From a virus, in the IMG/VR virus record IMGVR_UViG_3300032070_000613, positions 1 to 64,000 of that record: a DNA stretch of 64,000 bases, one strand, 5' to 3'. Below the pieces are notes generated by a model. That model was not told the DNA's origin. It made no database searches and saw nothing but the letters and a program-made list of their open reading frames with translations. The position numbers and the translations under genes are program-made. Positions 1 to 64,000 of the stretch are shown one piece after another (positions within the stretch are counted from its first letter, which is position 1; every line of letters starts with the position of its first letter).

Positions 1-3
1 TGG

Positions 4-1563
4 GTGGATAAGAAAGTAGCTCCCAATCGCGTCAAAGTAGCTAAAGAAGTCATTGCTAAATATGACCCCTCGCAATGGTTGCTGTCGCATGCGAGCATCA
101 TGGCCTCTGTAGATGTAGACCTCGCTGATCCTAAAGATAAAAAAAGTGATTATTTGATAAAGCCTGAGTACTCCATTTTTGTAAACAATAACGGGGACAG
201 CTGGGAGAGGGAACTGCTCAGGGCAGCGTCTAAATCATTTTTGGGGGCTGATAACTATATCGAACATTGTCAGATAAGCGAATTGTCAAAAGGTAAAGTA
301 ATTGACGTGGCTCTGAGAGAAGTCCCTTTTATAAAAGATCAGGACGGAAAAGATCTCACGACTCTATATGTAGATATATTGATCGCTACTAACAGAAAAC
401 ATAAAGACATAGTAGATAAAATAAGTAGTGGAGAATATTGCGCTTTGTCAATGGGCTGCCAAATTCAATTTTCCATTTGTACACAGTGTGGTCGTAAAAT
501 AGAGGATGAGACCCAGGCGTGTAAAGATATTCGTTATTTCAAGCATAATACTTACTATGATAAAAACGGTATCAAGAGAATAGTCGCTGAGCTCTGTGGA
601 CACAAAAGCGATCCCGATAGCTGCAAGTTCATTGATGCGAGCTGGGTCCGTAAACCGGCGTTCGAGGGTGCCGTCCTGAGAAATATCCTCAATATGGGAG
701 ATACAGCTTCTCAGGATGTCGGTGACAAGATACAGAAAGCCGTAGCGTTCCCGAGTTTCGAGTATGCGCCGGGTATGTATCTGAAAGCAGCCTCTGCAGC
801 GGCGAAGTCCGTAGTGAATGAGATAGAGGCGCAGGAGGAAAAAGCCCCCGCCCCTCCTAAAGATGACATCGGGTTCCCGGAAGCCCCCGCAGAATCTAAA
901 AAGGCCCCCGAAATAGATATGCCCCCTCCTGAAGAAACCGCTCCGAAGGAAGAGGCCCCCGCGGAAGAACCACCACCTGAAGAAGCTCCTGCAGCTCCTC
1001 CCTCTCTCGGTGGGAAAATGGGAGAGCCGGGCGCTGCTCCTGCTCCAGAACCTCAAATAGAAGAGCCTAAAGAAGATGCGACGGTGAATGAAGTCAAAGA
1101 CATGGTGAAGAAACAGATTCTGAATCAAATCCGTCGTGAGCTTTTAAAGGACCAAGCTAAGGAGCCGGGACAGGAACGTCCGACTGAGATGGAAAACGCT
1201 TCGAATAGCTCTCTGGTAAAACAGGCAGGTTTTCAGAAAGTATTGCTGGCATCTAAAAAGTCAGGCAATGACAGACTCCATAATGGTCTGATGATTCTTT
1301 CGAATTTGAATAATTGGAAGCAATTTAAAAAATACGGATATAAAAGAGATGATGTACTAGGGCTGTTATACTTTGTGGATAAAAATGCTTCCAGTCAGCC
1401 AGTGGGAATGGATGCCGTAAAAGCGCTTTCCAAAGTCAGACTGGGATCAGAGGGACTAGTGCCTTTTTTCACTGAAATCATAGTGGAAACAGGCAGGAGA
1501 CCTCGAAAGGTGGAAGCTAAGAAAATCGCGGCATGGGCCAAAATCCTTTCAAATTTCGAATGA
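4..1563 (+). CDS. Prohead (capsid maturation) protease, possibly 5' partial
   Basis: Likely serine protease that cleaves scaffold and head proteins during prohead maturation. The order of motifs fits the HK97/T4 prohead protease superfamily: His88 (in YIEHCQ), a GKVIDV strand, LYVDILIATN, then Ser149 in the ALSMGC motif after a KISSGEY helix. A cysteine cluster follows (C159/C162/C173, with C198/H200), suggesting a small zinc-binding insertion. Residues about 270-360 are a Pro/Glu/Ala-rich linker, and the last 150 residues form a separate helical domain that could bind scaffold. The reading frame is open to base 1 and the first start is a GTG at base 4 with no visible ribosome site, so the true start may lie upstream. 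Position directly before a scaffold-like gene and the capsid genes supports the call. Confidence 0.75.
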   Translation: MDKKVAPNRVKVAKEVIAKYDPSQWLLSHASIMASVDVDLADPKDKKSDYLIKPEYSIFVNNNGDSWERELLRAASKSFLGADNYIEHCQISELSKGKVIDVALREVPFIKDQDGKDLTTLYVDILIATNRKHKDIVDKISSGEYCALSMGCQIQFSICTQCGRKIEDETQACKDIRYFKHNTYYDKNGIKRIVAELCGHKSDPDSCKFIDASWVRKPAFEGAVLRNILNMGDTASQDVGDKIQKAVAFPSFEYAPGMYLKAASAAAKSVVNEIEAQEEKAPAPPKDDIGFPEAPAESKKAPEIDMPPPEETAPKEEAPAEEPPPEEAPAAPPSLGGKMGEPGAAPAPEPQIEEPKEDATVNEVKDMVKKQILNQIRRELLKDQAKEPGQERPTEMENASNSSLVKQAGFQKVLLASKKSGNDRLHNGLMILSNLNNWKQFKKYGYKRDDVLGLLYFVDKNASSQPVGMDAVKALSKVRLGSEGLVPFFTEIIVETGRRPRKVEAKKIAAWAKILSNFE

Positions 1564-1580
1564 TTTTAAAGAGTTTTCGT

Positions 1581-1595
1581 AATAATCTATTAATA
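1581..1595 (+). promoter_or_regulatory. Candidate phage promoter motif
   Basis: AATAATCTATTAATA, one mismatch from the consensus AATAATCTCTTAATA seen across the window. It lies 66 nt before the scaffold-like gene. A related ACTCTTAACT stands at 1621-1630. Confidence 0.4.
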
Positions 1596-1661
1596 ATGGA
1601 ATTTTAGATGAATTAAGAAGACTCTTAACTAGTCATATATCCTTTCATCAGGAGGAGCCAC

Positions 1662-2789
1662 ATGTCAAGAGAACGGTTGACAAGTCGTACTGCTGAAGAC
1701 CTCAAGGCAAAAGCGGGTACGCAGGTGTCCGATAAAGGCACTGGTATCGACAATGATACTGCTGCTATGAATAGTCCCGAGCATACGAAGAATGATCCGA
1801 AAGTCGATCAGTATGCCAAGGGTGATCCCTCTGCATGGGGTGAGGACGTAGCTGCTCAGAATTGGCCGTCACAGAATAAAGGCGGAGAGAAACGTGAAGA
1901 TACGGGTCATGCTGAACTCATCGACAAGCATGCTGCCGCGGAAGCAGTCGCCTCTGCAAAAAGACTCGAAGAAAAAGCTGTGAAATGCATCATCGCCGCT
2001 CAGAGAGTACTCCCTGGTGCCACGGAAGAAATGATCGAGAAACAGGCCGCCATTTTCATGCATCTGCCTCAGGAAGGTCTGGATGGTACGCTGGCCAATC
2101 AGGAAGAGCTCGCCAAGCAGATCAGCAAACAGGCCTCGAAAGCTGCTGAAGAATCTGAAGAGGAAAAGAAAGAGGATGACGACGAAGATAAGAAAAAAGC
2201 AGCTGCTGAGCTCGCTGAGAAGCAGGCAAAACTCGAAACTCTGAAGAAACAGGCGTCTGAGATACAGAAAGAAATCGAAGCCATGGACCAGAATGCTAAA
2301 GCTAATAAGAACTGGCCGACCGGTAAGAAGACTGAAAAGAAGGCTGGTGAGGAAGAGGAAGAGAAGGAAGAAAAAGAAGAAGAGAAAGATAAAGATGCCG
2401 CTACTGCATGTGTGAAGGAAGATAAGAAAGAGGACAAGAAGGAAGATAAAGCGGCTGCCAAGGAAGAAAAAGAAGAGGAAGAGAAGGAAGAAAAAGACGC
2501 GGCCAAGAAAGACAAAAAGGAAGAAGAGGAAAAAGAAGACGATAAGAAAGAAGATAAGGCCGCAGCCAAGGAAGAGAAAAAGGAAGAAAAGGAAGAAAAG
2601 GAAAAAGAAGAAGATAAAGATGCGTCTGAGAAGAATCTCCTCGACCAGATTTTCGGGGAAGTGCTAGCATCTGATACCAAAAAAGGTGCGACGAAACTCT
2701 CCGGCATGGTCAAGAAAGAAGCCTCTGAGCAGGTAAATGATCTCACTGGTCTGTGGGCATCCGCTCCTGACGTAAGCAATATGTTCTAA
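1662..2789 (+). CDS. Putative scaffold / prohead core protein, Lys/Glu-rich
   Basis: A highly charged 375-residue protein preceded by a strong ribosome site (AGGAGGAG). Residues 1-95 are polar and disordered-looking. A helical segment with alternating Ala, Lys and Glu follows (about 95-215), then a long Lys/Glu/Asp tract (about 220-325) with repeats like KEDKKEDKAA, and a hydrophobic C-terminal helix. Phage scaffolds are typically acidic/basic, coiled-coil and placed between protease and major capsid gene, as here. The call is inferred from composition and position; there is no recognised catalytic motif. A similar charged tract occurs in the gene at 45260-46297. Confidence 0.5.
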   Translation: MSRERLTSRTAEDLKAKAGTQVSDKGTGIDNDTAAMNSPEHTKNDPKVDQYAKGDPSAWGEDVAAQNWPSQNKGGEKREDTGHAELIDKHAAAEAVASAKRLEEKAVKCIIAAQRVLPGATEEMIEKQAAIFMHLPQEGLDGTLANQEELAKQISKQASKAAEESEEEKKEDDDEDKKKAAAELAEKQAKLETLKKQASEIQKEIEAMDQNAKANKNWPTGKKTEKKAGEEEEEKEEKEEEKDKDAATACVKEDKKEDKKEDKAAAKEEKEEEEKEEKDAAKKDKKEEEEKEDDKKEDKAAAKEEKKEEKEEKEKEEDKDASEKNLLDQIFGEVLASDTKKGATKLSGMVKKEASEQVNDLTGLWASAPDVSNMF

Positions 2790-2792
2790 ATG

Positions 2793-2818
2793 ACAGGGCG
2801 GAACACTCCGCCCTGTTT
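2793..2818 (+). terminator. Intrinsic terminator
   Basis: Perfect 10-bp stem ACAGGGCGGA / TCCGCCCTGT with a 4-nt loop, followed by TTT, immediately after the scaffold-like gene. Confidence 0.8.
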
Positions 2819-2881
2819 TGATAAACACAACCCGCCTCTGAGTAGGGGATAGGGTAAGAAATATTAAACTGGAGGCTCAAT

Positions 2882-3436
2882 ATGATCGGTGAATCAAGCG
2901 GACTAGCACCTGATAGGGGTTTAAATATCCTCTATCGCGTGACAATGAATACGTTGATGAATCTGACTGAGACTGACCTGACACAAGCAAATTACAATAA
3001 TGGTCATGCTGAATCAGTGATAAATACACGTCTCAGCCCCAATACACCTAAAGGTCTCCTCGCGGGCTCGATCGTGTCAGCGAGTGCGACTGCAGGCGCA
3101 GTAGAAAAATGCGTCGGTGGTGGACGTCCTGGTAACTATCCTCTCGGTATCGTGATTAATAATGCCGTGGGATATCCTTTCGAATCCAGCTCCGGCGTAG
3201 CGAGTGGAAAGTGCCCATATCTGCATGGAGCAGGCACAGTGTTTTCGACGGATCTTTATGAGACATTTAACACCAGCAGTGTGGCTCTAGCGTATGCAGC
3301 TGGAGATTCTTTGTATTGTTCCCGTAACGGTCTTTTGGAAAATTCCGACGAAACTTCTAATCTCATAGTGGTCGGTATCGTTTTGATCGCTCCGTCGACG
3401 AGTGATCCGTTCATGGTCGTACAGTTGAGAATCTAA
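2882..3436 (+). CDS. Small head protein, copy 1 (decoration-like, unproven)
   Basis: A 184-residue protein behind a GGAGG ribosome site. It is a clear paralogue of the next gene (3507-4064): both begin MIGE-SGLAPDRGLNILYRV and share near-identical central (VGYPFESSSGVASGK) and C-terminal (IVLIAPSTSDPFMVVQ) segments. It is Ser/Gly/Ala-rich and beta-like, without membrane segments. Location between scaffold and major capsid genes suggests an abundant head component such as a decoration or fibre protein. Whether both copies are in the virion cannot be told from sequence. Confidence 0.55.
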   Translation: MIGESSGLAPDRGLNILYRVTMNTLMNLTETDLTQANYNNGHAESVINTRLSPNTPKGLLAGSIVSASATAGAVEKCVGGGRPGNYPLGIVINNAVGYPFESSSGVASGKCPYLHGAGTVFSTDLYETFNTSSVALAYAAGDSLYCSRNGLLENSDETSNLIVVGIVLIAPSTSDPFMVVQLRI

Positions 3437-3447
3437 GTAGGAAAACG

Positions 3448-3480
3448 GACATTCAGATTGGATAGATGCCGCTGAGTGTC
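3448..3480 (+). other. Intergenic stem-loop with conserved 15-nt loop (copy 1)
   Basis: GACATTCAG pairs with CTGAGTGTC (9 bp, one G-U) around the 15-nt loop ATTGGATAGATGCCG. The same layout recurs at 4075-4107 with a different stem and nearly the same loop. Confidence 0.5.
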
Positions 3481-3506
3481 TCAAACAAAATAAACAGGAG
3501 GTTAAC

Positions 3507-4064
3507 ATGATTGGTGAAGCAAGCGGACTAGCCCCCGATAGAGGCCTAAACATCCTCTACAGAGTCTCGATGAACACGCTCATGAATCTGACCGAGACTG
3601 ATCTGACTCAGGCGAATTTCACAAATGGTAACGCCGAGACAATTACAAATACCCGTCTCAGCGCCAACACGCCTAAAGGTCTTCTCGCAGGTTCAGTCGT
3701 GAAGTGCAGCACTACTGCCGGTGCAGTTACAAAGGCAATCGGTGCCGCCAGTGAAGGTGCCCTTGGTATTGTGATTAACAATGCTGTGGGATATCCTTTT
3801 GAATCCAGTTCCGGTGTAGCAAGCGGAAAGTGCCCGTATCTGCATGGTTCTGGTACAGTGTTTTCGACGGATCTTTATGAGACGTTCCTTCAGGATGGCT
3901 CGACGGCTTTGGCATGGGCTGCTGGAGATGCTGTCTGTGCGTCACGTAATGGTCTTCTTACGAGATACGCCGTGAATCAGACCTCTGCCAATGAAGTCAT
4001 TGGTATCGTTTTGATCGCTCCGTCGACGAGTGATCCGTTCATGGTAGTGCAGATGAGAATCTAA
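3507..4064 (+). CDS. Small head protein, copy 2 (decoration-like, unproven)
   Basis: 185-residue paralogue of the gene at 2882-3436, with an AGGAGG ribosome site. The differences are concentrated in two loops (about residues 65-90 and 130-155). Elsewhere the DNA is unusually similar: a 44-bp stretch near the 3' end is identical in both copies, including silent positions, which points to recent duplication or gene conversion. It lies 73 bp before the major capsid gene. Same tentative function as copy 1. Confidence 0.55.
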   Translation: MIGEASGLAPDRGLNILYRVSMNTLMNLTETDLTQANFTNGNAETITNTRLSANTPKGLLAGSVVKCSTTAGAVTKAIGAASEGALGIVINNAVGYPFESSSGVASGKCPYLHGSGTVFSTDLYETFLQDGSTALAWAAGDAVCASRNGLLTRYAVNQTSANEVIGIVLIAPSTSDPFMVVQMRI

Positions 4065-4074
4065 TACGTTTGAT

Positions 4075-4107
4075 GATGTTCGGATTGGATACACGCCGCC
4101 GATCATC
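4075..4107 (+). other. Intergenic stem-loop with conserved 15-nt loop (copy 2)
   Basis: GATGTTCGG pairs with CCGATCATC (one mismatch) around the loop ATTGGATACACGCCG. The loop matches that of 3448-3480 at 12 or 13 of 15 positions while the stem sequence differs, so the structure appears to be what is conserved. It ends 30 nt before the major capsid start. Confidence 0.5.
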
Positions 4108-4137
4108 ACAAATATAACCCATAATAGGAGGTTTTAA

Positions 4138-5019
4138 ATGGAAGGTAACATCAGCAATGAACTGAAACAGCAGATCATTGGTGAGTACATCAAGACTGCT
4201 GCGGGTCGTCAGAAGCTGGCGGCCTCAATGGTGCAGCCTCTACGTCTGCGTAGGGACTACACGTCAGTCGCACGTAAGGCGTTTCTCGTAGAACAGCTGC
4301 CCGATGGCGCACTGCCTATCTACGATAAAGACCCGAACGTGACGGCTTTCGTGGTCGGTGAAGAAGGCGAAAACATTCTCGCGATTACCAAACCGCGCCG
4401 TGTGATTTTCCCGTTGTTCGAAATTGCGTCGAACCCGGAAATTCCATTGACACAGGTCAAAGAGCGTCGGTTCGACCTCATTGAGAGGGCACAGGATCTG
4501 GCGAAAGCTCAGATACAGGCTGCGGAAGATGGGCGTGCTTTTGATGTGATGGACGCGGTGTCCCAGAATGGTTTCGATAATCTCGGTACAGCCTATACAA
4601 ATGCTCAGGTGAATGCGGTCGCTCCTCTGACACCCCCGAACCTGATCGATGCATTTGCTCGTATTGAGACGCACGACCTGAGGGCTGCTCGCGTGTTCAT
4701 GAATGCGCTTGATTTCGCTGACCTGAGGAAGTGGGGTCGTGATGTGTTCGATATCGAGGCACAGGCACAGATTCTGAAGACCGGTCTGATGGGTTCTGTG
4801 TGGGGTGCTCAGATCATCGTCTCTCGTAAAGTCACTCCGGGTTATGCGTATGTGTGTGCAGAGCCGGAGTTCTTCGGGAGGATCCCAGTCCGTACCGAGT
4901 TGACGGTGCTCAGTGCGGATGATCCAAAGGCGAGACGCATAGGGTTTAGCGTCTTCGAAAATTTGGGGATAGGTTGTCATAACCCACTTGCTATTACTCG
5001 TGTTAAGATTGCTCGCTAA
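4138..5019 (+). CDS. Major capsid protein (HK97 fold)
   Basis: 293-residue protein with a strong AGGAGG ribosome site. The pattern fits phage major capsid proteins: an N-terminal helical arm, a region rich in hydrophobic strands and prolines (about 60-115), a long helix with RAQDLAKAQIQAAEDGRAFD (about 118-140), a helix-rich domain with FMNALDFADLRKWGRD, and a C-terminal beta region with FGRIPVRTELTVL and GIGCHNPLAITRV. Together with the upstream protease and scaffold-like gene, and the terminator right behind it, this is the best candidate for the shell subunit. It is short for the fold, which leaves room for separate decoration proteins such as those just upstream. Confidence 0.75.
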   Translation: MEGNISNELKQQIIGEYIKTAAGRQKLAASMVQPLRLRRDYTSVARKAFLVEQLPDGALPIYDKDPNVTAFVVGEEGENILAITKPRRVIFPLFEIASNPEIPLTQVKERRFDLIERAQDLAKAQIQAAEDGRAFDVMDAVSQNGFDNLGTAYTNAQVNAVAPLTPPNLIDAFARIETHDLRAARVFMNALDFADLRKWGRDVFDIEAQAQILKTGLMGSVWGAQIIVSRKVTPGYAYVCAEPEFFGRIPVRTELTVLSADDPKARRIGFSVFENLGIGCHNPLAITRVKIAR

Positions 5020-5047
5020 TGTAGAGTGTTAATAGCAATTGTAAAGT

Positions 5048-5080
5048 AAAAAAGGTCCTAATAATTTTAGGGCCTTTTTT
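5048..5080 (+). terminator. Intrinsic terminator after the major capsid gene
   Basis: AAAAAAGGTCCTA pairs with TAGGGCCTTTTTT (one wobble) around a short AT loop; the 3' arm is itself the U tract. It closes the head operon and isolates the mobile module that follows. Confidence 0.8.
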
Positions 5081-5137
5081 ATTTGTTTTTCTGATCCAAA
5101 TGCAGTATATTTAGAATATTAAGTTTTCGAAGTGTTA

Positions 5138-5430
5138 ACGACCCTTAAATAAGGGTCGTGGTGAGTAAAGGTATTATAAGCCAACTTTTGAAAACCACGA
5201 TTAAAATGGAGACTAGAGTGGTCAAGATCATCACCTGTAATTCCGAAAGGGATTTAAAAGATCTCGTAAGAGATGGTGATGGTCGTTTGAAGACAACTGA
5301 ACCTATTGCCCGTGGCAGGGTAAGAGATATAGAGGGTGCTTCCCTAGCTCTCTCTCCCTCTATAGGTCAGTCTCGAAGGGAGCAATTACCTGAATTATCT
5401 GCAAAGGTTATTCAGAGAAAGGTACCAGTA
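5138..5430 (+). ncRNA. Candidate omegaRNA / HEARO-type guide RNA scaffold
   Basis: The 290 bases upstream of the IsrB-like gene are dense in inverted repeats. ACGACCCTTA / TAAGGGTCGT form a hairpin at 5138-5159. GATCATCACC (5226-5235) pairs with GGTGATGGTC (5275-5284, one wobble) and encloses two hairpins with GNRA tetraloops: AATTCC-GAAA-GGGATT and ATCTC-GTAA-GAGAT. TATAGAGGG / CCCTCTATA form another near 5328-5363, and GGTACCA / TGGTGCC spans the start codon of the nuclease gene. IscB and IsrB genes are known to be preceded by such an RNA (HEARO), whose guide lies at its 5' end, which would here be just upstream of about 5138. A reading frame passes through this stretch but its translation does not resemble the family. 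Boundaries are approximate. Confidence 0.65.
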
Positions 5431-7086
5431 ATGGTGCCAGTTTTATCTGTAGAGGGGAAACCGCTTATGCCGTGTCATCCGGCAAGGGCGCGTGAACTTA
5501 TTAAAAAGAAAGGAGCAAAAGAGAGATGGTATCGAGGTATTTATGCGATTCAGCTTATTCACAAGAATGGGAGTTTTTTACAGAATTCAGTATGTGGTAT
5601 TGATTCAGGATTTTATAGGGAAGCATTTACGATACAATCTGTTGATCATACTTATTTAAATGTACTTTCTGATGCTGTATGCTGGGTAAGTACAAGAGTT
5701 GAAAATAGACGAAACTCTCGTAAATCTCGTAGAGGAAGAAATCTTCCCTGTCGAAAAAGTAGGAGTAATCGGATGAATAAAAAGTCATGGTTAGCTCCTT
5801 CGATTAAAAGCAGGTGGGATATTAAATTAAGAATTATTGATTTTTTAAAGAAGTTATATCCTATAACAACTTATGTTATAGAGGATATAAATGCGAAAAA
5901 TAAAAAGAATTGTAGGAGATGGAATAGGGTTTTTTCTCCGTTACAGACAGGTAAAAATTGGTTTTATTATAGAGTAGAAAAAACAGGTGAATTGATACTA
6001 AAAAAAGGGTACGAAACATATATTCGTAGGGATTTATTTGGTTTTAAAAAGTTAAAGGATAAGTTTTCTGAATCTTTTTATAGTCATAATATTGATTCTT
6101 GGGTATTAGCAAGTTTTGTGACGGGGAAAAGAGATTTAGATATGACTAAGGTGTTTAGGATGGTTCCTCTTAAATTTCATAGAAGAGTACTTCATAATTT
6201 AAGCCCTGCAAAAGGCGGCTATAGGAAAAAATTTGGTGGAACTATGTCTTTAGGATTTAAGAGGGGGTCGGTTATATATCATAAGGAGTTAGGCTATGCT
6301 TATATAGGGGGTACGGCAGACGGGAGAGTTACGATACATAATATAGTGACTGGAAATATTCTTACATCACGGGCATTTCCTGCTGATTGTAAATTTATAT
6401 ACTTTAATAATTGGAGGACGGTATTTATTGATGAGTGTGGAAATTTTATTGGTAAGAGACATCGTGATATTTTTTTGAAAATAGAATACTGTACTCCTGA
6501 AATAATAGAAAAGAAAAGACAGACAAATTTAAAACGTTATGGTGTAGAAAAGTATACTAATCGGGAGCAAGCGAAAAAGACTTCTTTAGAGAGATATGGA
6601 GTAGAGTACACATGTGCTGTCCCGGAAATTATAGAGAAAAGGGTAGCTACTCTTATGGAAAGGTATGGTAGGGTTTTTAATGTAGATGAGCCGCATAATA
6701 AGTTTCATTTGGAAAATAAAGAAAAATTCATACAGGATTATGAATCCGGGTTGATTTTAGGAGATCTGGCTATTAAATATAAAATTAGCGAACCCACATT
6801 AAGTCGTATTATTAAAGATTTGGGATTGAGTCGTACTGTAGTAAAAGCAAAATCTTATGTAATAGATACTCCTTCAGAAGCCACATCAGATTATTTGAAA
6901 GCATGCCTTGAAAATAATAAAATCCTTTCTTTTTATGAGTATGGTAAGATAAAGGGGCAACAGTATTGTACTAAGATGAAAAGATGGTTTAATAAAGGTA
7001 GACTCTACAATAATTTACTTGAAGAGTTAAAGTCAGTAGCTCTATGCGCTGAAGAGCACGAGACTTTTTTAAACAAGTTAAGATAA
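5431..7086 (+). CDS. IsrB/IscB-like RuvC protein with homing-type C-terminal extension
   Basis: Predicted RNA-guided nickase-like protein (551 residues from ATG 5431). The N-terminal PLMP/RRXRR domain is clear (GKPLMPCHPARAREL, residues 9-23). RuvC-I is GIDSG (Asp58), an Arg-rich bridge helix spans 93-114, RuvC-II is VIEDIN (Glu151) and RuvC-III is SHNIDSWVLA (His219, Asp222). Only about 70 residues separate RuvC-II and -III, so there is no HNH domain, as in IsrB. Residues about 250-340 match the family's C-terminal domain (GGT-SLGFKRG). The remaining about 205 residues are unusual: tandem NLKRYGVE-type repeats (about 350-415) and a helix-turn-helix (about 440-470), both typical of phage homing endonucleases. 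The frame is open upstream to a GTG at 5158, but those 91 residues overlap the RNA and look non-coding; AAAGG lies 8 nt before ATG 5431. Confidence 0.75.
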   Translation: MVPVLSVEGKPLMPCHPARARELIKKKGAKERWYRGIYAIQLIHKNGSFLQNSVCGIDSGFYREAFTIQSVDHTYLNVLSDAVCWVSTRVENRRNSRKSRRGRNLPCRKSRSNRMNKKSWLAPSIKSRWDIKLRIIDFLKKLYPITTYVIEDINAKNKKNCRRWNRVFSPLQTGKNWFYYRVEKTGELILKKGYETYIRRDLFGFKKLKDKFSESFYSHNIDSWVLASFVTGKRDLDMTKVFRMVPLKFHRRVLHNLSPAKGGYRKKFGGTMSLGFKRGSVIYHKELGYAYIGGTADGRVTIHNIVTGNILTSRAFPADCKFIYFNNWRTVFIDECGNFIGKRHRDIFLKIEYCTPEIIEKKRQTNLKRYGVEKYTNREQAKKTSLERYGVEYTCAVPEIIEKRVATLMERYGRVFNVDEPHNKFHLENKEKFIQDYESGLILGDLAIKYKISEPTLSRIIKDLGLSRTVVKAKSYVIDTPSEATSDYLKACLENNKILSFYEYGKIKGQQYCTKMKRWFNKGRLYNNLLEELKSVALCAEEHETFLNKLR

Positions 7087-7088
7087 CT

Positions 7089-8099
7089 ATGTCAGCTTTT
7101 GAAATAAAAACCACGGATAAAGACACTATACTCTATAACAAATATGGTGTTTTTTCTAAAAATGAGCTATTTCAGCAGTTGAAGGAAGGAATGCTTACAG
7201 AGAAAGAACTAGGGAGTATATATGATCTGAGCGCATTTCAAATGAGGTTGGTTTTAAAATTTTTGAGTATAGATTATAGATGCCCTTTGAATGAAACGAG
7301 AGTACACGATCCTATTGTTTCTTCATCGATGCATCAAGTCTTGGTAGGCACGTTACTTGGTGATAGCTATATGAGGCATCCTAAAGAGTTTGGGATAAGC
7401 CATAGTATCAATCAGATGGACTATTTGTATCACGTCGCTGAGCAGTTGGGGGATTTTGTTTCTACAGTAGAGTACAAAGAGTTAACATTTGGAGTAGCTT
7501 TAGATTTTTGGACGCACAGACATAGTGTTTTTGTATCGTATTTCGATAGATTTTATTCTAGGGGAAAAGAAAAAAAGTATATTACCGAGGGATCAGCATA
7601 CGATTTAGAACCTGAAGGCTTGGCTTATTGGTTTATGGATGATGGAAAGTTTGGTGATTATGGTATGAATTTATGCGTTGGAAATATTTCTGACGAGGAA
7701 GGTGCCCTATTAGTGAATTTATTATACAATAAATTTGGTATTGTATCCACTTTTCAGATACACGATGCTGCACGAGGTTATCACAATCTTTATATAAAAG
7801 CAGAGAGTAGGAGTCGTTTTATTGAAATTATTGAGCCCTATATCATTCCGTCTATGCGATATAAACTGACTGGAGAAAAATATCCTAAGTTATACCAAAA
7901 AAGTGATATAGCAGAAAGGCATATATCATATTGTAAAAAAGTAGGTAGGACTGTTAGATTTTCTGGGGACAGAACAGTGGAGAGTTCTATAAGATCTCAT
8001 TCAGCTATTTTCAGTAAAAAAGAGTTGTATGTGCAGCAGGTTAAGGAAAAAGTTAGGAATCGATGTTTAATATCTCATAAGGATATGAGAGTATGCTAG
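7089..8099 (+). CDS. LAGLIDADG homing endonuclease
   Basis: 336-residue protein starting 2 nt after the IsrB-like gene, so probably translated with it. Two LAGLIDADG motifs are visible: VLVGTLLGDSY (Asp92) and GLAYWFMDDGKF (Asp184/185). Each ends a core domain of about 90 residues, so this is a single-chain two-domain enzyme that would cut a long asymmetric DNA site. A helix-turn-helix-like segment (about 36-60) precedes the first motif. It is free-standing, not in an intron or intein. By eye the DNA is AT-rich, like the IsrB-like gene and unlike the genes on either side, suggesting both arrived together. Catalytic residues look intact. Confidence 0.8.
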   Translation: MSAFEIKTTDKDTILYNKYGVFSKNELFQQLKEGMLTEKELGSIYDLSAFQMRLVLKFLSIDYRCPLNETRVHDPIVSSSMHQVLVGTLLGDSYMRHPKEFGISHSINQMDYLYHVAEQLGDFVSTVEYKELTFGVALDFWTHRHSVFVSYFDRFYSRGKEKKYITEGSAYDLEPEGLAYWFMDDGKFGDYGMNLCVGNISDEEGALLVNLLYNKFGIVSTFQIHDAARGYHNLYIKAESRSRFIEIIEPYIIPSMRYKLTGEKYPKLYQKSDIAERHISYCKKVGRTVRFSGDRTVESSIRSHSAIFSKKELYVQQVKEKVRNRCLISHKDMRVC

Positions 8100-8482
8100 A
8101 AATCCGCCCAATCAATCTTAGTGATATCCCTCCGGAGATTGTTTCTGAAGGTAAAAAGAAGGGGCTTATTTTCAGGGACTCGGGCAACGCCTTTTATTTT
8201 GGAGGGTTCATTGATGGAAATCTGGTGACCTTAAGCTGCTTAATTATATATAAGAACAAGAATGCGACGATTAAGGCCAATTTCACTTTGGAAGAACACA
8301 GAGAGAAGGGCTATTTCTCGGAACTGAATAAGTACGTTTTGGCCTATGCCCGGGACCACGGCGTGGAAGTTATTAACCTGAACTGTTTGGAAGATTCCGT
8401 GGACATACATGTTAAGCAGGGGGCCCGGGTATGGAAGACTACCAAGAACATATTCTGGCTGATGTACGATAAAGGATTCTGA
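8093..8482 (+). CDS. GNAT-like acyltransferase
   Basis: 129-residue protein whose start overlaps the previous gene by 7 nt. The layout resembles a compact GNAT fold: an N-terminal strand with RPINLSDIP, central strands (ATIKANFTLEEH), then a motif-A-like HREKGYFSELNKYVLAYARDHG and a C-terminal GARVWKTTKNIFWLMY. The usual R/Q-x-x-G-x-G/A acetyl-CoA loop is degenerate (REKGYF). It opens a tightly packed set with the next two genes, so it may act on the same target, possibly modifying a nucleobase, protein or small molecule. Substrate unknown. Its composition differs from the AT-rich gene before it. Confidence 0.5.
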   Translation: MLEIRPINLSDIPPEIVSEGKKKGLIFRDSGNAFYFGGFIDGNLVTLSCLIIYKNKNATIKANFTLEEHREKGYFSELNKYVLAYARDHGVEVINLNCLEDSVDIHVKQGARVWKTTKNIFWLMYDKGF

Positions 8483-8483
8483 T

Positions 8484-9251
8484 ATGGATAACAGAATCTT
8501 TTTCTCAAAGGATGTGAATGGGCTATTGGAGGCCCAGTTCGGTTCGGATTTTGGAAATGATACTATTGTGGCCTATCATGCGATGTATGAGAAGCCCGAG
8601 GTTAAGGCGGGGAAAGTGGTAGAGTGGGAAAAGTACAAGGGCATTTACAGTACTCTGGAGCCCTCCCGGATTGTTCTGATCGGGATCAACCGGATGATTG
8701 TCCCATCGAACCGGTGTGATTTTATACATGCACATCTTACTGTTTTGACCCCTCAGATTCCTAAAATTGTGATAGACACCGCTCCTTTCATAGGGGAACC
8801 ATGGCGGCTATATTTCCATTATCAGGTGGCTAATTGTTTCAGCAAGTTTGGAGCGAACTACAGTTATCCGATTGAGGGGGAATGGCGTCGATGGTTTGAG
8901 CGGGATATAGATGAGTGTCAGTTCAGCCCACAGAATTTGAAAGACCGCATAATCAATACTCATTCTGATTTGTCGTCGCTGGTGACCAGTTTTGAGTTGG
9001 TTACTCCGTCTCAGGAGGATTTGGAATGGTATGGGGAGGCACGGAAATTCGAGTTCGATAAGTTTAGGGCCCCGAAGATGTTGATATTTAATCTGCTGAA
9101 GGCATCCAACAAGCATTTTGGGTTGGATGTTTCCTATGACAGTTACTTGACGAATCAGGTTTACAGGGTTCCGGACATCGGGATTTACCGGTTCATAGTT
9201 GAGGAAAATCGAAGGCGGATGGGCATTTACAATCTCTTTACTGCAGTATGA
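8484..9251 (+). CDS. Unknown protein linked to the PAPS-reductase-like gene
   Basis: 255 residues, starting 2 nt after the GNAT-like stop and overlapping the next gene at ATGA, so translationally coupled on both sides. I do not recognise the family. It has no signal peptide or membrane segment. It is rich in aromatic residues, with W/Y/F clusters around 120-150 (EPWRLYFHYQVANCF, EGEWRRWFERDID), and has alternating strands such as RIVLIGINRMIVP. The coupling suggests a partner or substrate-binding subunit for the neighbouring enzymes. Confidence 0.55.
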   Translation: MDNRIFFSKDVNGLLEAQFGSDFGNDTIVAYHAMYEKPEVKAGKVVEWEKYKGIYSTLEPSRIVLIGINRMIVPSNRCDFIHAHLTVLTPQIPKIVIDTAPFIGEPWRLYFHYQVANCFSKFGANYSYPIEGEWRRWFERDIDECQFSPQNLKDRIINTHSDLSSLVTSFELVTPSQEDLEWYGEARKFEFDKFRAPKMLIFNLLKASNKHFGLDVSYDSYLTNQVYRVPDIGIYRFIVEENRRRMGIYNLFTAV

Positions 9252-10324
9252 AGAAGTATCATCCGACAAAGAATGTTTTGGAGGCTGCTCGGGAGCGGGT
9301 GTCGCTCATTTTTGATAATTTTAAGGACATTAGTGTTTCGGTAAGTGCGGGTAAGGACTCAACTAGTCTGTACCACCTGTTTCTTCAGGAGGCGATCAAG
9401 CGGGATAGGAAAATCCATGCTTTTTTTCAGGATCAGGAGGCGGAGTATCAATCCTCGATTGATTTGATGAAGATCATGATGAAGCATCCCAATGTAATTC
9501 CTGAGTGGTATCAGGTTCCAATATATCTGACTAATGCGACCTCATATACGGATTACTTTTTGTATGCCTGGGGGGAAGGGGAGCAATGGATTCGGGAGAA
9601 GGATCCTATGGCGATACATAAAATTGAGGGGGAGTATCCTAAAAGGTTCTATGAGTTTTTCAAGTGGTATGAGAAAAAGAATATGGATGCGGCCTACATT
9701 GTGGGGTTGAGGGCTGAGGAGGGGATTACCCGGTATCGGGCGGTTACCAAATTTCCGGGATGGCAGGGGTTGAAATGGAGTACGGTTTCTGATGGGGTAA
9801 ATAAATTCTATCCTCTGTATGACTGGGCGGTTTATGATATCTGGAAGTTTCTCTATGAATACAATATCCCATATAATAAGATTTACGATCTTATGTACAT
9901 GAACAATTACAGTCTGTATTCCAAAATGCGGGTATCGAATTTGATTCATGAGAAGGCATATAAATGTTTGGTGGATTTGCCGAGATATGAGCCTGATACG
10001 TATGAGAAACTGTGTCGGAGAATTGGGGGGATTGCGACGGCGTCTAGATATGCCTCTGAGAGAGTGATGTTTAATAATAGGAAATTGCCGAGTCATTATA
10101 AGACTTGGCAAGAGTTTAGGGATTTTTTATTGGAGAACATTCCGAATGAAGATCAGAGGGAGCGGTTTCGAGCTCGGTTTGAGAGGCAGAAAAAGGATGA
10201 GCGCATGTATCGATTTCAAGTTGGGCAATTGCTTCTAAATGATTACGAGGGGAGCAAATTGATTGATACGAAAAAGGATGAGAAGGTTCAGCGGGAAAAG
10301 GAAAAGTGGATGAGGATACTTTAG
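9248..10324 (+). CDS. PAPS-reductase-family protein (IbrA-like)
   Basis: 358-residue member of the PP-loop ATP-pyrophosphatase superfamily, closest in layout to IbrA/DUF3440-type PAPS-reductase homologues. The PP-loop is SAGKDS (Ser33-Ser38), followed by HAFFQDQEAEY, typical of the second motif of this family. GLRAEEGITRYRAV (about 155) and YPLYDWAVYDIWKFLYEYNIPYNKIYDLMY follow, the usual C-terminal signature where aromatic residues close the nucleotide pocket. Such proteins adenylate or transfer sulfur-containing groups; DndC, used in DNA phosphorothioation, is a relative. The partner ParB-like gene lies downstream across an inserted homing endonuclease. The actual substrate is not known. 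Confidence 0.75.
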   Translation: MKKYHPTKNVLEAARERVSLIFDNFKDISVSVSAGKDSTSLYHLFLQEAIKRDRKIHAFFQDQEAEYQSSIDLMKIMMKHPNVIPEWYQVPIYLTNATSYTDYFLYAWGEGEQWIREKDPMAIHKIEGEYPKRFYEFFKWYEKKNMDAAYIVGLRAEEGITRYRAVTKFPGWQGLKWSTVSDGVNKFYPLYDWAVYDIWKFLYEYNIPYNKIYDLMYMNNYSLYSKMRVSNLIHEKAYKCLVDLPRYEPDTYEKLCRRIGGIATASRYASERVMFNNRKLPSHYKTWQEFRDFLLENIPNEDQRERFRARFERQKKDERMYRFQVGQLLLNDYEGSKLIDTKKDEKVQREKEKWMRIL

Positions 10325-10327
10325 GTT

Positions 10328-11611
10328 ATGATAACAATAGATAATATGAATATTTTGGCACATAAGTATGGCGGTAAGTGCTTATCCAGTGCCTATTCAG
10401 ATTAGAATACTAAACTCAAATGGGAATGTAAAAATGGCCATGTATGGGAAGCTTGTTCTAAAGGAATAAGGGATGGTCATTGGTGCCCAAAATGTGCTGG
10501 CAGGGGTTTTACAATTAAAGATATGAATGACTTTGCTAAGTCAAAGGGTGGAAAATGTCTTTCGTTAGAATATATCGGTAGTAGAAAATCTCTTAAATGG
10601 GAGTGTTTAAAAGGACATACATGGACTTCCTCTTATTATTGGGCTCAACGAACGTGGTGTGCTGAATGTAATCAAATAGAGAAAAATAAGAGCACTTTAG
10701 AAGAAATGAGGAATATTGCGAGAAAAAGGCATGGAAAATGCCTTTCTGAAGAATATCATCCGAATAAGAAATTAAAATGGGAGTGTAAACAGGGCCATAT
10801 ATGGGAGGCGGTTGGTTTTAAAATAAAAAGGGGGAATTGGTGCGCGATTTGTTCAGGGAAACAAAAATTCTCTGTTAAGTATTTACAGCAAACGGCTAAA
10901 AATAGAGGGGGCAGAGTTGTTTCGGACAGATATGTAGATGCACACAGTAAAATTCTATGGGAGTGTGCTTATGGCCATAGATGGGAGGCGAGATTATGTG
11001 ACATTAAGAACCATAAAAGTTGGTGTCCTTTTTGTACCGGGAAGAAAACTATAGAACATATGCAAAAATGGGCTGACAAATATAAAGGGGAATGCCTATC
11101 TGAAAAGTACGTCAATTCAAGAACTGAACTTAAATGGAAATGTAAAATTGGTCATATTTTTTGGAAAACTCCCCAAATTGTTCAAAGGGGCGGTTTTTGT
11201 CCCGAATGCTCCTCTTTCGAAAGTGAACAATTTTGTCGCGAAATTTTTGAGGAATTATTTGGCCAAGAATTTCCTAAAAAATGGCCAAAATGGTTAAAGA
11301 GATATGATACGGGGGTGACATTGCAACTTGATGGTTATTGTGAAAATCTTAAAATAGCTTTTGAGCATAATGGCCTCCAGCACTATAAAATGTGTGATAG
11401 ATTTCATATGTCTAAGAAAGACTTATTAGATGTTAGGTATAGAGATGATGTAAAAATACAAAGGTGTAAAGAGAAAGGGATATTCCTTATTATTATTCCT
11501 CAGCTGGGTGTGAAGATTCACGGGTTATGCGTTACTCGGGATAATTTAAGGATATTTATTCTTGATGAGTTAAGAAGAATGAGCTATAATTTTCCGATCA
11601 AAGGGAAGTAG
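10328..11611 (+). pseudogene. EDxHD-type zinc-finger homing endonuclease with in-frame amber codon
   Basis: The frame from ATG 10328 encodes five tandem treble-clef-like units of the form KWECK-GH-W ... WC-x-x-C, then a nuclease domain (LDGY, AFEHNG, LQHY) of the EDxHD/VSR-like homing family. An in-frame TAG at 10403-10405 interrupts the first unit, just where aligned units carry a variable residue before LKWEC. Downstream the frame is intact, and an internal ATG at 10523 (weak ribosome site) could give a 362-residue protein with four units and the whole nuclease. Other genes here end in TAG, so general amber recoding is unlikely. It sits between the IbrA-like and IbrB-like genes, a typical homing insertion. 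Confidence 0.7.
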
Positions 11612-11624
11612 GAGGGCGGGAAAA

Positions 11625-12176
11625 ATGGTTACGTATACTTTGAAAGAGCAGGAAAAAAAGATTCCTATTCGGAATAAGGTAATGGATGTGAAGATCGTCC
11701 CATTTGATTTATTGCAACCGAATGAATGGAATCCCAATAGATTTTCGGGCGGTAAAGATGGGGAGATGATGGGTCTTTTGAAGGCGTGCATCTTGAAATA
11801 TGGTTTTTTGTTCCCGATTCTGACTTCCTGGGATGAGGATCTGAAAAAGTACCGGATTATTGATGGGTATCATCGCTATGAGGCTTTGAGGCAATTGGGG
11901 GCGACAGAGGCGGCTATTCTCGACATGCAGATTCCGTATCACGATGCGGTCCAATTAACTGTTTTAATGAATCGCATCAAAGGTCATCATCAGGTCAGTT
12001 TGATGAGTGACCTGGTGGTTAAGCTAGAGGATTTGGGATTGCAGGACAATGAGATTTGTGAAAATCTGGGAATGGAGGCGGAGGAATATCTTCGGCTGAA
12101 ACAGCAGCTAGGGATCGCCCACGCGTTTAAGGATCATGTGTATTCGAAGTCCTGGGAAATATCGAATGAAAAGTAG
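11625..12176 (+). CDS. ParB/IbrB-like nuclease-fold protein
   Basis: 183-residue protein with the ParB/sulfiredoxin N-terminal fold: VPFDLLQPNEWNPNRF (ParB box I, about 25-40), then KYGFLFPILTS and RIIDGYHRYEALRQLG containing the G-x-H-R motif (Gly81, His83, Arg84). A C-terminal helical part has a helix-turn-helix character. There is no plasmid-type ParA gene nearby. ParB-like proteins paired with PAPS-reductase-like proteins are known as IbrB/IbrA, and this pair fits that pairing once the inserted endonuclease is removed. Role is open: regulation or DNA modification. The ribosome site AGGAGGG is good. Confidence 0.7.
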   Translation: MVTYTLKEQEKKIPIRNKVMDVKIVPFDLLQPNEWNPNRFSGGKDGEMMGLLKACILKYGFLFPILTSWDEDLKKYRIIDGYHRYEALRQLGATEAAILDMQIPYHDAVQLTVLMNRIKGHHQVSLMSDLVVKLEDLGLQDNEICENLGMEAEEYLRLKQQLGIAHAFKDHVYSKSWEISNEK

Positions 12177-12243
12177 TTTCAGCCAAGAGCAGAAGTCTGA
12201 ACTACACAGACTGTATTCCATGGGTTTGTAATACTCTCCTCAT

Positions 12244-12287
12244 ATCTCCAACAGATATAAACATATATCCGTTGGAGATCCTTTTTT
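12244..12287 (+). terminator. Long hairpin plus U tract overlapping an RHH start
   Basis: ATCTCCAAC-A-GATATA, loop AACA, TATATC-C-GTTGGAGAT: a 15-bp stem with one A-C mismatch, followed by CC and six T. It has the form of an intrinsic terminator for the accessory cassette. Its right arm also contains GGAG (12274-12277), the only ribosome site for the TTG start at 12286, so the same hairpin could block translation of the next gene. Confidence 0.65.
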
Positions 12288-12552
12288 GAAAAAATCTCTA
12301 GTCAGTCTGACCCCCCGGCAGGACGCGATCCTCAGGTCCCTCTCCGAGGAGCTGGAGATCTCGTTGTCAGAGCTCATCCGTCGTGCTCTCGATAAATATA
12401 TCGAGGACCTGGTGAAGGATGGTACACTCGTGAAATTTACCTGGAGCTCTAGTGATAAATCTATCGACATGGAATTTCCCAAAAGAATGTTTAAAGAATT
12501 ATATGATTACGTAAAATCTCATCCTGATGGTGCGATTAAACTAGTAGAATAA
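12286..12552 (+). CDS. Ribbon-helix-helix (CopG/Arc-type) DNA-binding protein
   Basis: 88 residues from a TTG start. The N-terminal strand KKSLVSLTPRQ and helices LRSLSEELEISLSELIRRALDKYIEDLV form a classic ribbon-helix-helix dimerisation domain (about 3-45). The C-terminal 40 residues are not recognised. The TTG lies in the U tract of a strong hairpin whose stem holds the GGAG, suggesting tight control of translation. Probably a transcription regulator; target unknown. A second RHH protein is encoded at 19623-19799. Confidence 0.7.
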   Translation: MKKSLVSLTPRQDAILRSLSEELEISLSELIRRALDKYIEDLVKDGTLVKFTWSSSDKSIDMEFPKRMFKELYDYVKSHPDGAIKLVE

Positions 12553-12565
12553 TTATCTCTTAATA
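12551..12565 (+). promoter_or_regulatory. Candidate phage promoter motif
   Basis: AATTATCTCTTAATA, one mismatch from the window consensus, overlapping the RHH stop and 40 nt before the metalloprotease gene. Confidence 0.5.
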
Positions 12566-12605
12566 AGTCTGGATAATTGTTATCACCATACAGGAATGTT
12601 TTTTC

Positions 12606-13298
12606 ATGCTCACTATAGCTAAGTTAAGAAGAATAGCCGCGGATGTACAGGAGTTTGGTGAAAAAGTAGATGTCATCGAACGTATAAAGGACACCTATAA
12701 TATCGGCATCGATCAAGATACTGATGAAGAATATGTGGATATTTTGAATAGTAGTTTGAAGAAGCTGCCCCCGGATTTGGTGAAAGACTGTGGGATAAAA
12801 TTACTGGCGTTTGAGGACCTCGGTCCCTCTAAAGAGTATTATCCTAATCACGGTAAATATGTGCATAACACTCTCGTTTTGAATCATAATATCATAAATG
12901 ATCCTACCCTGATAGTGGATCCTGATAGTGGGAATGCTGTAAATAAATTCGATCAGACTTTTTATCACGAGCTGGGTCATGGATGGGATGATGTGCACGG
13001 TACCGGGGGTACGGATCTTTCTCTTCAGAAAGAATGGTTGGGTTTATCTGGGTGGTCAAAAAAGCCAGTACCCGGGCATAGGAGAGTGATTATAAGGGAA
13101 GAAGGGGCTCCTGTACTCAAAGGTGAATATTATTATTCGCCGGAGGCAGGGTTTACGAGATTCTATGCTAAGCGAAACCCATGGGACGATTTTGCAGACT
13201 CTTTTTCTTATTATGTGGCTGGATTGAAAAGCTTTATTCCTGAGAATAAAAGAGGATATTTTGATAAAAAATTAGGTAAATATTTCAAAGGAATGTGA
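12606..13298 (+). CDS. HExxH zinc metalloprotease-like protein
   Basis: 230 residues with a zincin signature HELGHGWDDVH (His121, Glu122, His125), where two His bind zinc and Glu activates water. A downstream NPWDDFADSFSYYVAG (about 195-210) is placed like the third-ligand helix of gluzincin-type enzymes, although it offers Asp rather than Glu. No signal peptide or transmembrane segment is evident. Lying among virion genes and just behind a candidate promoter, it could process head or tail proteins or be delivered with the DNA; neither is shown. The ribosome site is weak (AGGAA, about 10 nt upstream). Confidence 0.6.
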   Translation: MLTIAKLRRIAADVQEFGEKVDVIERIKDTYNIGIDQDTDEEYVDILNSSLKKLPPDLVKDCGIKLLAFEDLGPSKEYYPNHGKYVHNTLVLNHNIINDPTLIVDPDSGNAVNKFDQTFYHELGHGWDDVHGTGGTDLSLQKEWLGLSGWSKKPVPGHRRVIIREEGAPVLKGEYYYSPEAGFTRFYAKRNPWDDFADSFSYYVAGLKSFIPENKRGYFDKKLGKYFKGM

Positions 13299-13302
13299 TT
13301 TT

Positions 13303-14103
13303 ATGGATATCGAAAAAACTTTGAAAAATATAGTGTCGGATCTCAAAAGCAGGGGGTTCGATAAGCATGCGGCTGTCGTCGCTGAGGTGGAGGCGGGCTG
13401 GACGCCCGGAGGATTTAAAGGTACTCCTTATCAGATGAGATCTCCACAGCCTACTCCTATAGGGACTCCGGGGTTTCATACAGGAGATGTTTATATAGAG
13501 CTTACTCCTTTGAATGAAAAGAAAGAAGAAATGAGGAGGTGGGATTTTCCAGAAGAAGGTCCTTATACGATGGATCAAATGATATTTGGTATCAAAAAAG
13601 GTTTTTTTGCAGTAGACAATATAGCTAAGGAATTGCAGAAAGCACAGAGTCCCGTGTTGAAGAGACAGATGCAGACGCTGCTCAATTTAGCAGAAGAGAC
13701 TACCGGTCAAAAGGCTGTCACCAGGCTGGCGTCTCTGTCTAAGACTCTCACTGAAAAGGGATATGACACTCTAGGTAGGAGATTGATGCAGGCTGCGGAT
13801 AGTGTGTCTATGCAGATAAGGCATCTCCTCGAGAAACATGAGGTCCCGAGTCTGGAGTTACTCTATGAAAAGAGTGGCTCTGCCAAGAAATTTGAGGAGA
13901 GTGTCCAGAAGTTGGTAAGTATTTACGACAACGTCGGTAAAATCATAAAAGATTTCGATAGAGAGTATCTCGATCAGATCATGCACCCTCTGGATAGAAA
14001 AGAAATTGGAGAGGAGGAGGCTACCAAAAAAACTTTGAAAATGGTCAGGGATACGGATGCCTCGGTGGATGTAAAGTTCAGGGAGATTTCGAAAAGTCTT
14101 TAA
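13303..14103 (+). CDS. Unknown helical protein
   Basis: 266 residues beginning 4 nt after the metalloprotease gene, so very likely co-translated. Residues 30-85 are Pro/Gly-rich (GGFKGTPYQMRSPQPTPIG), and the rest is mostly amphipathic helix with heptad-like stretches. No family is recognised. The tight spacing links it to the metalloprotease, either as substrate or as a structural partner. Confidence 0.55.
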   Translation: MDIEKTLKNIVSDLKSRGFDKHAAVVAEVEAGWTPGGFKGTPYQMRSPQPTPIGTPGFHTGDVYIELTPLNEKKEEMRRWDFPEEGPYTMDQMIFGIKKGFFAVDNIAKELQKAQSPVLKRQMQTLLNLAEETTGQKAVTRLASLSKTLTEKGYDTLGRRLMQAADSVSMQIRHLLEKHEVPSLELLYEKSGSAKKFEESVQKLVSIYDNVGKIIKDFDREYLDQIMHPLDRKEIGEEEATKKTLKMVRDTDASVDVKFREISKSL

Positions 14104-14118
14104 CAAAGGAGTCGTCGT

Positions 14119-14364
14119 ATGGCGAATCTAGTCAGTAAAAATGTTGAAAAAGGTGTCACGAGCACTGTCGTGGTAGTTATCGCGTCTGCGTTGTCTTTGG
14201 CAATAGTAAAAGGTGCCAAAACGATCGGTATAGATGTCGACAACATACAGGTCACCGCGGCCCTCGTGATGGTGATCAGCGGTTTGATAGCTGCAGGACA
14301 TAACTGGTTTCGGCATAGAGATAAACCTGCTGCGGCAATATTGACACCTGATAAAAAAGGATGA
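14119..14364 (+). CDS. Small membrane protein, holin-like by shape
   Basis: 81 residues with two hydrophobic helices (about 14-32 and 44-60) and a charged C-terminus (HRDKPAAAILTPDKKG). The ribosome site AAAGGAG is good. Size and two-helix hairpin are compatible with a class II holin, but no lysis gene lies beside it, and many phage membrane proteins look like this. Function left open. Confidence 0.55.
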   Translation: MANLVSKNVEKGVTSTVVVVIASALSLAIVKGAKTIGIDVDNIQVTAALVMVISGLIAAGHNWFRHRDKPAAAILTPDKKG

Positions 14365-14367
14365 AAA

Positions 14368-14574
14368 ATGCCGGATCCTGGAAAGTACAAAAATAAAGCT
14401 CAGTATATGGAAGACTGTATGCACCAGACTCGCAAGGTTGAAAAGATGCCTCAAGAACAGTCGCTAGCGGTATGTCTGGGAAAATGGAGAGAAGAAAAAG
14501 GCGGCAAGAAGCCCAAAAAAGCCTCCTATGACATACTCCGTGCGCTAGCGGATAGGATGCTGTCCCATGTCTGA
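14368..14574 (+). CDS. Small conserved-type phage protein, unknown
   Basis: 68 residues, starting 4 nt after the previous stop and overlapping the next start by 8 nt. It is lysine-rich, with a compact motif YMEDCMHQTRK-(x)n-AVCLGKWREEKG, a pattern I associate with small unannotated phage structural-region proteins. The C-terminal helix SYDILRALADRML looks amphipathic. The overlaps indicate translation coupled to the 2H-phosphoesterase fusion gene. Confidence 0.55.
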   Translation: MPDPGKYKNKAQYMEDCMHQTRKVEKMPQEQSLAVCLGKWREEKGGKKPKKASYDILRALADRMLSHV

Positions 14575-15808
14575 CGTGAGAGCCTCCAAACTCGAGAAGA
14601 CGGTCCAGAAAGCCACTAAAACTGATAAGGTAAAAGTTTTTTTAGGTGGGCTGTGTGATCATAATGAATGGCGTGAAGAGCTCAAAAAAGAGTTTGGAGG
14701 CTCTTTCTTTTTTCTCGATCCCTATGATGAAAACTGGGACCCGAAAGATAATATTTACGACGAGCTCGCAGGGATGGTCAATGCTGACTATATCATTTTC
14801 TATAAAGGCGGCAAACAGACTGAGCGGGAAAAAGATTTTTTAAAGAATATCGGTGAAAAAGATCCTGCTAAAATAAAGGAATTCGAGGACCTGAATAAAA
14901 TCAAGGAATTTTTAAAGAGCATAAAGAAAATGACTAAAAAGGCATGTGTGGCTGACGTACTCCGCCGGTGTGCCTCTATTTTGAATAAAAGTGCCGTACC
15001 CTATGAGAACACTCTCAATAAAGGTGGTATCGATTTTATTTTTGAGAGTCTGGATAATAAATCCAGAGGAGAAGTGATAGAGGATTTTGAACGTGGTAAG
15101 ACTATCATTATTCCAGAGATGACTGTCGGTAATAAAAAAATAACTAATAAAACTATCAGTAAAAAAGATTTTGATTATGATGCCTACGCGGATGTCCTCC
15201 GTCAGATGAAAGGATTTTTGAGGCAGCCCGCGCACAATCCTACCCTCATATACGATCCTGTAGACAGCACCTATATGTATAAAGAGGCCAAACTGAGAGC
15301 CACCTATAGCAAAGCCTCCACTCAAATAGAGCTGCCAAAAGAAATAGCGCAGGAGATTATGAGTTGGGGTATGGCTAATGTACCCGATAAAGATCTGTAT
15401 ACCGAAGATAAAAGTATGGGGAGAGAGAATGAGATCCATGTCACACTGTTTTACGGGATACTGGATGACGACCCCGAGAAGATACGGGCTATACTGAGTG
15501 GTATAAAACCGTTTGAATGTCGTCTGGGGCTCGTCACAGCATTTAAAGATGAAAAGAAATATGATGTTTTGAAGATAGACGTGGAATCTCCGGAGATGGT
15601 AAAGCTGCACTATTTGATTGAAGGTAATATAAAAAACAAAAATACGCATCCTACATTTCAGGCGCACTGTACGATAGCGTATGTGAAAAAAGGTGAGGCC
15701 GATAAGCTCATAGGTGAGGATAAATTCAGAGGTGTCACGTTTAAAGTGACTGAGGTGATATTTTCGAATAAAGATCACGATAAAGTAAAAATCCCTCTAG
15801 GGACATAA
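14567..15808 (+). CDS. Nucleoside-deoxyribosyltransferase-like / 2H phosphoesterase fusion
   Basis: 413 residues with two separable domains. Residues 20-95 resemble the Rossmann-type nucleoside 2-deoxyribosyltransferase fold: VKVFLGGLCDHNEWREEL, LDPYDENWDP and NADYIIFYKGG. Residues 240-413 carry the two HxT motifs of 2H phosphoesterases, HVTLFYGI (His291, Thr293) and HCTIAYVK (His367, Thr369), 76 residues apart. 2H enzymes cleave 2',3'-cyclic or 2'-5' bonds; the phage protein Acb1, which degrades CBASS cyclic nucleotides, is one. The middle part (125-235) is unrecognised. The fusion suggests action on a nucleotide signal or RNA end, but this is inference. Confidence 0.6.
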   Translation: MSDVRASKLEKTVQKATKTDKVKVFLGGLCDHNEWREELKKEFGGSFFFLDPYDENWDPKDNIYDELAGMVNADYIIFYKGGKQTEREKDFLKNIGEKDPAKIKEFEDLNKIKEFLKSIKKMTKKACVADVLRRCASILNKSAVPYENTLNKGGIDFIFESLDNKSRGEVIEDFERGKTIIIPEMTVGNKKITNKTISKKDFDYDAYADVLRQMKGFLRQPAHNPTLIYDPVDSTYMYKEAKLRATYSKASTQIELPKEIAQEIMSWGMANVPDKDLYTEDKSMGRENEIHVTLFYGILDDDPEKIRAILSGIKPFECRLGLVTAFKDEKKYDVLKIDVESPEMVKLHYLIEGNIKNKNTHPTFQAHCTIAYVKKGEADKLIGEDKFRGVTFKVTEVIFSNKDHDKVKIPLGT

Positions 15809-15846
15809 ATATCTCAAATAACAACCATATTCAAAGGAGTCATGGT

Positions 15847-16989
15847 ATGTCAGAGTCCACAAAGTATGTAGCGGTAGCGAATTTCAGCCTCAATCTGGAC
15901 AATGGAACTAAACAGCTCCAGATAAGGGTAGGGGACGAGATGATGTTTGACGGATACCAGGTCGAGTGCAAAGGACAGAGTGGCCAGGCCTATTCATTGT
16001 CCAAAGTCATTGGAGAATGGATCCAGCCTGCAAATGGGCACACTGTAATAAAGTCGAGTGCTCCTATGATAGACCCCTCGCAGCGCACCCGTAATGCTAC
16101 GGGAGGACGTGCCATAGAAGATAGTGACGTGGCCCATGATTTGGATGTCCGTAGTCAGCAGGAGAGCTCTCATGAGGAGCTGACTAGACTAGTCACGCAA
16201 TATGAAAATACGCCCCCTCCTACGCATATCTCGCAGAGGACTACGGATGACATGGCTGATATGCGGAAAGAGTCTCGGGTCCAGGTGGAAAATCATGACG
16301 CCCAGGAGGTAGCTAAGGTCTCCTCGACGGAAAAAACCAATGCTCCCGTGAAAAATACGTCCGGGGTGGAAATACAGGACCAGAAAAGCAGAAAGACCAC
16401 TGTCATTTCCAATGAGGAGCGCGTAGTAAAAAAGACAGCATATAACAAAAAGCCTGAGGCACCTGCTGAGCATAAGCATCTCAAAGTGGATAAAGAGGGA
16501 TCGGGAGTAGAGGTGCGTAAGGTGAAATCTCCTACGACTCACCGGAATGATGTGAAGACATCTACAGCTGAATCCAGGCGAGAGGTCTCTGTGGAGCAGG
16601 ATGCTGTTATAGAGACTGATTATGGGACGGGGACTCCGACTGAGGTCGGATCATCGACGCAGGCCCAGATCGAGCACCAGAGGGCTCTGGGAAGGCCTAC
16701 GACCGCGGTAAAGCGTCAGGTGATAGCTGAGGCCTCTCAGGATGGTGTCGTGGTCCGTAAGGTCTCTAAAATGGATGAGGAGAATATGTCTACGCGGGAT
16801 GGCATCACCTCTAGAGTCACGGTGAGTGCTGGTGGTGAGCTGGATGCCGGAGAGGTCACGTTTTCCTCTAACTCCGAGATCAATGAAGGAGAGGCTACAT
16901 TTTCCAAAACTGAGGATGCGGTCACTGATCTGGGTGGTGGTGGAGATGATGGAGAGATAGATGTGAATGATATTCTAGGCAGTGTATAA
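15847..16989 (+). CDS. Unknown structural-type protein, disordered core
   Basis: 380 residues with AAAGGAG upstream. Residues 1-75 look folded (TKYVAVANFSLNLDNG, VGDEMMFDGYQVECKG), possibly a small beta domain. The following 270 residues are polar and low in hydrophobics, consistent with a flexible, charged linker that repeats words such as VEVRKV and VVVRKV. The C-terminus is acidic (GGGGDDGEIDVNDILGSV). No enzyme motif is visible. Located in a virion-gene block, so it may be a minor head or internal protein. Confidence 0.5.
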   Translation: MSESTKYVAVANFSLNLDNGTKQLQIRVGDEMMFDGYQVECKGQSGQAYSLSKVIGEWIQPANGHTVIKSSAPMIDPSQRTRNATGGRAIEDSDVAHDLDVRSQQESSHEELTRLVTQYENTPPPTHISQRTTDDMADMRKESRVQVENHDAQEVAKVSSTEKTNAPVKNTSGVEIQDQKSRKTTVISNEERVVKKTAYNKKPEAPAEHKHLKVDKEGSGVEVRKVKSPTTHRNDVKTSTAESRREVSVEQDAVIETDYGTGTPTEVGSSTQAQIEHQRALGRPTTAVKRQVIAEASQDGVVVRKVSKMDEENMSTRDGITSRVTVSAGGELDAGEVTFSSNSEINEGEATFSKTEDAVTDLGGGGDDGEIDVNDILGSV

Positions 16990-16991
16990 AC

Positions 16992-18737
16992 ATGATGGAT
17001 AGCATGGTCAGAAGAGTGATAGCCAGATACCGGGATGATCCTGATGAGAAGGCCCCTGATCAGGATCAGTCCTGGATGGATTATATGAAGAGTCAGGCCC
17101 AGGGTATACCACCGTCTGAGACTGCCGTGAATATATTTGAGACTGGTAAGGGTACTGAGTCGGAATTTTCTCAGTATAATCCATATGATTATGAGGACCC
17201 CTCAGGGAAGCCTAAAGACCCGAAGGGTCCTCCTTTTGAGAATGAGATATATCCAGACACCGAATATGCAATTTTTGATCATCCCAAAGTATTTAAGGGT
17301 CAGGGTGAATTGAAAGACTGGTACGATGTAAGAGAACAGGACTATACCACAGTAGAAGAAGATCAGAATCCCGCTATCAGTATCACCAGGAAATATGCCT
17401 CGGTGCAGAATGTAATCGCACGCTATGTGATGGATACTATACCTCTGATAGTGTCGGAGTCGGAGTTTAATGGTTTGTTCATGGTGCATAAAGTAGCAGC
17501 GTCTTTTAATGAAATTTTAAATAAGGATTTTCATTATCTCAATGACAGGAAATTAGATCGAGCAGGGGCCGTGGCTCCAGTGTGGACCAATAAAGGTAAT
17601 AAAGAACAAATAGATAAAGGCTATTTTACGTTTAGTGTGAGCAGCCCCGGGTCTAAAACCGGTCCTCATACTGTTTTTATTCAGCTCCTCAAAGAAAAAG
17701 GAGATGAGGGTAAAAGGCCTACATCCTATACTGATCATCCCATACAGCTGGCCTGTACGTGTCCCTCTTTTTTATATCACGGGGCACAATATTACGCTGT
17801 CCTCGACAGATATATGTATGATCCTGCCCGTCGTAAGGATTTGGTAGCACCAAAATCTCAGGGTGCTTATGTGGTGCATAAGAGTGAAGAATATCCCATG
17901 GGTAGGAGATATCCGGGCAGGGGTTTGAATTTCAGAGTATGCAAGCACCTGGTAAAAGTACATGAATTTTTAGATAAAATGAAGGTAGAGGTAGTATATC
18001 GTGAGTATCCCGTGACGGGCCCTCCATCTAAAATAATGAACATGTCTGAGTGGAAGCGTCTGATGCAGTTTGATTTTACAGAGGCCAATATCAAACAGCG
18101 TCTCCGCGGGGCCAGACCTAAAATACCTGTATATTTTTATAATGAGAAACTTACGCAGAGTGTCATTGATTGGTTTGATGAGGTGTGGATGCCTCGTACA
18201 GAGGACCAAAAGGTAGAGGTACTGAAGAAACTGGTGGAATATCCTGAGAGGATATTTTTTATACTTTTGAAAGAAGCGCGTTTGGCGATAGCTCGTGGAG
18301 GTCGTATCTCAGATAGGCTCATAGCTGAGGGATATGATCTCATGTCTCGGACAGTGCAGCCGGATAATAAGCAGACTCCGCAGCAGGCTGAGATGCCTGA
18401 TGTGCCTGAGGAGGAGAAAGAGGTAGGTAAAGGTACCGGGGCGTTAGCTCCTCCTGGTGGAGAGATGCCCGCGGGACAGTTTATCAAAGGAGTCGAGCCC
18501 GCTATAAAAGAAAAGCCCGAGGAGTTGGCTCCTAGTACGTTGAGGAAAGTCCTCACTCCTGAAGAAAAGAGAAAGCAGCGAGAGGAAAAGCGTAAAGAGG
18601 AGCAGGAGCAGCTACGGGAGCGGGGTCTATCGGATAGGGCCCGAGGGGCCTTGAGAAGATTTCAAGAGGAGACCGTAGAGCCCCGTAAGCAGAAAAAGCG
18701 TGAGTTGGGTAAACGTCCTTTCTATGAAGAAGAATGA
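16992..18737 (+). CDS. SWIM zinc-finger protein
   Basis: 581 residues. A SWIM-type zinc finger is visible: CTCPSF (Cys255, Cys257) followed about 60 residues later by VCKHLVKV (Cys317, His319), with the long insertion between pairs allowed in this family. SWIM domains bind DNA or protein. The N-terminal 130 residues are acidic and Pro-rich; the C-terminal 130 are highly charged coiled coil (EEKRKQREEKRKEEQEQ). It starts 2 nt after the previous stop (ATG ATG; either could be used) and overlaps the next gene. The biological role in the phage is unknown. Confidence 0.6.
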   Translation: MMDSMVRRVIARYRDDPDEKAPDQDQSWMDYMKSQAQGIPPSETAVNIFETGKGTESEFSQYNPYDYEDPSGKPKDPKGPPFENEIYPDTEYAIFDHPKVFKGQGELKDWYDVREQDYTTVEEDQNPAISITRKYASVQNVIARYVMDTIPLIVSESEFNGLFMVHKVAASFNEILNKDFHYLNDRKLDRAGAVAPVWTNKGNKEQIDKGYFTFSVSSPGSKTGPHTVFIQLLKEKGDEGKRPTSYTDHPIQLACTCPSFLYHGAQYYAVLDRYMYDPARRKDLVAPKSQGAYVVHKSEEYPMGRRYPGRGLNFRVCKHLVKVHEFLDKMKVEVVYREYPVTGPPSKIMNMSEWKRLMQFDFTEANIKQRLRGARPKIPVYFYNEKLTQSVIDWFDEVWMPRTEDQKVEVLKKLVEYPERIFFILLKEARLAIARGGRISDRLIAEGYDLMSRTVQPDNKQTPQQAEMPDVPEEEKEVGKGTGALAPPGGEMPAGQFIKGVEPAIKEKPEELAPSTLRKVLTPEEKRKQREEKRKEEQEQLRERGLSDRARGALRRFQEETVEPRKQKKRELGKRPFYEEE

Positions 18738-19030
18738 CGATGCAAACATATTACATGGAATATGACAAATCAGATCTGGAAAAAGCCATAAAATTAGGAT
18801 TTTTATATTTGGAGTCTCGCGATGAGATAGTAGGTACGATATATGTCGCTCCAGCCATGGCGAAGGATATAGTGCTGAAAATGCCTGGCGAGGTGACTTT
18901 CGACTATATCCCGGAGGGCATCGGGATGTTGAGGACGGCGTATCTGAAGTATCTACCCTCTGCCAGAAATAATGAAATAATATTTATCAATCAAAATAAT
19001 ACTACCGAATTAAAATTACATCTCATATAA
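18734..19030 (+). CDS. Unknown small protein
   Basis: 98 residues overlapping the SWIM gene at ATGA, so translationally coupled; an alternative ATG is at 18740. The mixed alpha/beta pattern (DLEKAIKLGFLYLES, DEIVGTIYVAPAMAKDIV) is soluble, with no membrane segment. No family recognised. Confidence 0.5.
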   Translation: MTMQTYYMEYDKSDLEKAIKLGFLYLESRDEIVGTIYVAPAMAKDIVLKMPGEVTFDYIPEGIGMLRTAYLKYLPSARNNEIIFINQNNTTELKLHLI

Positions 19031-19056
19031 ACATCATATGCTCAAGGAGTATCACC

Positions 19057-19509
19057 ATGCCGACCTACGAATACAAGTGTAGCGCCTGTCAAAGTATCAC
19101 CGAAGTCACTCACTCCATTAAAGATTCTCCCACTATAGAATGTCCTGAGTGTCTCAAACAGGACAAGCATACCTCTATGGAGCGTTTGATCTCCGTGAAT
19201 AGAGGTGGTTTCATAATAAAGGGATGGACTGAGGCTATGGCCTGGAAGACTAAACGGGAAAAAGTCAAAAAGAATGCTGAACTCGGAGTGAAGCAAATAG
19301 AGAGATATTCGAACGGTGTCCGCCTCCAGCCAAATGTAGCTGGTATGGAAGTAGATAGCTGGAGTGACGCTCAAAAGGTAGCCAAAGAAGCAGGCATGGC
19401 TGCGGATACCTATGAGCCTCTCATAGAGAAAGAAAAGATCATCAGTAAGACCTCTGGTGTTGATGACGTTAAATGGAAAGCCGCTAAAGCAGAAGCCTCC
19501 AAGATTTAA
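19057..19509 (+). CDS. FmdB-type zinc-ribbon protein
   Basis: 150 residues starting MPTYEYKCSAC, the hallmark of the FmdB/CxxC-CxxC regulatory zinc-ribbon family, with Cys8/Cys11 and Cys29/Cys32. The remainder is helical and charged and lacks known domains. A second copy with identical cysteine spacing is at 41654-42124. FmdB-like proteins in phages are common but functionally unassigned. AAGGAG precedes the start. Confidence 0.7.
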   Translation: MPTYEYKCSACQSITEVTHSIKDSPTIECPECLKQDKHTSMERLISVNRGGFIIKGWTEAMAWKTKREKVKKNAELGVKQIERYSNGVRLQPNVAGMEVDSWSDAQKVAKEAGMAADTYEPLIEKEKIISKTSGVDDVKWKAAKAEASKI

Positions 19510-19569
19510 AAAAGTATATAGTGTTTTTTGGGCGTAGTCCTAAAGGAGCTCTTTAGGGGCATTTTCAGT

Positions 19570-19584
19570 AATAATCTCTTAATA
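19570..19584 (+). promoter_or_regulatory. Candidate phage promoter motif (consensus match)
   Basis: AATAATCTCTTAATA, identical over all 15 nt to the site at 41587-41601. It is 38 nt before the RHH/glycosyltransferase operon and lies in the only long gap of this area. Confidence 0.55.
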
Positions 19585-19622
19585 ATTAATAAGTATATAG
19601 TACACACAGAAAGGGGTTTCAT

Positions 19623-19799
19623 ATGGAACGTGTAAATTTTCACCTCACTGATGGGGAGCGTAAAGGTCTGGAGCTGCTGTCGGAGCTCACTGGTATAAAA
19701 AAAGCGGAGCTGATCCGACGTGCGATCGATGAATATATTGAGAGGAAGAAGTGGCAGGGATGTACGGGTCTGGAGAAGTTTCAAGAGGTGCTGGCATGA
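19623..19799 (+). CDS. Small ribbon-helix-helix protein
   Basis: A short 58-residue gene. ERVNFHLTDGERKGLELLSE, TGIKKAELIRRAIDEYIERK is a textbook ribbon-helix-helix domain, closely similar in pattern to the one at 12286. AAAGGGG lies upstream. It overlaps the glycosyltransferase start at ATGA, so it is the first gene of that operon and may autoregulate it. Confidence 0.75.
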   Translation: MERVNFHLTDGERKGLELLSELTGIKKAELIRRAIDEYIERKKWQGCTGLEKFQEVLA

Positions 19800-22700
19800 G
19801 TAAAGATAATCTCCTAGGCCTGAATATAATCGTCGGTGGTAAATCGGAGAAGGAGCTGGAGCGATGTCTCAAAAGCTGTACTCAGGGGGATTTGTTCGAT
19901 GAGATAGTAGTCACGCAGACATGGGAAGATGAGAATGTCCGTGCTGTAATAGAAAAGTATGGGGCGCGTAGAGAGTTTTTCGCCTGGAATGAGAATTTTT
20001 CCGATGCCCGTAATTATTCATTTGATAAGAGTACCACTACCTATATTTTATGGCTGGACAGTGATGACGAGATAAAACCCGCGGAATATCAGAAACTCCT
20101 GGAGCTCAAACCCAAAATTTCCAATTTTGATATAATCCTCATCGATTACGTGTATACCCATGATGAAAAAGACAACCCCGTACTAGTACTCCCCCGAGAG
20201 CGTATAGTCAGAAACTGTGAAAAGATTAAATGGCACGATCCTATCCATGAATATCTGAATATGGATGTCCCTCCGGAAAAGATTTTAAGGACTAAGATTA
20301 GAATCGAGCATTACAGGAGTAAGCCCTACGAACCTAGTAGAAATTTAGATGCTCTACGGAAAGCCTATGATGGCGGTAAATGCTCTCCTCGATTGAAATT
20401 TTATTTTGGAAAAGAGCTATCTGACTGTGGCTACTGGAATGAAGCTATCCCGATATTAGAGAAATACATTGAGGAGGCCGCGGATTTCAGAGATAATATG
20501 ACCGTGGCATGCATACGTTTATCAAAGTTTTACTATGATGGTAAGAATTATAGTGCAGCTAAAATATATGCCATGAAGGGCATCCGTTTCAATAGTATTT
20601 ATGCTGAGAACTACGTGACTCTCGGGACTATTTTTGAGATAGAGAATGATACTGAGTCGGCGGCCAGCTATTATAAAGAGGCTCTCACGAAGAAGCTGGA
20701 AGGCGGGATGTCTCAGATCGTCGATTTTTATGGGTTCATACCCGCGGCGAAACTCGCTCTCCTCTATTTCTCCAAAAAAGACTATGAGGAGTCTCTGAAA
20801 TACTGTGACCGGGCGCTGCAGCATAAGTCTGATAACGTACAGATCCAGGAACTCAAGAAAACGGTATCTATAGAGTTGGAGCGATCTAAAAAAGGGAGCA
20901 CGATACGAGATGAGGATATTTCGAAAATAAAAGAATTTTTTGAAGGTATCAATTTTAAAATGGATGTCCAGAAGAATAATCAGGAGTTCGCGGACATACG
21001 AGTCAGTCGTATTAAAAAACTCGATATAGTGTGGCTCATACCTACACTGGACCTCGACAATCCATCTATACGTATCCGCAGATATAATATCTCAAAAAAG
21101 CTGGAGGAGTCAAAGATATCCAGCAGGATTATTTCAAATTACTATGGTAAAAATGTTTATGAGATGAGGAATGAGGTAGGGGCTGCCTCGGTAGTCATAT
21201 TCACCCAGTATAGTAAATTTGATCTGGAGCTCATACGACATCTGAAGCCTCTCGGGATCAAGATAGTATTTGACCACTGTGAGGCCCTATTCGGATATCC
21301 TTTTGAGGGTGACTGTATGAAAGAGGCTGATCTCATAGTATGCTGCTCTACAAAACTGGAGGAGCTCACTAATAAGCAGGGACTATCGCGTACTGCGGTC
21401 CTGAAGGATGCCGTGGAAGAACGGACTCCTACTAATGAGATGGTATATGATTATCGGTATCCGAGACCTAGGGCCATTTTTTCCGGCATGGGAGGTAATG
21501 GCTTCCTTATTTCAGAATGGCTCAAGGACACTATTGAAAGTGCGGGTTATGATATCGTAATGATGACTGAGTGGGACAACTGTACGGTCCGATGGAACAA
21601 AGACACATGGCCTGATGAAATGATTAAATGTGATGTGGCTCTGTGCCCTCAGCGTGTGGATGTACAGCCCGCGAAGAGTAGTGTGAAAGCTACCACGGCG
21701 ATGGCGCTGGGGATGCCGGTGCTGGCGTCGCCTCTACAGGCGTATAAAGAGGTCATAGAGCATGGGAAAACTGGGTATATCTGTGATACCAAAGATCAAT
21801 GGTATGATGCTCTGATCAAATTAAAGGATGCCAGCCTGCGTAAGGAGATAGGTCTCGCAGCTAAAGAGGCTGTGAAAGGATACTCCCTCCAGAATATAGC
21901 CAAAGAGTGGCAGTCCACTCTGGAAGCTCTCATCAATGATAAATTGAAGTTCCCGGAGCCGGTAGAGGTAGAAAAGGTACCTGACCGTCAGCTGGTGGAT
22001 ATTATCATCGCTAACTATGGCAATGTCGAATATTTGAAGATGTGTGTCAGCTCTATCCTGATGAATACTCTATACCCGTTTCATGTTATCATCTCCGATG
22101 CGGGGAGTGATGAGAAAACCTGGGAGTATCTGCATACTTTAAAGGGGATCACGGTACTAGGTGAGCCAGGTAAACGTATGTCGTTTTCTGAGGCATGTAA
22201 TGCGGGGATCAAAGCATCTGCATCAAAATTCTTCTGTATCATGAATTCTGATGTCATAGTATCTAAGGGATGGCTCACGAATCTCGTAGATAAAATGGAG
22301 CATATAGACAGGCTGGCGGCATGTGGTGTTTTAAGTAACTGCGATAAAAGCTGGCTCCATAGCGTACCGGGTAAACCGGAGCTCCCTACGTATCCTATGA
22401 GGCTCGATAAGGCAGGGATAGAGCTAGTGCCTGGTATGAAGATAGAGACTATCCAGCCTCATGTAGAAGAGCTCTATGATTTCATGCGTAAATCTAATGA
22501 GACCTATAAGGGTAAATTTGTGAGGCAGCCCTGGATAGCGGCCTATGCCATGATTTTTGCCCGGTGTGCTATCGATGAGGTGGGTCTGTTTGATCCTCTG
22601 TATAAAAACGGATGTGAGGACTGGGATCTCTGTCAGCGTCTGTCTCGCTATGGATATGCTATCGGTCAGGCTATAGATGCTTTTGTTTTTCATTTCGGTG

Positions 22701-25105
22701 GGGTGACTAGAGGTAGCTATGAGGAGGAAAATAGGGAGTCTTATAAGAAAGAGGATATGGAGAATCACGTCAAAATGCGTCGGAAATGGGACAAAGAGCG
22801 TGTCGTGATATGGACGGGTCCTGCTTGGGAAAAATGGGACCGTGCTAAAGTAGATGAGGGTATGGCGGGATCAGAGACGTGGGCGGCATATCTGGCGCGG
22901 GAGTTTGTGAAGAAAGGATATCGTACGACTATCTACAATGATCTTCGTACAGATGATAAGACAAAGTCAGTACTGGATCCGGTGCACGATGCGGATGATA
23001 AACTGGTAGGAGAGGTGATTTATAGAGATCATACCAATTTATTAGCGGACATACAGTATGACGTAGTGGATTACTTTATATCGTCCAGATCTCTGGAGCC
23101 TTTAAAGAGTAACGTACATTCTTTGAAAAGCTATGTCATGATACACGACGTCTGGATTTCGGGGGACCCTGCTACGGATATCATGGCATGGCGTATACAG
23201 AAATATGCCTATCTGTCGGAGTGGCACAAACAGTTTCTAATGCAGCATCATAAGATGCCGGAAGATAAAATGTTTCTCACGGCTAATGGGGTAGACAATA
23301 CTTTATATGCGGACGTCGATCAATATCAGAAGAAAAATCAGACGGTATATAGCTCGAGTTTAGATAGGGGGCTGTATCAGTTTCTGAGGATGCTGCCGGA
23401 GATCAGGAAAGCTGTACCTGATTTTAAGGTGATAGTGTGTTATGGTATGTTAAACTGGGAGGAGAGTATAAAGGCTCGGAATGACACTCAGGCTATGGAG
23501 CTGCTCAATAAGATAAAGGCTCTGATGGAGCAGCCGGGTGTGGAGTATAGGGGTAGGGTCAGCAAGAAGGTTTTATCTGGTTTGCAGAAGGAATCCAAGG
23601 TATTCTTATTTCCGTCCTGGTTCTCGGAAACATTCTGTTGTCATCCAGAAAATGAAATATTTACTGAAAACGGGCCTAAGAGGATTGTATCTTTGAACAT
23701 AGTTGATAAGGTACTTACTCATAACAACAGATTTAGGAACATAACCAAGATATTATCAAGGCCGTATTCTGGGGATCTTATTAAGTTTAATGTGCAAAAC
23801 CACAAAGCAGGGACTGGGATGTACACCCCTGAGCATCCGATATTGATTTTAAGAGGAAGTAATGTTTCTAGATTAAGACGTAACAGGAGTTTCATTAAAT
23901 TAGGAAGACGTTCAGACTATTCTCCTGAGAGCGTTAAAAGATTTAACAGAGAGCCAGAGTGGGTTGAAGCAGGAGATGTTATAGCTGGGGATTATGTATG
24001 TATGCCATACTGTGATGATCGTAGCCCAGATGATTGGTTTTATCCTTTGGAGGATATGAAAAAAGTCAATAGAAATTACAAGATAGTAGGAGAGCACATA
24101 ATAAGTAGGGAGTCAAAAATTTTCAAAAGATTACCTGCTAAGATAAAAATGGATCATGACTTTGCGAGATTTCTTGGCTTTTATTTCTCTGAGGGATGCT
24201 TTAGCGGCGGATGCGTTAAATTCTCATTTAACACAAAAGAAGTAGATTATATTAATTTTGTATCATCTTATGTGGAGAGGGCTTTTGGAGTTAAACCTAA
24301 AATAAAAAACAGAGGAAATTGGGTTGAAATATGGTGTTACATGAATTCTATGGGTATTCTTTTGAAAGAGTTGTGTGGACATGAGGCTTCTCAAAAGAAA
24401 GTCCCTTATTTCATGTATCGGCAGGACAAAAGTTTTGTGAGAGAATTTGTGCGAGCTGTGTTTGAAGGTGACGGTCATGAGAACAAAAATGAATTTACAA
24501 TGGTTTTGGCAACAAAAAAAGGAATGGTAGGTCTTAAAATACTGGCAGCTAGTTTAGGTCTTCACCCTAGCTACAGGAATTCTCCACGTTTTGGAAGAGA
24601 CTATTATACAATGGGTATTAGCAAGAAATTATGGAGTGATTTTTTTATAGGGAAAAAAGAGTACGGCTTAAAAGGTACCTATAGGGTCTATTTTGAAAGG
24701 GACTCAAAAATTTTCTATAAAGTTAAAAGTGTTGATAGAGTGCCTTACGTTGGGCTTGTGTATAATTTAGAAGTGGAAGAAGATCAGTCGTATACATCAG
24801 ATTTTATCGCTGTCCATAATTGCTGCACTTCGGTCGAGGCGGGATTGTCTAAAAACCCTATACTCTCCACTGACTTCGCGGGGCTCAAGACTACAGTAGG
24901 GTCTGCGGGGATATTGCTACCTCATGAGGGCATATCTCGTGATTTGGACTATCCTGATACATATAAACGTAGGTTCATTGAGGAGTCTATACGGCTACTC
25001 AAGGATGAAGATTATCGTAATGAGTGGGCTGCCAAGGCCTACAACAAGATGCAGGCCTATAGATGGGATAAGATCGCTGAGGGTTGGATAGCTCAGTTCA
25101 AGTAG
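19796..25105 (+). CDS. Four-domain glycosyltransferase interrupted by an intein
   Basis: 1769 residues as precursor, 1374 after splicing, from ATG 19796 (AGAGG upstream; in-frame ATGs 45 and 36 nt earlier lie inside the RHH gene and are less likely). Order: GT2 domain (about 5-180; LGLNIIVGGKSE, WLDSDDE at 86-92); tetratricopeptide-like helices (about 180-370); GT-B/GT4-like domain (about 407-711; VWLIPTLDLDNPSIR, TTAMALGMPVLASP); second GT2 (about 730-975; VDIIIANYGN, NSDV at 817-820, NGCEDWDLCQR); second GT4-like domain (about 1004 to end), cut by the intein at its SETF-CTSVEAG donor-binding motif. Likely builds a glycan on virion or host surface material. The acceptor is unknown. Confidence 0.8.
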   Translation: MSKDNLLGLNIIVGGKSEKELERCLKSCTQGDLFDEIVVTQTWEDENVRAVIEKYGARREFFAWNENFSDARNYSFDKSTTTYILWLDSDDEIKPAEYQKLLELKPKISNFDIILIDYVYTHDEKDNPVLVLPRERIVRNCEKIKWHDPIHEYLNMDVPPEKILRTKIRIEHYRSKPYEPSRNLDALRKAYDGGKCSPRLKFYFGKELSDCGYWNEAIPILEKYIEEAADFRDNMTVACIRLSKFYYDGKNYSAAKIYAMKGIRFNSIYAENYVTLGTIFEIENDTESAASYYKEALTKKLEGGMSQIVDFYGFIPAAKLALLYFSKKDYEESLKYCDRALQHKSDNVQIQELKKTVSIELERSKKGSTIRDEDISKIKEFFEGINFKMDVQKNNQEFADIRVSRIKKLDIVWLIPTLDLDNPSIRIRRYNISKKLEESKISSRIISNYYGKNVYEMRNEVGAASVVIFTQYSKFDLELIRHLKPLGIKIVFDHCEALFGYPFEGDCMKEADLIVCCSTKLEELTNKQGLSRTAVLKDAVEERTPTNEMVYDYRYPRPRAIFSGMGGNGFLISEWLKDTIESAGYDIVMMTEWDNCTVRWNKDTWPDEMIKCDVALCPQRVDVQPAKSSVKATTAMALGMPVLASPLQAYKEVIEHGKTGYICDTKDQWYDALIKLKDASLRKEIGLAAKEAVKGYSLQNIAKEWQSTLEALINDKLKFPEPVEVEKVPDRQLVDIIIANYGNVEYLKMCVSSILMNTLYPFHVIISDAGSDEKTWEYLHTLKGITVLGEPGKRMSFSEACNAGIKASASKFFCIMNSDVIVSKGWLTNLVDKMEHIDRLAACGVLSNCDKSWLHSVPGKPELPTYPMRLDKAGIELVPGMKIETIQPHVEELYDFMRKSNETYKGKFVRQPWIAAYAMIFARCAIDEVGLFDPLYKNGCEDWDLCQRLSRYGYAIGQAIDAFVFHFGGVTRGSYEEENRESYKKEDMENHVKMRRKWDKERVVIWTGPAWEKWDRAKVDEGMAGSETWAAYLAREFVKKGYRTTIYNDLRTDDKTKSVLDPVHDADDKLVGEVIYRDHTNLLADIQYDVVDYFISSRSLEPLKSNVHSLKSYVMIHDVWISGDPATDIMAWRIQKYAYLSEWHKQFLMQHHKMPEDKMFLTANGVDNTLYADVDQYQKKNQTVYSSSLDRGLYQFLRMLPEIRKAVPDFKVIVCYGMLNWEESIKARNDTQAMELLNKIKALMEQPGVEYRGRVSKKVLSGLQKESKVFLFPSWFSETFCCHPENEIFTENGPKRIVSLNIVDKVLTHNNRFRNITKILSRPYSGDLIKFNVQNHKAGTGMYTPEHPILILRGSNVSRLRRNRSFIKLGRRSDYSPESVKRFNREPEWVEAGDVIAGDYVCMPYCDDRSPDDWFYPLEDMKKVNRNYKIVGEHIISRESKIFKRLPAKIKMDHDFARFLGFYFSEGCFSGGCVKFSFNTKEVDYINFVSSYVERAFGVKPKIKNRGNWVEIWCYMNSMGILLKELCGHEASQKKVPYFMYRQDKSFVREFVRAVFEGDGHENKNEFTMVLATKKGMVGLKILAASLGLHPSYRNSPRFGRDYYTMGISKKLWSDFFIGKKEYGLKGTYRVYFERDSKIFYKVKSVDRVPYVGLVYNLEVEEDQSYTSDFIAVHNCCTSVEAGLSKNPILSTDFAGLKTTVGSAGILLPHEGISRDLDYPDTYKRRFIEESIRLLKDEDYRNEWAAKAYNKMQAYRWDKIAEGWIAQFK
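23636..24820 (+). mobile_element. Intein with LAGLIDADG (DOD) homing endonuclease
   Basis: 395 residues from Cys1 (CCHPENEIFTENG, block A) to the terminal VHN before Cys+1. Block B is TPEHPIL, and block F/G is VYNLEVEEDQSYTSDFIAVHN. The endonuclease domain has FARFLGFYFSEGCF and FVRAVFEGDGH (LAGLIDADG motifs, blocks C and E). Removing it restores SETF|CCTSVEAGLSKNP, the normal continuous GT4 motif, which fixes the borders. All splicing residues look intact. By eye its DNA is more AT-rich than the flanking extein DNA, consistent with transfer. Confidence 0.9.
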
Positions 25106-25131
25106 GGTGTAGAAACTCCTATGGTTTTCAG

Positions 25132-25163
25132 AGGCCTGGAAGATAGTATCTCCCAGGCCTTTA
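25132..25163 (+). terminator. Probable terminator after the glycosyltransferase
   Basis: AGGCCTGG pairs with CCAGGCCT around a 13-nt loop, followed by TTTAAT. The short U run makes it modest. A candidate promoter begins at its 3' edge. Confidence 0.5.
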
Positions 25164-25177
25164 ATATTCTCTTAATA
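25163..25177 (+). promoter_or_regulatory. Candidate phage promoter motif
   Basis: AATATTCTCTTAATA, one mismatch from consensus, directly behind a terminator and 55 nt before the next start. Confidence 0.5.
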
Positions 25178-25232
25178 AAATATCGTACACTGTTTGGTGT
25201 GGGTGCGTAATTCAACAGACAGGAGAAACATT

Positions 25233-25445
25233 ATGCCATCACAATTCGACACAGCCGGTATGCCGAGCCTCACCCAGAATGAGCCCGTATCAGGTGGCCT
25301 CCAGGACACTAAAAGAGGTAACCCACTAGGAGACAGAGTCGAGAATACCGCGGGTGACAACCCGATCGATCCTAAGGCCCAGGGACTGAGCTCCAATATG
25401 GGTGCTGATTTGAATATGCAAGCGAGACCCAGCTGGCTTTATTAG
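25233..25445 (+). CDS. Small unknown protein
   Basis: 70 residues from ATG 25233, chosen because AGGAG stands 10 nt upstream; an in-frame ATG at 25194 lacks a ribosome site. The polypeptide is polar with many Gly, Asn and Pro (GNPLGDRVENTAGDNPIDPKAQGL) and probably disordered. It has its own candidate promoter. No family recognised. Confidence 0.55.
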   Translation: MPSQFDTAGMPSLTQNEPVSGGLQDTKRGNPLGDRVENTAGDNPIDPKAQGLSSNMGADLNMQARPSWLY

Positions 25446-25455
25446 TTAAAATGAT

Positions 25456-25470
25456 AATAATCAATTAATA
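25456..25470 (+). promoter_or_regulatory. Candidate phage promoter motif (weaker)
   Basis: AATAATCAATTAATA, two mismatches from consensus, 74 nt before the 25545 gene. Confidence 0.35.
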
Positions 25471-25544
25471 TGCTGATATGAATAGAAGCTCCTGACGGAG
25501 CATTTATTATACAACAACACCAGTAATCCTAAGGAGGATGTATT

Positions 25545-26009
25545 ATGGCAGTAGCGACTCTGACAGTTAAATATTTCGGCACCAACGTCGGGAAAATCTA
25601 TCTATCCGATATAGATAGACGTCATCAGCTCGGTGGGGCCCCCGAGGGTGGGAACTACAAAGCTGGTCAGGATGAGTTTATGACATGGGGAGAAGTCAAA
25701 GTCCTGCAGATCACAGATGATGTGCTCTATAGCAGACTCAATGGCGTCCTCAACTATTTCTCGACAGAAGCCAGCTCGATCATTTTCAAGAGCAACGGTG
25801 CACCGCTGACGCTCGTCGATGCTACAGACACTGTAGCGAATGAAGTACCTCGCGGTGACTATGCGAATACCGGTCTGTTTGATGACAGATTCATCAACAA
25901 CGTCCTGGCTGGAAACTACAGCACAGGCGTCAAAGGTACTCTCGGGACAGGGTATACGGGATACTATGTCGCAGGCGACACCGGTTACAATTACGGAAAT
26001 GTGCTCTAA
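25545..26009 (+). CDS. Structural-type protein, unknown
   Basis: 154 residues with a very strong ribosome site (AAGGAGG) and its own terminator, implying high expression. The sequence is beta-like (VATLTVKYFGTNVGKIYLSDID) and ends in a Gly/Tyr/Thr-rich tail (GTGYTGYYVAGDTGYNYG). No enzyme motif. An abundant head or tail accessory protein is plausible; no homology is recognised. Confidence 0.5.
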   Translation: MAVATLTVKYFGTNVGKIYLSDIDRRHQLGGAPEGGNYKAGQDEFMTWGEVKVLQITDDVLYSRLNGVLNYFSTEASSIIFKSNGAPLTLVDATDTVANEVPRGDYANTGLFDDRFINNVLAGNYSTGVKGTLGTGYTGYYVAGDTGYNYGNVL

Positions 26010-26039
26010 TCCGTAAGATGTACTCGTTTTGATAAAAGG

Positions 26040-26075
26040 TTGCCGAGGTTGAGAACCACAACCTCGGCAATTTTT
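26040..26075 (+). terminator. Strong intrinsic terminator
   Basis: Perfect 12-bp stem TTGCCGAGGTTG / CAACCTCGGCAA, 7-nt loop, then TTTTT. Confidence 0.9.
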
Positions 26076-26147
26076 ATATATAGCAAATAAAATCCAAATA
26101 GTAGAAAATACTGAGTTTTTAAATATATAAATAATATGGAGGATGAA

Positions 26148-26435
26148 ATGGCAGATAATCTACACGGTGATCTGATATGCACAAAAGACGGATATAAAAC
26201 ATGTGACCTCTATCTGGCGGCTTTCTTTGCTACCAGCGGATGTAAAATAAAAAACACCACCCGGGATCTGAAGAAAGTATATTTTTTCTTTGAAAATTCC
26301 GAGATCATTGAAAAATTGAAATCAGCCTATTTTCTCAGGCAGGGTAGTATCGACGCCCTATCCTACGCGGATAATGTCAAATCATTAAAAAGTCTGTGCG
26401 CGAGCATAATCGGCAATGAAATAAAGAAGATCTGA
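26148..26435 (+). CDS. Small protein, DUF5659-like pattern
   Basis: 95 residues from ATG 26148. An ATG 12 nt earlier is in frame, but GGAGG at 26138-26142 then serves as the ribosome site, which decides the start. The pattern CDLYLAAFFATSGCKI, VYFFFENSEIIEKLKSAY, SYADNVKSLKSL resembles small phage proteins of the DUF5659 type; the resemblance is from memory and untested. Function unknown. Confidence 0.55.
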   Translation: MADNLHGDLICTKDGYKTCDLYLAAFFATSGCKIKNTTRDLKKVYFFFENSEIIEKLKSAYFLRQGSIDALSYADNVKSLKSLCASIIGNEIKKI

Positions 26436-26450
26436 GAAGGACGACACACC

Positions 26451-26663
26451 ATGGATATTTTTCAAGGCAGCATAGGGACCATATCCCCGGCTATGGGCAA
26501 CTACGACCTCCAGGTCTATATAAATATAGATAAACAGACGGCAGGGGTGACTGGGATAGGTGAGACGGGTACCGGGACTCTGGAGCCTGTGAAATGGGAT
26601 ATAGGAGTGACGGGGATCCAGAGCGCTAATTTCACCAACACTAAACATGGGTTTTTCGCATGA
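26451..26663 (+). CDS. Small structural-type protein with GVTGI words
   Basis: 70 residues, AAGGACG upstream, overlapping the next start by 4 nt. Beta-like, with AGVTGIGETGTGTL and IGVTGIQSANF. The GVTGI word recurs in the virion genes at 31647 and 32541. Likely a minor virion protein; function unknown. Confidence 0.45.
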   Translation: MDIFQGSIGTISPAMGNYDLQVYINIDKQTAGVTGIGETGTGTLEPVKWDIGVTGIQSANFTNTKHGFFA

Positions 26664-27133
26664 TGAAAGTATCTGTAGTAGCGGCTATGAAGCAGAAGGC
26701 CGCTGAAAATTTCAAGCTAAAAGACGTCTCTTTTATAGATTTCGAATCTATCGACATGGAAGAGATGAGTAAGGTCATTACTGAGGCCGATCTCCAGGAA
26801 TTTTCGGCTACTGTAGAAGTCTCAGCCAACCTCCTCATAACCTACGAAGGAGTCCCTCCAGATAGCTACAGAGTCCTCAATAGCATGCTGCAGGACTGGG
26901 TGGATGATCATGATGAGGATTTGAAAAAGATCATTAATCCTAAACTGATACCTTTTTTAAAAGAGCACTATAAAGATGTCGATGTCAGTGACCTGAAAGA
27001 GGATTTTGATGACTATATCTGGGAGGACCAGGTAGATTATATGCCGGAGATTAATGAGGATAAAAAAGAGATACGTTTTATGGTGGAGCTGGTCCTAGAG
27101 GTGGAAGAATCCGAGGACGGTGACGAAGACTAA
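26660..27133 (+). CDS. Unknown acidic protein
   Basis: 157 residues overlapping the previous gene by 4 nt (ATGATG start). Strongly acidic, especially the C-terminus (EVEESEDGDED). An N-terminal beta part (SATVEVSANLLITYEGVP) is followed by helices with many Asp/Glu. No family recognised. A terminator follows. Confidence 0.5.
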   Translation: MMKVSVVAAMKQKAAENFKLKDVSFIDFESIDMEEMSKVITEADLQEFSATVEVSANLLITYEGVPPDSYRVLNSMLQDWVDDHDEDLKKIINPKLIPFLKEHYKDVDVSDLKEDFDDYIWEDQVDYMPEINEDKKEIRFMVELVLEVEESEDGDED

Positions 27134-27166
27134 AGAATGGCGTTTCTGTTAGGTGATAGGTGGACG

Positions 27167-27202
27167 ATAGGACCGGTCTGAAAAGATCGGTCCTATTGTT
27201 TT
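27167..27202 (+). terminator. Intrinsic terminator
   Basis: ATAGGACCG / CGGTCCTAT 9-bp stem around a 12-nt loop, followed by TGTTTTA. It closes the 26148-27133 genes just before the TnpB element. Confidence 0.75.
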
Positions 27203-27223
27203 ATGCTCCTGTGAGCGAGAAAA

Positions 27224-28461
27224 CCCACGGTTTTAACCGTGGGATGAAAGCGAACCAGTACTATCTATTAAAAATAGTCACACTCTTTGTGCAAAATGTA
27301 GTATATTACCTCTAATGCGCAAAACTTTCAAATACCGATTATACCCAACCAAACTTCAAACCACCAAGATGAGTAATATCTTGGAACAAACTCGTTGGGT
27401 ATACAATGAAACTCTTGCACTCAGAAAAAACGCCTGGGAAATTGAAAAGAAATCTATATCCCTTTATGATACAGCTAATAAACTTCCTGAATGGAAAGCC
27501 AATAAACCTGAGCTGAGTGACGTGTATTCTCAGGTACTTCAGAATGCCCAGATACGCGTAGATCTTGCTTTCAAAGCTTTTTGGAGACGCTGTAAATCTG
27601 GGGAGAACCCTGGTTTCCCTCGTTTTAAGGGAAAAGGCTGGTACGATTCTATCACCTACCCTCAGTCTGGATTCAGACTTCACTCTGACGGAGTCTACCT
27701 CTCTAAAATAGACCGAGTTCCTATTGTTTTTCATAGACCTCTTGAGGGTACCATCAAAACCTGTACAGTTAAAAAGGCTCCTACCGGAAAATGGTTTGTG
27801 TATTTCTCTTGTGAGGTAGAGAGACCAAGACCACTTCCAAAAACTGAGAAAATAGTTGGAATTGATCTTGGACTTCTCACCTACGTTCAATGTTCTGATG
27901 GAGCTAAAATTGATAAGCCTCGCTTTTTCAAACTTGAGCAAGAGGCTCTTGCTCAAGTTCAAAAGCGTTTCTCTAAAAACAAGAGCCCCAAAAATAAGTA
28001 TTCTGTAGCTTTTGTACATGAGAGAATCAGAAACAAGAGAGAGGACTTTTGTCACAAGGCCTCTAAATCCCTTGTTGATAAATACGATTTTATCGCTCAT
28101 GAAGACCTGAACGTGAAAGATATGTTGGAGCAGAAGAAATTCAGTAAGAGTATCTCTGATGCTGCCTGGAGTACACTGATACAGTTTCTGATCTACAAAG
28201 CTGAAAACGCTGGTAGAATCAGAGTAGCAGTTAATCCAAGAGGGACCTCTCAGAGATGCTCTCAGTGTGGGACTGAGATGAGTAAAAATTTGAGTGTCAG
28301 AGTACATCATTGTCCTCACTGCGGTTTCAAAACGAGCAGAGATTTAAACTCTGCGTTAGAGATCCTCAGACTCGGGCTGGAGTCTGTTGAGCGACCAGGG
28401 CCTCGCCGTAAGGCGAAAGCACCGGTGAGGGCTCATGGAAGCCCACGACTTTAGTCGTGGG
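27224..28461 (+). mobile_element. IS200/IS605-family element with tnpB only
   Basis: The ends are marked by two similar hairpins: CCCACGGTT / AACCGTGGG at 27224-27243 and CCCACGACT / AGTCGTGGG at 28442-28461, as in the subterminal palindromes of IS200/IS605 elements. Exact borders a few bases outside cannot be set. Only tnpB lies between; no Y1 transposase (tnpA) is present, so it is an IS1341-type solitary unit dependent on help in trans. In this family the right end overlapping the 3' part of tnpB encodes the guide RNA, whose guide would be read from just beyond the right hairpin. The insertion truncates a reverse-strand gene. Confidence 0.8.
27315..28454 (+). CDS. tnpB: TnpB RNA-guided nuclease
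   Basis: 379 residues with the full TnpB layout: an N-terminal KYRLYPTKLQ start and helix-turn-helix region, RuvC-I GIDLG (Asp184), RuvC-II AHEDLNVKDM (Glu263), a zinc finger CSQCG / CPHCG (Cys315, 318, 333, 336) and RuvC-III TSRDLNSALEI (Asp343). All catalytic and zinc residues are present, so the protein may be active. It ends inside the right-end hairpin, as usual where the guide RNA overlaps the gene. TnpB helps IS605 elements persist by cutting donor sites left empty after excision. The element lacks a transposase. Confidence 0.9.
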   Translation: MRKTFKYRLYPTKLQTTKMSNILEQTRWVYNETLALRKNAWEIEKKSISLYDTANKLPEWKANKPELSDVYSQVLQNAQIRVDLAFKAFWRRCKSGENPGFPRFKGKGWYDSITYPQSGFRLHSDGVYLSKIDRVPIVFHRPLEGTIKTCTVKKAPTGKWFVYFSCEVERPRPLPKTEKIVGIDLGLLTYVQCSDGAKIDKPRFFKLEQEALAQVQKRFSKNKSPKNKYSVAFVHERIRNKREDFCHKASKSLVDKYDFIAHEDLNVKDMLEQKKFSKSISDAAWSTLIQFLIYKAENAGRIRVAVNPRGTSQRCSQCGTEMSKNLSVRVHHCPHCGFKTSRDLNSALEILRLGLESVERPGPRRKAKAPVRAHGSPRL

Positions 28462-28692
28462 AGCAGTCACGGCTTTGGGATCATGGCAATGGATAGCGTC
28501 ACATTCGTTGATCCTGGCAAAATCAGCAAAGGATTTTATTTTTTGCTCTATTTTTTCAGGTTCACTCTCATACATGACTGTTTCACAGATATATCGGGCG
28601 GTAGCTCCTTCAGGAGCATAAACATATTGATCTGAATTCTTCTCTATGATCACTGCATCCCGGAGTTCTCTTATTTGATTTTTTGTATACAT
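28366..28692 (-). pseudogene. Paralogue 3 of a tandem reverse-strand family, truncated by TnpB element
   Basis: Starts MYTKNQIRELRDAVIIEKNSD, as in its two neighbours. Its last about 30 residues are translated from the IS right end, and the conserved C-terminal half (LAYDLLFGDIS) is missing. The lost end is not found left of the element, so insertion came with deletion, or the end was lost later. No clear ribosome site. Confidence 0.65.
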
Positions 28693-28696
28693 AAAT

Positions 28697-29014
28697 TTAA
28701 AATTGACGTAAACGCCATTTGGCTACTGTTTCTAGAGCATCATTGATGTGGAGCGGGGCTATTGAAATGTCTCCAAAAAGCAAATCATAAGCTAGTTTAT
28801 AATTGGTTTCGTCATTTGAGTGTGGTTCATAGGATAGTTTTATTCTGGCATAGGTTTTCATGCTATTTTCTATTTTAGCTGAATCACTCTCATATATTAT
28901 GTTGTCGAGAATATGCTGGGCGGTTTTACCAAATATAGAGCCTATATAAAGGTCCGAATTCTGCTCTTTAAGCATCATGTCCCGGAGTTCTTTTATTTGA
29001 TTTTTTGTGTACAT
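28697..29014 (-). CDS. Unknown protein, paralogue 2 of tandem family
   Basis: 105 residues, reverse strand, start overlapping the end of paralogue 1 by 22 nt. Shares the N-terminal MYTKNQIKELRD and the C-terminal LAYDLLFGDISIAPLHINDALE with its neighbour. All-helical in appearance, soluble. The family is not recognised. Arrangement and orientation set it apart from the virion genes as an accessory cassette. Confidence 0.6.
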   Translation of the reverse strand: MYTKNQIKELRDMMLKEQNSDLYIGSIFGKTAQHILDNIIYESDSAKIENSMKTYARIKLSYEPHSNDETNYKLAYDLLFGDISIAPLHINDALETVAKWRLRQF

Positions 29015-29346
29015 AAATTATCTACCGGGGAGTTAGGATTTTTAAGCCTCCATATAGAGATAATTTCAAAAATGTCATTAAGATGTAGCGGCACTATGGA
29101 TATGTCCCCAAATAACAAATTATATGCTAGCACATAGTCTATTTCTTCAGGGGAAACATATATATCTTTTACGCGTTCAGCAGAAGAAGTAATACTGTTT
29201 TTAAAGTCCTCCGGTTCGTTGTAAATCATGAGAGAATTATAGATATAATCAAAAGTAGCCCACCCAGAGCTGAAGTCTGAAGGATATTTGCTTCTCTTTT
29301 CAATCAAGAGCTCTCTCAGATTACATAGATCTTTTTTTGTGTACAT
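28993..29346 (-). CDS. Unknown protein, paralogue 1 of tandem family
   Basis: 117 residues, first gene of the reverse-strand cassette, with a strong ribosome site (GGAGGTGAT) and a good sigma-70-like promoter behind it. Motif LAYNLLFGDISIVPLHLNDIFEIISIWRLK corresponds to the end of paralogue 2. Helical, no transmembrane segment. Its host-type promoter suggests expression early or independent of phage late control. Confidence 0.65.
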   Translation of the reverse strand: MYTKKDLCNLRELLIEKRSKYPSDFSSGWATFDYIYNSLMIYNEPEDFKNSITSSAERVKDIYVSPEEIDYVLAYNLLFGDISIVPLHLNDIFEIISIWRLKNPNSPVDNLCTQKIK

Positions 29347-29365
29347 ATTATCACCTCCACTATAA

Positions 29366-29394
29366 TATACTATTTTAAAACGAATAAATCAAGG
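29366..29394 (-). promoter_or_regulatory. Sigma-70-like promoter for reverse-strand cassette
   Basis: On the minus strand: TTGATT (29394-29389), 17-bp spacer, TATATT (29371-29366), 20 nt before the ATG at 29346. It differs from the phage-type motif used on the other strand. Confidence 0.6.
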
Positions 29395-29400
29395 AATAGT

Positions 29401-29415
29401 AATATCCTTTTAATA
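29401..29415 (+). promoter_or_regulatory. Candidate phage promoter motif (weaker)
   Basis: AATATCCTTTTAATA, three mismatches from consensus, 47 nt before ATG 29463 and divergent from the reverse-strand promoter. Confidence 0.35.
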
Positions 29416-29462
29416 CCGCGTGCTTATTGGTGGTACTATATCTATGGATAGGGGTTTTTTCT

Positions 29463-29990
29463 ATGGGCATAAAAAAAGATGTGTTTCTTAGGGATTTGAC
29501 CAGGGTAGTTATAGCGCAGCAGCAGGCTGTACAGAGAGAATGGGCGGAGGTGGTAAGAGAGGTGGGGCCTGATGTAATAGGCGCAGTCAATCTGGTGTGG
29601 GGAAATCGACAGAGATTCCCACATATAGGACGTGATAGATTTTCTATGGACAGGGTTAAAGAGCTTCTTAGTTTTGCATCAGCTACTATTGAAAGAACAG
29701 AACAACTCCCTGAATATATACTGCGTTATCTTAAATCAAAATATGCCAGTTTTTTCCAAATTACTGCTACGGATGAAAGAAATATTAAGCAATTATTAGC
29801 TCAAAATGCTGGAACAGAAAACATCATAAAAGCTTTGTATGAGTATTTAAATAAGACACTTATAAAAAGAGAATATGATAAAATTTATGTGACTGATGTA
29901 CATAAGAGACGCTTGGCCTCTCAAAAAAATCCTGCTTTCGTTCATAGCGTCGTTTTAAAATACCTGGACTCTCTAGATAGAGGATTCTAA
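29463..29990 (+). CDS. Unknown helical protein, head-neck region
   Basis: 175 residues from ATG 29463 (AGGGG upstream; an in-frame ATG at 29427 would add a hydrophobic 12-residue stretch without a ribosome site). Largely helical, basic C-terminus (HKRRLASQKNPAFVHSVVLKYLDSLDRGF). It starts the forward operon that continues through connector and fibre genes, with only 2 nt to the next gene. No family recognised. Confidence 0.5.
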   Translation: MGIKKDVFLRDLTRVVIAQQQAVQREWAEVVREVGPDVIGAVNLVWGNRQRFPHIGRDRFSMDRVKELLSFASATIERTEQLPEYILRYLKSKYASFFQITATDERNIKQLLAQNAGTENIIKALYEYLNKTLIKREYDKIYVTDVHKRRLASQKNPAFVHSVVLKYLDSLDRGF

Positions 29991-29992
29991 CC

Positions 29993-30889
29993 ATGGCAAT
30001 AGCATTTTATCCCGGACAATCGCTCGGGCAAAATGACCTCAAAATATCTATACGGGATAGTTCGGCAGTACTTATAGACCCGTATTACATACGCTATTCC
30101 CTTTTCGATAATACCACGGGAGTGGAGGTCCTCATAGGCCCTCCCGATCGTATACCCGCTACCACGGGCGTCGGACAGTATTACGTCGACGCTACACTCC
30201 CTCTGGACTCCAACATAGGGGACTGGGTGGTCCGCTGGAACTTCAGGGAGACCGCCACCTCGCCGCTAGTGCAGGTGGCCCAGGAGTTCGCGGTGGTGAA
30301 AATAGATGTCGTGACGAATATCACTAACAGCACTACCGGGGATTTACTGGTGAGAAGGTTGAGGATCTTGTTGAGGGACGGAAATCCGGATCGCAATTAT
30401 CGCTTCAGACCTCCTGCACATGAAAAGTTTTTACAGGCACAGGCGCAGGTGTTCGGATACATATGGGAAGATGAAGAACTTTTTGAATTTATCCTTATGT
30501 CTATTGATACATTTAATTCAGCCCCTCCCGTGACAGGAATAGATTTGAATAACATGCCGGATAGATGGCGCACTACGGTTCTCATGAGGGCCGCGGGGAT
30601 GGCGTGCGGTGCCCTTTCTGTCAATTGGATCGCCGATGAGTTCGACTACAGTATTAGTGGAGTCTCCCTCAGCATAGAAAAATCTTCCAAATACGAATCG
30701 ATGAAAAGAAACTTTTATGAGGAAGCCGACAAGTCGCAAGAGCTTGCTAAACGGTCAATAAAAATCGTCCTTGGCCTTCGTCAACCCCGATTTTCTGTGG
30801 GAATTTCGAGTGCTTTAGGCCCGTTTAGTAAACCAGGCACCCAGTCAAGACGGAACTGGTGCGGAGGAGGTAGAGGTGGCTGGTCTTGA
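29993..30889 (+). CDS. Putative virion connector/adaptor protein
   Basis: 298 residues. The N-terminal 105 residues are a beta-sandwich-like domain (YPGQSLGQNDLKISIRDSS, GQYYVDATLPLD, IGDWVVRWNF). The helical C-terminal part begins VRRLRILLRDGNPDRNYRF. The mix of an Ig-like domain and a helical bundle, and the position upstream of fibre genes, suggest a head-tail connector or tail-associated subunit. It ends in a Gly/Arg/Trp tail (CGGGRGGWS). Assignment is by layout only. Confidence 0.45.
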   Translation: MAIAFYPGQSLGQNDLKISIRDSSAVLIDPYYIRYSLFDNTTGVEVLIGPPDRIPATTGVGQYYVDATLPLDSNIGDWVVRWNFRETATSPLVQVAQEFAVVKIDVVTNITNSTTGDLLVRRLRILLRDGNPDRNYRFRPPAHEKFLQAQAQVFGYIWEDEELFEFILMSIDTFNSAPPVTGIDLNNMPDRWRTTVLMRAAGMACGALSVNWIADEFDYSISGVSLSIEKSSKYESMKRNFYEEADKSQELAKRSIKIVLGLRQPRFSVGISSALGPFSKPGTQSRRNWCGGGRGGWS

Positions 30890-30934
30890 AAAATTTTGTC
30901 TATGAAATTAATTTATTTTTAGGAATATTTTAAA

Positions 30935-31639
30935 ATGAATAATAATATAATAGATCTTTACAATGATATAAAAAATTGCTCTGTATGCCCGTTGATGAAT
31001 AGAGAAAAATCTTTGAGAAAGCACGAAGCAGTAGATTTTCATTGTGATGTGTTTGTAATTTCTCAAGCGTTAGCTGAAAATCAACTCAGGCGTAGTGGAG
31101 TCAATTTTTTTGGAGTAAACGGGCGCGCAGGAAATACAGGAAAAAATCTCGAGAAGTTTTTGAATGAATTTGGTAGAACCATATATCCTTTAATAGATAT
31201 ACAGCTTTCAGATAATATAATCATTCCTAAACGCCAAAATGGTTTGTTGTCCGTTTATAATACAGAGGTAACTCAATGCTATCCAGGAAAAGACGCCAAA
31301 GGAGATAGAAAGCCAAATAAAGAAGAGATCCTAAATTGTATAAATAAATCTTTTTTGATAAAAGAAATAGAAATAATAAAACCAAAATTGTTATTATTGA
31401 TGGGGAGATTGAGCCGGGATAGTTTTTTTAAATATATACTGAAAGAGGATTATCCTGAATCTTTATCTGAGCATATTGAGAATATATCTAATACTAAAAT
31501 ACCTTTAAAAGAAATAGGCGGTTTAAATATTTCAGTATTGCCAATTCAACACGCTTCAGGAGCTAATCCAGAATTTTATAAAATGTTGAAAAATGATAGA
31601 TTGATAGGTCTAATTAAAGATGTTTTAAAATCGGAGTGA
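30935..31639 (+). CDS. Uracil-DNA glycosylase-like protein (family 4/5 type)
   Basis: 234 residues with the family order: Cys15/Cys18 (NCSVCPL) and Cys115/Cys135 spaced like the 4Fe-4S ligands of family 4 enzymes; VFVISQALAENQLRRSGVNF for the active-site loop; GNTGKNLEKFL; VYNTEVTQCYPG and RKPNKEEILNC; IKPKLLLLMGR; and LPIQHASGAN at the catalytic-His site. Motif 1 differs from the usual GEAPG, so activity may be altered. It lies alone among virion genes and is AT-richer by eye, like an inserted cargo gene. It could remove or sense uracil. Confidence 0.65.
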   Translation: MNNNIIDLYNDIKNCSVCPLMNREKSLRKHEAVDFHCDVFVISQALAENQLRRSGVNFFGVNGRAGNTGKNLEKFLNEFGRTIYPLIDIQLSDNIIIPKRQNGLLSVYNTEVTQCYPGKDAKGDRKPNKEEILNCINKSFLIKEIEIIKPKLLLLMGRLSRDSFFKYILKEDYPESLSEHIENISNTKIPLKEIGGLNISVLPIQHASGANPEFYKMLKNDRLIGLIKDVLKSE

Positions 31640-31646
31640 TTTCAAT

Positions 31647-31940
31647 ATGTCCCTCGAAGTCCAATATTTCGGTATCACCGGTATCGTCGGTCCTAGTAAT
31701 AATAGAGAGCTATACCTCCTCACCGGCCCTTCCACAGGCGTGGATGGCAGGTATGACGTGGCCGTGGACCCTATAGACGGCCCCGCTCAGAAATATGGAG
31801 TCGATTTCGGTGTGACCTCCTATGGGTATACCGCGGCAGTGGTCCTCGATATAGCGGGCTCTGATATAAAAGACGTCCAGAATAATTACTCTCATGGAGT
31901 GACCGGAGTCCTCAATTTGAGAGTGATCTACAATTATTAA
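31647..31940 (+). CDS. Small beta-module virion protein
   Basis: 97 residues. The whole protein aligns by eye to a segment of the beta-helix fibre gene (32541): GRYDVAVDPIDGPAQKYGVDF here against GQYEVSVNSVNGPAFQYSVDY there. It contains FGITGIVG and HGVTGVLNL words. Likely a stand-alone copy of a module used in fibre and tail proteins. Not otherwise recognised. Confidence 0.5.
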   Translation: MSLEVQYFGITGIVGPSNNRELYLLTGPSTGVDGRYDVAVDPIDGPAQKYGVDFGVTSYGYTAAVVLDIAGSDIKDVQNNYSHGVTGVLNLRVIYNY

Positions 31941-31961
31941 ATAATATCTAAGGTTTTTATT

Positions 31962-32540
31962 ATGGTATCTACCGTCTCAACGACAAAAGAAGCTTTTATA
32001 GATGTGTTTCAATATAGCATCAAGAAGTCCAACCAGTTCACCTGCATAGGATGGATCAATCAGCCTCAATTCCCGGACGACAATCCCATCGTATTGCTCG
32101 CTGTGTCTGATGTGGCTGGGAATGTGACAGGAGTAGACTCCGCGCTCAGGTATGAGATTGTAAAAGACGGCGTCGATTATAGGCTGCAGTTTTCTGGCTC
32201 TAAATCTAAAAAAATAAACAAAACAGTGGGGATCTCTTTAGGTGATACGAACTGGCATTTTTTGAGCTATGTGTGTACCGGTGATGGTACTATGTTCTAC
32301 TATGTGGATGGGGTATCAGTACCGTCTGAGGATGGGCTGAGTCCTGACAGTGTACTCTACTCTATTGCCTGGTCACGTAGTGCGAGGCAGGGTGGGGGTC
32401 AGGTGTGGGTGCCCTATATCTATAAAAAAGGGCAGGCAGTATCTATTTATAATTGGAGATTCGCATCAGGGATCCAGATACATCAGGGATGGCTGCAGCA
32501 GCTGATGGTAGTGGATAAAGCTGTTCTAGAGGCCGCATAA
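31962..32540 (+). CDS. LamG/concanavalin-like virion protein
   Basis: 192 residues resembling a LamG-like jelly roll: FTCIGWINQPQFP, NWHFLSYVCTGDGTMFYYVDGV (the typical W-H-x-x ... Y-V-D-G pattern) and a closing WLQQLMVVDKAV. Such domains often bind carbohydrate. It ends exactly where the fibre gene begins (no gap), so a fibre tip, adhesin or accessory is likely. Confidence 0.6.
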   Translation: MVSTVSTTKEAFIDVFQYSIKKSNQFTCIGWINQPQFPDDNPIVLLAVSDVAGNVTGVDSALRYEIVKDGVDYRLQFSGSKSKKINKTVGISLGDTNWHFLSYVCTGDGTMFYYVDGVSVPSEDGLSPDSVLYSIAWSRSARQGGGQVWVPYIYKKGQAVSIYNWRFASGIQIHQGWLQQLMVVDKAVLEAA

Positions 32541-34985
32541 ATGAGACAGATAGTATACGTAAATTCTTTATGGGGTGACAATGCCTTTTCAGGGGATCTT
32601 CCCACCCCTGTTAAGACTTTGTCTCAGGCTATAGCTCTTGTATATGAGGGTGGTACGATAGTACTGCAGACAGGTGATGCGGGGACTTCTTACGGGTCGG
32701 CTATTTTTACAAAGAATGTGACGGTTAAAGCCGCCTATGGGGCTGTTCCCTATGTAGGTACTCTCACGTTTAGTAATGCTCAGGGACTTTTTGAGGGTCT
32801 GAATTTTGACGGTTTGAAATTTGGTGGTATCTCTCAGGGGATAGTCGTAGATAATCCTGATTTGGGGTCGGTGATCGTAAGAGATTGCAGGTTCACGGAT
32901 GTAGAGACGGCGATCGATCTGAAAAGAGTACAGTATGTCAGTGTACATAGAAATAATTTTTTGGGTCATAAAGCGGGTATCAAAGTAGATGTCGCTCAGG
33001 AAGTTTGTCTCAGTTCGAATATTTTTAATGGAGGGTCTCGGTCTGTAGAAATAAGTACCGTACAGAGGCTGGATCTTTGGCACAATACCATATACGGGGC
33101 GTCGACTATAGTCGCGGGCACTTCTCCCAATCAGAATTTGAGAATAATTTATGTGACTCTCACCTCTTTTGATATTCTCTATAAAAGGATACAGCTGCCG
33201 GGGTTCGCGGTACAGGGGATGAGCGGTCAATATGAGGTCTCAGTAAACTCCGTCAATGGTCCGGCGTTCCAGTATAGTGTCGATTATACGGTACAGGCTT
33301 TTGGATCTATAGTGAGTTGGGATGGGCTGGCGCTCCAGCAGCAGCTGTCCGCGGGGGATATGATACGGATCATGTATTCTGAGGACCAGGATCCGGGTGG
33401 TGGGGACGCTATACGTGTCATGAATGTGGGGGATGAAAATAGCCGTATAGATTCTAACAGTATCACGGGTAGGATATCGGATATAGATATAGGAGTGTTC
33501 TTTAATACTCCCTTAAAAATAGGCTATAATAATTTTTACAAAAATGTGAAATGGTGGGACGGGGCCACGCCTACGGGGGCTACCGGGCTGAATAATATAA
33601 ATGGAGACCCATTATATCGAGATCCGGTGGGTAGTGATTTTCATCTACAGTATTTAGGGATATCGGGGACCTCTCCTAACATCGATGCGGCTGATCCTGG
33701 CAGATGGATAGACATTTATTCTGAAATGGGTGTTACGAGTATAGGGGGTCATTATACGGCTCCTGTAGCTGGTATCCGCAGTAATGTAGCTCCTTTTGAT
33801 AGGGACATCGATTATGATTTTTATAATCGAGGTGTCACGGGTATAGTAGGCACTACAGGCGATATAGGGGCTCTGGAGTTCAATCAGCATGAGACTGCCC
33901 TAGGTAACTATGTGGCGGAGAGAGGATACGATATAGCGCAGCCTGGCACGGCTACAGGTCCATACGCCACACTCGATCGTGGGTATGCTCGGGCGGGAGA
34001 CTCGGATCTTTTTGTTTCCACCAATTTTGTACCGTATCAGATAGGGGTCACGGGTATATATGCGGTCCCTATCGCGGGTCCGTCCTACGGTCGATATCAC
34101 AGTAAAAATATTGTTTTGAGTGGTAGTGATCTCAGAGTAGGTCATACTACCGGTAATGATATCACCTATGTGTATTCTTCTTATCCGGCTTATGAGACAG
34201 GGCTCGTATATGTAGGACCGGATTCTGGAGCAGGAGTCACGGGGACTTTTGGTAATCCCTATCGGACTATTACGGAGGCGCTGACTGCAGGGAGTTCATA
34301 TGTTTTAGTGAGACCGGGATTTTATCCGTCTTTCCAGGGGCAGACGGGAGTGAGTTTGGCGGGTGTAGAGGAGCTCAGTACTATTTCTTTAGGGTCTCAG
34401 CTCTACAGTAGTTTTGTTACCGGGTCCTGGACGGGTGTAGGGACCTATACGACGAGTAGTTCTACGCTCACTTTATCGGATGCCGTTGATATGCGGAGTG
34501 AGTTCAGTTTTGATCGTGGTATTGATCTCAAGTGTACTACCAGCTCTACTAGTGATACTTTATGTGTAGGTATTACCAATGATACGGACAGTGTATATGC
34601 GGTCCTTGATAGAGTCACTAAAAACAGTGTCATAGGCTATGGAGTGACCGGCCCTATTCATTATGATGTCTACAAAGCATATACGGGGCCTGCTGCATTT
34701 TCTGATGTGAGGGTGCATATCACTTTAGAGGGGGCTGATTTCAGGGTGACGCTCCGTAATCCTTATATAAACAGGACCTATAGCGGCACACTGGATTCAT
34801 ACTATACTGATCCATGGCGATTATTTTGTAGGACGCAGGGTGTGGGTGTCACTGGTATAGTGAGTGATATTTATTTGATGTCGGATCTTTTTCATGGTAT
34901 CACCGGTGTTTTAGACGCACAGATCAGTAGGAAAGTTTTTGGAGTGTTAGGGGTCACAGGTTTGAACAATACTAGGACTATATAA
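32541..34985 (+). CDS. Beta-helix fibre/spike protein
   Basis: 814 residues. The N-terminal 220 residues fit a right-handed parallel beta-helix of the pectate-lyase type: DCRFTDVETAIDLKRVQYVSVHRNNF, LSSNIFNGGSRSVEIS, LDLWHNTIYGAS, with regular N/D turns. A module shared with the 31647 gene follows (about 220-275), then further helix coils and a C-terminal beta-sandwich. GVTG(I/V) words recur at least six times. Likely a tail or head fibre that binds or cleaves a surface glycan; catalytic residues cannot be named. No proteolytic or trimerisation tag is visible. Confidence 0.6.
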   Translation: MRQIVYVNSLWGDNAFSGDLPTPVKTLSQAIALVYEGGTIVLQTGDAGTSYGSAIFTKNVTVKAAYGAVPYVGTLTFSNAQGLFEGLNFDGLKFGGISQGIVVDNPDLGSVIVRDCRFTDVETAIDLKRVQYVSVHRNNFLGHKAGIKVDVAQEVCLSSNIFNGGSRSVEISTVQRLDLWHNTIYGASTIVAGTSPNQNLRIIYVTLTSFDILYKRIQLPGFAVQGMSGQYEVSVNSVNGPAFQYSVDYTVQAFGSIVSWDGLALQQQLSAGDMIRIMYSEDQDPGGGDAIRVMNVGDENSRIDSNSITGRISDIDIGVFFNTPLKIGYNNFYKNVKWWDGATPTGATGLNNINGDPLYRDPVGSDFHLQYLGISGTSPNIDAADPGRWIDIYSEMGVTSIGGHYTAPVAGIRSNVAPFDRDIDYDFYNRGVTGIVGTTGDIGALEFNQHETALGNYVAERGYDIAQPGTATGPYATLDRGYARAGDSDLFVSTNFVPYQIGVTGIYAVPIAGPSYGRYHSKNIVLSGSDLRVGHTTGNDITYVYSSYPAYETGLVYVGPDSGAGVTGTFGNPYRTITEALTAGSSYVLVRPGFYPSFQGQTGVSLAGVEELSTISLGSQLYSSFVTGSWTGVGTYTTSSSTLTLSDAVDMRSEFSFDRGIDLKCTTSSTSDTLCVGITNDTDSVYAVLDRVTKNSVIGYGVTGPIHYDVYKAYTGPAAFSDVRVHITLEGADFRVTLRNPYINRTYSGTLDSYYTDPWRLFCRTQGVGVTGIVSDIYLMSDLFHGITGVLDAQISRKVFGVLGVTGLNNTRTI

Positions 34986-36361
34986 TGGCACGGCCACATA
35001 ATTTTCTCGACAACTATGGGCGACCTGACTTCAAACTACCCTATCGGTGGAATGATGACACGCCTCTGAAGATGCCGCTAGGGCCTAAGAGTGTCCAGGC
35101 TACCAGTCCGTATCTCATAGGGGTGATAGATATCCGCTGGGACAATCCGACTATTTATGCCGAGCATAATGGGCTGCAGGTGCTGGGGGTGAATATCTAT
35201 CGGGCATATGATAGTCCTGAGTCTACGTATACTCAAATCAATCCCAGTCCGATAGGTGCCCTTTATTATAGGGATCAGACACGGGAGGTTTTGGCGTCCG
35301 CGGAGGATCCTGTATCTGGTGGGAGTTTCATAGCGGGCACGAATGCCACGGGAGACTGGATTATCCATACCTATCACAAACCGATTATTATACCTGGTAC
35401 GAATGGAAAGATAGCGGAGCACCCGAAGCATGTGGTAGTGCAGATAAAGCCCACTGCGGTGGATTCGTTTCAGACGGTGCCCGCGTGGAGGGTGGTGGGT
35501 GAAACTGGTGAAGTATTTTTAATAAATCGAAAAGTCTACAATAACATCACCAATAGATTAGATGATCCGATACTCCCTATATTATCTCAGGGTGGGGAGA
35601 TCAGGATATCGTATACGTATATTGATGGGTGGATACAGACTGACATCAACAGAAAAATTTATTATAAAGTCACGACGGTGGCTCTTGATCCGGAGTCGTC
35701 GACTCTTATAGAGACTCCTCTCAATGAGGTGGAGGCTGTCAGTTTATATGACATGGAGCGTATAGATTATATCTGGGCGGAGGCTATACGCCGGAACCGG
35801 TGGATACTCGAGCAGGCCGGGGAGCGGGTGAAAGTTTTCATTCGTAAATGGGCTGGAGAGAAATGTCCGTGTTTTGATGAGCAGTATGGGCAGGGGAAGA
35901 ATGATTGTACCTTATGTTTTGGTACCGGAATAACATCCGGTTTCGAAGGACCCTATCCAATTATTATCGCCCCTCCAGAGGCTGAAAAAACGGTACAGTT
36001 ATTAGACATGGGTTTACATGTGAACTACGACTGGAATTCGTGGACCTCGGCGTATCCTCTCCTCAACGACCGTGATTTTATCGTACGTCAGAATAACGAT
36101 AGATTTTCTATAGCTCATGTGAATTCGCAGGGGGCCCGCGGTGCTATTTTTCAGCAGCATTTTATGTTGGCACCTTTGGATCAGCAGGATATACGTTATA
36201 AGGTGCCTATTAATGGCGGCCTTACAGTGCCCGCGGCGTGGAATGCGTACAGGACCGGTAAACCCACGGACGCCAGCCCGACTATACCTGATAAACCTGA
36301 GATACCGGAGCAGTATCAATTGAAAGGAAGAACTGTCAGTTTCGAGTCGATAGTATATTGA
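34985..36361 (+). CDS. Virion neck/tail protein with zinc cluster
   Basis: 458 residues, start overlapping the previous stop by one base. The N-terminal half is beta-rich with fibronectin-like features (VIDIRWDNPT, VNIYRAYDSP, YYKVTTVALDPES). A CPC-x11-CTLC cluster (Cys294, 296, 308, 311) probably binds zinc, followed by a domain with GPYPIIIAPPEAEKTVQ. Such a cysteine-cluster-plus-beta layout occurs in minor virion proteins. No enzyme motif is seen. Position suggests a neck or fibre-attachment role. Confidence 0.5.
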   Translation: MARPHNFLDNYGRPDFKLPYRWNDDTPLKMPLGPKSVQATSPYLIGVIDIRWDNPTIYAEHNGLQVLGVNIYRAYDSPESTYTQINPSPIGALYYRDQTREVLASAEDPVSGGSFIAGTNATGDWIIHTYHKPIIIPGTNGKIAEHPKHVVVQIKPTAVDSFQTVPAWRVVGETGEVFLINRKVYNNITNRLDDPILPILSQGGEIRISYTYIDGWIQTDINRKIYYKVTTVALDPESSTLIETPLNEVEAVSLYDMERIDYIWAEAIRRNRWILEQAGERVKVFIRKWAGEKCPCFDEQYGQGKNDCTLCFGTGITSGFEGPYPIIIAPPEAEKTVQLLDMGLHVNYDWNSWTSAYPLLNDRDFIVRQNNDRFSIAHVNSQGARGAIFQQHFMLAPLDQQDIRYKVPINGGLTVPAAWNAYRTGKPTDASPTIPDKPEIPEQYQLKGRTVSFESIVY

Positions 36362-36377
36362 CAAAAGGAGAATAACA

Positions 36378-36755
36378 ATGCTGGAATATAAACTCGCGGA
36401 TGGATCAATATTTATGCTGGATAATTTAATCAGTCTGATTATTACCATAGGTGCTGTGTATTATATCTGTTATAGAGAGGCTAATCAAAAGGACAAGGCG
36501 GCGCATGCAGCGCTGTCGGCTCTGATAGTCCTCAGTACGCTGATACTGTTGCATTTGGCTGATTTGAAAGCCTATTGGTGGATCGCTCCGGTGATAGGAA
36601 CTGTTTTAGGTTTTGGTAAAGAACTGTGGGACAAGATAAATCCTAAAAAGAAGCTATTTGATTGGAGAGACATAGGAGCAGACATGGTAGGCGTGATATG
36701 GATTACCACGGTGTATTTTTTATCATTCTACATACATAGCAATCGTATGCACTAA
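36378..36755 (+). CDS. Integral membrane protein, unknown
   Basis: 125 residues with about four hydrophobic helices (about 13-33, 42-62, 66-82, 103-120), AAAGGAG upstream and a motif GFGKELWDKI ... FDWRDIGADMVGV of the type found in small VanZ/DUF2279-like membrane proteins. It could affect the host envelope at lysis or infection. It is the last gene of its operon, ahead of a terminator. Confidence 0.55.
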   Translation: MLEYKLADGSIFMLDNLISLIITIGAVYYICYREANQKDKAAHAALSALIVLSTLILLHLADLKAYWWIAPVIGTVLGFGKELWDKINPKKKLFDWRDIGADMVGVIWITTVYFLSFYIHSNRMH

Positions 36756-36768
36756 GATACTTAAATCA

Positions 36769-36797
36769 TAGAAAAATATCCTTTCGGAATTTTTCTA
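36769..36797. terminator. Bidirectional terminator
   Basis: TAGAAAAAT-(ATCC)-TTTC-(GGA)-ATTTTTCTA. A-rich and U-rich arms on both strands suit termination of the forward membrane-protein gene and of the reverse gene at 36845. Confidence 0.65.
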
Positions 36798-36812
36798 TAA
36801 ATCAAGCTAAAA

Positions 36813-36833
36813 CTCTGGTTTTTAATGCCAGAG
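36813..36833 (-). terminator. Terminator for reverse-strand gene
   Basis: On the minus strand CTCTGG / CCAGAG followed by TTTT, 12 nt past the stop of the 36845-37198 gene. Confidence 0.5.
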
Positions 36834-36844
36834 GACTCTATATC

Positions 36845-37198
36845 TCAATTTAGAGTTTTTACTATGCCACACAAAGAGTCTGAGTCATTTAAAAATTTTA
36901 GAAGCCTCAAACCCATTGCTTCCAATGCATGGATAAGAGCATTTTTAATTTCCTTAAGCTCTAACAGTGTAGCATTTCTTTTCTTTTTAGGATTAAATCT
37001 TACGCTCAGACCTAGTGACTCTGAGCAGCCCATAAATTTAATGTCAAAGAACAGAAGGAACTTTTTAAATATAGTATAGGGAGCAGAAAAAATCAAATGA
37101 TTTAATTTTATTGAATAATCAATAGAATTTTTTATTTTAGATTGGTCGGAGAAACATAATAAACTCTTAATATATTTTTGAATAAATACAAGATACAT
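36845..37198 (-). CDS. Unknown reverse-strand protein
   Basis: 117 residues. Chosen over the opposite 84-residue forward frame because two terminators lie correctly at its 3' end and the sequence looks like a real amphipathic protein (RNATLLELKEIKNALIHALEAMG). The start (37198) has no obvious ribosome site and overlaps the region upstream of the next forward gene. The internal Met at MGCSE could also begin it. Function unknown. Confidence 0.4.
   Translation of the reverse strand: MYLVFIQKYIKSLLCFSDQSKIKNSIDYSIKLNHLIFSAPYTIFKKFLLFFDIKFMGCSESLGLSVRFNPKKKRNATLLELKEIKNALIHALEAMGLRLLKFLNDSDSLCGIVKTLN
37158..37172 (+). promoter_or_regulatory. Candidate phage promoter motif
   Basis: AATAAACTCTTAATA, two mismatches from consensus, 50 nt before ATG 37223. 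Confidence 0.45.
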
Positions 37199-37222
37199 CT
37201 TTACTCGAAAAGGAGTCCCCGT

Positions 37223-38113
37223 ATGCCTTTTAATCTCAAAGAAGCTGCAGAAAATTTATTGAATGTGGCGAATGCTCTGGAGAAAGAGGCATTCGATAGG
37301 ACATTTTTTGTTTGCCAAAGCTGCAATCACACTGCATCTCTCACCTCGATCAATGCCAAAAGGAATAAAGTCGCAAAAGAGATGGGTGTGAAGAATGTGA
37401 ATACCGTGACCGTGAATGAGAAAGTATCCTGCCCGGCATGTGATGGTGTCCTGGAATATGTCCCCACAGATGAGAGCAGTAAATACTATGTGGAGGCTGC
37501 TGAGGGTGCTCCTCTTGAGATAGCGCCTCCATCTGATGTATCGCCGGATATGCCTAAAGATGAGCTACTCCCGCCTCCTGAGAAGAAGAAACCTCCGAAA
37601 GAGGAGGCTCCAGAGGATACCGGTAGTATTTTTGCACCTGTCGATGAGAGAGAAAAGGATGAGGAGCTCAATTTAGATTTTCCTGAAGGGGAAGGTAAAT
37701 CTGAAGATGAGCCCCCTGAGATGCCGCCTGAGGGTGATAAACCTCCTGAGATGCCGCCTGAGGGTGAGAAGTCCCCTGAGATGTCTCCTGAAGGGGATAA
37801 ACCTCCTGAGATGTCGCCTGAGGGCGAGAAGTCCCCTGAGATGCCTCCTGAAGGGGAGAAGCCTCCTGAGATGCCTCCTGAAGGGGATAAACCTCCTGAG
37901 ATGTCACCTGAGGGTGAGAAGCCTCCTGAGGAAGCTGAAATGCCTCCTGTGGTTGAGGAAGAAGTACCGCTTCTAGAGCCTGAGAAGAAGCCGAAAAAGA
38001 AGAAGGAAAAAGTAGAGTTCCCTAAAGAGGACGTGCCGAAATTTGAGAAAATGCCAAAAGATGCTAGTGATGATGCAGCCTATCAGGCATCCCTTAAAAA
38101 GTACATGTTCTGA
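37223..38113 (+). CDS. Zinc-ribbon protein with Pro-rich decapeptide repeats
   Basis: 296 residues from ATG 37223 (AAAAGGAG upstream; an earlier in-frame ATG at 37178 has none). A helical N-terminus (LKEAAENLLNVANALEKEAF) leads to a zinc ribbon VCQSC ... SCPAC. Residues about 105-160 are Pro/Glu/Lys-rich, then seven copies of a decapeptide such as PPEMPPEGDK (164-233) form a stiff, extended arm. The C-terminus is Lys/Glu-rich. Probably a flexible virion or assembly protein. A similar Pro/Glu linker is in the prohead protease. Confidence 0.6.
   Translation: MPFNLKEAAENLLNVANALEKEAFDRTFFVCQSCNHTASLTSINAKRNKVAKEMGVKNVNTVTVNEKVSCPACDGVLEYVPTDESSKYYVEAAEGAPLEIAPPSDVSPDMPKDELLPPPEKKKPPKEEAPEDTGSIFAPVDEREKDEELNLDFPEGEGKSEDEPPEMPPEGDKPPEMPPEGEKSPEMSPEGDKPPEMSPEGEKSPEMPPEGEKPPEMPPEGDKPPEMSPEGEKPPEEAEMPPVVEEEVPLLEPEKKPKKKKEKVEFPKEDVPKFEKMPKDASDDAAYQASLKKYMF
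37712..37921 (+). repeat. Seven tandem 30-bp repeats
   Basis: Seven direct copies of a 30-bp unit coding [PS]PEM[PS]PEG[DE]K. Copies differ at few positions, indicating expansion by slippage or recombination. In frame; copy number can change without breaking the gene. Confidence 0.85.
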
Positions 38114-38148
38114 ATGTTTCGATATGCATATTCAAATAAGATCGAAAT

Positions 38149-38838
38149 ATGATTTTAGTGATAGGAAACACTCCTCAAAAGGTAGAACTTAAAGATCTTG
38201 GCGATTATATATACTATAAACAACAAAAAATTTTTACAGATTCGCAGTATAATCGATCGCAGGATCTTCAGAGAGAAATCCAAAAAGGGTCTTTAACGAT
38301 ACTCAAAAGAGCCGACGATAAGAGCGGCTCTTTTGATATACCCTCTGTAGGCTATTCCTCGGTATCTGCGGACAAATCTCCTGTGACGGATTTTTCTAAG
38401 TTGGATACTCTTCTGGAGCGTATTAATAGTCTGGAAGAGTCGATCAATGCCAAATCGACCCTTTCTCCTGAGGCTCATAATGATGTCATCAAATCTCTGA
38501 TTGAGAAGGTGACTCGTTTGGAGAGTGAGCTCATCGCCGGTAATAATGGTCAGAGTTTGTCTATATTGCATGATGCTATTAAAAAATTGGAGGATAAAGT
38601 AGGTCGCGGGGCTGATGAGACTATACTCAAGAGACTGGAGGATATCTTAAATAGGGCTCCTGCTGCGGCATCGTCTGTTGAGCGTAAAGAGGAGACGAGA
38701 CCTGAGGATGTGTATGTGCCCACGGTCACTGTGGAGGATGCCAATACGCATATTAAATTGGATATACGGACTATTGGTGGTGGGGATGATGTGAATGACT
38801 CTTTGAAAAAACTGAAAGAATTAAAATCTAAATCTTAA
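38149..38838 (+). CDS. Coiled-coil protein, unknown
   Basis: 229 residues. An N-terminal 55-residue part (LVIGNTPQKVELKDLGDYIYY) precedes heptad-rich helices (LDTLLERINSLEESINAK, LIEKVTRLESELIAG, LHDAIKKLEDKV; about 85-155) and a short beta tail. It lies just before the actin-like gene, so it may be an accessory of the filament or of tail assembly. Ribosome site weak. No family recognised. Confidence 0.55.
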   Translation: MILVIGNTPQKVELKDLGDYIYYKQQKIFTDSQYNRSQDLQREIQKGSLTILKRADDKSGSFDIPSVGYSSVSADKSPVTDFSKLDTLLERINSLEESINAKSTLSPEAHNDVIKSLIEKVTRLESELIAGNNGQSLSILHDAIKKLEDKVGRGADETILKRLEDILNRAPAAASSVERKEETRPEDVYVPTVTVEDANTHIKLDIRTIGGGDDVNDSLKKLKELKSKS

Positions 38839-38853
38839 ATACAGGAGGTTTAC

Positions 38854-39858
38854 ATGTGCGCAGTCGGACTTGACATCGGGACATGTTTTTTAGTTTCTGC
38901 TACTCAGGATGAGAGTGGTCAGACACAAATTAAATCGATTAGGGACGCATTTATTGACATTGAGGCAGATGCCTCCACCATTAATATGCTGAAGATGTCC
39001 AACGTGTCTTATGTACATGACGGTAATAATATAGTAGTGGTAGGAGAATCGGCGCTGAATCTAGCGAACTTGCTAAAAAGGGAATCACGCAGGCCAATGA
39101 GCCAGGGGGTAATATCTCCGGGAGAGCGCGATGCTGAGCGTATGTTGGCTATTTTACTTAAGAATATTCTTCCGGGCCCTAAAGTGGAGAATGAGAATGT
39201 ATTTTTTTCGGTACCTGCTAAATCTGTAGATCGTGAGATGGATGTCATATACCATACAGCTATAATAAAAAAAATTATTGAAAATTTTAATTATAAAGTC
39301 ACACCTCTTAACGAAGCGGCTGCATTGGTATATTCTAATTGTAGTTCTGAAGGATTTACAGCTATGGCCAGTAGTTTTGGAGCTGGATCTGTAAATACTG
39401 CCATAGTATATAAAACCATGGTAGGTATGGCTTTTTCATTGGCGAGATCTGGGGATCATATTGATGCCTCCGCGGCTCGTGCTGTAGGGTCTACAGCTAC
39501 CAGGATGATGGCTATTAAAGAGCTGGGTGTGAATCTCCTGGATCCTACTGAGGGAGATCCTAAGCAGATACGAGAGCGTGAAGCTATTATAATGTACTAT
39601 CGCAATTTGATACGGTATGTCATTGAGAATATAGCTAAAGAATTCAAGAAAGATAATAGTAAAATAGAGCTCCCGGATTCCCTGCCGTGGATATTGTCTG
39701 GGGGATCCACAAAACCTAAGAATTTTCTTGAATTTTTCAAATCTGAGTTTGAAAAAGAAAAGAGTTCATTTCCACTTAAGGTGTCCGATATTCGTATGGC
39801 TGGCGATGTTTTAAATGATGTCGCTAAGGGATTGCTCATAGCGGCTATGAATGAATAG
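38854..39858 (+). CDS. Actin/ParM-type ATPase
   Basis: 334 residues of the actin-Hsp70-MreB fold. Phosphate-1 is GLDIGTCFLVSA (residues 5-16), a connect-1-like PLNEAAALVY is at 151-160, phosphate-2 is SSFGAGSVNTAIV (173-185) and the adenosine motif is ILSGGSTKPKN (about 279). The length fits bacterial actins (ParM/Alp). CAGGAGG precedes the start. Other phages use actin- or tubulin-like filaments to place DNA or virions. Here it sits among virion genes, not in a segregation cassette with a recognisable adaptor and centromere; the coiled-coil gene upstream may be such an adaptor. Confidence 0.75.
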   Translation: MCAVGLDIGTCFLVSATQDESGQTQIKSIRDAFIDIEADASTINMLKMSNVSYVHDGNNIVVVGESALNLANLLKRESRRPMSQGVISPGERDAERMLAILLKNILPGPKVENENVFFSVPAKSVDREMDVIYHTAIIKKIIENFNYKVTPLNEAAALVYSNCSSEGFTAMASSFGAGSVNTAIVYKTMVGMAFSLARSGDHIDASAARAVGSTATRMMAIKELGVNLLDPTEGDPKQIREREAIIMYYRNLIRYVIENIAKEFKKDNSKIELPDSLPWILSGGSTKPKNFLEFFKSEFEKEKSSFPLKVSDIRMAGDVLNDVAKGLLIAAMNE

Positions 39859-39921
39859 GCATTTAATGATTGAAATTTTTGTGTGATAGAACCTATATTT
39901 TTACAGTTCTTTTTGTTGTGT

Positions 39922-39936
39922 AGTATTCTTTTAATT
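39922..39936 (+). promoter_or_regulatory. Candidate promoter motif upstream of structured RNA
   Basis: AGTATTCTTTTAATT, a partial match to the consensus, about 16 nt before the first hairpin of the RNA. Weak on its own; position gives it weight. Confidence 0.3.
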
Positions 39937-39952
39937 TATTTATTATAGATGT

Positions 39953-40088
39953 ACAGGTCTGGAAGCCTGTGCTCTATCCTCTCATACAGAGTAATAGATA
40001 GCTAACATAACCGAGAGTCAGAGATAGCCTTTTCTGTAGGGGTGTCTTCTCTGTAGGGGTCTTCCAGCCCCGCCTCGGTTTATTTTTT
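39953..40088 (+). ncRNA. Structured RNA with complementary hairpin loops and terminator
   Basis: The 294 bp between the actin-like and neck-like genes hold no good frame but a dense fold. Hairpin 1 is ACAGG-(TCTGGAAG)-CCTGT at 39953-39970. Hairpin 2 is CTATC-CTCT-(CATAC)-AGAG-(bulge)-GATAG at 39974-40001. Domain 3 is closed by AACCGAG (40009-40015) and CTCGGTT (40074-40080), contains GGGG-(TCTTCCAG)-CCCC at 40056-40071 and ends in TATTTTTT. Loop 1 CTGGAAG (39959-39965) is exactly complementary to loop 3 CTTCCAG (40061-40067), so a 7-bp kissing interaction can form. An 11-nt word TCTGTAGGGGT is repeated at 40033 and 40050. The family is not recognised. Confidence 0.6.
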
Positions 40089-40098
40089 AGGAGTGTAG

Positions 40099-40113
40099 GA
40101 TAACCTATTAATT
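40099..40113 (+). promoter_or_regulatory. Candidate promoter motif (weak)
   Basis: GATAACCTATTAATT, a partial match to the consensus, just behind the terminator of the structured RNA and 39 nt before the next gene. Confidence 0.3.
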
Positions 40114-40152
40114 TTTTCTATATATTATAAATTTTAATTTTAAAGAAGCCCT

Positions 40153-41583
40153 ATGCAAAATGACCTACTCAAAAATGTAAAGTATCGTTTACTTGACGAA
40201 TTGCGATATGCTGTCGAGAAGCATCAAGTTTACGTTGACAAAGTGAGAATTTATCATAAATTTCCAATGCAAGAAAGACCCAGTATTGGAATTATTTTAC
40301 GCAACGCCTCTTCCAGCAGAATAAAACTCTCCGCGGACGACAACGCCGGTACTCTCAAAAGTCACCTGACTCTGGCTAAAGCTGAGAATAAACCCTCGGG
40401 GTGTCTGGACTGGGTATGGGAAGATGCCGTGCATATGACCGAGCTCCAGCAGGATGAGGACCTCTCTAGTCAGATCCAGGGTACATCCACCTACGGTCAA
40501 AATCGTTTTTTCTATACCTCTAAAAAACCTATCATATCAGGAAAAAATAATACGGTCGTCGCTGATAATTTCAGGCAGGTCTCTCTCACCCTAAACGGTG
40601 AAAATGTGCTCGCTGAATTCATAGACGGTAAAAGAGGGATAGTAGCTCTCCCTCAGGCACCCGTGGTAGGAGACTCTCTAAAAATCAGCTATTACTATAA
40701 TAATCTCACTCCTCCTGGCAGGTATTATTTAGAGATCATATCCGCTACTCAGTTCGTCATAGATCCTTTCTATCAGGTACGAGACGAAGAGCTAATAATA
40801 GATACTACAGGATTAGAGACTACAGTCTCGCTGGCTCATGGTAATCTATATGGAGATTTTGATGTCCTCTATACCATGAAGACTAAATTCAGCAATAAAA
40901 TCTATCTGGAAAAAAACATAGACTACACTATTACGACAGCCGGAGTAATAACTTTTCTGAATCCACTCCCTGTAGGCACTACTCTCTATGCCAATTATCG
41001 GTGGGGTGGCGCTACCATGGGACCGTTTGATATCCCTGAGCCATTCCATTATAATAATACTGCGCTGCCGGGGGTCATACTGGCATTCAGTAATCAGCTG
41101 GACGTAGGGACTCGGGTGGTGGTGCTGGTATATCCTCAGAGGGAGCCCTCAGCCATTATTTATAGCGGGCATTATAAGATGGTTTTTGAGATAGACGTGT
41201 TTGCTAAAGACCCCATACAGCTCCCGGATCTCACAGACCATCTCATATCAGAGATATGGTCTAATCGCAGGCTGCCTCTGATCAGTGAGGGTTTGACCAT
41301 AGAGGAGATGGATCCTACGGGTGAGTCCGAGGAGGTCTACGATAACAATACAGGGGATTTGTATTATAAAAACAGTATCACTTTACAGATGATGACAGAG
41401 TGGAAAAAGTTTGTACCGCTCAGTATAGAGCTCATGGATTATGATACCAAACTCTATCAATATATCACGACAAAAAAATATGTGATCACGAATCAGAATA
41501 AAGTGCTGGAGATGAAACTAGTGCCGTGGACGGTGCCTTTTGAGGTGAAATATCCGAAAGTAGGATATGCCCGTCTGATTTGA
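40153..41583 (+). CDS. Putative tail completion/neck protein
   Basis: 476 residues. Beta-rich throughout. Includes a D-Y-T-I ... G-V-I-T-F ... Y-R-W module (about 255-290) also seen in other tail proteins here, and a C-terminal part (YSGHYKMVFEIDVFAKDP, LPDLTDHLISEIWSNRRLPL, LQMMTEWKKFVPL) that resembles tail-terminator or head-tail joining proteins. Placement directly before the sheath block fits that idea. Start ATG lacks a strong ribosome site; identity rests on layout. Confidence 0.45.
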   Translation: MQNDLLKNVKYRLLDELRYAVEKHQVYVDKVRIYHKFPMQERPSIGIILRNASSSRIKLSADDNAGTLKSHLTLAKAENKPSGCLDWVWEDAVHMTELQQDEDLSSQIQGTSTYGQNRFFYTSKKPIISGKNNTVVADNFRQVSLTLNGENVLAEFIDGKRGIVALPQAPVVGDSLKISYYYNNLTPPGRYYLEIISATQFVIDPFYQVRDEELIIDTTGLETTVSLAHGNLYGDFDVLYTMKTKFSNKIYLEKNIDYTITTAGVITFLNPLPVGTTLYANYRWGGATMGPFDIPEPFHYNNTALPGVILAFSNQLDVGTRVVVLVYPQREPSAIIYSGHYKMVFEIDVFAKDPIQLPDLTDHLISEIWSNRRLPLISEGLTIEEMDPTGESEEVYDNNTGDLYYKNSITLQMMTEWKKFVPLSIELMDYDTKLYQYITTKKYVITNQNKVLEMKLVPWTVPFEVKYPKVGYARLI

Positions 41584-41586
41584 TCG

Positions 41587-41601
41587 AATAATCTCTTAAT
41601 A
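41587..41601 (+). promoter_or_regulatory. Candidate phage promoter motif (consensus match)
   Basis: AATAATCTCTTAATA, identical to the site at 19570, starting 4 nt past the previous stop and 52 nt before the FmdB-like start. Confidence 0.55.
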
Positions 41602-41653
41602 TAGATACCATTTTAAATTCATATTCACATCTCATATAAAAAGGAGTGTCGGT

Positions 41654-42124
41654 ATGCCGATTTATACGTACAAGTGTGAGGCGTGCAATTTTATTTTCGA
41701 AGAGTTGGTGTCGTACGATAAAAAAGATGATGTAAATTGTAATTTATGTAAAGGTAAAGCTCATAGGGGAGCGGCGGAGACATTCGGGATAAATACGACT
41801 CTGAATCCAAAAACAGATACGATTTATAGTCCAAAAGAAATAGATAAAGTAGTGGGGGCTGAGTCGGAGAAAAAGTGGGCTGGATATGATGAGCGCTGGC
41901 GGCAGCGATATGAGGCCCGGCAGCAAAAGAGATGGAAGGGTATGACTCCTACTCCCGTGAATATACCAAAGGATCCTGACGGAAAATATACGCCTATCAT
42001 GCATTTAGGGAATAGTAAAGACAGGGAGTTGAGGAGAGAATATTCTACGGCGTTGCAGGAGCATAGAGCGGAGAGAAAAAAGAGAGGTGAGGATCAGTTT
42101 GATGCGCCTGGGGCGATTCTATAG
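41654..42124 (+). CDS. FmdB-type zinc-ribbon protein, second copy
   Basis: 156 residues beginning MPIYTYKCEAC, with Cys8/Cys11/Cys29/Cys32 in the same spacing as the gene at 19057. The rest is charged and helical (AGYDERWRQRYEARQQKRW) and unlike the other copy. It has its own upstream promoter motif and another after it, so it is a single-gene unit ahead of the sheath gene. Role unknown. Confidence 0.7.
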   Translation: MPIYTYKCEACNFIFEELVSYDKKDDVNCNLCKGKAHRGAAETFGINTTLNPKTDTIYSPKEIDKVVGAESEKKWAGYDERWRQRYEARQQKRWKGMTPTPVNIPKDPDGKYTPIMHLGNSKDRELRREYSTALQEHRAERKKRGEDQFDAPGAIL

Positions 42125-42134
42125 CTTAGTTACT

Positions 42135-42149
42135 AATACTCTCTTAATA
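42135..42149 (+). promoter_or_regulatory. Candidate phage promoter motif
   Basis: AATACTCTCTTAATA, one mismatch from consensus, 102 nt before the sheath gene, leaving a long AT-rich leader. Confidence 0.5.
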
Positions 42150-42251
42150 TTCAAATCCAAATAAGATACTCATAGCAGATATAGCCATATATACTATAAA
42201 ATAAAATCAACTGAAAAAATTAGTAATTAAGATATAAAAAGGAGCTCACTC

Positions 42252-45212
42252 ATGGCTATAGGACCTCTTGAAAGTTTTGTATTCCCGGGCGTATTAGTCC
42301 GTACTATCAATGAGGCCGCGGGAGCCTCCACTGCAGGTGACATACGTTTCCCAGCTATTATCGGAGTGTCCGCTGAAGAAGTCCGTGTAGCTGATTTTGA
42401 ATTGGTGAGAGGATCCTCTGCTATAGCGGACAACATTATCCTCGATGAGCTGGTGACAGGGATTTCTATATCTACACCGTCTGGATATACTCCGGGTTGG
42501 ATAGGTGGGGCGCAGGGTAGTGTGAAATCGTTCCGCGTAGCCAATGTCCCCATCGTCACTGGTGATGGTTCTGGAAAAGTTGGTACATCTCCCTCCAATG
42601 TAATAGTCACCGTCAATAATGAAAATGTAGCCGTCAATTCAATAAACGGGCTCACCGGTCAGGTAGATCTGGTCGTGATACCTAAAGACACCGATGTTGT
42701 TCGTGTCAATTATTATTTCAAGAGACGTGATACGTATATCGAGAACGAGAATCTCATTCTCCAGGCTGACGGATCCAATAAGATTTTCAAAGTCCATAGC
42801 GCTCGTATAGTGAAGGGTGATAACAGTGGTACGTCGGCTACGGATGCCGATATCAACGGTACGGTAAAAATTCTTTATGATCCTACTCCGACCACTAATC
42901 CTGGTGATGAATTTGAGAGGACTGTAAAAGTCATCGATGTTAAAGTGGATGGTGTATCTGCCACTATTACCGCTTTGGACGGTTCTACGGGTAGAGTCAC
43001 TCTGCAGACTGCTCCTACAGGAGGTGGCAGTCATACTCTTACGGTGACGTATTTCACGAATATCTGGCAGGACACATATGATATTCTACCCGCTCCTGTT
43101 GTGAATAGAGTCATCGAGGTGGGACTCAGCCAGGACACATCGGATTTCTCCGTGGGTAATGATTGTGTCCTGTCTGGAGATAATAAGCTGCACTGGGGTA
43201 ATTCTTATCAGAAGACTCAGGGTGTCTACACTGTAGGGTCTACGGCTGTAATAAACAACATAGTGCCTTCTATCACAGATACTAAAGTTTATGGTAGAGT
43301 GGCTGCTCCTGCAGTGCCTAGTGGTGTGGATGCGGATAATATTCCTCTGAACACTGATGGCAACAAAGTTTTCATTCTACCCACAGCTCCTGTTGATTCG
43401 AGTGGTACTGGAGTGGCTACAGAAGATACCACATTGATTACGGCTTATGTAGGTTCGACATGGGCGTTAGCCTATGCTGGTGGTGCAGTGACAGTCATGT
43501 CTATCAGTGGCAGTCAGATTACACTAGCGGTATCTCCTTCGAATGCCCTCTCGGAAAAAGTATATGTCACCTATTATGAGAACAACATAGTAGATGATGA
43601 CTGGCTGTTTACAGTGCGTGTACCTGGTATTGCTACAGTGGGTAAGTATACGGTTTCTTCTTTGCTCCATGGTAATGCATTATCTGTGACGCAGGCTGCG
43701 GGTGGGACAGCAGTTTTTGCTTATGTAGGTGGTTATATTAATTGTGAAGTAAATCCTCTTATAGCATCTGTAGAACGTGTAAGATGTACATTTGATGGCT
43801 CTAACAGTTTTACGGTTACTTCTATGGTTGGAACGACCCTCACTCCCTGGGTGCCTAACGGTCGTACCGGTTCGGTCATTACCTATAATCAGAACATAGG
43901 TAAACTCGGTAAAACGTATATCGATCCTACGACTGGGTTCAGAGTGACGTTCGATGCTTCAACAGTGCCCGCAAATAGTACTTATGTGGAATTTGATGTA
44001 GGTGATCCTACCGTATCTAATGCTACTCAGAGACTCTATATCACTGCCAATACCCCTATCGTAAAAGTGATCCCGGGTATGTATATCACGGTATCGACGA
44101 CCTCTGGTAGCTATGCTGATGATACAGTAGTGCTCAGCACCTATAATAAGAGCGGTAATGAGCCCAATGTAGGTGATATGTACTATGTCACATTTGATAA
44201 GGCTAAGACTGATTACACTACGAAATTCCTGACGAATATGCGTGATGTAATCAAATATTTCGGGCCGATCGACATCAACAATAAAGTGACCATCGCCGCT
44301 AATCTGTGTTTTCTGAATGGTGCCCGTGCAGTGGCTATCAAGCAAATTTTAAGAGTGACGGGTGGTACGGACGCGAGTGTGCAGGATTACATTGATGGTA
44401 TCGATGCTTTTGGTGAGCCGATGCCGAACGGTCTGCGTCCGTCTATGGTACAACCGCTATCGACAAATTCGGAGGTACAGAGTTATCTGAAGACCTCTAA
44501 TGCTATACAATCCAGTATCCGGTATAGGAACGAGCGTACTAGCGTTATAGGTTTTGCGGTCGGGACTACTTCTGATGAGGTTATTCAGAAATGTAAGAAT
44601 CTCGCTACCGAGAAAGTCACGGCAGTGTATCCTGATGGTGCTATCATTGGTATCGTCGACACCTACGGTAATGAAGTCGAATATATCGTCGATGGATCGA
44701 TGATTGCTGCCGCGGTGGCTGGGCGTGATATTTCTCCTGTCTCAGATATTGCTACTCCTCTGACCAATGCCACGATCGTAGGTTTCAAGAGACTCTACAG
44801 GAGATTGGATAATGTTACTGCGGCGTTGGTGGCGAATGCCGGGTGTACGGTACTTGAGGAGCAGACTCCGGTTATCAGGATTTTGATGTATTTGACTACA
44901 GATATGTCCACATCGTTGACGAGGGATCCTCGTATTGTTGAGGTGAAGCATTCGATTCAGCAGGGTTTGCGTACTGCTTTACAGCGGTATATCGGCTCCA
45001 AGAACCTGCCGAAGATGCAGCCTCAGATCAGGGATACGGTGGGGTCTTATTTCAAGCAGCTCAAGAAGAATGAGATCATTGTGGATTTCACGGGTATCAA
45101 TGTTAAGCAGAACGAGAGTGATCCGAGTACGGTGGATGTGGAGGCATATTACAGTCCAGTGTTCCCGTTGAACTGGATTGTTGTGACGTTGAACCTGAGA
45201 CAGAGTCTGTAA
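42252..45212 (+). CDS. Contractile tail sheath protein
   Basis: 986 residues. The N-terminus (FVFPGVLVRTINEAAG) has the usual sheath beginning. Two Ig-like or beta modules follow (about 115-160 and 222-277, with NSINGLTGQVDLVV and VRVNYYFKRR patterns). The C-terminal 300 residues carry the conserved sheath core: DVIKYFGPIDINNKVTIAAN, VIGFAVGTTSDEVIQKC, TPVIRILMYLTTDMSTSL, RIVEVKHSIQQGLRTAL and the closing FPLNWIVVTLNL. Sheath subunits polymerise around the tube and contract on infection. It is longer than the 480-660 residues of common sheaths because of the inserted beta modules. AAGGAG precedes ATG. Confidence 0.85.
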   Translation: MAIGPLESFVFPGVLVRTINEAAGASTAGDIRFPAIIGVSAEEVRVADFELVRGSSAIADNIILDELVTGISISTPSGYTPGWIGGAQGSVKSFRVANVPIVTGDGSGKVGTSPSNVIVTVNNENVAVNSINGLTGQVDLVVIPKDTDVVRVNYYFKRRDTYIENENLILQADGSNKIFKVHSARIVKGDNSGTSATDADINGTVKILYDPTPTTNPGDEFERTVKVIDVKVDGVSATITALDGSTGRVTLQTAPTGGGSHTLTVTYFTNIWQDTYDILPAPVVNRVIEVGLSQDTSDFSVGNDCVLSGDNKLHWGNSYQKTQGVYTVGSTAVINNIVPSITDTKVYGRVAAPAVPSGVDADNIPLNTDGNKVFILPTAPVDSSGTGVATEDTTLITAYVGSTWALAYAGGAVTVMSISGSQITLAVSPSNALSEKVYVTYYENNIVDDDWLFTVRVPGIATVGKYTVSSLLHGNALSVTQAAGGTAVFAYVGGYINCEVNPLIASVERVRCTFDGSNSFTVTSMVGTTLTPWVPNGRTGSVITYNQNIGKLGKTYIDPTTGFRVTFDASTVPANSTYVEFDVGDPTVSNATQRLYITANTPIVKVIPGMYITVSTTSGSYADDTVVLSTYNKSGNEPNVGDMYYVTFDKAKTDYTTKFLTNMRDVIKYFGPIDINNKVTIAANLCFLNGARAVAIKQILRVTGGTDASVQDYIDGIDAFGEPMPNGLRPSMVQPLSTNSEVQSYLKTSNAIQSSIRYRNERTSVIGFAVGTTSDEVIQKCKNLATEKVTAVYPDGAIIGIVDTYGNEVEYIVDGSMIAAAVAGRDISPVSDIATPLTNATIVGFKRLYRRLDNVTAALVANAGCTVLEEQTPVIRILMYLTTDMSTSLTRDPRIVEVKHSIQQGLRTALQRYIGSKNLPKMQPQIRDTVGSYFKQLKKNEIIVDFTGINVKQNESDPSTVDVEAYYSPVFPLNWIVVTLNLRQSL

Positions 45213-45259
45213 CCAATAACCAAACAGAAGTAAACCACTATTTTGAAGGAGCATGACAT

Positions 45260-46297
45260 ATGGATCGCATAGCATTAGCAAAGAGATTAGAGGGTCTTTC
45301 GAAGGTGTTTGCCAGTGATTCCCCGTATCACAGGGATCTGAAGGCCATGTCGGAAGTCCTTCAAAAAGTTGATGATGATAAGTTCAAAACTATTCTGAGT
45401 ACAGATTTTGTATCGGATGTTGTTGCTGGTGATAAAGAGGCAGTTCAGCCTATGCTTCAGCAGCCGCTACCTACTACCAGGGAGCGTATGGAGGAGATGA
45501 GAGGCAGGTCTGGTCGTCCGATGCCGACTAGTGATCCTAAGAGTCAGGCTGATTTCATGAAATCTTTTGTGCAGAAAGCTATACAGGAGGGATGGCTCTC
45601 TCCTGAAGGTATGCAAGAAGCTAAGAAGCTTCGTATTGAGCCTGCACCGATGCCTATGAAAGCTCCTGCTGTTAAGCCCATACCTGGACTCGTTCGTGAA
45701 CAGGAGACTGCCATGAGTGCGGAGGCTTCTACGGAGCCGGTAGGGTTGTATTGGAACAAGGAGGCTTCGGAAGCTATTCTGAATAATCTTTTACGTGATG
45801 TCGTAGGGATGGATAAGAAGCAGATAGAGGATACTGGGCGTCATCTCGAAAAGAATCAGATTCCGGATGGTTCTCATGATGGTGAGAAGGCCAAGAATCT
45901 CAAGCCGGAGCAGACTCCTGATCAGGAATATCTGGATTCAGGTATTGTTGAGAAGTCTCACGGTAAGGTGAGAAAAGAAGCAGCGGCTGAAGAAGATGAG
46001 AAAGAGGATAAAAAGGAAGATAAGAAAGAGGATAAAGCTGCTACTGCTGTAGAGGAAAAGGAAGATGCGGAGGAAAAAGAAGCTACTCTTGAGGATATTA
46101 AAAAGAAAAAGGAAGAGGATAAGAAGAAAAAGATGGAAAAGACGGTCGAAAAGCTCGAGGAAGAAAAGAAAGAGAAAAAGCCTGAGGAAGATAAGAAGGA
46201 AGCGAATATCATTGAGGGCATCGAACTTGGGGAGCCTATGGATGATGTAGTCCTCGATGCCGCTGAGCAGGAGAAACTGAGTAAACTATTTATATAA
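45260..46297 (+). CDS. Unknown charged protein between sheath and tube
   Basis: 345 residues, AAGGAG upstream. The N-terminal 200 residues are mixed helix (RIALAKRLEGLSKVFASDSPYHRDL); the C-terminal third is a Lys/Glu/Asp tract (EDKKEDKKEDKAATAVEEKED, about 245-330) like that in the putative scaffold at 1662. The order sheath-this-tube suggests a tail-assembly helper or a minor virion protein. Not recognised. Confidence 0.5.
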   Translation: MDRIALAKRLEGLSKVFASDSPYHRDLKAMSEVLQKVDDDKFKTILSTDFVSDVVAGDKEAVQPMLQQPLPTTRERMEEMRGRSGRPMPTSDPKSQADFMKSFVQKAIQEGWLSPEGMQEAKKLRIEPAPMPMKAPAVKPIPGLVREQETAMSAEASTEPVGLYWNKEASEAILNNLLRDVVGMDKKQIEDTGRHLEKNQIPDGSHDGEKAKNLKPEQTPDQEYLDSGIVEKSHGKVRKEAAAEEDEKEDKKEDKKEDKAATAVEEKEDAEEKEATLEDIKKKKEEDKKKKMEKTVEKLEEEKKEKKPEEDKKEANIIEGIELGEPMDDVVLDAAEQEKLSKLFI

Positions 46298-46308
46298 GGA
46301 GATAACAT

Positions 46309-47028
46309 ATGGCGGCAAGAGATAGAGATACATACGTACATCGTCGGGGAGTAACTCCCGAGACAGCTTCTATCATAAGTTCTAAAAACAGAATTTATGC
46401 TGTACCTGCAGACGTCCAGACAGGCGGTCTTTTTCAGATTGGTGTTGTGGCGACATTTGATCCTTCTGAGACACGTGCGATAGAACCCGTACGTGGTATT
46501 GGTTTTGGAGATCATGTTGCTGAGTTGGTCCCTGGAGTTACTGAGCCGATGACTCTAGCTGTCACGCGTACAGCGCAATATCTCTCTATGATCTATCAGG
46601 TTTTTGGTTATAAAGGGGGTATTGACGGGCTAGTGCGTTCTTTACGTCATCATAAATGGCCTTTTGACATTGTTCAAGAGATTGTTCTGAGTAACTTGCC
46701 GGATGTGGTTGATAATGAAAATAGCGTTGAAAAGAGTGAATATTTGAGTACTATAGGAGGTTTAAAAGCGATATTGACCTATTATCAGGGTTGTTGGATA
46801 TCTGATTATAGTGTATCCTATGCCGCGGATGCTGCTTTAGTGCAGGAGTCTGTGACTGTTAATGTAACTGACATTCTTGGTGATATAGCTACTGCGTATG
46901 ATGAGAGTACGCCATTATTTAATTATGATTATGCTCGTTCTAAAATAGTGGAGTCAGCTTATAACCCTGGCATTACTAATCGTACTGGAGGAGAGCTCGA
47001 ACCCAGTGCAGGAATGACGCTTACGTAA
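46309..47028 (+). CDS. Putative tail tube protein
   Basis: 239 residues starting 12 nt after the previous gene, AAGGAG upstream. Position right after the sheath block and before chaperone-like genes and the tape measure is that of a tube gene. The sequence has strand patterns of tube-fold proteins (GGLFQIGVVATFDPSETRAIEPV, GLKAILTYYQGCWISDYSVSY) and one central helix. Assignment rests mainly on gene order. Confidence 0.6.
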   Translation: MAARDRDTYVHRRGVTPETASIISSKNRIYAVPADVQTGGLFQIGVVATFDPSETRAIEPVRGIGFGDHVAELVPGVTEPMTLAVTRTAQYLSMIYQVFGYKGGIDGLVRSLRHHKWPFDIVQEIVLSNLPDVVDNENSVEKSEYLSTIGGLKAILTYYQGCWISDYSVSYAADAALVQESVTVNVTDILGDIATAYDESTPLFNYDYARSKIVESAYNPGITNRTGGELEPSAGMTLT

Positions 47029-47036
47029 GTTCTCAA

Positions 47037-47060
47037 CGGGGATATCCCCGGGATTTTTAT
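47037..47060 (+). terminator. Probable terminator after the tube gene
   Basis: CGGGGATATCCCCG followed by GGATTTTT. A palindromic stem with short U run. The rest of this 190-bp gap is AT-rich with a candidate promoter near its end. Confidence 0.5.
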
Positions 47061-47165
47061 ATTTATATAATATATCATATTTTACATTTCATTTTTATAT
47101 AACATAAAATAATTATCTCATATTACTTCATAAATCCCCTGTTTGTATATCCCCTTGTAGGAAAT

Positions 47166-47180
47166 ATTTATCTGTTAATA
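47166..47180 (+). promoter_or_regulatory. Candidate phage promoter motif
   Basis: ATTTATCTGTTAATA, three mismatches from consensus but with the core TCTNTTAATA, 41 nt before the chaperone-like gene and behind a terminator. Confidence 0.4.
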
Positions 47181-47221
47181 TTTTTGCCATATCCATAACC
47201 ATATTTAAAAGGAGCCTTTAT

Positions 47222-47776
47222 ATGGGTCTGACTGATGTTTTCCAATCTATTCAGAAGAGTCTTAGTTTCACTAAAGCGGTAGAGATTTCCGGAATAAAAT
47301 TTGATTTAGGCTTACTTTCTTTTGAAGAGGATACAAAGACTGATATTCTTCCTCAAGAAAATATTGAGCCTTTAGTTTATTACAATGAAATGCGTATACA
47401 GACGCTATCATATGCTATAAAAAGTATCAATGGAGAGCCGGTACCCGCTGTAGTGGATATAAAAAAAGGGGATATCGTAGAAAAGAAACAAGGCTCTTTA
47501 TTTGTGAAAGAATTTCTTTCTACACTACCGGTTAAAATTATAGAGCAGCTTTTTGATGTCTATATAGATCTTAAAGAAGAGTCTGAAGCTACTTTGGAAA
47601 AAGAAATAAAATATAACTGGTTTAAGACGCCGGAGCAAAGGGAAGAGGAGTCTAAAAAGAAAAAGGAAGAGCCGTCTGAAAAAAAGAAAGAAGAGGAAGC
47701 AGCATCAGATAACACACAGGATATAAAATTAAAAGAGATTCATGAGCCTCTTGAGGAAGATAAACCTAGTGCATAA
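47222..47776 (+). CDS. Putative tail assembly chaperone 1
   Basis: 184 residues, AAAGGAG upstream. Between tube and tape-measure genes, the standard place of tail chaperones. N-terminal part folded (ISGIKFDLGLLSFEEDTKTD, IEPLVYYNEMRIQTLSYAIKS), C-terminal 50 residues acidic/basic and disordered. The next gene starts 2 nt later. I see no obvious programmed frameshift slippery site. Function inferred from position. Confidence 0.5.
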   Translation: MGLTDVFQSIQKSLSFTKAVEISGIKFDLGLLSFEEDTKTDILPQENIEPLVYYNEMRIQTLSYAIKSINGEPVPAVVDIKKGDIVEKKQGSLFVKEFLSTLPVKIIEQLFDVYIDLKEESEATLEKEIKYNWFKTPEQREEESKKKKEEPSEKKKEEEAASDNTQDIKLKEIHEPLEEDKPSA

Positions 47777-47778
47777 TT

Positions 47779-48843
47779 ATGGAAGTCCAGCAGGCATATA
47801 ATAACATTGAGAAAGTCATAGTCCAAGGTTTTCTTATTGCAGGACTATCCTTTAAAAATCATTATTTTTTGCTGAAAAACATTACAGACAAGGAATATGA
47901 GAATCTTAATTTGTATGTAAAAGAAGATGATTCTATCTATAATTTGATTTATCAGATTTCATTTTGTACCGCATTTGTAGATAGTAATAATTTTTTAGAG
48001 AGTAGGTTCGAAAAGATACCAGAGCTCGTACGGTTCTATTCTAAAATGCCTATAATATTTATTAATAAAGTGAAGGATACGATACAGAAGATAAATACGG
48101 AATATTTTGAATCTCTTGAATTTTTGGAAGGTTTTTGTTATACGGATAAATCCAGGCATTTGTGGAAGGTTTTCGATTATACGAATAAAGATACATATCT
48201 AGGGATTTCTGGGTTGAATAATGTTGGTATGAATTCAGTTCAGGAGAATTGGATTATTATAAATAAGAGGCTTGATGAGGAGGAGGCATACAGTAGCAAT
48301 TTGAATATGACGTTTATCATATCTTCTTCGATGAACCCCAAAGGTACCAAGGAGATGTCTCGGAATTATGATTTTCATAAAAGGGAGTTAGATGAGCTTC
48401 GTAAAGACATAGCTAAATACGGTCATGATAAGAAAAGAGTAAAAGAGCAGCAGGAAAAAGCTGAATGGACAGCGCCAATAAAGAGTCGTGAGGATTTGGT
48501 ACGTGAGCTTTATCGGCAGATGTCTGGTAAAAAAGACAAGCATGATCTATTCATAGATGAGTGGGTTAAGCAGCAGAAAGCGGCTGCTGAGAGGATTAAA
48601 GAGCAGGCTGAGGAGCGTCAGCGTGTGTTTAGGGCTAAGATCCAGGAGGTTGATTTGAGTTCGATAGAGGATTCGAGGCCTATATCAGCATCAGAGCTTA
48701 AAAAAGTATTGGCTCAGAAGAAGATTTCTAAAACCGATATGGTAGTGAGTCAGCCTATGATGTCTTTTGATGAGCGTGATGAGAAAGAGCGATTTTTGAA
48801 GAAAATAAGTGCTACTATCATACGTCCGAATAAGAAGGATTGA
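47779..48843 (+). CDS. Putative tail assembly chaperone 2
   Basis: 354 residues, starting 2 nt after the previous stop. The N-terminal half is alpha/beta (IEKVIVQGFLIAGLSFKNHYFLL, TAFVDSNNFLESRFEKIPEL), the C-terminal half is coiled coil (HKRELDELRKDIAKYGHDKKRVKEQQEKAE). Adjacent to the tape measure, it likely keeps that protein soluble before tail polymerisation, as tail chaperones do. No recognised domain. Confidence 0.45.
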   Translation: MEVQQAYNNIEKVIVQGFLIAGLSFKNHYFLLKNITDKEYENLNLYVKEDDSIYNLIYQISFCTAFVDSNNFLESRFEKIPELVRFYSKMPIIFINKVKDTIQKINTEYFESLEFLEGFCYTDKSRHLWKVFDYTNKDTYLGISGLNNVGMNSVQENWIIINKRLDEEEAYSSNLNMTFIISSSMNPKGTKEMSRNYDFHKRELDELRKDIAKYGHDKKRVKEQQEKAEWTAPIKSREDLVRELYRQMSGKKDKHDLFIDEWVKQQKAAAERIKEQAEERQRVFRAKIQEVDLSSIEDSRPISASELKKVLAQKKISKTDMVVSQPMMSFDERDEKERFLKKISATIIRPNKKD

Positions 48844-48847
48844 AAAT

Positions 48848-51800
48848 ATGCCTATTGATGATTTAAATAAAGAACAAAAAATTCTAGAGGCTAAAAAAGC
48901 TGGTAACGCTCTGGATAAAGCAGCTATTGCAAATAATAAAAGTCTTGCCAGTATGTTGGATAAAATGGTAGAGAGTCATTTGCGAGGAAATAGGGCTCGT
49001 GAAGAATCTAGAAGAATTTCTAAACTCGTGAATGAAACTATAAAAAAAAGAAAAAAGATAGAAGAAGAATATACTAATAAATTAGAAAAATCTAAAAAGG
49101 AATATCAGGCTGTTTTAATTGAGTCCAAAAAACTTATTAAATATCGTAAAACGGAAGGTAAAGATTTTAAAGATATTACAAAAAAACGAACAAAACAATA
49201 TAGAATAGGAAAAAAAGAACAAGAAAATATTAAAAAAGCGTATGAATCACAATTAGAAGTTGTTAATAAAGAAATTACTGCTCGGCAAAATCTTTTTGAT
49301 TTGCATGAAAAATATTATAAAGATAATATACTTTTTATTAAGAATGAAAAAGCATATGACGACGCTTTAGAGGAAAGACTTGTAGTTGAAGAAAAAATTC
49401 TTGAAGCACGTAAAGCGGCAGAAAACATATCTGAAGAAGATTATAAAACGCTAAAAAAAGAGATAAGAGGTGAGGAAAATGTAGCTAAAATAAGAGAAGA
49501 TCTTGAAGAGAAAACTTCTGAATCTGAAGCTGCAAGAGAAAGATATCGTAAAAAATTAAAAGGATATCTTCCGTCTAAAGGAGCTCCCCGAGAGAAAAAA
49601 GAAAAGGCTCTCGAATTTGTTAAACAAGAAAGATTCGATCTAGCTAAAGAGATGGGTGGAAAATTAAAGACTCTTCGTTCAGCCAGAGGTATAGGGGGAC
49701 ATCTAGAGGCTGCTAAAGGCATAGGAGAGACTGTTAATAAATTTAAAGATTTGTCAAAAATTTTAGGAGGTGTAGGAGCAGAAGCCAAAGGTGCTGCCGG
49801 TATGTTTGGTGTACTTCGCACAGGAATGGAGATGTTGGGTAAAATAGGTTGGATAGGATTGATTATATCCGCTGTTGCCGCCGTAATTAAAGCAGTAAAT
49901 GAATTGAATAATTTTATAAAAAAATTCAATAAATCTTTTATTAAAATGTATGGCCCTACGATAGCCATGAAAAATGTTACAGCGAGTATGAAAACTTTTA
50001 CTGATGCTGTTTTTGATATGAATAGAAATTTAAAATATGGTTTAAAATCTGAAGATATAACGGGTCTTTTTGAAGCTATGTCAGCAGGAGGTCTTTCTTT
50101 ACAAGGAGTAGGTAAAAGAGTACGAGGAGGTTATAACGAAGTTATATTGGAAGCCACCAAACTTAGTAGAGATTTCGGAGTGGATCTTAGTGAGATGGGT
50201 AGTATGATAGCTGATCAGATGGTTAATTTGAAAGCGTCTTTAGATGAAGTGCGCGATTCAATGGAAGCTATGGCTTATGATGCTACCATTGTGGGAATTA
50301 GCTCACAAAAATTCTATGAAGCAGTCACTGCTGCTACAGATGCTTTAGGTTATTATGGAAATTATTTGAAAAGCACGTCATTCCTTCTTAAGACATTTGC
50401 TGAGAGAGGGGCAATGCCTTTTAAAGATGCCGCTAAAGAAGCTCAAGATATAATGGGCATTTTTAAAGGTATGGATATTAGAAAAAAATTGGGATTTATT
50501 CAAATAGTAGGTGATCCTAAAGTTAAAGAGGACATGGCTAGACGTGCTGAACTTATAAAAGAAGAAACTCAACTTTTAGAGGACAAAATAGCTGCTACAC
50601 AAAATATTATAGATAAAACTAAAGATGCCGCTAAAAAAGAAGAATATATACGGCAAAAAGGAGCTTTGGAAGATCAGAAAAGAGAAAAAGAAAGAATTCG
50701 TCGTCGATTACAAATGGCTGTTGAAGGAGATTCAGCAGCTAGAGCTGCTTCTTTAGGTTATATGGCAGATCGTACAGTAGATTATCTTATTACGGCTTTA
50801 AAAAGAGCTGGAGGTGGAAAATTAGATTTATTTAATCTTGATGACGTAATGGCTAAAGCAACTATATTGAGACAAACTGCGGATGTTCCTGAAGAAGCTC
50901 TCAATAAACTTGTAGATACTAGTGCTGCTATATTAGCTGATGCTGAAGAATCCGCGGAATTTATAACAAGTAGTTTAAAAGATATAGGTCCTGAAAGCAG
51001 AGCAGCACTAAAAGATGTAATGGCAGGATATGTGAGGGATATAGAATTAGGTAAATCTATAAATGAAGATGACATAAGAGCTAGTTTATTGGCTTTTCAA
51101 AAGTCTGGTGGTAAAATAGGCATGTCTATAGATAGATTTATTGATGAATTTAAAAAGAATGCTTTTGTTCTTGATGCGTCTATATCTGGTACGGGTATGG
51201 ATATGAAGGTCCTTTCTGAAAAATGGCTTACAGCTAATGCTAGTATTATAGGCGGATCGAAAGAACAGGATAAACGTCTTCAAGATATAACTAAAAATAC
51301 GAAAACTTTTGAAGAATTTATTGGTATAGGTAAAGAAAATATGGAATATATGGCAGCTATGGCTGCAGGAGGTGATCTTCAGAATCTTGCCAATAATGCG
51401 ATGATAGCCACGGCAAATACTGCTGGGGGCATTTTAGGATTATTACAGAAATGGATTGCAGGTAAAAAAGGCGAATATAAAACAGATGAAGAATTTAAAA
51501 AAGGTCATGAATGGGGTGATTTAATATCTGCTTCTAAAAGGCAAGTTTTATTGACTAGATTATTATATAAAGCCCAACAAAAATACGATAAAACTCAGAA
51601 TGCTTCTGATAAAGAGCAGGTCGACCTTATACAAGCTGAAATAGCTAAATTAGAAGATTTAAAAGGAACATTATCAGAAGTACGGCCTGATTTAGCGGCT
51701 GGCGCTGTTATGGAAGGTACTAAACAAGCTCAAGATTTATTAGATCAAAGGGAGAGATCCAAAAAAACATTAGCATATTGGGAAGGAAGAGTAAAAGATG

Positions 51801-52267
51801 CTGGGGCTAAAGTGACTGAAACTGAAAAAGCTTCTTTAGAATATGCAAAAAAGCAATTGGCATCGACATATATGGAGGGCACAAGTTTCGACGTAGGTGG
51901 AAAAAAATTTGGTATTGATGTATCACAAGTAGAAAAAGAAGAAGCAGATGCGGGTTCTATTCCTTCAACAACGGCTAAAGATTTTAGAGCACTAACCAGT
52001 GGTTTTGCTAAAATAACTAAAGGAGACTGGGTAATAGGAGATACTAGCCAGGCTAAAGGTATAATGTCAGGGTCCGGACAACTCACGAATAGGTTATTGG
52101 GTTATAACAAAGGAGCTATTTCAGGCGGAACCAGTGTGAGTGTACCTATTAATTTACAGATAGGATATGTAATAGGCAATCCAGATGAACTAGTAAATAA
52201 ACTCACTCCTGCTATAGAGCAGACATTTGCTAGAATGTATTTCGAAAAAGAAAAAAGAGGAGCATAA
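48848..52267 (+). CDS. Tape measure protein
   Basis: 1139 residues from ATG 48848 (AAGGA upstream; an in-frame start at 48809 would overlap the previous gene). Long coiled-coil N-terminus (about 1-230), a Gly/Ala-rich stretch, a hydrophobic segment IGWIGLIISAVAAVIKAV (about 333-350) typical of tape measure proteins, and further helices to a Gly-rich C-terminus. The protein sets tail length and is expelled with the DNA. Size and place between chaperone-like genes and hub genes leave little doubt. Confidence 0.8.
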   Translation: MPIDDLNKEQKILEAKKAGNALDKAAIANNKSLASMLDKMVESHLRGNRAREESRRISKLVNETIKKRKKIEEEYTNKLEKSKKEYQAVLIESKKLIKYRKTEGKDFKDITKKRTKQYRIGKKEQENIKKAYESQLEVVNKEITARQNLFDLHEKYYKDNILFIKNEKAYDDALEERLVVEEKILEARKAAENISEEDYKTLKKEIRGEENVAKIREDLEEKTSESEAARERYRKKLKGYLPSKGAPREKKEKALEFVKQERFDLAKEMGGKLKTLRSARGIGGHLEAAKGIGETVNKFKDLSKILGGVGAEAKGAAGMFGVLRTGMEMLGKIGWIGLIISAVAAVIKAVNELNNFIKKFNKSFIKMYGPTIAMKNVTASMKTFTDAVFDMNRNLKYGLKSEDITGLFEAMSAGGLSLQGVGKRVRGGYNEVILEATKLSRDFGVDLSEMGSMIADQMVNLKASLDEVRDSMEAMAYDATIVGISSQKFYEAVTAATDALGYYGNYLKSTSFLLKTFAERGAMPFKDAAKEAQDIMGIFKGMDIRKKLGFIQIVGDPKVKEDMARRAELIKEETQLLEDKIAATQNIIDKTKDAAKKEEYIRQKGALEDQKREKERIRRRLQMAVEGDSAARAASLGYMADRTVDYLITALKRAGGGKLDLFNLDDVMAKATILRQTADVPEEALNKLVDTSAAILADAEESAEFITSSLKDIGPESRAALKDVMAGYVRDIELGKSINEDDIRASLLAFQKSGGKIGMSIDRFIDEFKKNAFVLDASISGTGMDMKVLSEKWLTANASIIGGSKEQDKRLQDITKNTKTFEEFIGIGKENMEYMAAMAAGGDLQNLANNAMIATANTAGGILGLLQKWIAGKKGEYKTDEEFKKGHEWGDLISASKRQVLLTRLLYKAQQKYDKTQNASDKEQVDLIQAEIAKLEDLKGTLSEVRPDLAAGAVMEGTKQAQDLLDQRERSKKTLAYWEGRVKDAGAKVTETEKASLEYAKKQLASTYMEGTSFDVGGKKFGIDVSQVEKEEADAGSIPSTTAKDFRALTSGFAKITKGDWVIGDTSQAKGIMSGSGQLTNRLLGYNKGAISGGTSVSVPINLQIGYVIGNPDELVNKLTPAIEQTFARMYFEKEKRGA

Positions 52268-52275
52268 GGTTATAA

Positions 52276-53085
52276 ATGGCTGATATAGCTACAGTAAAAG
52301 TAAATGAGGTGGCTATTCAACAGAGTCCTGCTGAAAAAGGTCCTGATCAGGGTACTGTTATTGTATATACTCCAGATATTAAAAAAATAATTGTAAATAG
52401 TACAGATAAAAATCGTTTTGTAGAAATACGCCCTCCTATACGCAGGCTCCCTAATGAGATCCCGGTATATATGGAAATGATAGATGCAAATCTACAGCCA
52501 TGCTCTATACAGATATCTAATGGAGTGACTATACAGGCTCTGCGGCTAGCGCCTAATCCGGATACTATGACGATAAATTCAGCAAAAATAGTGAATAGAT
52601 ATAGCACTATGACGCGTTGGGTAGAGGAACACTGGGGCGATGAAATGGATGTAGTAAATTTATCAGGTAGCTCTTTTTCTTTTTTATCTTTTGTGCCAGA
52701 AGATGTTAGTCCGGGGTTATCGGTAGTGAGTAGACGAGATACTAATGCTTATAAAATGATAAAAGAATTAGTAAAATTTTACAGGACTAATGGATGCATT
52801 TATCAGGACAGAGACACTTATTTATCTAATGATGAAATTTCCATAAATAAATCACCGGAAAGCAATTCGGTTGATAAGTTTTTATTAGAAAATCCATCTT
52901 TTAAAGGTAATCATCCTAGAGCAGGAATGATTCAAGAACGCCTTTATATTAAACTGTCTTTTGATTATGTTTCTTTTATAGGATATTTAGAATCTTTCGA
53001 TTTGATAGAAGATTCGGCTAGTCCTTTTAGGATGACTTATAATATTATCTATAAGGCTGAGAAAACTAGTTTTGTTTTAGGATAA
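52276..53085 (+). CDS. Baseplate hub-associated protein
   Basis: 269 residues, 8 nt after the tape measure gene. The C-terminal half (IKELVKFYRTNGCIYQD, RLYIKLSFDYVSFIGYLESFDLIEDSASPFRMTYNIIY) lines up with the N-terminal domain of the next protein, so the two are paralogues with a common tail-hub fold. Likely a tail-tip or hub ring component. No enzymatic motif. Confidence 0.6.
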   Translation: MADIATVKVNEVAIQQSPAEKGPDQGTVIVYTPDIKKIIVNSTDKNRFVEIRPPIRRLPNEIPVYMEMIDANLQPCSIQISNGVTIQALRLAPNPDTMTINSAKIVNRYSTMTRWVEEHWGDEMDVVNLSGSSFSFLSFVPEDVSPGLSVVSRRDTNAYKMIKELVKFYRTNGCIYQDRDTYLSNDEISINKSPESNSVDKFLLENPSFKGNHPRAGMIQERLYIKLSFDYVSFIGYLESFDLIEDSASPFRMTYNIIYKAEKTSFVLG

Positions 53086-53089
53086 TTTT

Positions 53090-54418
53090 ATGGAAAATAT
53101 AGAATCTACAAATTCCACAGAAGTGATTAAAGAGTTCCTAGATAGAGTAGGAGGATCTTTAGATTTTGAGGGAGGAATAAATCTATCCCAATATTCTAAT
53201 TGGATTCGCTCGAGTACTATACCTAAAGATTTTATACCGTTTGAAATTTCTATATACGATACAGATAAAAACGAAGATGTTTTGTCTCTTATCATGATGA
53301 TAAATCCTAGAGATTTAAATATAGGTCAAGCTCAAGTAGTAAATGCGGCGTATTCAAGAGTAGGGTGGATTAATACATTGTGGGGTAATCAACAAGCTAC
53401 TATAACTGCTAGTGGTTTATCTGCCGGATTTTATTATATAACTAATACATTTGAAGGAGGAATAACTAATTTTAATAGAAAAAATAGTATAGCTTTTTTG
53501 AATTTGATTTCTATTGTATCTTTTTTTAAAAATAATGCTTACTATTTTATGGATGGGCAAGAAATTCCTTCTTTATTTAAAGACAATCATAGTAGAGCCA
53601 TTAATGTTATGGATACTATAAAAATAACATACGATGGCTCTGAATATTTAGGATCATTCAACTCTTTTTCTTTAAACGATGTAGCTACTAATCCTTATAG
53701 ATTGGATTATTCTTTTGAATTTACTGTGTCGTCTTTTGGTACTGATACTAATAGCATCGAAGGACATGTTAAAAAAAATAAAAACGATCAAAGCAATACA
53801 GTTGTAACAGCGATTCAGGGATATAACACTAGATTTTTAACTTCAGTACAAATGAGTTTGGAAGAACTCAATAAAACTTTTCCTCCAGATCAGGAATATA
53901 AACATAATAAAGAATATTATCTCAATATATTGAATCCACTTAACAGAAATTTTAAATCTGGCGCAGGACTTAATCTTAAAACTGATAATATTCCTATAGC
54001 ATGGGGTTCTATTATTGCTGAAGCTGTTAAACAACCTATTAGCAAAGATTATCCGGTAGCTGTGGATCCTAATTTAGTAGCTGCTGTCATAAGGCAGGAA
54101 TCTACAGGAAATCAATATGCAGTATCTTTTTCTGGAGCAAAAGGTCTTATGCAATTAATGGATGGTACAGCAAGACAATTAGGAGTGACATCATCTTTTG
54201 ATCCACGCGATAATATATTTGGTGGAACGAGATATCTCAGTCAATTACTTAAAAAATATAATAATAATGAGAAACTCGCTCTAGCAGCATATAATGCTGG
54301 TCCTAGCAGAGTAGACAAAGCTCATGGCATTCCAAAAATAGCTGAAACTATAGATTATGTTAATAGAGTCACGTATTATCATGATCATTATCTATTATCA
54401 TCTTCAAAAAGAAGTTAA
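53090..54418 (+). CDS. Hub protein fused to lytic transglycosylase
   Basis: 442 residues. Residues 1-220 are the paralogue of the upstream protein. Residues 320-430 form an SLT/GH23 lytic transglycosylase: VAAVIRQESTGNQ (catalytic Glu337), GAKGLMQLM (350-357) and LALAAYNAGPSRV (397-408). This enzyme locally opens peptidoglycan so the tail tube can cross the wall. The fusion anchors it in the baseplate. Start 4 nt after the previous stop; 3 nt before the next start. Confidence 0.85.
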   Translation: MENIESTNSTEVIKEFLDRVGGSLDFEGGINLSQYSNWIRSSTIPKDFIPFEISIYDTDKNEDVLSLIMMINPRDLNIGQAQVVNAAYSRVGWINTLWGNQQATITASGLSAGFYYITNTFEGGITNFNRKNSIAFLNLISIVSFFKNNAYYFMDGQEIPSLFKDNHSRAINVMDTIKITYDGSEYLGSFNSFSLNDVATNPYRLDYSFEFTVSSFGTDTNSIEGHVKKNKNDQSNTVVTAIQGYNTRFLTSVQMSLEELNKTFPPDQEYKHNKEYYLNILNPLNRNFKSGAGLNLKTDNIPIAWGSIIAEAVKQPISKDYPVAVDPNLVAAVIRQESTGNQYAVSFSGAKGLMQLMDGTARQLGVTSSFDPRDNIFGGTRYLSQLLKKYNNNEKLALAAYNAGPSRVDKAHGIPKIAETIDYVNRVTYYHDHYLLSSSKRS

Positions 54419-54421
54419 TTT

Positions 54422-56854
54422 ATGGCCCAAGATTTTTCTGGAATTTTTACTTATAGTGAATTCAAATACAGGCGTAATGTTTTGAAAATGGCTCCTGATG
54501 CTTTTATAACTATAAATGATGCTATTGAAATGCGCGTGGTAGCTCCTATGGATGCTTTGGGTACAAAAGATACTAAAATGCAGGGTGGTATAGTTACAAT
54601 GAATGTGAGCGCTGCGTTGTCCCCGGCAGGGGCTTCTAGAGCGACAATTGAAATATCCGCTCCACAATATAAAGGTTTTCATGAAGATTATTATAGAACG
54701 TATCCTAATGGTACTAGGATGCCTATTTTTACTCCCATGATGGAAGTTAAAATTTTCATGAAAGGCAGATACTTGGAAGAAGAATATACATGGAGTCCTC
54801 GATATTACCCAGTATTTTGGGGTATGATAACTAATGTCCAAGAAAATTATTCTCAAGGAGCTTATAATTTTTCTATTACCTGCGAAGATTTATTATGCTG
54901 GTGGAGATATCAAAAGGTCACAGTACAATCCTCTGTTATTACAGCTTTTTTTGGTGGAGCCAATATGACTCGTTTTCCTAGTACTTTTAAAAATATGTCT
55001 CCATGGGAAACAATGATGGCTCTTTTTACAGATACTTTTTTTATGGAAACAGATAAAGAAACAGGTATGACTGCTTTTTATAGTTTTTTATATCCCCAGC
55101 TTTCAAATATAGCTCAACAACCTCAATATGAAAATTTGAGAGAAACCTGGGGTTATTTCGCTCAGAATGTAGTGAATTATTGGAATCAGCGGTTTGGATT
55201 TGGTACGTTAACTACTGGTACTCCGGAACAAATAGCAGCCAGTCTATCAAAAGTGCCTTTGGAAATGTATGGATTAAGAGGGCCTATAAAAACTAGTAGT
55301 ATAGCTAATAGATTGTTGAATTATCTTAATGATCCTAATAATAGTTTTCCAGAGAGTCAATCCGAGAGAAGCGCTGATTTGGATTTAGATTTTTCAATGA
55401 TGGCTAGAGTCCAGGCATATGGTCTATTTGATTTATATGGGGATGGAACTGAGCCGTTAATATTATCTAAATTAGAAATAGCTAATGCTGTTTGTGAAAA
55501 AGTTAATATGGAATTTTTTGTAGATACCAATGGTAATTTTGTTTTTAAACCGCCATTTTATAATTTAGACGTAGCTACTGGAGATATTCCTTATTATAAA
55601 ATAGGACCTGAAGACATTATAAATTTTAATGCTAGTTTTGATTCCAATAATATAGTCAATTATTTAGTAGCCACAGGTCCTCTATGGCAGCAACTTGATC
55701 TACAAGCCATAGGTCTTCATGCGGATTTTGAATCCATTAAAAAATACGGCATACGTTCTGAACAGATTCATGTATCCTATGGTATGAATGCTAATCAATT
55801 AAAAATGGTGGCTGTGGCTGAAATGACGAGAAAAAACGGCCAAGCATTTACAGGTAGTGTGAGTATTCCGCTTCGTCCTGAGATGCGATTGGGATATCCA
55901 GTATATCTATCGCATATAGATTCTTTTTATTATGTGACAGGCATAGCTCATTCATTCACTTTTGGATCAGCGGCTACTACTGATTTATCATTACAATTTA
56001 GAAGAGATCGTGTATTTGATGACGGCACTTCTGGGTTGGAGGGCAGTATAAAAGGGGATATCCTTAAAAAATGCGTCTATAGGGATAGGTCGACAAACAT
56101 TACTTTAGATACTGAAAGTATTGCTGATGCTAAAAATAATATGACCCCGGAAAATTTTGCCGCCTTTGTACAGAATAAATACGGTTTAAATATACAAGGC
56201 CCCTATAGTTTGTCTTATCTGAATGATTTAATAAATGAAGTTGAAAAAGAACGAATAAAAAAGAATGCCCGGCTTTTTTCAGGACCTGGGATTTTGGGAT
56301 ATTGGAAAATTGATAAAGCAAAAATGTTAACAAAATCTGATGATGTTGCTAATCCCAATACTCCTAATGCTGTGATATCTAATGAGCTCGTAATGATTAC
56401 TGATACTAGTGTACCTTATACAGATATACAAGGATATAGGCATATAGGAGCTTTTCCTTTTGGAGCAAATTTAGTACTTATGAAAAACGGTAAAATATTA
56501 GACAGTACTAATTATGCTCAAGTTAAAGCAGCAGAAGCTGAAAAACAATTACAAGATCCTGGAAATACAGGAACTATTCAAGGTAATAAAGTGAGTACGA
56601 ATATTCCTAATAAACCAGATGAGACAGGAACAACGAATAATACTCAAAATGATAGTAAAGAAGTTATTACTGATAAGAATAATAACAGGCTACAAGTAGC
56701 TCAAGAAAATAAAGATGAAAGTTTAGTGAAATTTCCTTATTTAACAGACACGTTTTTTATGAGTAATCCTAATATGAAAGGTTTGGAAGATATAAAAAAG
56801 CAGATTTATTTTTCTCTCTCGGTTTCTAAAACAGGTGATGTTTCTAATAAATAG
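54422..56854 (+). CDS. Baseplate hub protein
   Basis: 810 residues. Contains long beta-rich sections of the gp27/gpD type: ATIEISAPQYKGFHEDYY, PMMEVKIFMKGRY, YYPVFWGMITNVQENYSQGAYNFSITCEDL, FVDTNGNFVFKPPFYN and RPEMRLGYPVYLSHIDSFYYVTGIAHSFTFGS, a series diagnostic for hub proteins that hold the spike. The C-terminal 200 residues are polar (Asn/Thr-rich linker). It follows the transglycosylase fusion and precedes the spike. Confidence 0.7.
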   Translation: MAQDFSGIFTYSEFKYRRNVLKMAPDAFITINDAIEMRVVAPMDALGTKDTKMQGGIVTMNVSAALSPAGASRATIEISAPQYKGFHEDYYRTYPNGTRMPIFTPMMEVKIFMKGRYLEEEYTWSPRYYPVFWGMITNVQENYSQGAYNFSITCEDLLCWWRYQKVTVQSSVITAFFGGANMTRFPSTFKNMSPWETMMALFTDTFFMETDKETGMTAFYSFLYPQLSNIAQQPQYENLRETWGYFAQNVVNYWNQRFGFGTLTTGTPEQIAASLSKVPLEMYGLRGPIKTSSIANRLLNYLNDPNNSFPESQSERSADLDLDFSMMARVQAYGLFDLYGDGTEPLILSKLEIANAVCEKVNMEFFVDTNGNFVFKPPFYNLDVATGDIPYYKIGPEDIINFNASFDSNNIVNYLVATGPLWQQLDLQAIGLHADFESIKKYGIRSEQIHVSYGMNANQLKMVAVAEMTRKNGQAFTGSVSIPLRPEMRLGYPVYLSHIDSFYYVTGIAHSFTFGSAATTDLSLQFRRDRVFDDGTSGLEGSIKGDILKKCVYRDRSTNITLDTESIADAKNNMTPENFAAFVQNKYGLNIQGPYSLSYLNDLINEVEKERIKKNARLFSGPGILGYWKIDKAKMLTKSDDVANPNTPNAVISNELVMITDTSVPYTDIQGYRHIGAFPFGANLVLMKNGKILDSTNYAQVKAAEAEKQLQDPGNTGTIQGNKVSTNIPNKPDETGTTNNTQNDSKEVITDKNNNRLQVAQENKDESLVKFPYLTDTFFMSNPNMKGLEDIKKQIYFSLSVSKTGDVSNK

Positions 56855-56874
56855 AATATTTGTATGAGGATTTT

Positions 56875-58896
56875 ATGAATAGTTTTCCATACGCTAAAGT
56901 ACCTGGACGACAAATAGCGCCTAATGAACATCCTACAATAAGCGCTAGGAAGATCAAAGGAGTAATTTGTGTCCCGGGTGACGTGACCCTCGTGGATGAA
57001 GAAAAAATGCGCATGACGGTAGTTTTGAGAGATAATTTGGGCGTTTTGGAAAATGTACCCATAGCACAGCCTTACGCTGGAAATTCGAGTTTTATTCACG
57101 CTGTGCCCGAAGAAGGATCAATGGTCGTAATGGCCTATCAAGAAGGCCAGTACTTCCCTCTGACCTACCTACCAAACTATACTCATGGATTGGAAAATAG
57201 AAATGTAAAGAGCTGGCCGGATACGGTAAAAAATGTGGAAGAGAATGAACATTTTTTCAGAGTAAAAAAAATACAAAAAGGAGAAATAGCCCTAGGATCA
57301 TCAAAAGGCGTAGAAGTCCATCTAGGAGAACATTTTAAACTGGACGACAGATCCGGTAACAGTCTCGTGCTCAGAACTGATGAGAACTCAATAATAAATA
57401 CCGCCTGCAACAATAGCATATTCAGCAGCGGCGTATGGCTGAATACAGGTATAATCAAAAGGAACTCTGTCGATCCCTCTAACCTCAATGATATCCCGAA
57501 TATAATCAGACAACCACTCCCTGAAGGCAGATATAACTATGTGCTGAGACCTACAGGCCCTAACCTCGCCACCGACCCCTACTATACAGAGTATCTCCTG
57601 GAAGTAGATGATAAAGGATACGCCCTACAACCAGAAAATGACATAAACGGAGACTCGAATAAAACCAATAGAAAACCCATAGCTATTTTCTCGATGGGCA
57701 ATCTCGTGGGAAATAATACCAAGTATCCCGGGTCCTATGGAAGAATTTTACGCCCTGTGCTTTTCCATGATATAGACGATAGTGTGGGAGATTTTACACT
57801 GGAACCCGTGGCAGGAGCCGATGTAGACGCCTATAGCATAGCAATGTGCTGGTTTAAACCTGAGCGTGCTAATCCAGAGACAGGGGCTTTCTTTGGTATC
57901 GATAAAGAAGGTCATCTATGGCAGTATCTCCCCTCAGCTACCGCGGGAGGTCTGGGTAAAGGCCGGTCCATGTCCATACTGGCTAAAGGCAGCAAAAAAG
58001 AGATATGGGGTAATGACACCCGCTATGCTACGTCCTGGGACCTGAAAACTACTGGGGGCATAGTCTGGGATGTGGGGGTCCATAATGAAAAAAACGGCAA
58101 TCCTTTCAGCAATCGCAGCATAGACGTACGGGCTAAAGGGTCCGTGTTTTATATGTATGGGTCTCAGCTCAGTCCATCTATAAAGAATTTTGATATCGAT
58201 AAGTCTAAAAAGGATGTAGATGATCCTCGCAACTATTTTAAAGTGGAAAAGATAGGCGGTAAAGAAAGGCACGAGACGTCCAGTAATAGAGAGACTATCA
58301 TTAAGGGCTCGGATAAAGTACGCATAGAAGGAGCTCGTACTGAACAAATCATTGGAGCTAATACTACCAGTGTAGGCTCCAATATGAATGTGATCGTAGG
58401 GGATGCCTCCACTGAAAAAGTGTCTAAAGAAAAACAAGAAGTATTTGGTAACAGGAAGACTCTCATTACTAGCGGCAGCTCTGAACTCCAAGTAAAGTCC
58501 CTCCAGGGAGATATCAAAGAGAGCATACTGGTAAAAGGCGGTAAATTTGTAAATGTGAAATTGGGTAATATACAGGATGACATCGCTATAGGTAATCGGG
58601 CATTCAATATAAAAAGCGGTAATTTCACGGTACAGAGTATAAAAGGTGATATGCTGCTAAGTACTAAAACCGGTCAGATATCTTTTAAAACTGTGATAGG
58701 AAAAGCTGAAATCAAGGCATCCATGGATATTGATATACGCACTAATCCAGTGTCTAATGTAAATGTACAGGGAGGGGCTATAAAGCTCAAAGGTAAAACA
58801 GGAATGATGGGAGGAGTTATCACAAGTAAGTCACATAGGGATTATATAACTGGAGCAGCACTAGTGGGATCCCTGTCAGTAAGTGCGTCGGTATAG
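56875..58896 (+). CDS. Baseplate spike protein (gp5/VgrG-like)
   Basis: 673 residues from ATG 56875 (TGAGGA just upstream; the in-frame ATG at 56860 places this site inside the gene). Residues 20-115 form an OB-fold-like domain (ISARKIKGVICVPGD, MRMTVVLRDNLG, AVPEEGSMVVMAYQEG). A C-terminal triple-stranded beta-helix is suggested by repeated 8-16-residue strands from about 450 on (ETIIKGSDKVRIEGARTEQI, NVIVGDASTEKVSKEKQEVFGN). Like T4 gp5, it would pierce the outer envelope. No lysozyme domain is in it, as the transglycosylase is supplied by the hub. Confidence 0.75.
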   Translation: MNSFPYAKVPGRQIAPNEHPTISARKIKGVICVPGDVTLVDEEKMRMTVVLRDNLGVLENVPIAQPYAGNSSFIHAVPEEGSMVVMAYQEGQYFPLTYLPNYTHGLENRNVKSWPDTVKNVEENEHFFRVKKIQKGEIALGSSKGVEVHLGEHFKLDDRSGNSLVLRTDENSIINTACNNSIFSSGVWLNTGIIKRNSVDPSNLNDIPNIIRQPLPEGRYNYVLRPTGPNLATDPYYTEYLLEVDDKGYALQPENDINGDSNKTNRKPIAIFSMGNLVGNNTKYPGSYGRILRPVLFHDIDDSVGDFTLEPVAGADVDAYSIAMCWFKPERANPETGAFFGIDKEGHLWQYLPSATAGGLGKGRSMSILAKGSKKEIWGNDTRYATSWDLKTTGGIVWDVGVHNEKNGNPFSNRSIDVRAKGSVFYMYGSQLSPSIKNFDIDKSKKDVDDPRNYFKVEKIGGKERHETSSNRETIIKGSDKVRIEGARTEQIIGANTTSVGSNMNVIVGDASTEKVSKEKQEVFGNRKTLITSGSSELQVKSLQGDIKESILVKGGKFVNVKLGNIQDDIAIGNRAFNIKSGNFTVQSIKGDMLLSTKTGQISFKTVIGKAEIKASMDIDIRTNPVSNVNVQGGAIKLKGKTGMMGGVITSKSHRDYITGAALVGSLSVSASV

Positions 58897-58897
58897 T

Positions 58898-59515
58898 ATG
58901 CCACTATCAGCCAGTCTCATATCAGGAGCTATACTGACTCAATTCACCGCCAGGAAATATACTGGTAGAAATGCAATGGATTTATCGAATGCTGTGGGAG
59001 CAGCGGTAGCCAGCTATCTCATGATCCCTAATCTGGTCACCTGTACGCTGTCAGGGACTGTAGGACCTTTGGGAAATATAAATAGTCTGGCTGTGGCGGG
59101 ACTCATCCCTACGTCTATGAGTAATTTCATGTATACGAAAGCTCTCAGTAAAAAACTGAAAGGCAGGGACCTGAATGGGATACTCAGTGCTATATCACTA
59201 GGACTAGTACAAATACTCTCTGCAATGATTTTGTCCGGCACAGCAATAGGTATAGCTATAGGTGCTGGCACAGGAAAATTCACGGCAGTGTCCGATCAGG
59301 CTCTATCTAAATTACTAGTGGCTCAAATGCTCAGATATAATATCAAAGGTAGAAATGCTATCGATTTAGCCGATAGCATAGCGTTTGGTCTGGTGAAACA
59401 GTTGCAGACTGCGACTACATTTTCTGTCGTAGCGACCGGAGTGATAGCACCAGTGCCCCCCACAGGTCCGGTAGCTATACTCGGAGTGCCCTCGGTTTTT
59501 ACAAAAATCAGCTGA
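58898..59515 (+). CDS. Baseplate-associated triple-repeat protein
   Basis: 205 residues from ATG 58898, 1 nt past the spike stop. Three repeats of about 60 residues: TGRNAMDLSNAVGAAVASYL, KGRDLNGILSAISLGLVQIL and KGRNAIDLADSIAFGLVKQL, each followed by a hydrophobic Gly/Thr/Val strand. The repeat explains the pseudo-threefold character expected of a protein that meets the trimeric spike. Not a typical membrane protein despite hydrophobic stretches. Confidence 0.55.
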   Translation: MPLSASLISGAILTQFTARKYTGRNAMDLSNAVGAAVASYLMIPNLVTCTLSGTVGPLGNINSLAVAGLIPTSMSNFMYTKALSKKLKGRDLNGILSAISLGLVQILSAMILSGTAIGIAIGAGTGKFTAVSDQALSKLLVAQMLRYNIKGRNAIDLADSIAFGLVKQLQTATTFSVVATGVIAPVPPTGPVAILGVPSVFTKIS

Positions 59516-59535
59516 TCTGATAAAGGAAAAAAGTC

Positions 59536-62500
59536 ATGGGATCGGAAATATTTAAATTAAAATCTCTCTACATGGATGATACGGTAGTCCGCGGCTCTCG
59601 CCTCAGCATAAAAAATGCTAAAGAGACTAAGACTATACTGACTAATCCCGGAAACGACCCCCAGGTAAAAACAGGGGAGACAGGCGTCAATGTCGAATAT
59701 ATCATACAATCCTCTCTGATAGGAAACGATCTCAAAGGTCAGGGCACGTTCACGAATAACAGCGACGTGGTCCGGGACTACAGCGGCCCCCAGAATATAA
59801 AACACAACGATATCATACGCCTCGACTCAGATATCACTTTCTATAATGTCACCGGGATACAGGGCACCGACATATATCTGCAGGAAAAATACGTCAAAAA
59901 AGATACGAGCACTCCTGATGTGCAGACAGGACCCGCTACAGTAAGAAAAGTAAAACTGGATAGCGTCCAGTATGAAAAAGTCAGAAACCCAGAACCCTCT
60001 ACCTATATCTATTACGACAAAGATAATATCGCCTGGGGTATAAAAGGTATACAACCCACCGGACCTTTTACGGCTCCTACAGCGGCAATGTCTTTTGAAA
60101 CCGGCATGAATATACAGTTTTTGCCGGGTACGAGCAGCAGTAAACCCGATCTCCTCACTATAGGCAGCGTCTATAAAACACTCGTAGATAATAACTCCAG
60201 CCCTATAGCCGATATCAGCCTCAGTCCTCTACCATATCCTCACGAGAGCCTGCAGGTCTATGAGGGACCAGCTAAAGGCAAACTGGATAAAAAAATCGAG
60301 GGTGAAGACTACGTCGTAAACTATAGCCAGAGTCCTGAATATAAAACTCCTATGCCACCCTACGAAGAAAGACAGGGGGCCTATTTAAAATTCCTGGATA
60401 AGCTGACTAATGAAGTCCAGGTGCCCTCGATCAATGCTACGTTTGAGGGCAATATAGCTATAACCAAACAAACAGGAGGGACTAATCTCGTCACTCCCGT
60501 GAGCGATATCATCCCCGGAGATAAGTTTTCTATAAAAGTGGGAGATGCTGAAAAAAGAACCAATGCGGAGTATATCGCCAACTATGCTGCCGGTATAGTG
60601 ACATTCGTGAAACATCGCAACTCTGAATATCTCATCGACAACATATCCTATATCAAAAAAATAATATGGGACGGCATCAGTGTCATCAAAGGCGTACCCG
60701 AGGGACAGGTACAGAACGTCTCTAGCCTGGTGATACCGCCTATATCGGGGCTGGCTGGAGTGAGCGGAATGGTCTGCTATGAGGACACAGACCAGAATAA
60801 TCTGATCAGAGACACCGATTATACGATAGATCCTGAGTCGGGGGCTATCGGTCTCACGACGCCTTTAAAAAGTACTGAATCCGTCCTGGTATCGTATTAT
60901 GTAGAGGGAGAGGATGTCACAGAAGAAGCCGTGGCCCTGAATGATATGCGGGTGAATAAATACCCGGTCATATCCGGATCTGTGACTATCACTAAAAAAT
61001 TTAGAGCGACTCAGGATAATCAGGAGACTACAAGTACAAAAATCCTGATAGAGGGACAGGACTATACTTTTTATTATACTACCGGCAGGATATCTTTGCT
61101 GAATGTCTCCGCGGAGGAGGAACTGCTATCACTCCAGGCAAACTATACTCCCATGGCCCAGATAAACTGCATCCTGCAGTCCGTCCCTGGAGACAACCTC
61201 AAATACAGAATGACCATCGTCGATGATATAGTCAAAGTGGTGGATGTAGAAAAATTGATTTTCAAAATAAATAATCCTGTGGTGTCCGCGCCGGTAAAAA
61301 ATCTTTTTCCTGATCAGTCTAACAACAAAAACTATACGTTCTCAGGTACGGTACTCCCTGGCAGTCTCCTATGGGTGAAAAATGAATCTGGTACTAAAAA
61401 TTTTGATGTGACGGGATATGGCTATGAAGATCTATCCAGGCAGATAGACCTGGATGAGACGCTGAGCGCTCAACGTCCTGAGACAGAAGAACTCATAGTA
61501 GCTACCTATAGTTTTGAGTCTGAGGTGCTCCCCTACGCTCCTGCTATAATCCTCAATGTGATATTCAATAGTGGGGACGACGGTTTTATAATCGAGGGTT
61601 TCAATAGGACCGATACACTCAAAGAGGGTATGATCCTCCGTGTGGATAATTTTGATCCCGAGCATACGTTCTATTTTAAAATCAAAGAAGTCTCGTATAA
61701 ATACGGCAATACTCTGGTGAAGCTATATGGCTCTTTCTCTGAAACCATAATCAACCCTACATTTTATTTGTTTGATGATACCGTGACCTGGGTGGATCTA
61801 CCGAGCGGGACTACGATAGACACTACAGCCCCTATACAGGCTGAGTCTATCATCCTCCACGGGAATCCTCTACAGATCAGTCAGAGTATAAAAAAAGATA
61901 CCATGCTGATGATAAACGATCAGCAGATTTATTCGGTGTCCTCCGTGACTACTGACGCGAATAAAACTACCATAGGGATATTCCCGTTTTTAGAACAGCC
62001 CGTCACAGGCACTATACGGTACTCGAGTCTGCCGGTACACACTGAGGGAGACACCAGGCTCCCCTCTCAATACCTCACCCTCCTGAGTCCTACGCAGCCA
62101 GCGTTTACTCTGAGCTATCAGGCTCCTACGGGGTTCGAGGGTAGCGCCAAAATCCTGATAGATAATAAAAAAATTGTGATTACAGAGGCCATCCGCGGTA
62201 TCGTGAATCCCGTGGCATATACCTACACGATAGCGGACTACACTGACCTATACTCCCTGGCAAAAGCCATCCAGGCGACTCCCTCTACCTATCGGACCAA
62301 TGTCCCGTGGGCGGGAGTGCCTGACTATAATCCGTTTACGATCTCTCCCGCAGGCGGCGCTCAGGAGGATTATTATCTCTCGGCAGGGGCCTGGAGTGCT
62401 GATTTGATCATACCGTTTGAGGACAGTACGCCTATAGATCTCCCCTATACGATCCAGATAGTGCCCGAGCTATTCAAATGGACTCTCCTCCAGGCTTTTG

Positions 62501-64000
62501 TATCTGAGTCCTCATTCCTGATAAAAAATGCTGACAGGACTGGTATGTTTCTCTCGGGTAACCTGCTGGCGTTTAGGAGCAGGATAGATGGAAAAATTTA
62601 TTTCTTCGAGGTAGATAAATCAAAACTCGTAGATGATCCTGATGACAGCACTAAAAAAAATACAGAGGTCGATCTAAAAGATTCTTTCAGGGTGAATTTG
62701 CTGAATCCTACAGTCTATAAGTACGACTCGGTATCCTGGGTCGATACAGACAATAGGATTTCAGATTTTGATTATGATCAATCTACACTGACTTTTGCAG
62801 GGGCTCCACAGGGTAATTTGAGAAAGGGCACTCTGCTGCAGATAGGCGGGAGATATATCTATCAGGTCACTGGAGTGACCGTCGATACTGACTCCTACAC
62901 TATAAAAATGTCCCCCGATCTTTCTACCGGGATGTCTTTAGAGAGCTATCCTGGTTTTATAAAACAGAGTACAGTCCCTGTCTATCTGGATGACATAGGT
63001 CCTCAGCCTTTCATGGCGCTACAGTATACTGTCCCTAAAGGGCATACTGGTAGTGCAAAAATAAAAGTAGACGTAGATAGTGTCACTCTGGTAGAGACTG
63101 TAGATAATTTCAGTACCAAGAGTACGACCCTCTTTTTTGAGGACTATGCTGATATCATCGAGCTCTCGAGTGCTTTAAAGGATGTGCCTTCATATGTCAC
63201 TCCGGATAAACCGTATACGGTCGTGATACCGGAGACCTATGTAGCATCTCTCAAAGGGGATGGTTTCAGCAATTTCAAACTGAGGCCTACATACGGTAGT
63301 TTTGTAGCGCTCCCGAGTAATATACTCATAGCGGTGTCTGCTTTTGAAATAAATTACACTGCTCCTGCGGGCTATGTAGGTGATGCAGAGGTCAAAATAT
63401 CTGATACTCGGATCCTCCTGAAAGAGACTATCGTAAATTATCATGCCGGGCAGGATGTCTCTAAAGAGATCAGGATAGATTACGCTGGCACTAAAGATCT
63501 GCAGGACATCGCGCTCAATTTGATCCCAGCGATTACATCTCTGGTACCCGGAGACGTCAAACCCTACTCCTGTACGCTTCTAAACGGGGCTCTATTCGAT
63601 AGGGGTCCGTGGGGGAGTACTCATGTGGTCCCGTACTCAGAGGACTATCTGGCGGCTCCTGTGAAGGTTTCAGGGGCTATAGACGGGGCCTACTGGTATG
63701 TGCTGGGGCCTCTGAATGAGCGCAGGCTGGTACAGGGTACTGATTACACGATAGAGACGGGTACTGTCACACTCACGAGTCCTATTATCGCGCTCGATCG
63801 TTTTAGATACAGCTATATGGGTCTGTGGAATCTGGCGGAGGATGAGGGGTCGGCTGTCACGTGCTCGTGTCGATATTTTACGACGCTGTCCACGGGGTCT
63901 CGTGTAGATGTTTACATGGACTACCTGAACATAGATCAATTTTATTTGCAGAAGCTCACTGAGAGGTTGTTTTCCCAGATAGTAGTAGCGCCTCAGATAA
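59536..64000 (+). CDS. Giant repeated-domain tail/baseplate protein, 3' partial
   Basis: The frame is open from ATG 59536 (AAAGGA upstream) to the window end: at least 1488 residues with no stop. It consists of recurring beta-sandwich modules marked by D-Y-T-(I/F) ... G-x-I-x-L ... V-x-Y-Y, for example RDTDYTIDPESGAIGL, EGQDYTFYYTTGRISL and QGTDYTIETGTVTL. The same module occurs in other tail proteins here. Probably a very long baseplate wedge, fibre or side-tail protein. No catalytic motif was found in the visible part. Confidence 0.7.
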   Translation, partial: MGSEIFKLKSLYMDDTVVRGSRLSIKNAKETKTILTNPGNDPQVKTGETGVNVEYIIQSSLIGNDLKGQGTFTNNSDVVRDYSGPQNIKHNDIIRLDSDITFYNVTGIQGTDIYLQEKYVKKDTSTPDVQTGPATVRKVKLDSVQYEKVRNPEPSTYIYYDKDNIAWGIKGIQPTGPFTAPTAAMSFETGMNIQFLPGTSSSKPDLLTIGSVYKTLVDNNSSPIADISLSPLPYPHESLQVYEGPAKGKLDKKIEGEDYVVNYSQSPEYKTPMPPYEERQGAYLKFLDKLTNEVQVPSINATFEGNIAITKQTGGTNLVTPVSDIIPGDKFSIKVGDAEKRTNAEYIANYAAGIVTFVKHRNSEYLIDNISYIKKIIWDGISVIKGVPEGQVQNVSSLVIPPISGLAGVSGMVCYEDTDQNNLIRDTDYTIDPESGAIGLTTPLKSTESVLVSYYVEGEDVTEEAVALNDMRVNKYPVISGSVTITKKFRATQDNQETTSTKILIEGQDYTFYYTTGRISLLNVSAEEELLSLQANYTPMAQINCILQSVPGDNLKYRMTIVDDIVKVVDVEKLIFKINNPVVSAPVKNLFPDQSNNKNYTFSGTVLPGSLLWVKNESGTKNFDVTGYGYEDLSRQIDLDETLSAQRPETEELIVATYSFESEVLPYAPAIILNVIFNSGDDGFIIEGFNRTDTLKEGMILRVDNFDPEHTFYFKIKEVSYKYGNTLVKLYGSFSETIINPTFYLFDDTVTWVDLPSGTTIDTTAPIQAESIILHGNPLQISQSIKKDTMLMINDQQIYSVSSVTTDANKTTIGIFPFLEQPVTGTIRYSSLPVHTEGDTRLPSQYLTLLSPTQPAFTLSYQAPTGFEGSAKILIDNKKIVITEAIRGIVNPVAYTYTIADYTDLYSLAKAIQATPSTYRTNVPWAGVPDYNPFTISPAGGAQEDYYLSAGAWSADLIIPFEDSTPIDLPYTIQIVPELFKWTLLQAFVSESSFLIKNADRTGMFLSGNLLAFRSRIDGKIYFFEVDKSKLVDDPDDSTKKNTEVDLKDSFRVNLLNPTVYKYDSVSWVDTDNRISDFDYDQSTLTFAGAPQGNLRKGTLLQIGGRYIYQVTGVTVDTDSYTIKMSPDLSTGMSLESYPGFIKQSTVPVYLDDIGPQPFMALQYTVPKGHTGSAKIKVDVDSVTLVETVDNFSTKSTTLFFEDYADIIELSSALKDVPSYVTPDKPYTVVIPETYVASLKGDGFSNFKLRPTYGSFVALPSNILIAVSAFEINYTAPAGYVGDAEVKISDTRILLKETIVNYHAGQDVSKEIRIDYAGTKDLQDIALNLIPAITSLVPGDVKPYSCTLLNGALFDRGPWGSTHVVPYSEDYLAAPVKVSGAIDGAYWYVLGPLNERRLVQGTDYTIETGTVTLTSPIIALDRFRYSYMGLWNLAEDEGSAVTCSCRYFTTLSTGSRVDVYMDYLNIDQFYLQKLTERLFSQIVVAPQI

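What the first reader, a model, noticed from the sequence alone, without database searches (positions are those of the whole stretch)
5138..7086. IsrB-like protein with an upstream folded RNA in a phage head operon
Seen: PLMP domain, RuvC I-III residues (Asp58, Glu151, His219/Asp222), Arg-rich bridge helix and no HNH. The 290 bases before ATG 5431 form nested hairpins including two GNRA tetraloops inside a 10-bp stem. Known: IscB and IsrB use an upstream omegaRNA (HEARO) with a 5' guide. Inferred: this is an OMEGA system carried by a virus, next to the capsid gene, whose guide would be encoded just upstream of about 5138.
Basis: partly seen in the sequence, partly recalled or inferred. Interest (0 to 1): 0.9.

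Follow-up and report, generated by a model that had tools for sequence, protein, structure and literature searches.

The report
Phage RNA-guided nickase beside capsid gene
A large bacterial virus carries a compact RNA-guided DNA-nicking enzyme (an IsrB, a small relative of Cas9's ancestors) fused to the DNA-gripping tail of a homing endonuclease, and its built-in guide appears to be aimed at the capsid gene of related viruses, which would make it an RNA-programmed selfish gene that spreads between viruses.

Summary
ORF 5431-7086 has a complete IsrB nickase (residues 1-~335): best solved relative DtIsrB by sequence (1.6e-32) and predicted fold (TM 0.82), four invariant RuvC residues, no HNH, IsrB side of the tree. 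Bases 5134-5373 are a genuine omegaRNA scaffold: 35 pairs, 33 with compensatory changes, 91.6% paired against 31-42% when slid. Rfam HEARO misses it, but also misses DtIsrB's own RNA.

(1) The protein continues as a homing-endonuclease DNA-binding tail (DUF7487 + HTH), shared by related phages. (2) The spot after the capsid gene is a nuclease hotspot in ~80 relatives (LAGLIDADG, TnpB, IsrB at least twice). (3) The 14-nt guide of four distinct elements is antisense to capsid codons (C)-F-E-N-L, differing mainly at synonymous positions (permutation P 1.8e-4); perfect targets exist in element-free phages.

Most likely this is an RNA-guided intergenic homing element that nicks the capsid gene of rival phages. 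The IsrB-omegaRNA part is firm; target, TAM and homing are inferred. The same phage also carries two IscB-HEARO loci and a solo HEARO.

The parts
4138..5019 (+). major capsid protein gene, the proposed target gene
   Evidence: phrog_2522 major head protein 6.7e-53
4952..4965 (-). own copy of the proposed target site (antisense of capsid codons V-F-E-N-L); 11 of 14 bases match the guide
   Evidence: only other place in the 141-kb record within 1 mismatch of the guide family YAARTTTTCGAARY
5044..5084 (+). terminator-like hairpin after the capsid gene
   Evidence: consensus scan
5106..5111 (+). possible -10 box (TATATT) of an omegaRNA promoter; weak here, strong in the relative L012 (TTGACT-17-TATAAT)
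   Evidence: read from the sequence; not called by the scan in the window; 11 of 12 consensus in L012
5118..5133 (+). guide region; the conserved 14-mer TAAGTTTTCGAAGT is 5120-5133
   Evidence: conserved in five loci with diverged flanks; antisense of capsid F-E-N-L
5134..5430 (+). omegaRNA scaffold; covarying core 5134-5373
   Evidence: 33 of 35 pairs with compensatory changes, 91.6% paired cells against 31-42% when slid; fold z -6.1
5431..7086 (+). IsrB-homing tail fusion protein, 551 aa; IsrB part is residues 1 to ~335 (5431-~6440)
   Evidence: PF14239, DtIsrB 1.6e-32, fold match 8dmb TM 0.82; tree
6454..7083 (+). C-terminal homing-endonuclease-type DNA-binding tail (DUF7487 repeats, helix-turn-helix, common C-terminal block)
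   Evidence: DUF7487 3.7e-11, phrog_3339 homing endonuclease 2e-7; shared with L012 and L013
7089..8099 (+). LAGLIDADG homing endonuclease gene directly downstream, a hotspot neighbour
   Evidence: PF03161 3.5e-27; homologue beside isrB in L012

Best explanation
Bases ~5118-7086 are an OMEGA element of the IsrB type that works as an RNA-guided, free-standing (intergenic) homing element in a group of large phages. Shown: an intact IsrB nickase gene; a covarying omegaRNA directly upstream; a fused homing-endonuclease-type DNA-binding tail; a position in a hotspot where relatives carry LAGLIDADG, TnpB or other IsrB genes; and a 14-nt guide, shared by four distinct elements, that reads antisense to the capsid codons (C)-F-E-N-L about 50-65 nt before the capsid stop. 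Inferred: the omegaRNA is transcribed from its own promoter, so that the guide is its 5' end. The IsrB-omegaRNA complex nicks the capsid gene of a co-infecting related phage. The tail adds protein-DNA contacts. Repair copies the capsid end plus the element from the donor, as nicking phage endonucleases of the MobE / I-HmuI kind do. The donor escapes because its own capsid site carries mismatches.
For: Protein. RNA. Tail. Hotspot: 43 of 58 distinct relatives have a LAGLIDADG, IsrB or TnpB ORF within 4 kb after the capsid gene; IsrB arrived at least twice, since L040 lies in another IsrB subclade. Guide: conserved 14-mer in window, L012, L038, L013, L200; all encode capsid F-E-N-L antisense with mostly synonymous differences, column-permutation P 1.75e-4; the 13-mer family occurs in 879 kb of relatives only at the guides and the capsid site and in the own 141 kb only there. 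Perfect targets in element-free L259 and L263. L012 promoter puts the RNA start 1-2 nt before the 14-mer. Literature: free-standing phage homing endonucleases cut hundreds or thousands of bp away, and MobA/MobE nick (PMC2988022); IsrB nicks the non-target strand beside an NTGA TAM (PMC9581776).
Against: Plain mismatch statistics are modest (P 0.004-0.16), and the guides are homologous, so they count as little more than one guide. The palindromic core also reads K-F-S-K in the sense frame in all four. The match stops at 14 nt, whereas DtIsrB uses a 20-nt guide. No carrier's own capsid allele or any fetched allele shows a clear TAM; NTGA follows the site in only about 22 of 80. About ten other phage IsrB loci have the ordinary arrangement, guide equal to the end of the gene they sit in. 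L040's guide shows no capsid match. No transcript, nicking or transfer data.
Confidence: 0.7

Rival explanations
1. An ordinary OMEGA element whose guide merely records the left flank of an old insertion site. The sequence shared between phages is inherited, and the resemblance to capsid codons is chance.
For: In LR745208 and about ten other phage loci the guide is the 3' end of the upstream gene. The capsid match is only 14 nt, and its plain statistics are modest.
Against: The 14-mer stays conserved while the flanks diverge and the neighbours differ (L012 has two LAGLIDADG genes between capsid and isrB, L013 none). Its variation is mostly synonymous for the capsid, P 1.75e-4. The same sequence is not found as an empty site downstream of the capsid gene in relatives without the element.
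Confidence: 0.2
2. An RNA-guided regulator: the complex binds its own capsid gene through a partly matched guide and tunes late expression, without being a mobile element.
For: The own capsid site has 11 of 14 matches to the guide.
Against: All four RuvC catalytic residues are intact and invariant. The match is better in element-free phages than at home. The tail and the hotspot point to homing.
Confidence: 0.06
3. The conserved 14-mer is part of the folded RNA, paired with the scaffold (e.g. with UUUGAAGAC near 5285-5295), and is not a guide.
For: The minimum-free-energy fold of the window pairs it.
Against: In the folds of L012 and L038 the segment is unpaired. The common scaffold start GTCAAC lies 3' of it in the relatives, whose upstream bases are otherwise unrelated.
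Confidence: 0.04

Closest known systems
DtIsrB of Desulfovirgula thermocuniculi (PDB 8dmb; PMC9581776)
   Same: PLMP, split RuvC with the same four catalytic residues, bridge helix, no HNH, upstream ~300-nt omegaRNA with a 5' guide; best sequence and fold match
   Different: about 350 aa with no tail; bacterial; tested with a 20-nt guide and NTGA TAM; no known target gene in a neighbour
Free-standing nicking homing endonucleases of T4-like phages (MobA, MobE; PMC2988022)
   Same: intergenic position beside a conserved essential gene, proposed cut site some distance away, nick and not double-strand break, DNA-binding modules
   Different: target chosen by protein alone, HNH nuclease, no guide RNA
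TnpB of IS200/IS605 elements as a gene drive (PMC11870625)
   Same: RNA-guided nuclease that favours copies carrying the element
   Different: other nuclease family, guide at the 3' end and equal to the flank, serves a transposon; here no transposase gene was recognised beside isrB
Intron endonuclease of phage PhiPA3 in competition between co-infecting jumbo phages (PMC11620839; only the abstract was read)
   Same: phage nuclease that interferes with a co-infecting relative
   Different: intron-encoded protein endonuclease, no guide RNA

Membership tests
IsrB (OMEGA nickase) | PLMP/RRXRR domain, RuvC with Asp-Glu-His-Asp, Arg-rich bridge helix | tested here: met
IsrB (OMEGA nickase) | no HNH domain | tested here: met
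IsrB (OMEGA nickase) | IsrB side of the RRXRR tree | tested here: met
   SH-aLRT 100 for the split from IscB; nearest kin L012 and L013
IsrB (OMEGA nickase) | upstream structured omegaRNA of ~300 nt | tested here: met
   covariation in 34 relatives
IsrB (OMEGA nickase) | size about 350 aa | tested here: not met
   551 aa: the IsrB part is of normal size and the rest is a fused tail. Size is descriptive, so I still place the IsrB part in the family
IsrB (OMEGA nickase) | guide-directed nicking of the non-target strand beside a TAM | not testable with these tools
   needs purified complex
HEARO RNA (Rfam RF02033) | match to the Rfam covariance model | tested here: not met
   no match up to E 10; the model also misses the DtIsrB locus L098, so the test does not decide whether this is an omegaRNA. 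The IscB loci of the same phage do match
IS200/IS605 transposon | Y1 transposase (TnpA) beside the nuclease | tested here: not met
   none among the ten ORFs scanned around the element
Free-standing phage homing endonuclease | intergenic gene beside a conserved essential gene, in a nuclease hotspot | tested here: met
Free-standing phage homing endonuclease | cleavage site in the neighbouring gene of phages lacking the element, altered in the donor | tested here: inconclusive
   guide-capsid correspondence; donors have 3-5 mismatches; no TAM known
Free-standing phage homing endonuclease | biased inheritance in mixed infection | not testable with these tools
   needs infection or transfer experiments

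The most novel reading that the evidence does not exclude
A chimeric homing endonuclease in which an RNA-guided IsrB nickase has replaced the protein-only catalytic domain. It has two layers of recognition (a 14-16-nt guide aimed at conserved capsid codons plus a DUF7487/HTH tail) and works as a gene drive and weapon between co-infecting large phages. Its guide has evolved along synonymous positions of the target gene and is no longer copied from the flank.
Probability: 0.5. Interest if true: 0.9.

Novelty: new variant of a known kind. Interest (0 to 1): 0.8.

Why it matters
OMEGA nucleases are known mainly as servants of insertion sequences. A phage-borne, transposase-free IsrB fused to homing-endonuclease modules, with a guide matched to a neighbouring essential gene, would show a second way of life for them. 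It would be RNA-guided homing in viruses, and a natural example of a guide evolving to hit conserved codons. It gives a testable answer to why IsrB is only a nickase (phage homing by nicks is already known), and a compact natural fusion of a guide-RNA nickase with a protein DNA-binding tail. I found no description of it in the open-licence papers searched, which is not proof of absence.

Tried and rejected
Rfam HEARO as a test of the RNA: rejected as invalid because it misses DtIsrB too. Scan of IMG/VR with the single full protein found nothing; an alignment query was needed. A scan for more copies of guide plus scaffold start gave only known elements and chance hits in unrelated sequence. N-terminal extension by translation through the omegaRNA: open frame in several relatives, but no coding signature, so starts at GTG 5158 or 5218 were not preferred. 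Guide explained by RNA pairing: not kept in L012/L038. L040's guide against the capsid: no match seen by eye. Plain mismatch statistics: only modest, reported as such. In the tree my regular expression for HNH mislabelled some ~340-aa rows; the statement rests on branch support and protein length, not on those labels. Protection of donors through loss of an NTGA TAM (Ser codon AGY instead of TCA before the site) was considered, but the TAM of this clade is unknown and L200 does not fit, so it is only a suggestion.

Full report
WHAT WAS CHECKED. The window is the first 64 kb of a 141,095-bp IMG/VR virus record. ORF 5431-7086 encodes 551 aa. Pfam finds RRXRR at residues 2-154 (3.6e-29) and DUF7487 at 379-444 (3.6e-10); PHROGs adds homing-endonuclease families over the tail. 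The best solved relative is DtIsrB (8dmb) over residues 2-294 (1.6e-32; 2.3e-115 with a family profile). An AlphaFold2 model (mean pLDDT 76.8; about 90 over most of the first 335 residues, lower in the bridge-helix stretch and the tail) matches 8dmb best in the PDB (E 1.1e-22, TM 0.82 on the target). Asp58, Glu151, His219 and Asp222 are invariant wherever a residue is aligned. A tree of 75 RRXRR proteins splits IscB from IsrB with SH-aLRT 100 on both sides. The window lies on the IsrB side with L012 and L013 as nearest kin, while the phage's own two IscBs lie on the other side.

THE RNA. Rfam HEARO does not match 4900-5600 even at E up to 10. This is not evidence against an omegaRNA, because the same model misses the D. 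thermocuniculi locus (L098), whose omegaRNA is in a solved structure. Upstream regions of relatives from phages, cyanobacteria, Chloroflexi and archaea align from a common start GTCAAC-ACCCC...GGGGCTTG. On a 34-sequence alignment (A4), a structure of 35 pairs is formed in 91.6% of cells. Shuffling gives 63.6%, and sliding the partners by 1-3 columns gives 31-42%; 33 of 35 pairs show compensatory changes. In the window the scaffold starts at 5134. The upstream open frame does not evolve like coding sequence.

THE FUSION. LR745208's protein stops at residue ~333. The window, L012 and L013 continue for about 210-290 aa with DUF7487, a helix-turn-helix and a common C-terminal block. L200 has a similar tail in a separate overlapping ORF, so its copy may be broken. 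Pfam also sees the homing-endonuclease-associated HNH_repeat in L013 and L200, below its cut-off. No catalytic domain other than RuvC was recognised.

THE PLACE. Eighty relatives were fetched through the capsid protein. Of 58 distinct loci with at least 2 kb after the capsid gene, 43 hold a LAGLIDADG, IsrB or TnpB ORF in the next 4 kb. L150 has a TnpB followed by a LAGLIDADG-Mom fusion; others have LAGLIDADG fused to a DNA methylase. IsrB is present in the window, L012/L190, L013, L038/L188, L200 and L040. L040's belongs to the DtIsrB/archaeal subclade, so this spot was entered at least twice. Free-standing phage homing endonucleases cut hundreds to thousands of bp from their own gene, some by nicking, and T4 segD lies beside the capsid gene (PMC2988022).

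THE GUIDE. The 14 nt before the scaffold are TAAGTTTTCGAAGT (window), TAAGTTTTCGAAGC (L012, L038), CAAGTTTTCGAAGC (L013) and TAAATTTTCGAAAC (L200). In L012 a TTGACT-17-TATAAT promoter ends 8 nt before the 14-mer, which would place the RNA's 5' end 1-2 nt before it (inference). Read antisense, all four encode F-E-N-L preceded by two bases of a Cys-like codon; FENL is found in 62 of 72 capsid proteins. Their differences are at the third positions of Leu, Asn and Cys, plus one non-synonymous change at the last base in the window. Permuting the columns of the guide alignment gives all four the same conserved capsid tetrapeptide in 1.75e-4 of cases. The 13-mer family occurs in 879 kb of relatives' loci only at the guides and at the antisense capsid site. 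In the own record the only other hit within 1 mismatch is the capsid site, whereas whole large-phage records give scattered hits no more often than the reversed-pattern control. Simple mismatch counts are less impressive, and the guides are homologous, so I treat the capsid target as probable, not shown. Perfect 14/14 alleles for the L012 guide exist in L259 and L263, where no RRXRR or LAGLIDADG motif was seen in the next ORFs; the search pattern was built from the guides, so this shows only that such targets exist. Carriers' own capsid sites have 3 mismatches to their guide, or 5 in L013.

MECHANISM. Shown: gene, RNA structure, fusion, hotspot, guide-capsid correspondence. Inferred: transcription from its own promoter, nicking of a rival's capsid gene, copying of the element by repair, donor immunity through altered sites, and the tail as a second DNA contact. 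Ordinary OMEGA behaviour (guide equals flank) is seen in about ten other phage IsrB loci and remains the main rival.

NOVELTY. IsrB, omegaRNA, homing endonucleases and TnpB gene drive are known (PMC9581776, PMC2988022, PMC11870625). The combination was not found in the papers searched; that library lacks most subscription journals and holds few preprints. I file it as a new variant of a known kind: the nuclease part meets the testable sequence features of IsrB (size apart), and the element appears to work like a free-standing homing endonuclease.

Noticed in passing
G000:C1:100284-100796 and 125844-126356 (loci L009, L010; outside the window): The same phage carries two full IscB genes (RuvC + HNH), each with an Rfam HEARO RNA above threshold, placed at the 3' end of a gene so that the RNA supplies or overlaps that gene's stop codon.
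   Followed up: partly
G000:C1:137454-137639 (locus L011): A third HEARO RNA stands alone with only a truncated iscB start behind it. It shares the 11-12 nt before the scaffold (AACCCTACAAC) with the 125-kb IscB locus, so it may be a trans-acting guide.
   Followed up: partly
L150:8110-9222: A TnpB gene (OrfB_IS605 + Cas12f1-like TNB) sits in the same spot after the capsid gene of a related phage, followed by a LAGLIDADG-Mom fusion.
   Followed up: partly
L146:4340-4432: Two exact 31-nt repeats 62 nt apart just after the capsid gene of a related phage, like the start of a CRISPR- or TIGR-type array; the contig ends there.
   Followed up: no
L144, L153, L197, L201 (first large ORF after the capsid gene): Large proteins pairing a DNA methylase domain (N6_N4_Mtase) with a LAGLIDADG domain in several relatives: nuclease and modification in one chain.
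   Followed up: no
window 10523-11611: Another endonuclease-like ORF (phrog_559 HNH endonuclease 4.1e-38) with repeated Cys-rich units, a few genes downstream.
   Followed up: no
window 2882-3436 and 3507-4064: Two tandem, closely similar ~185-aa ORFs upstream of the capsid gene with no family match for the first; probably duplicated head decoration proteins.
   Followed up: no
window 5158-5430: The reading frame is open through the whole omegaRNA into isrB, also in L012, L013, L038 and L200, behind a GGAG-GTG start-like site; no coding signature from 5218 on, but the shared openness is unexplained.
   Followed up: partly
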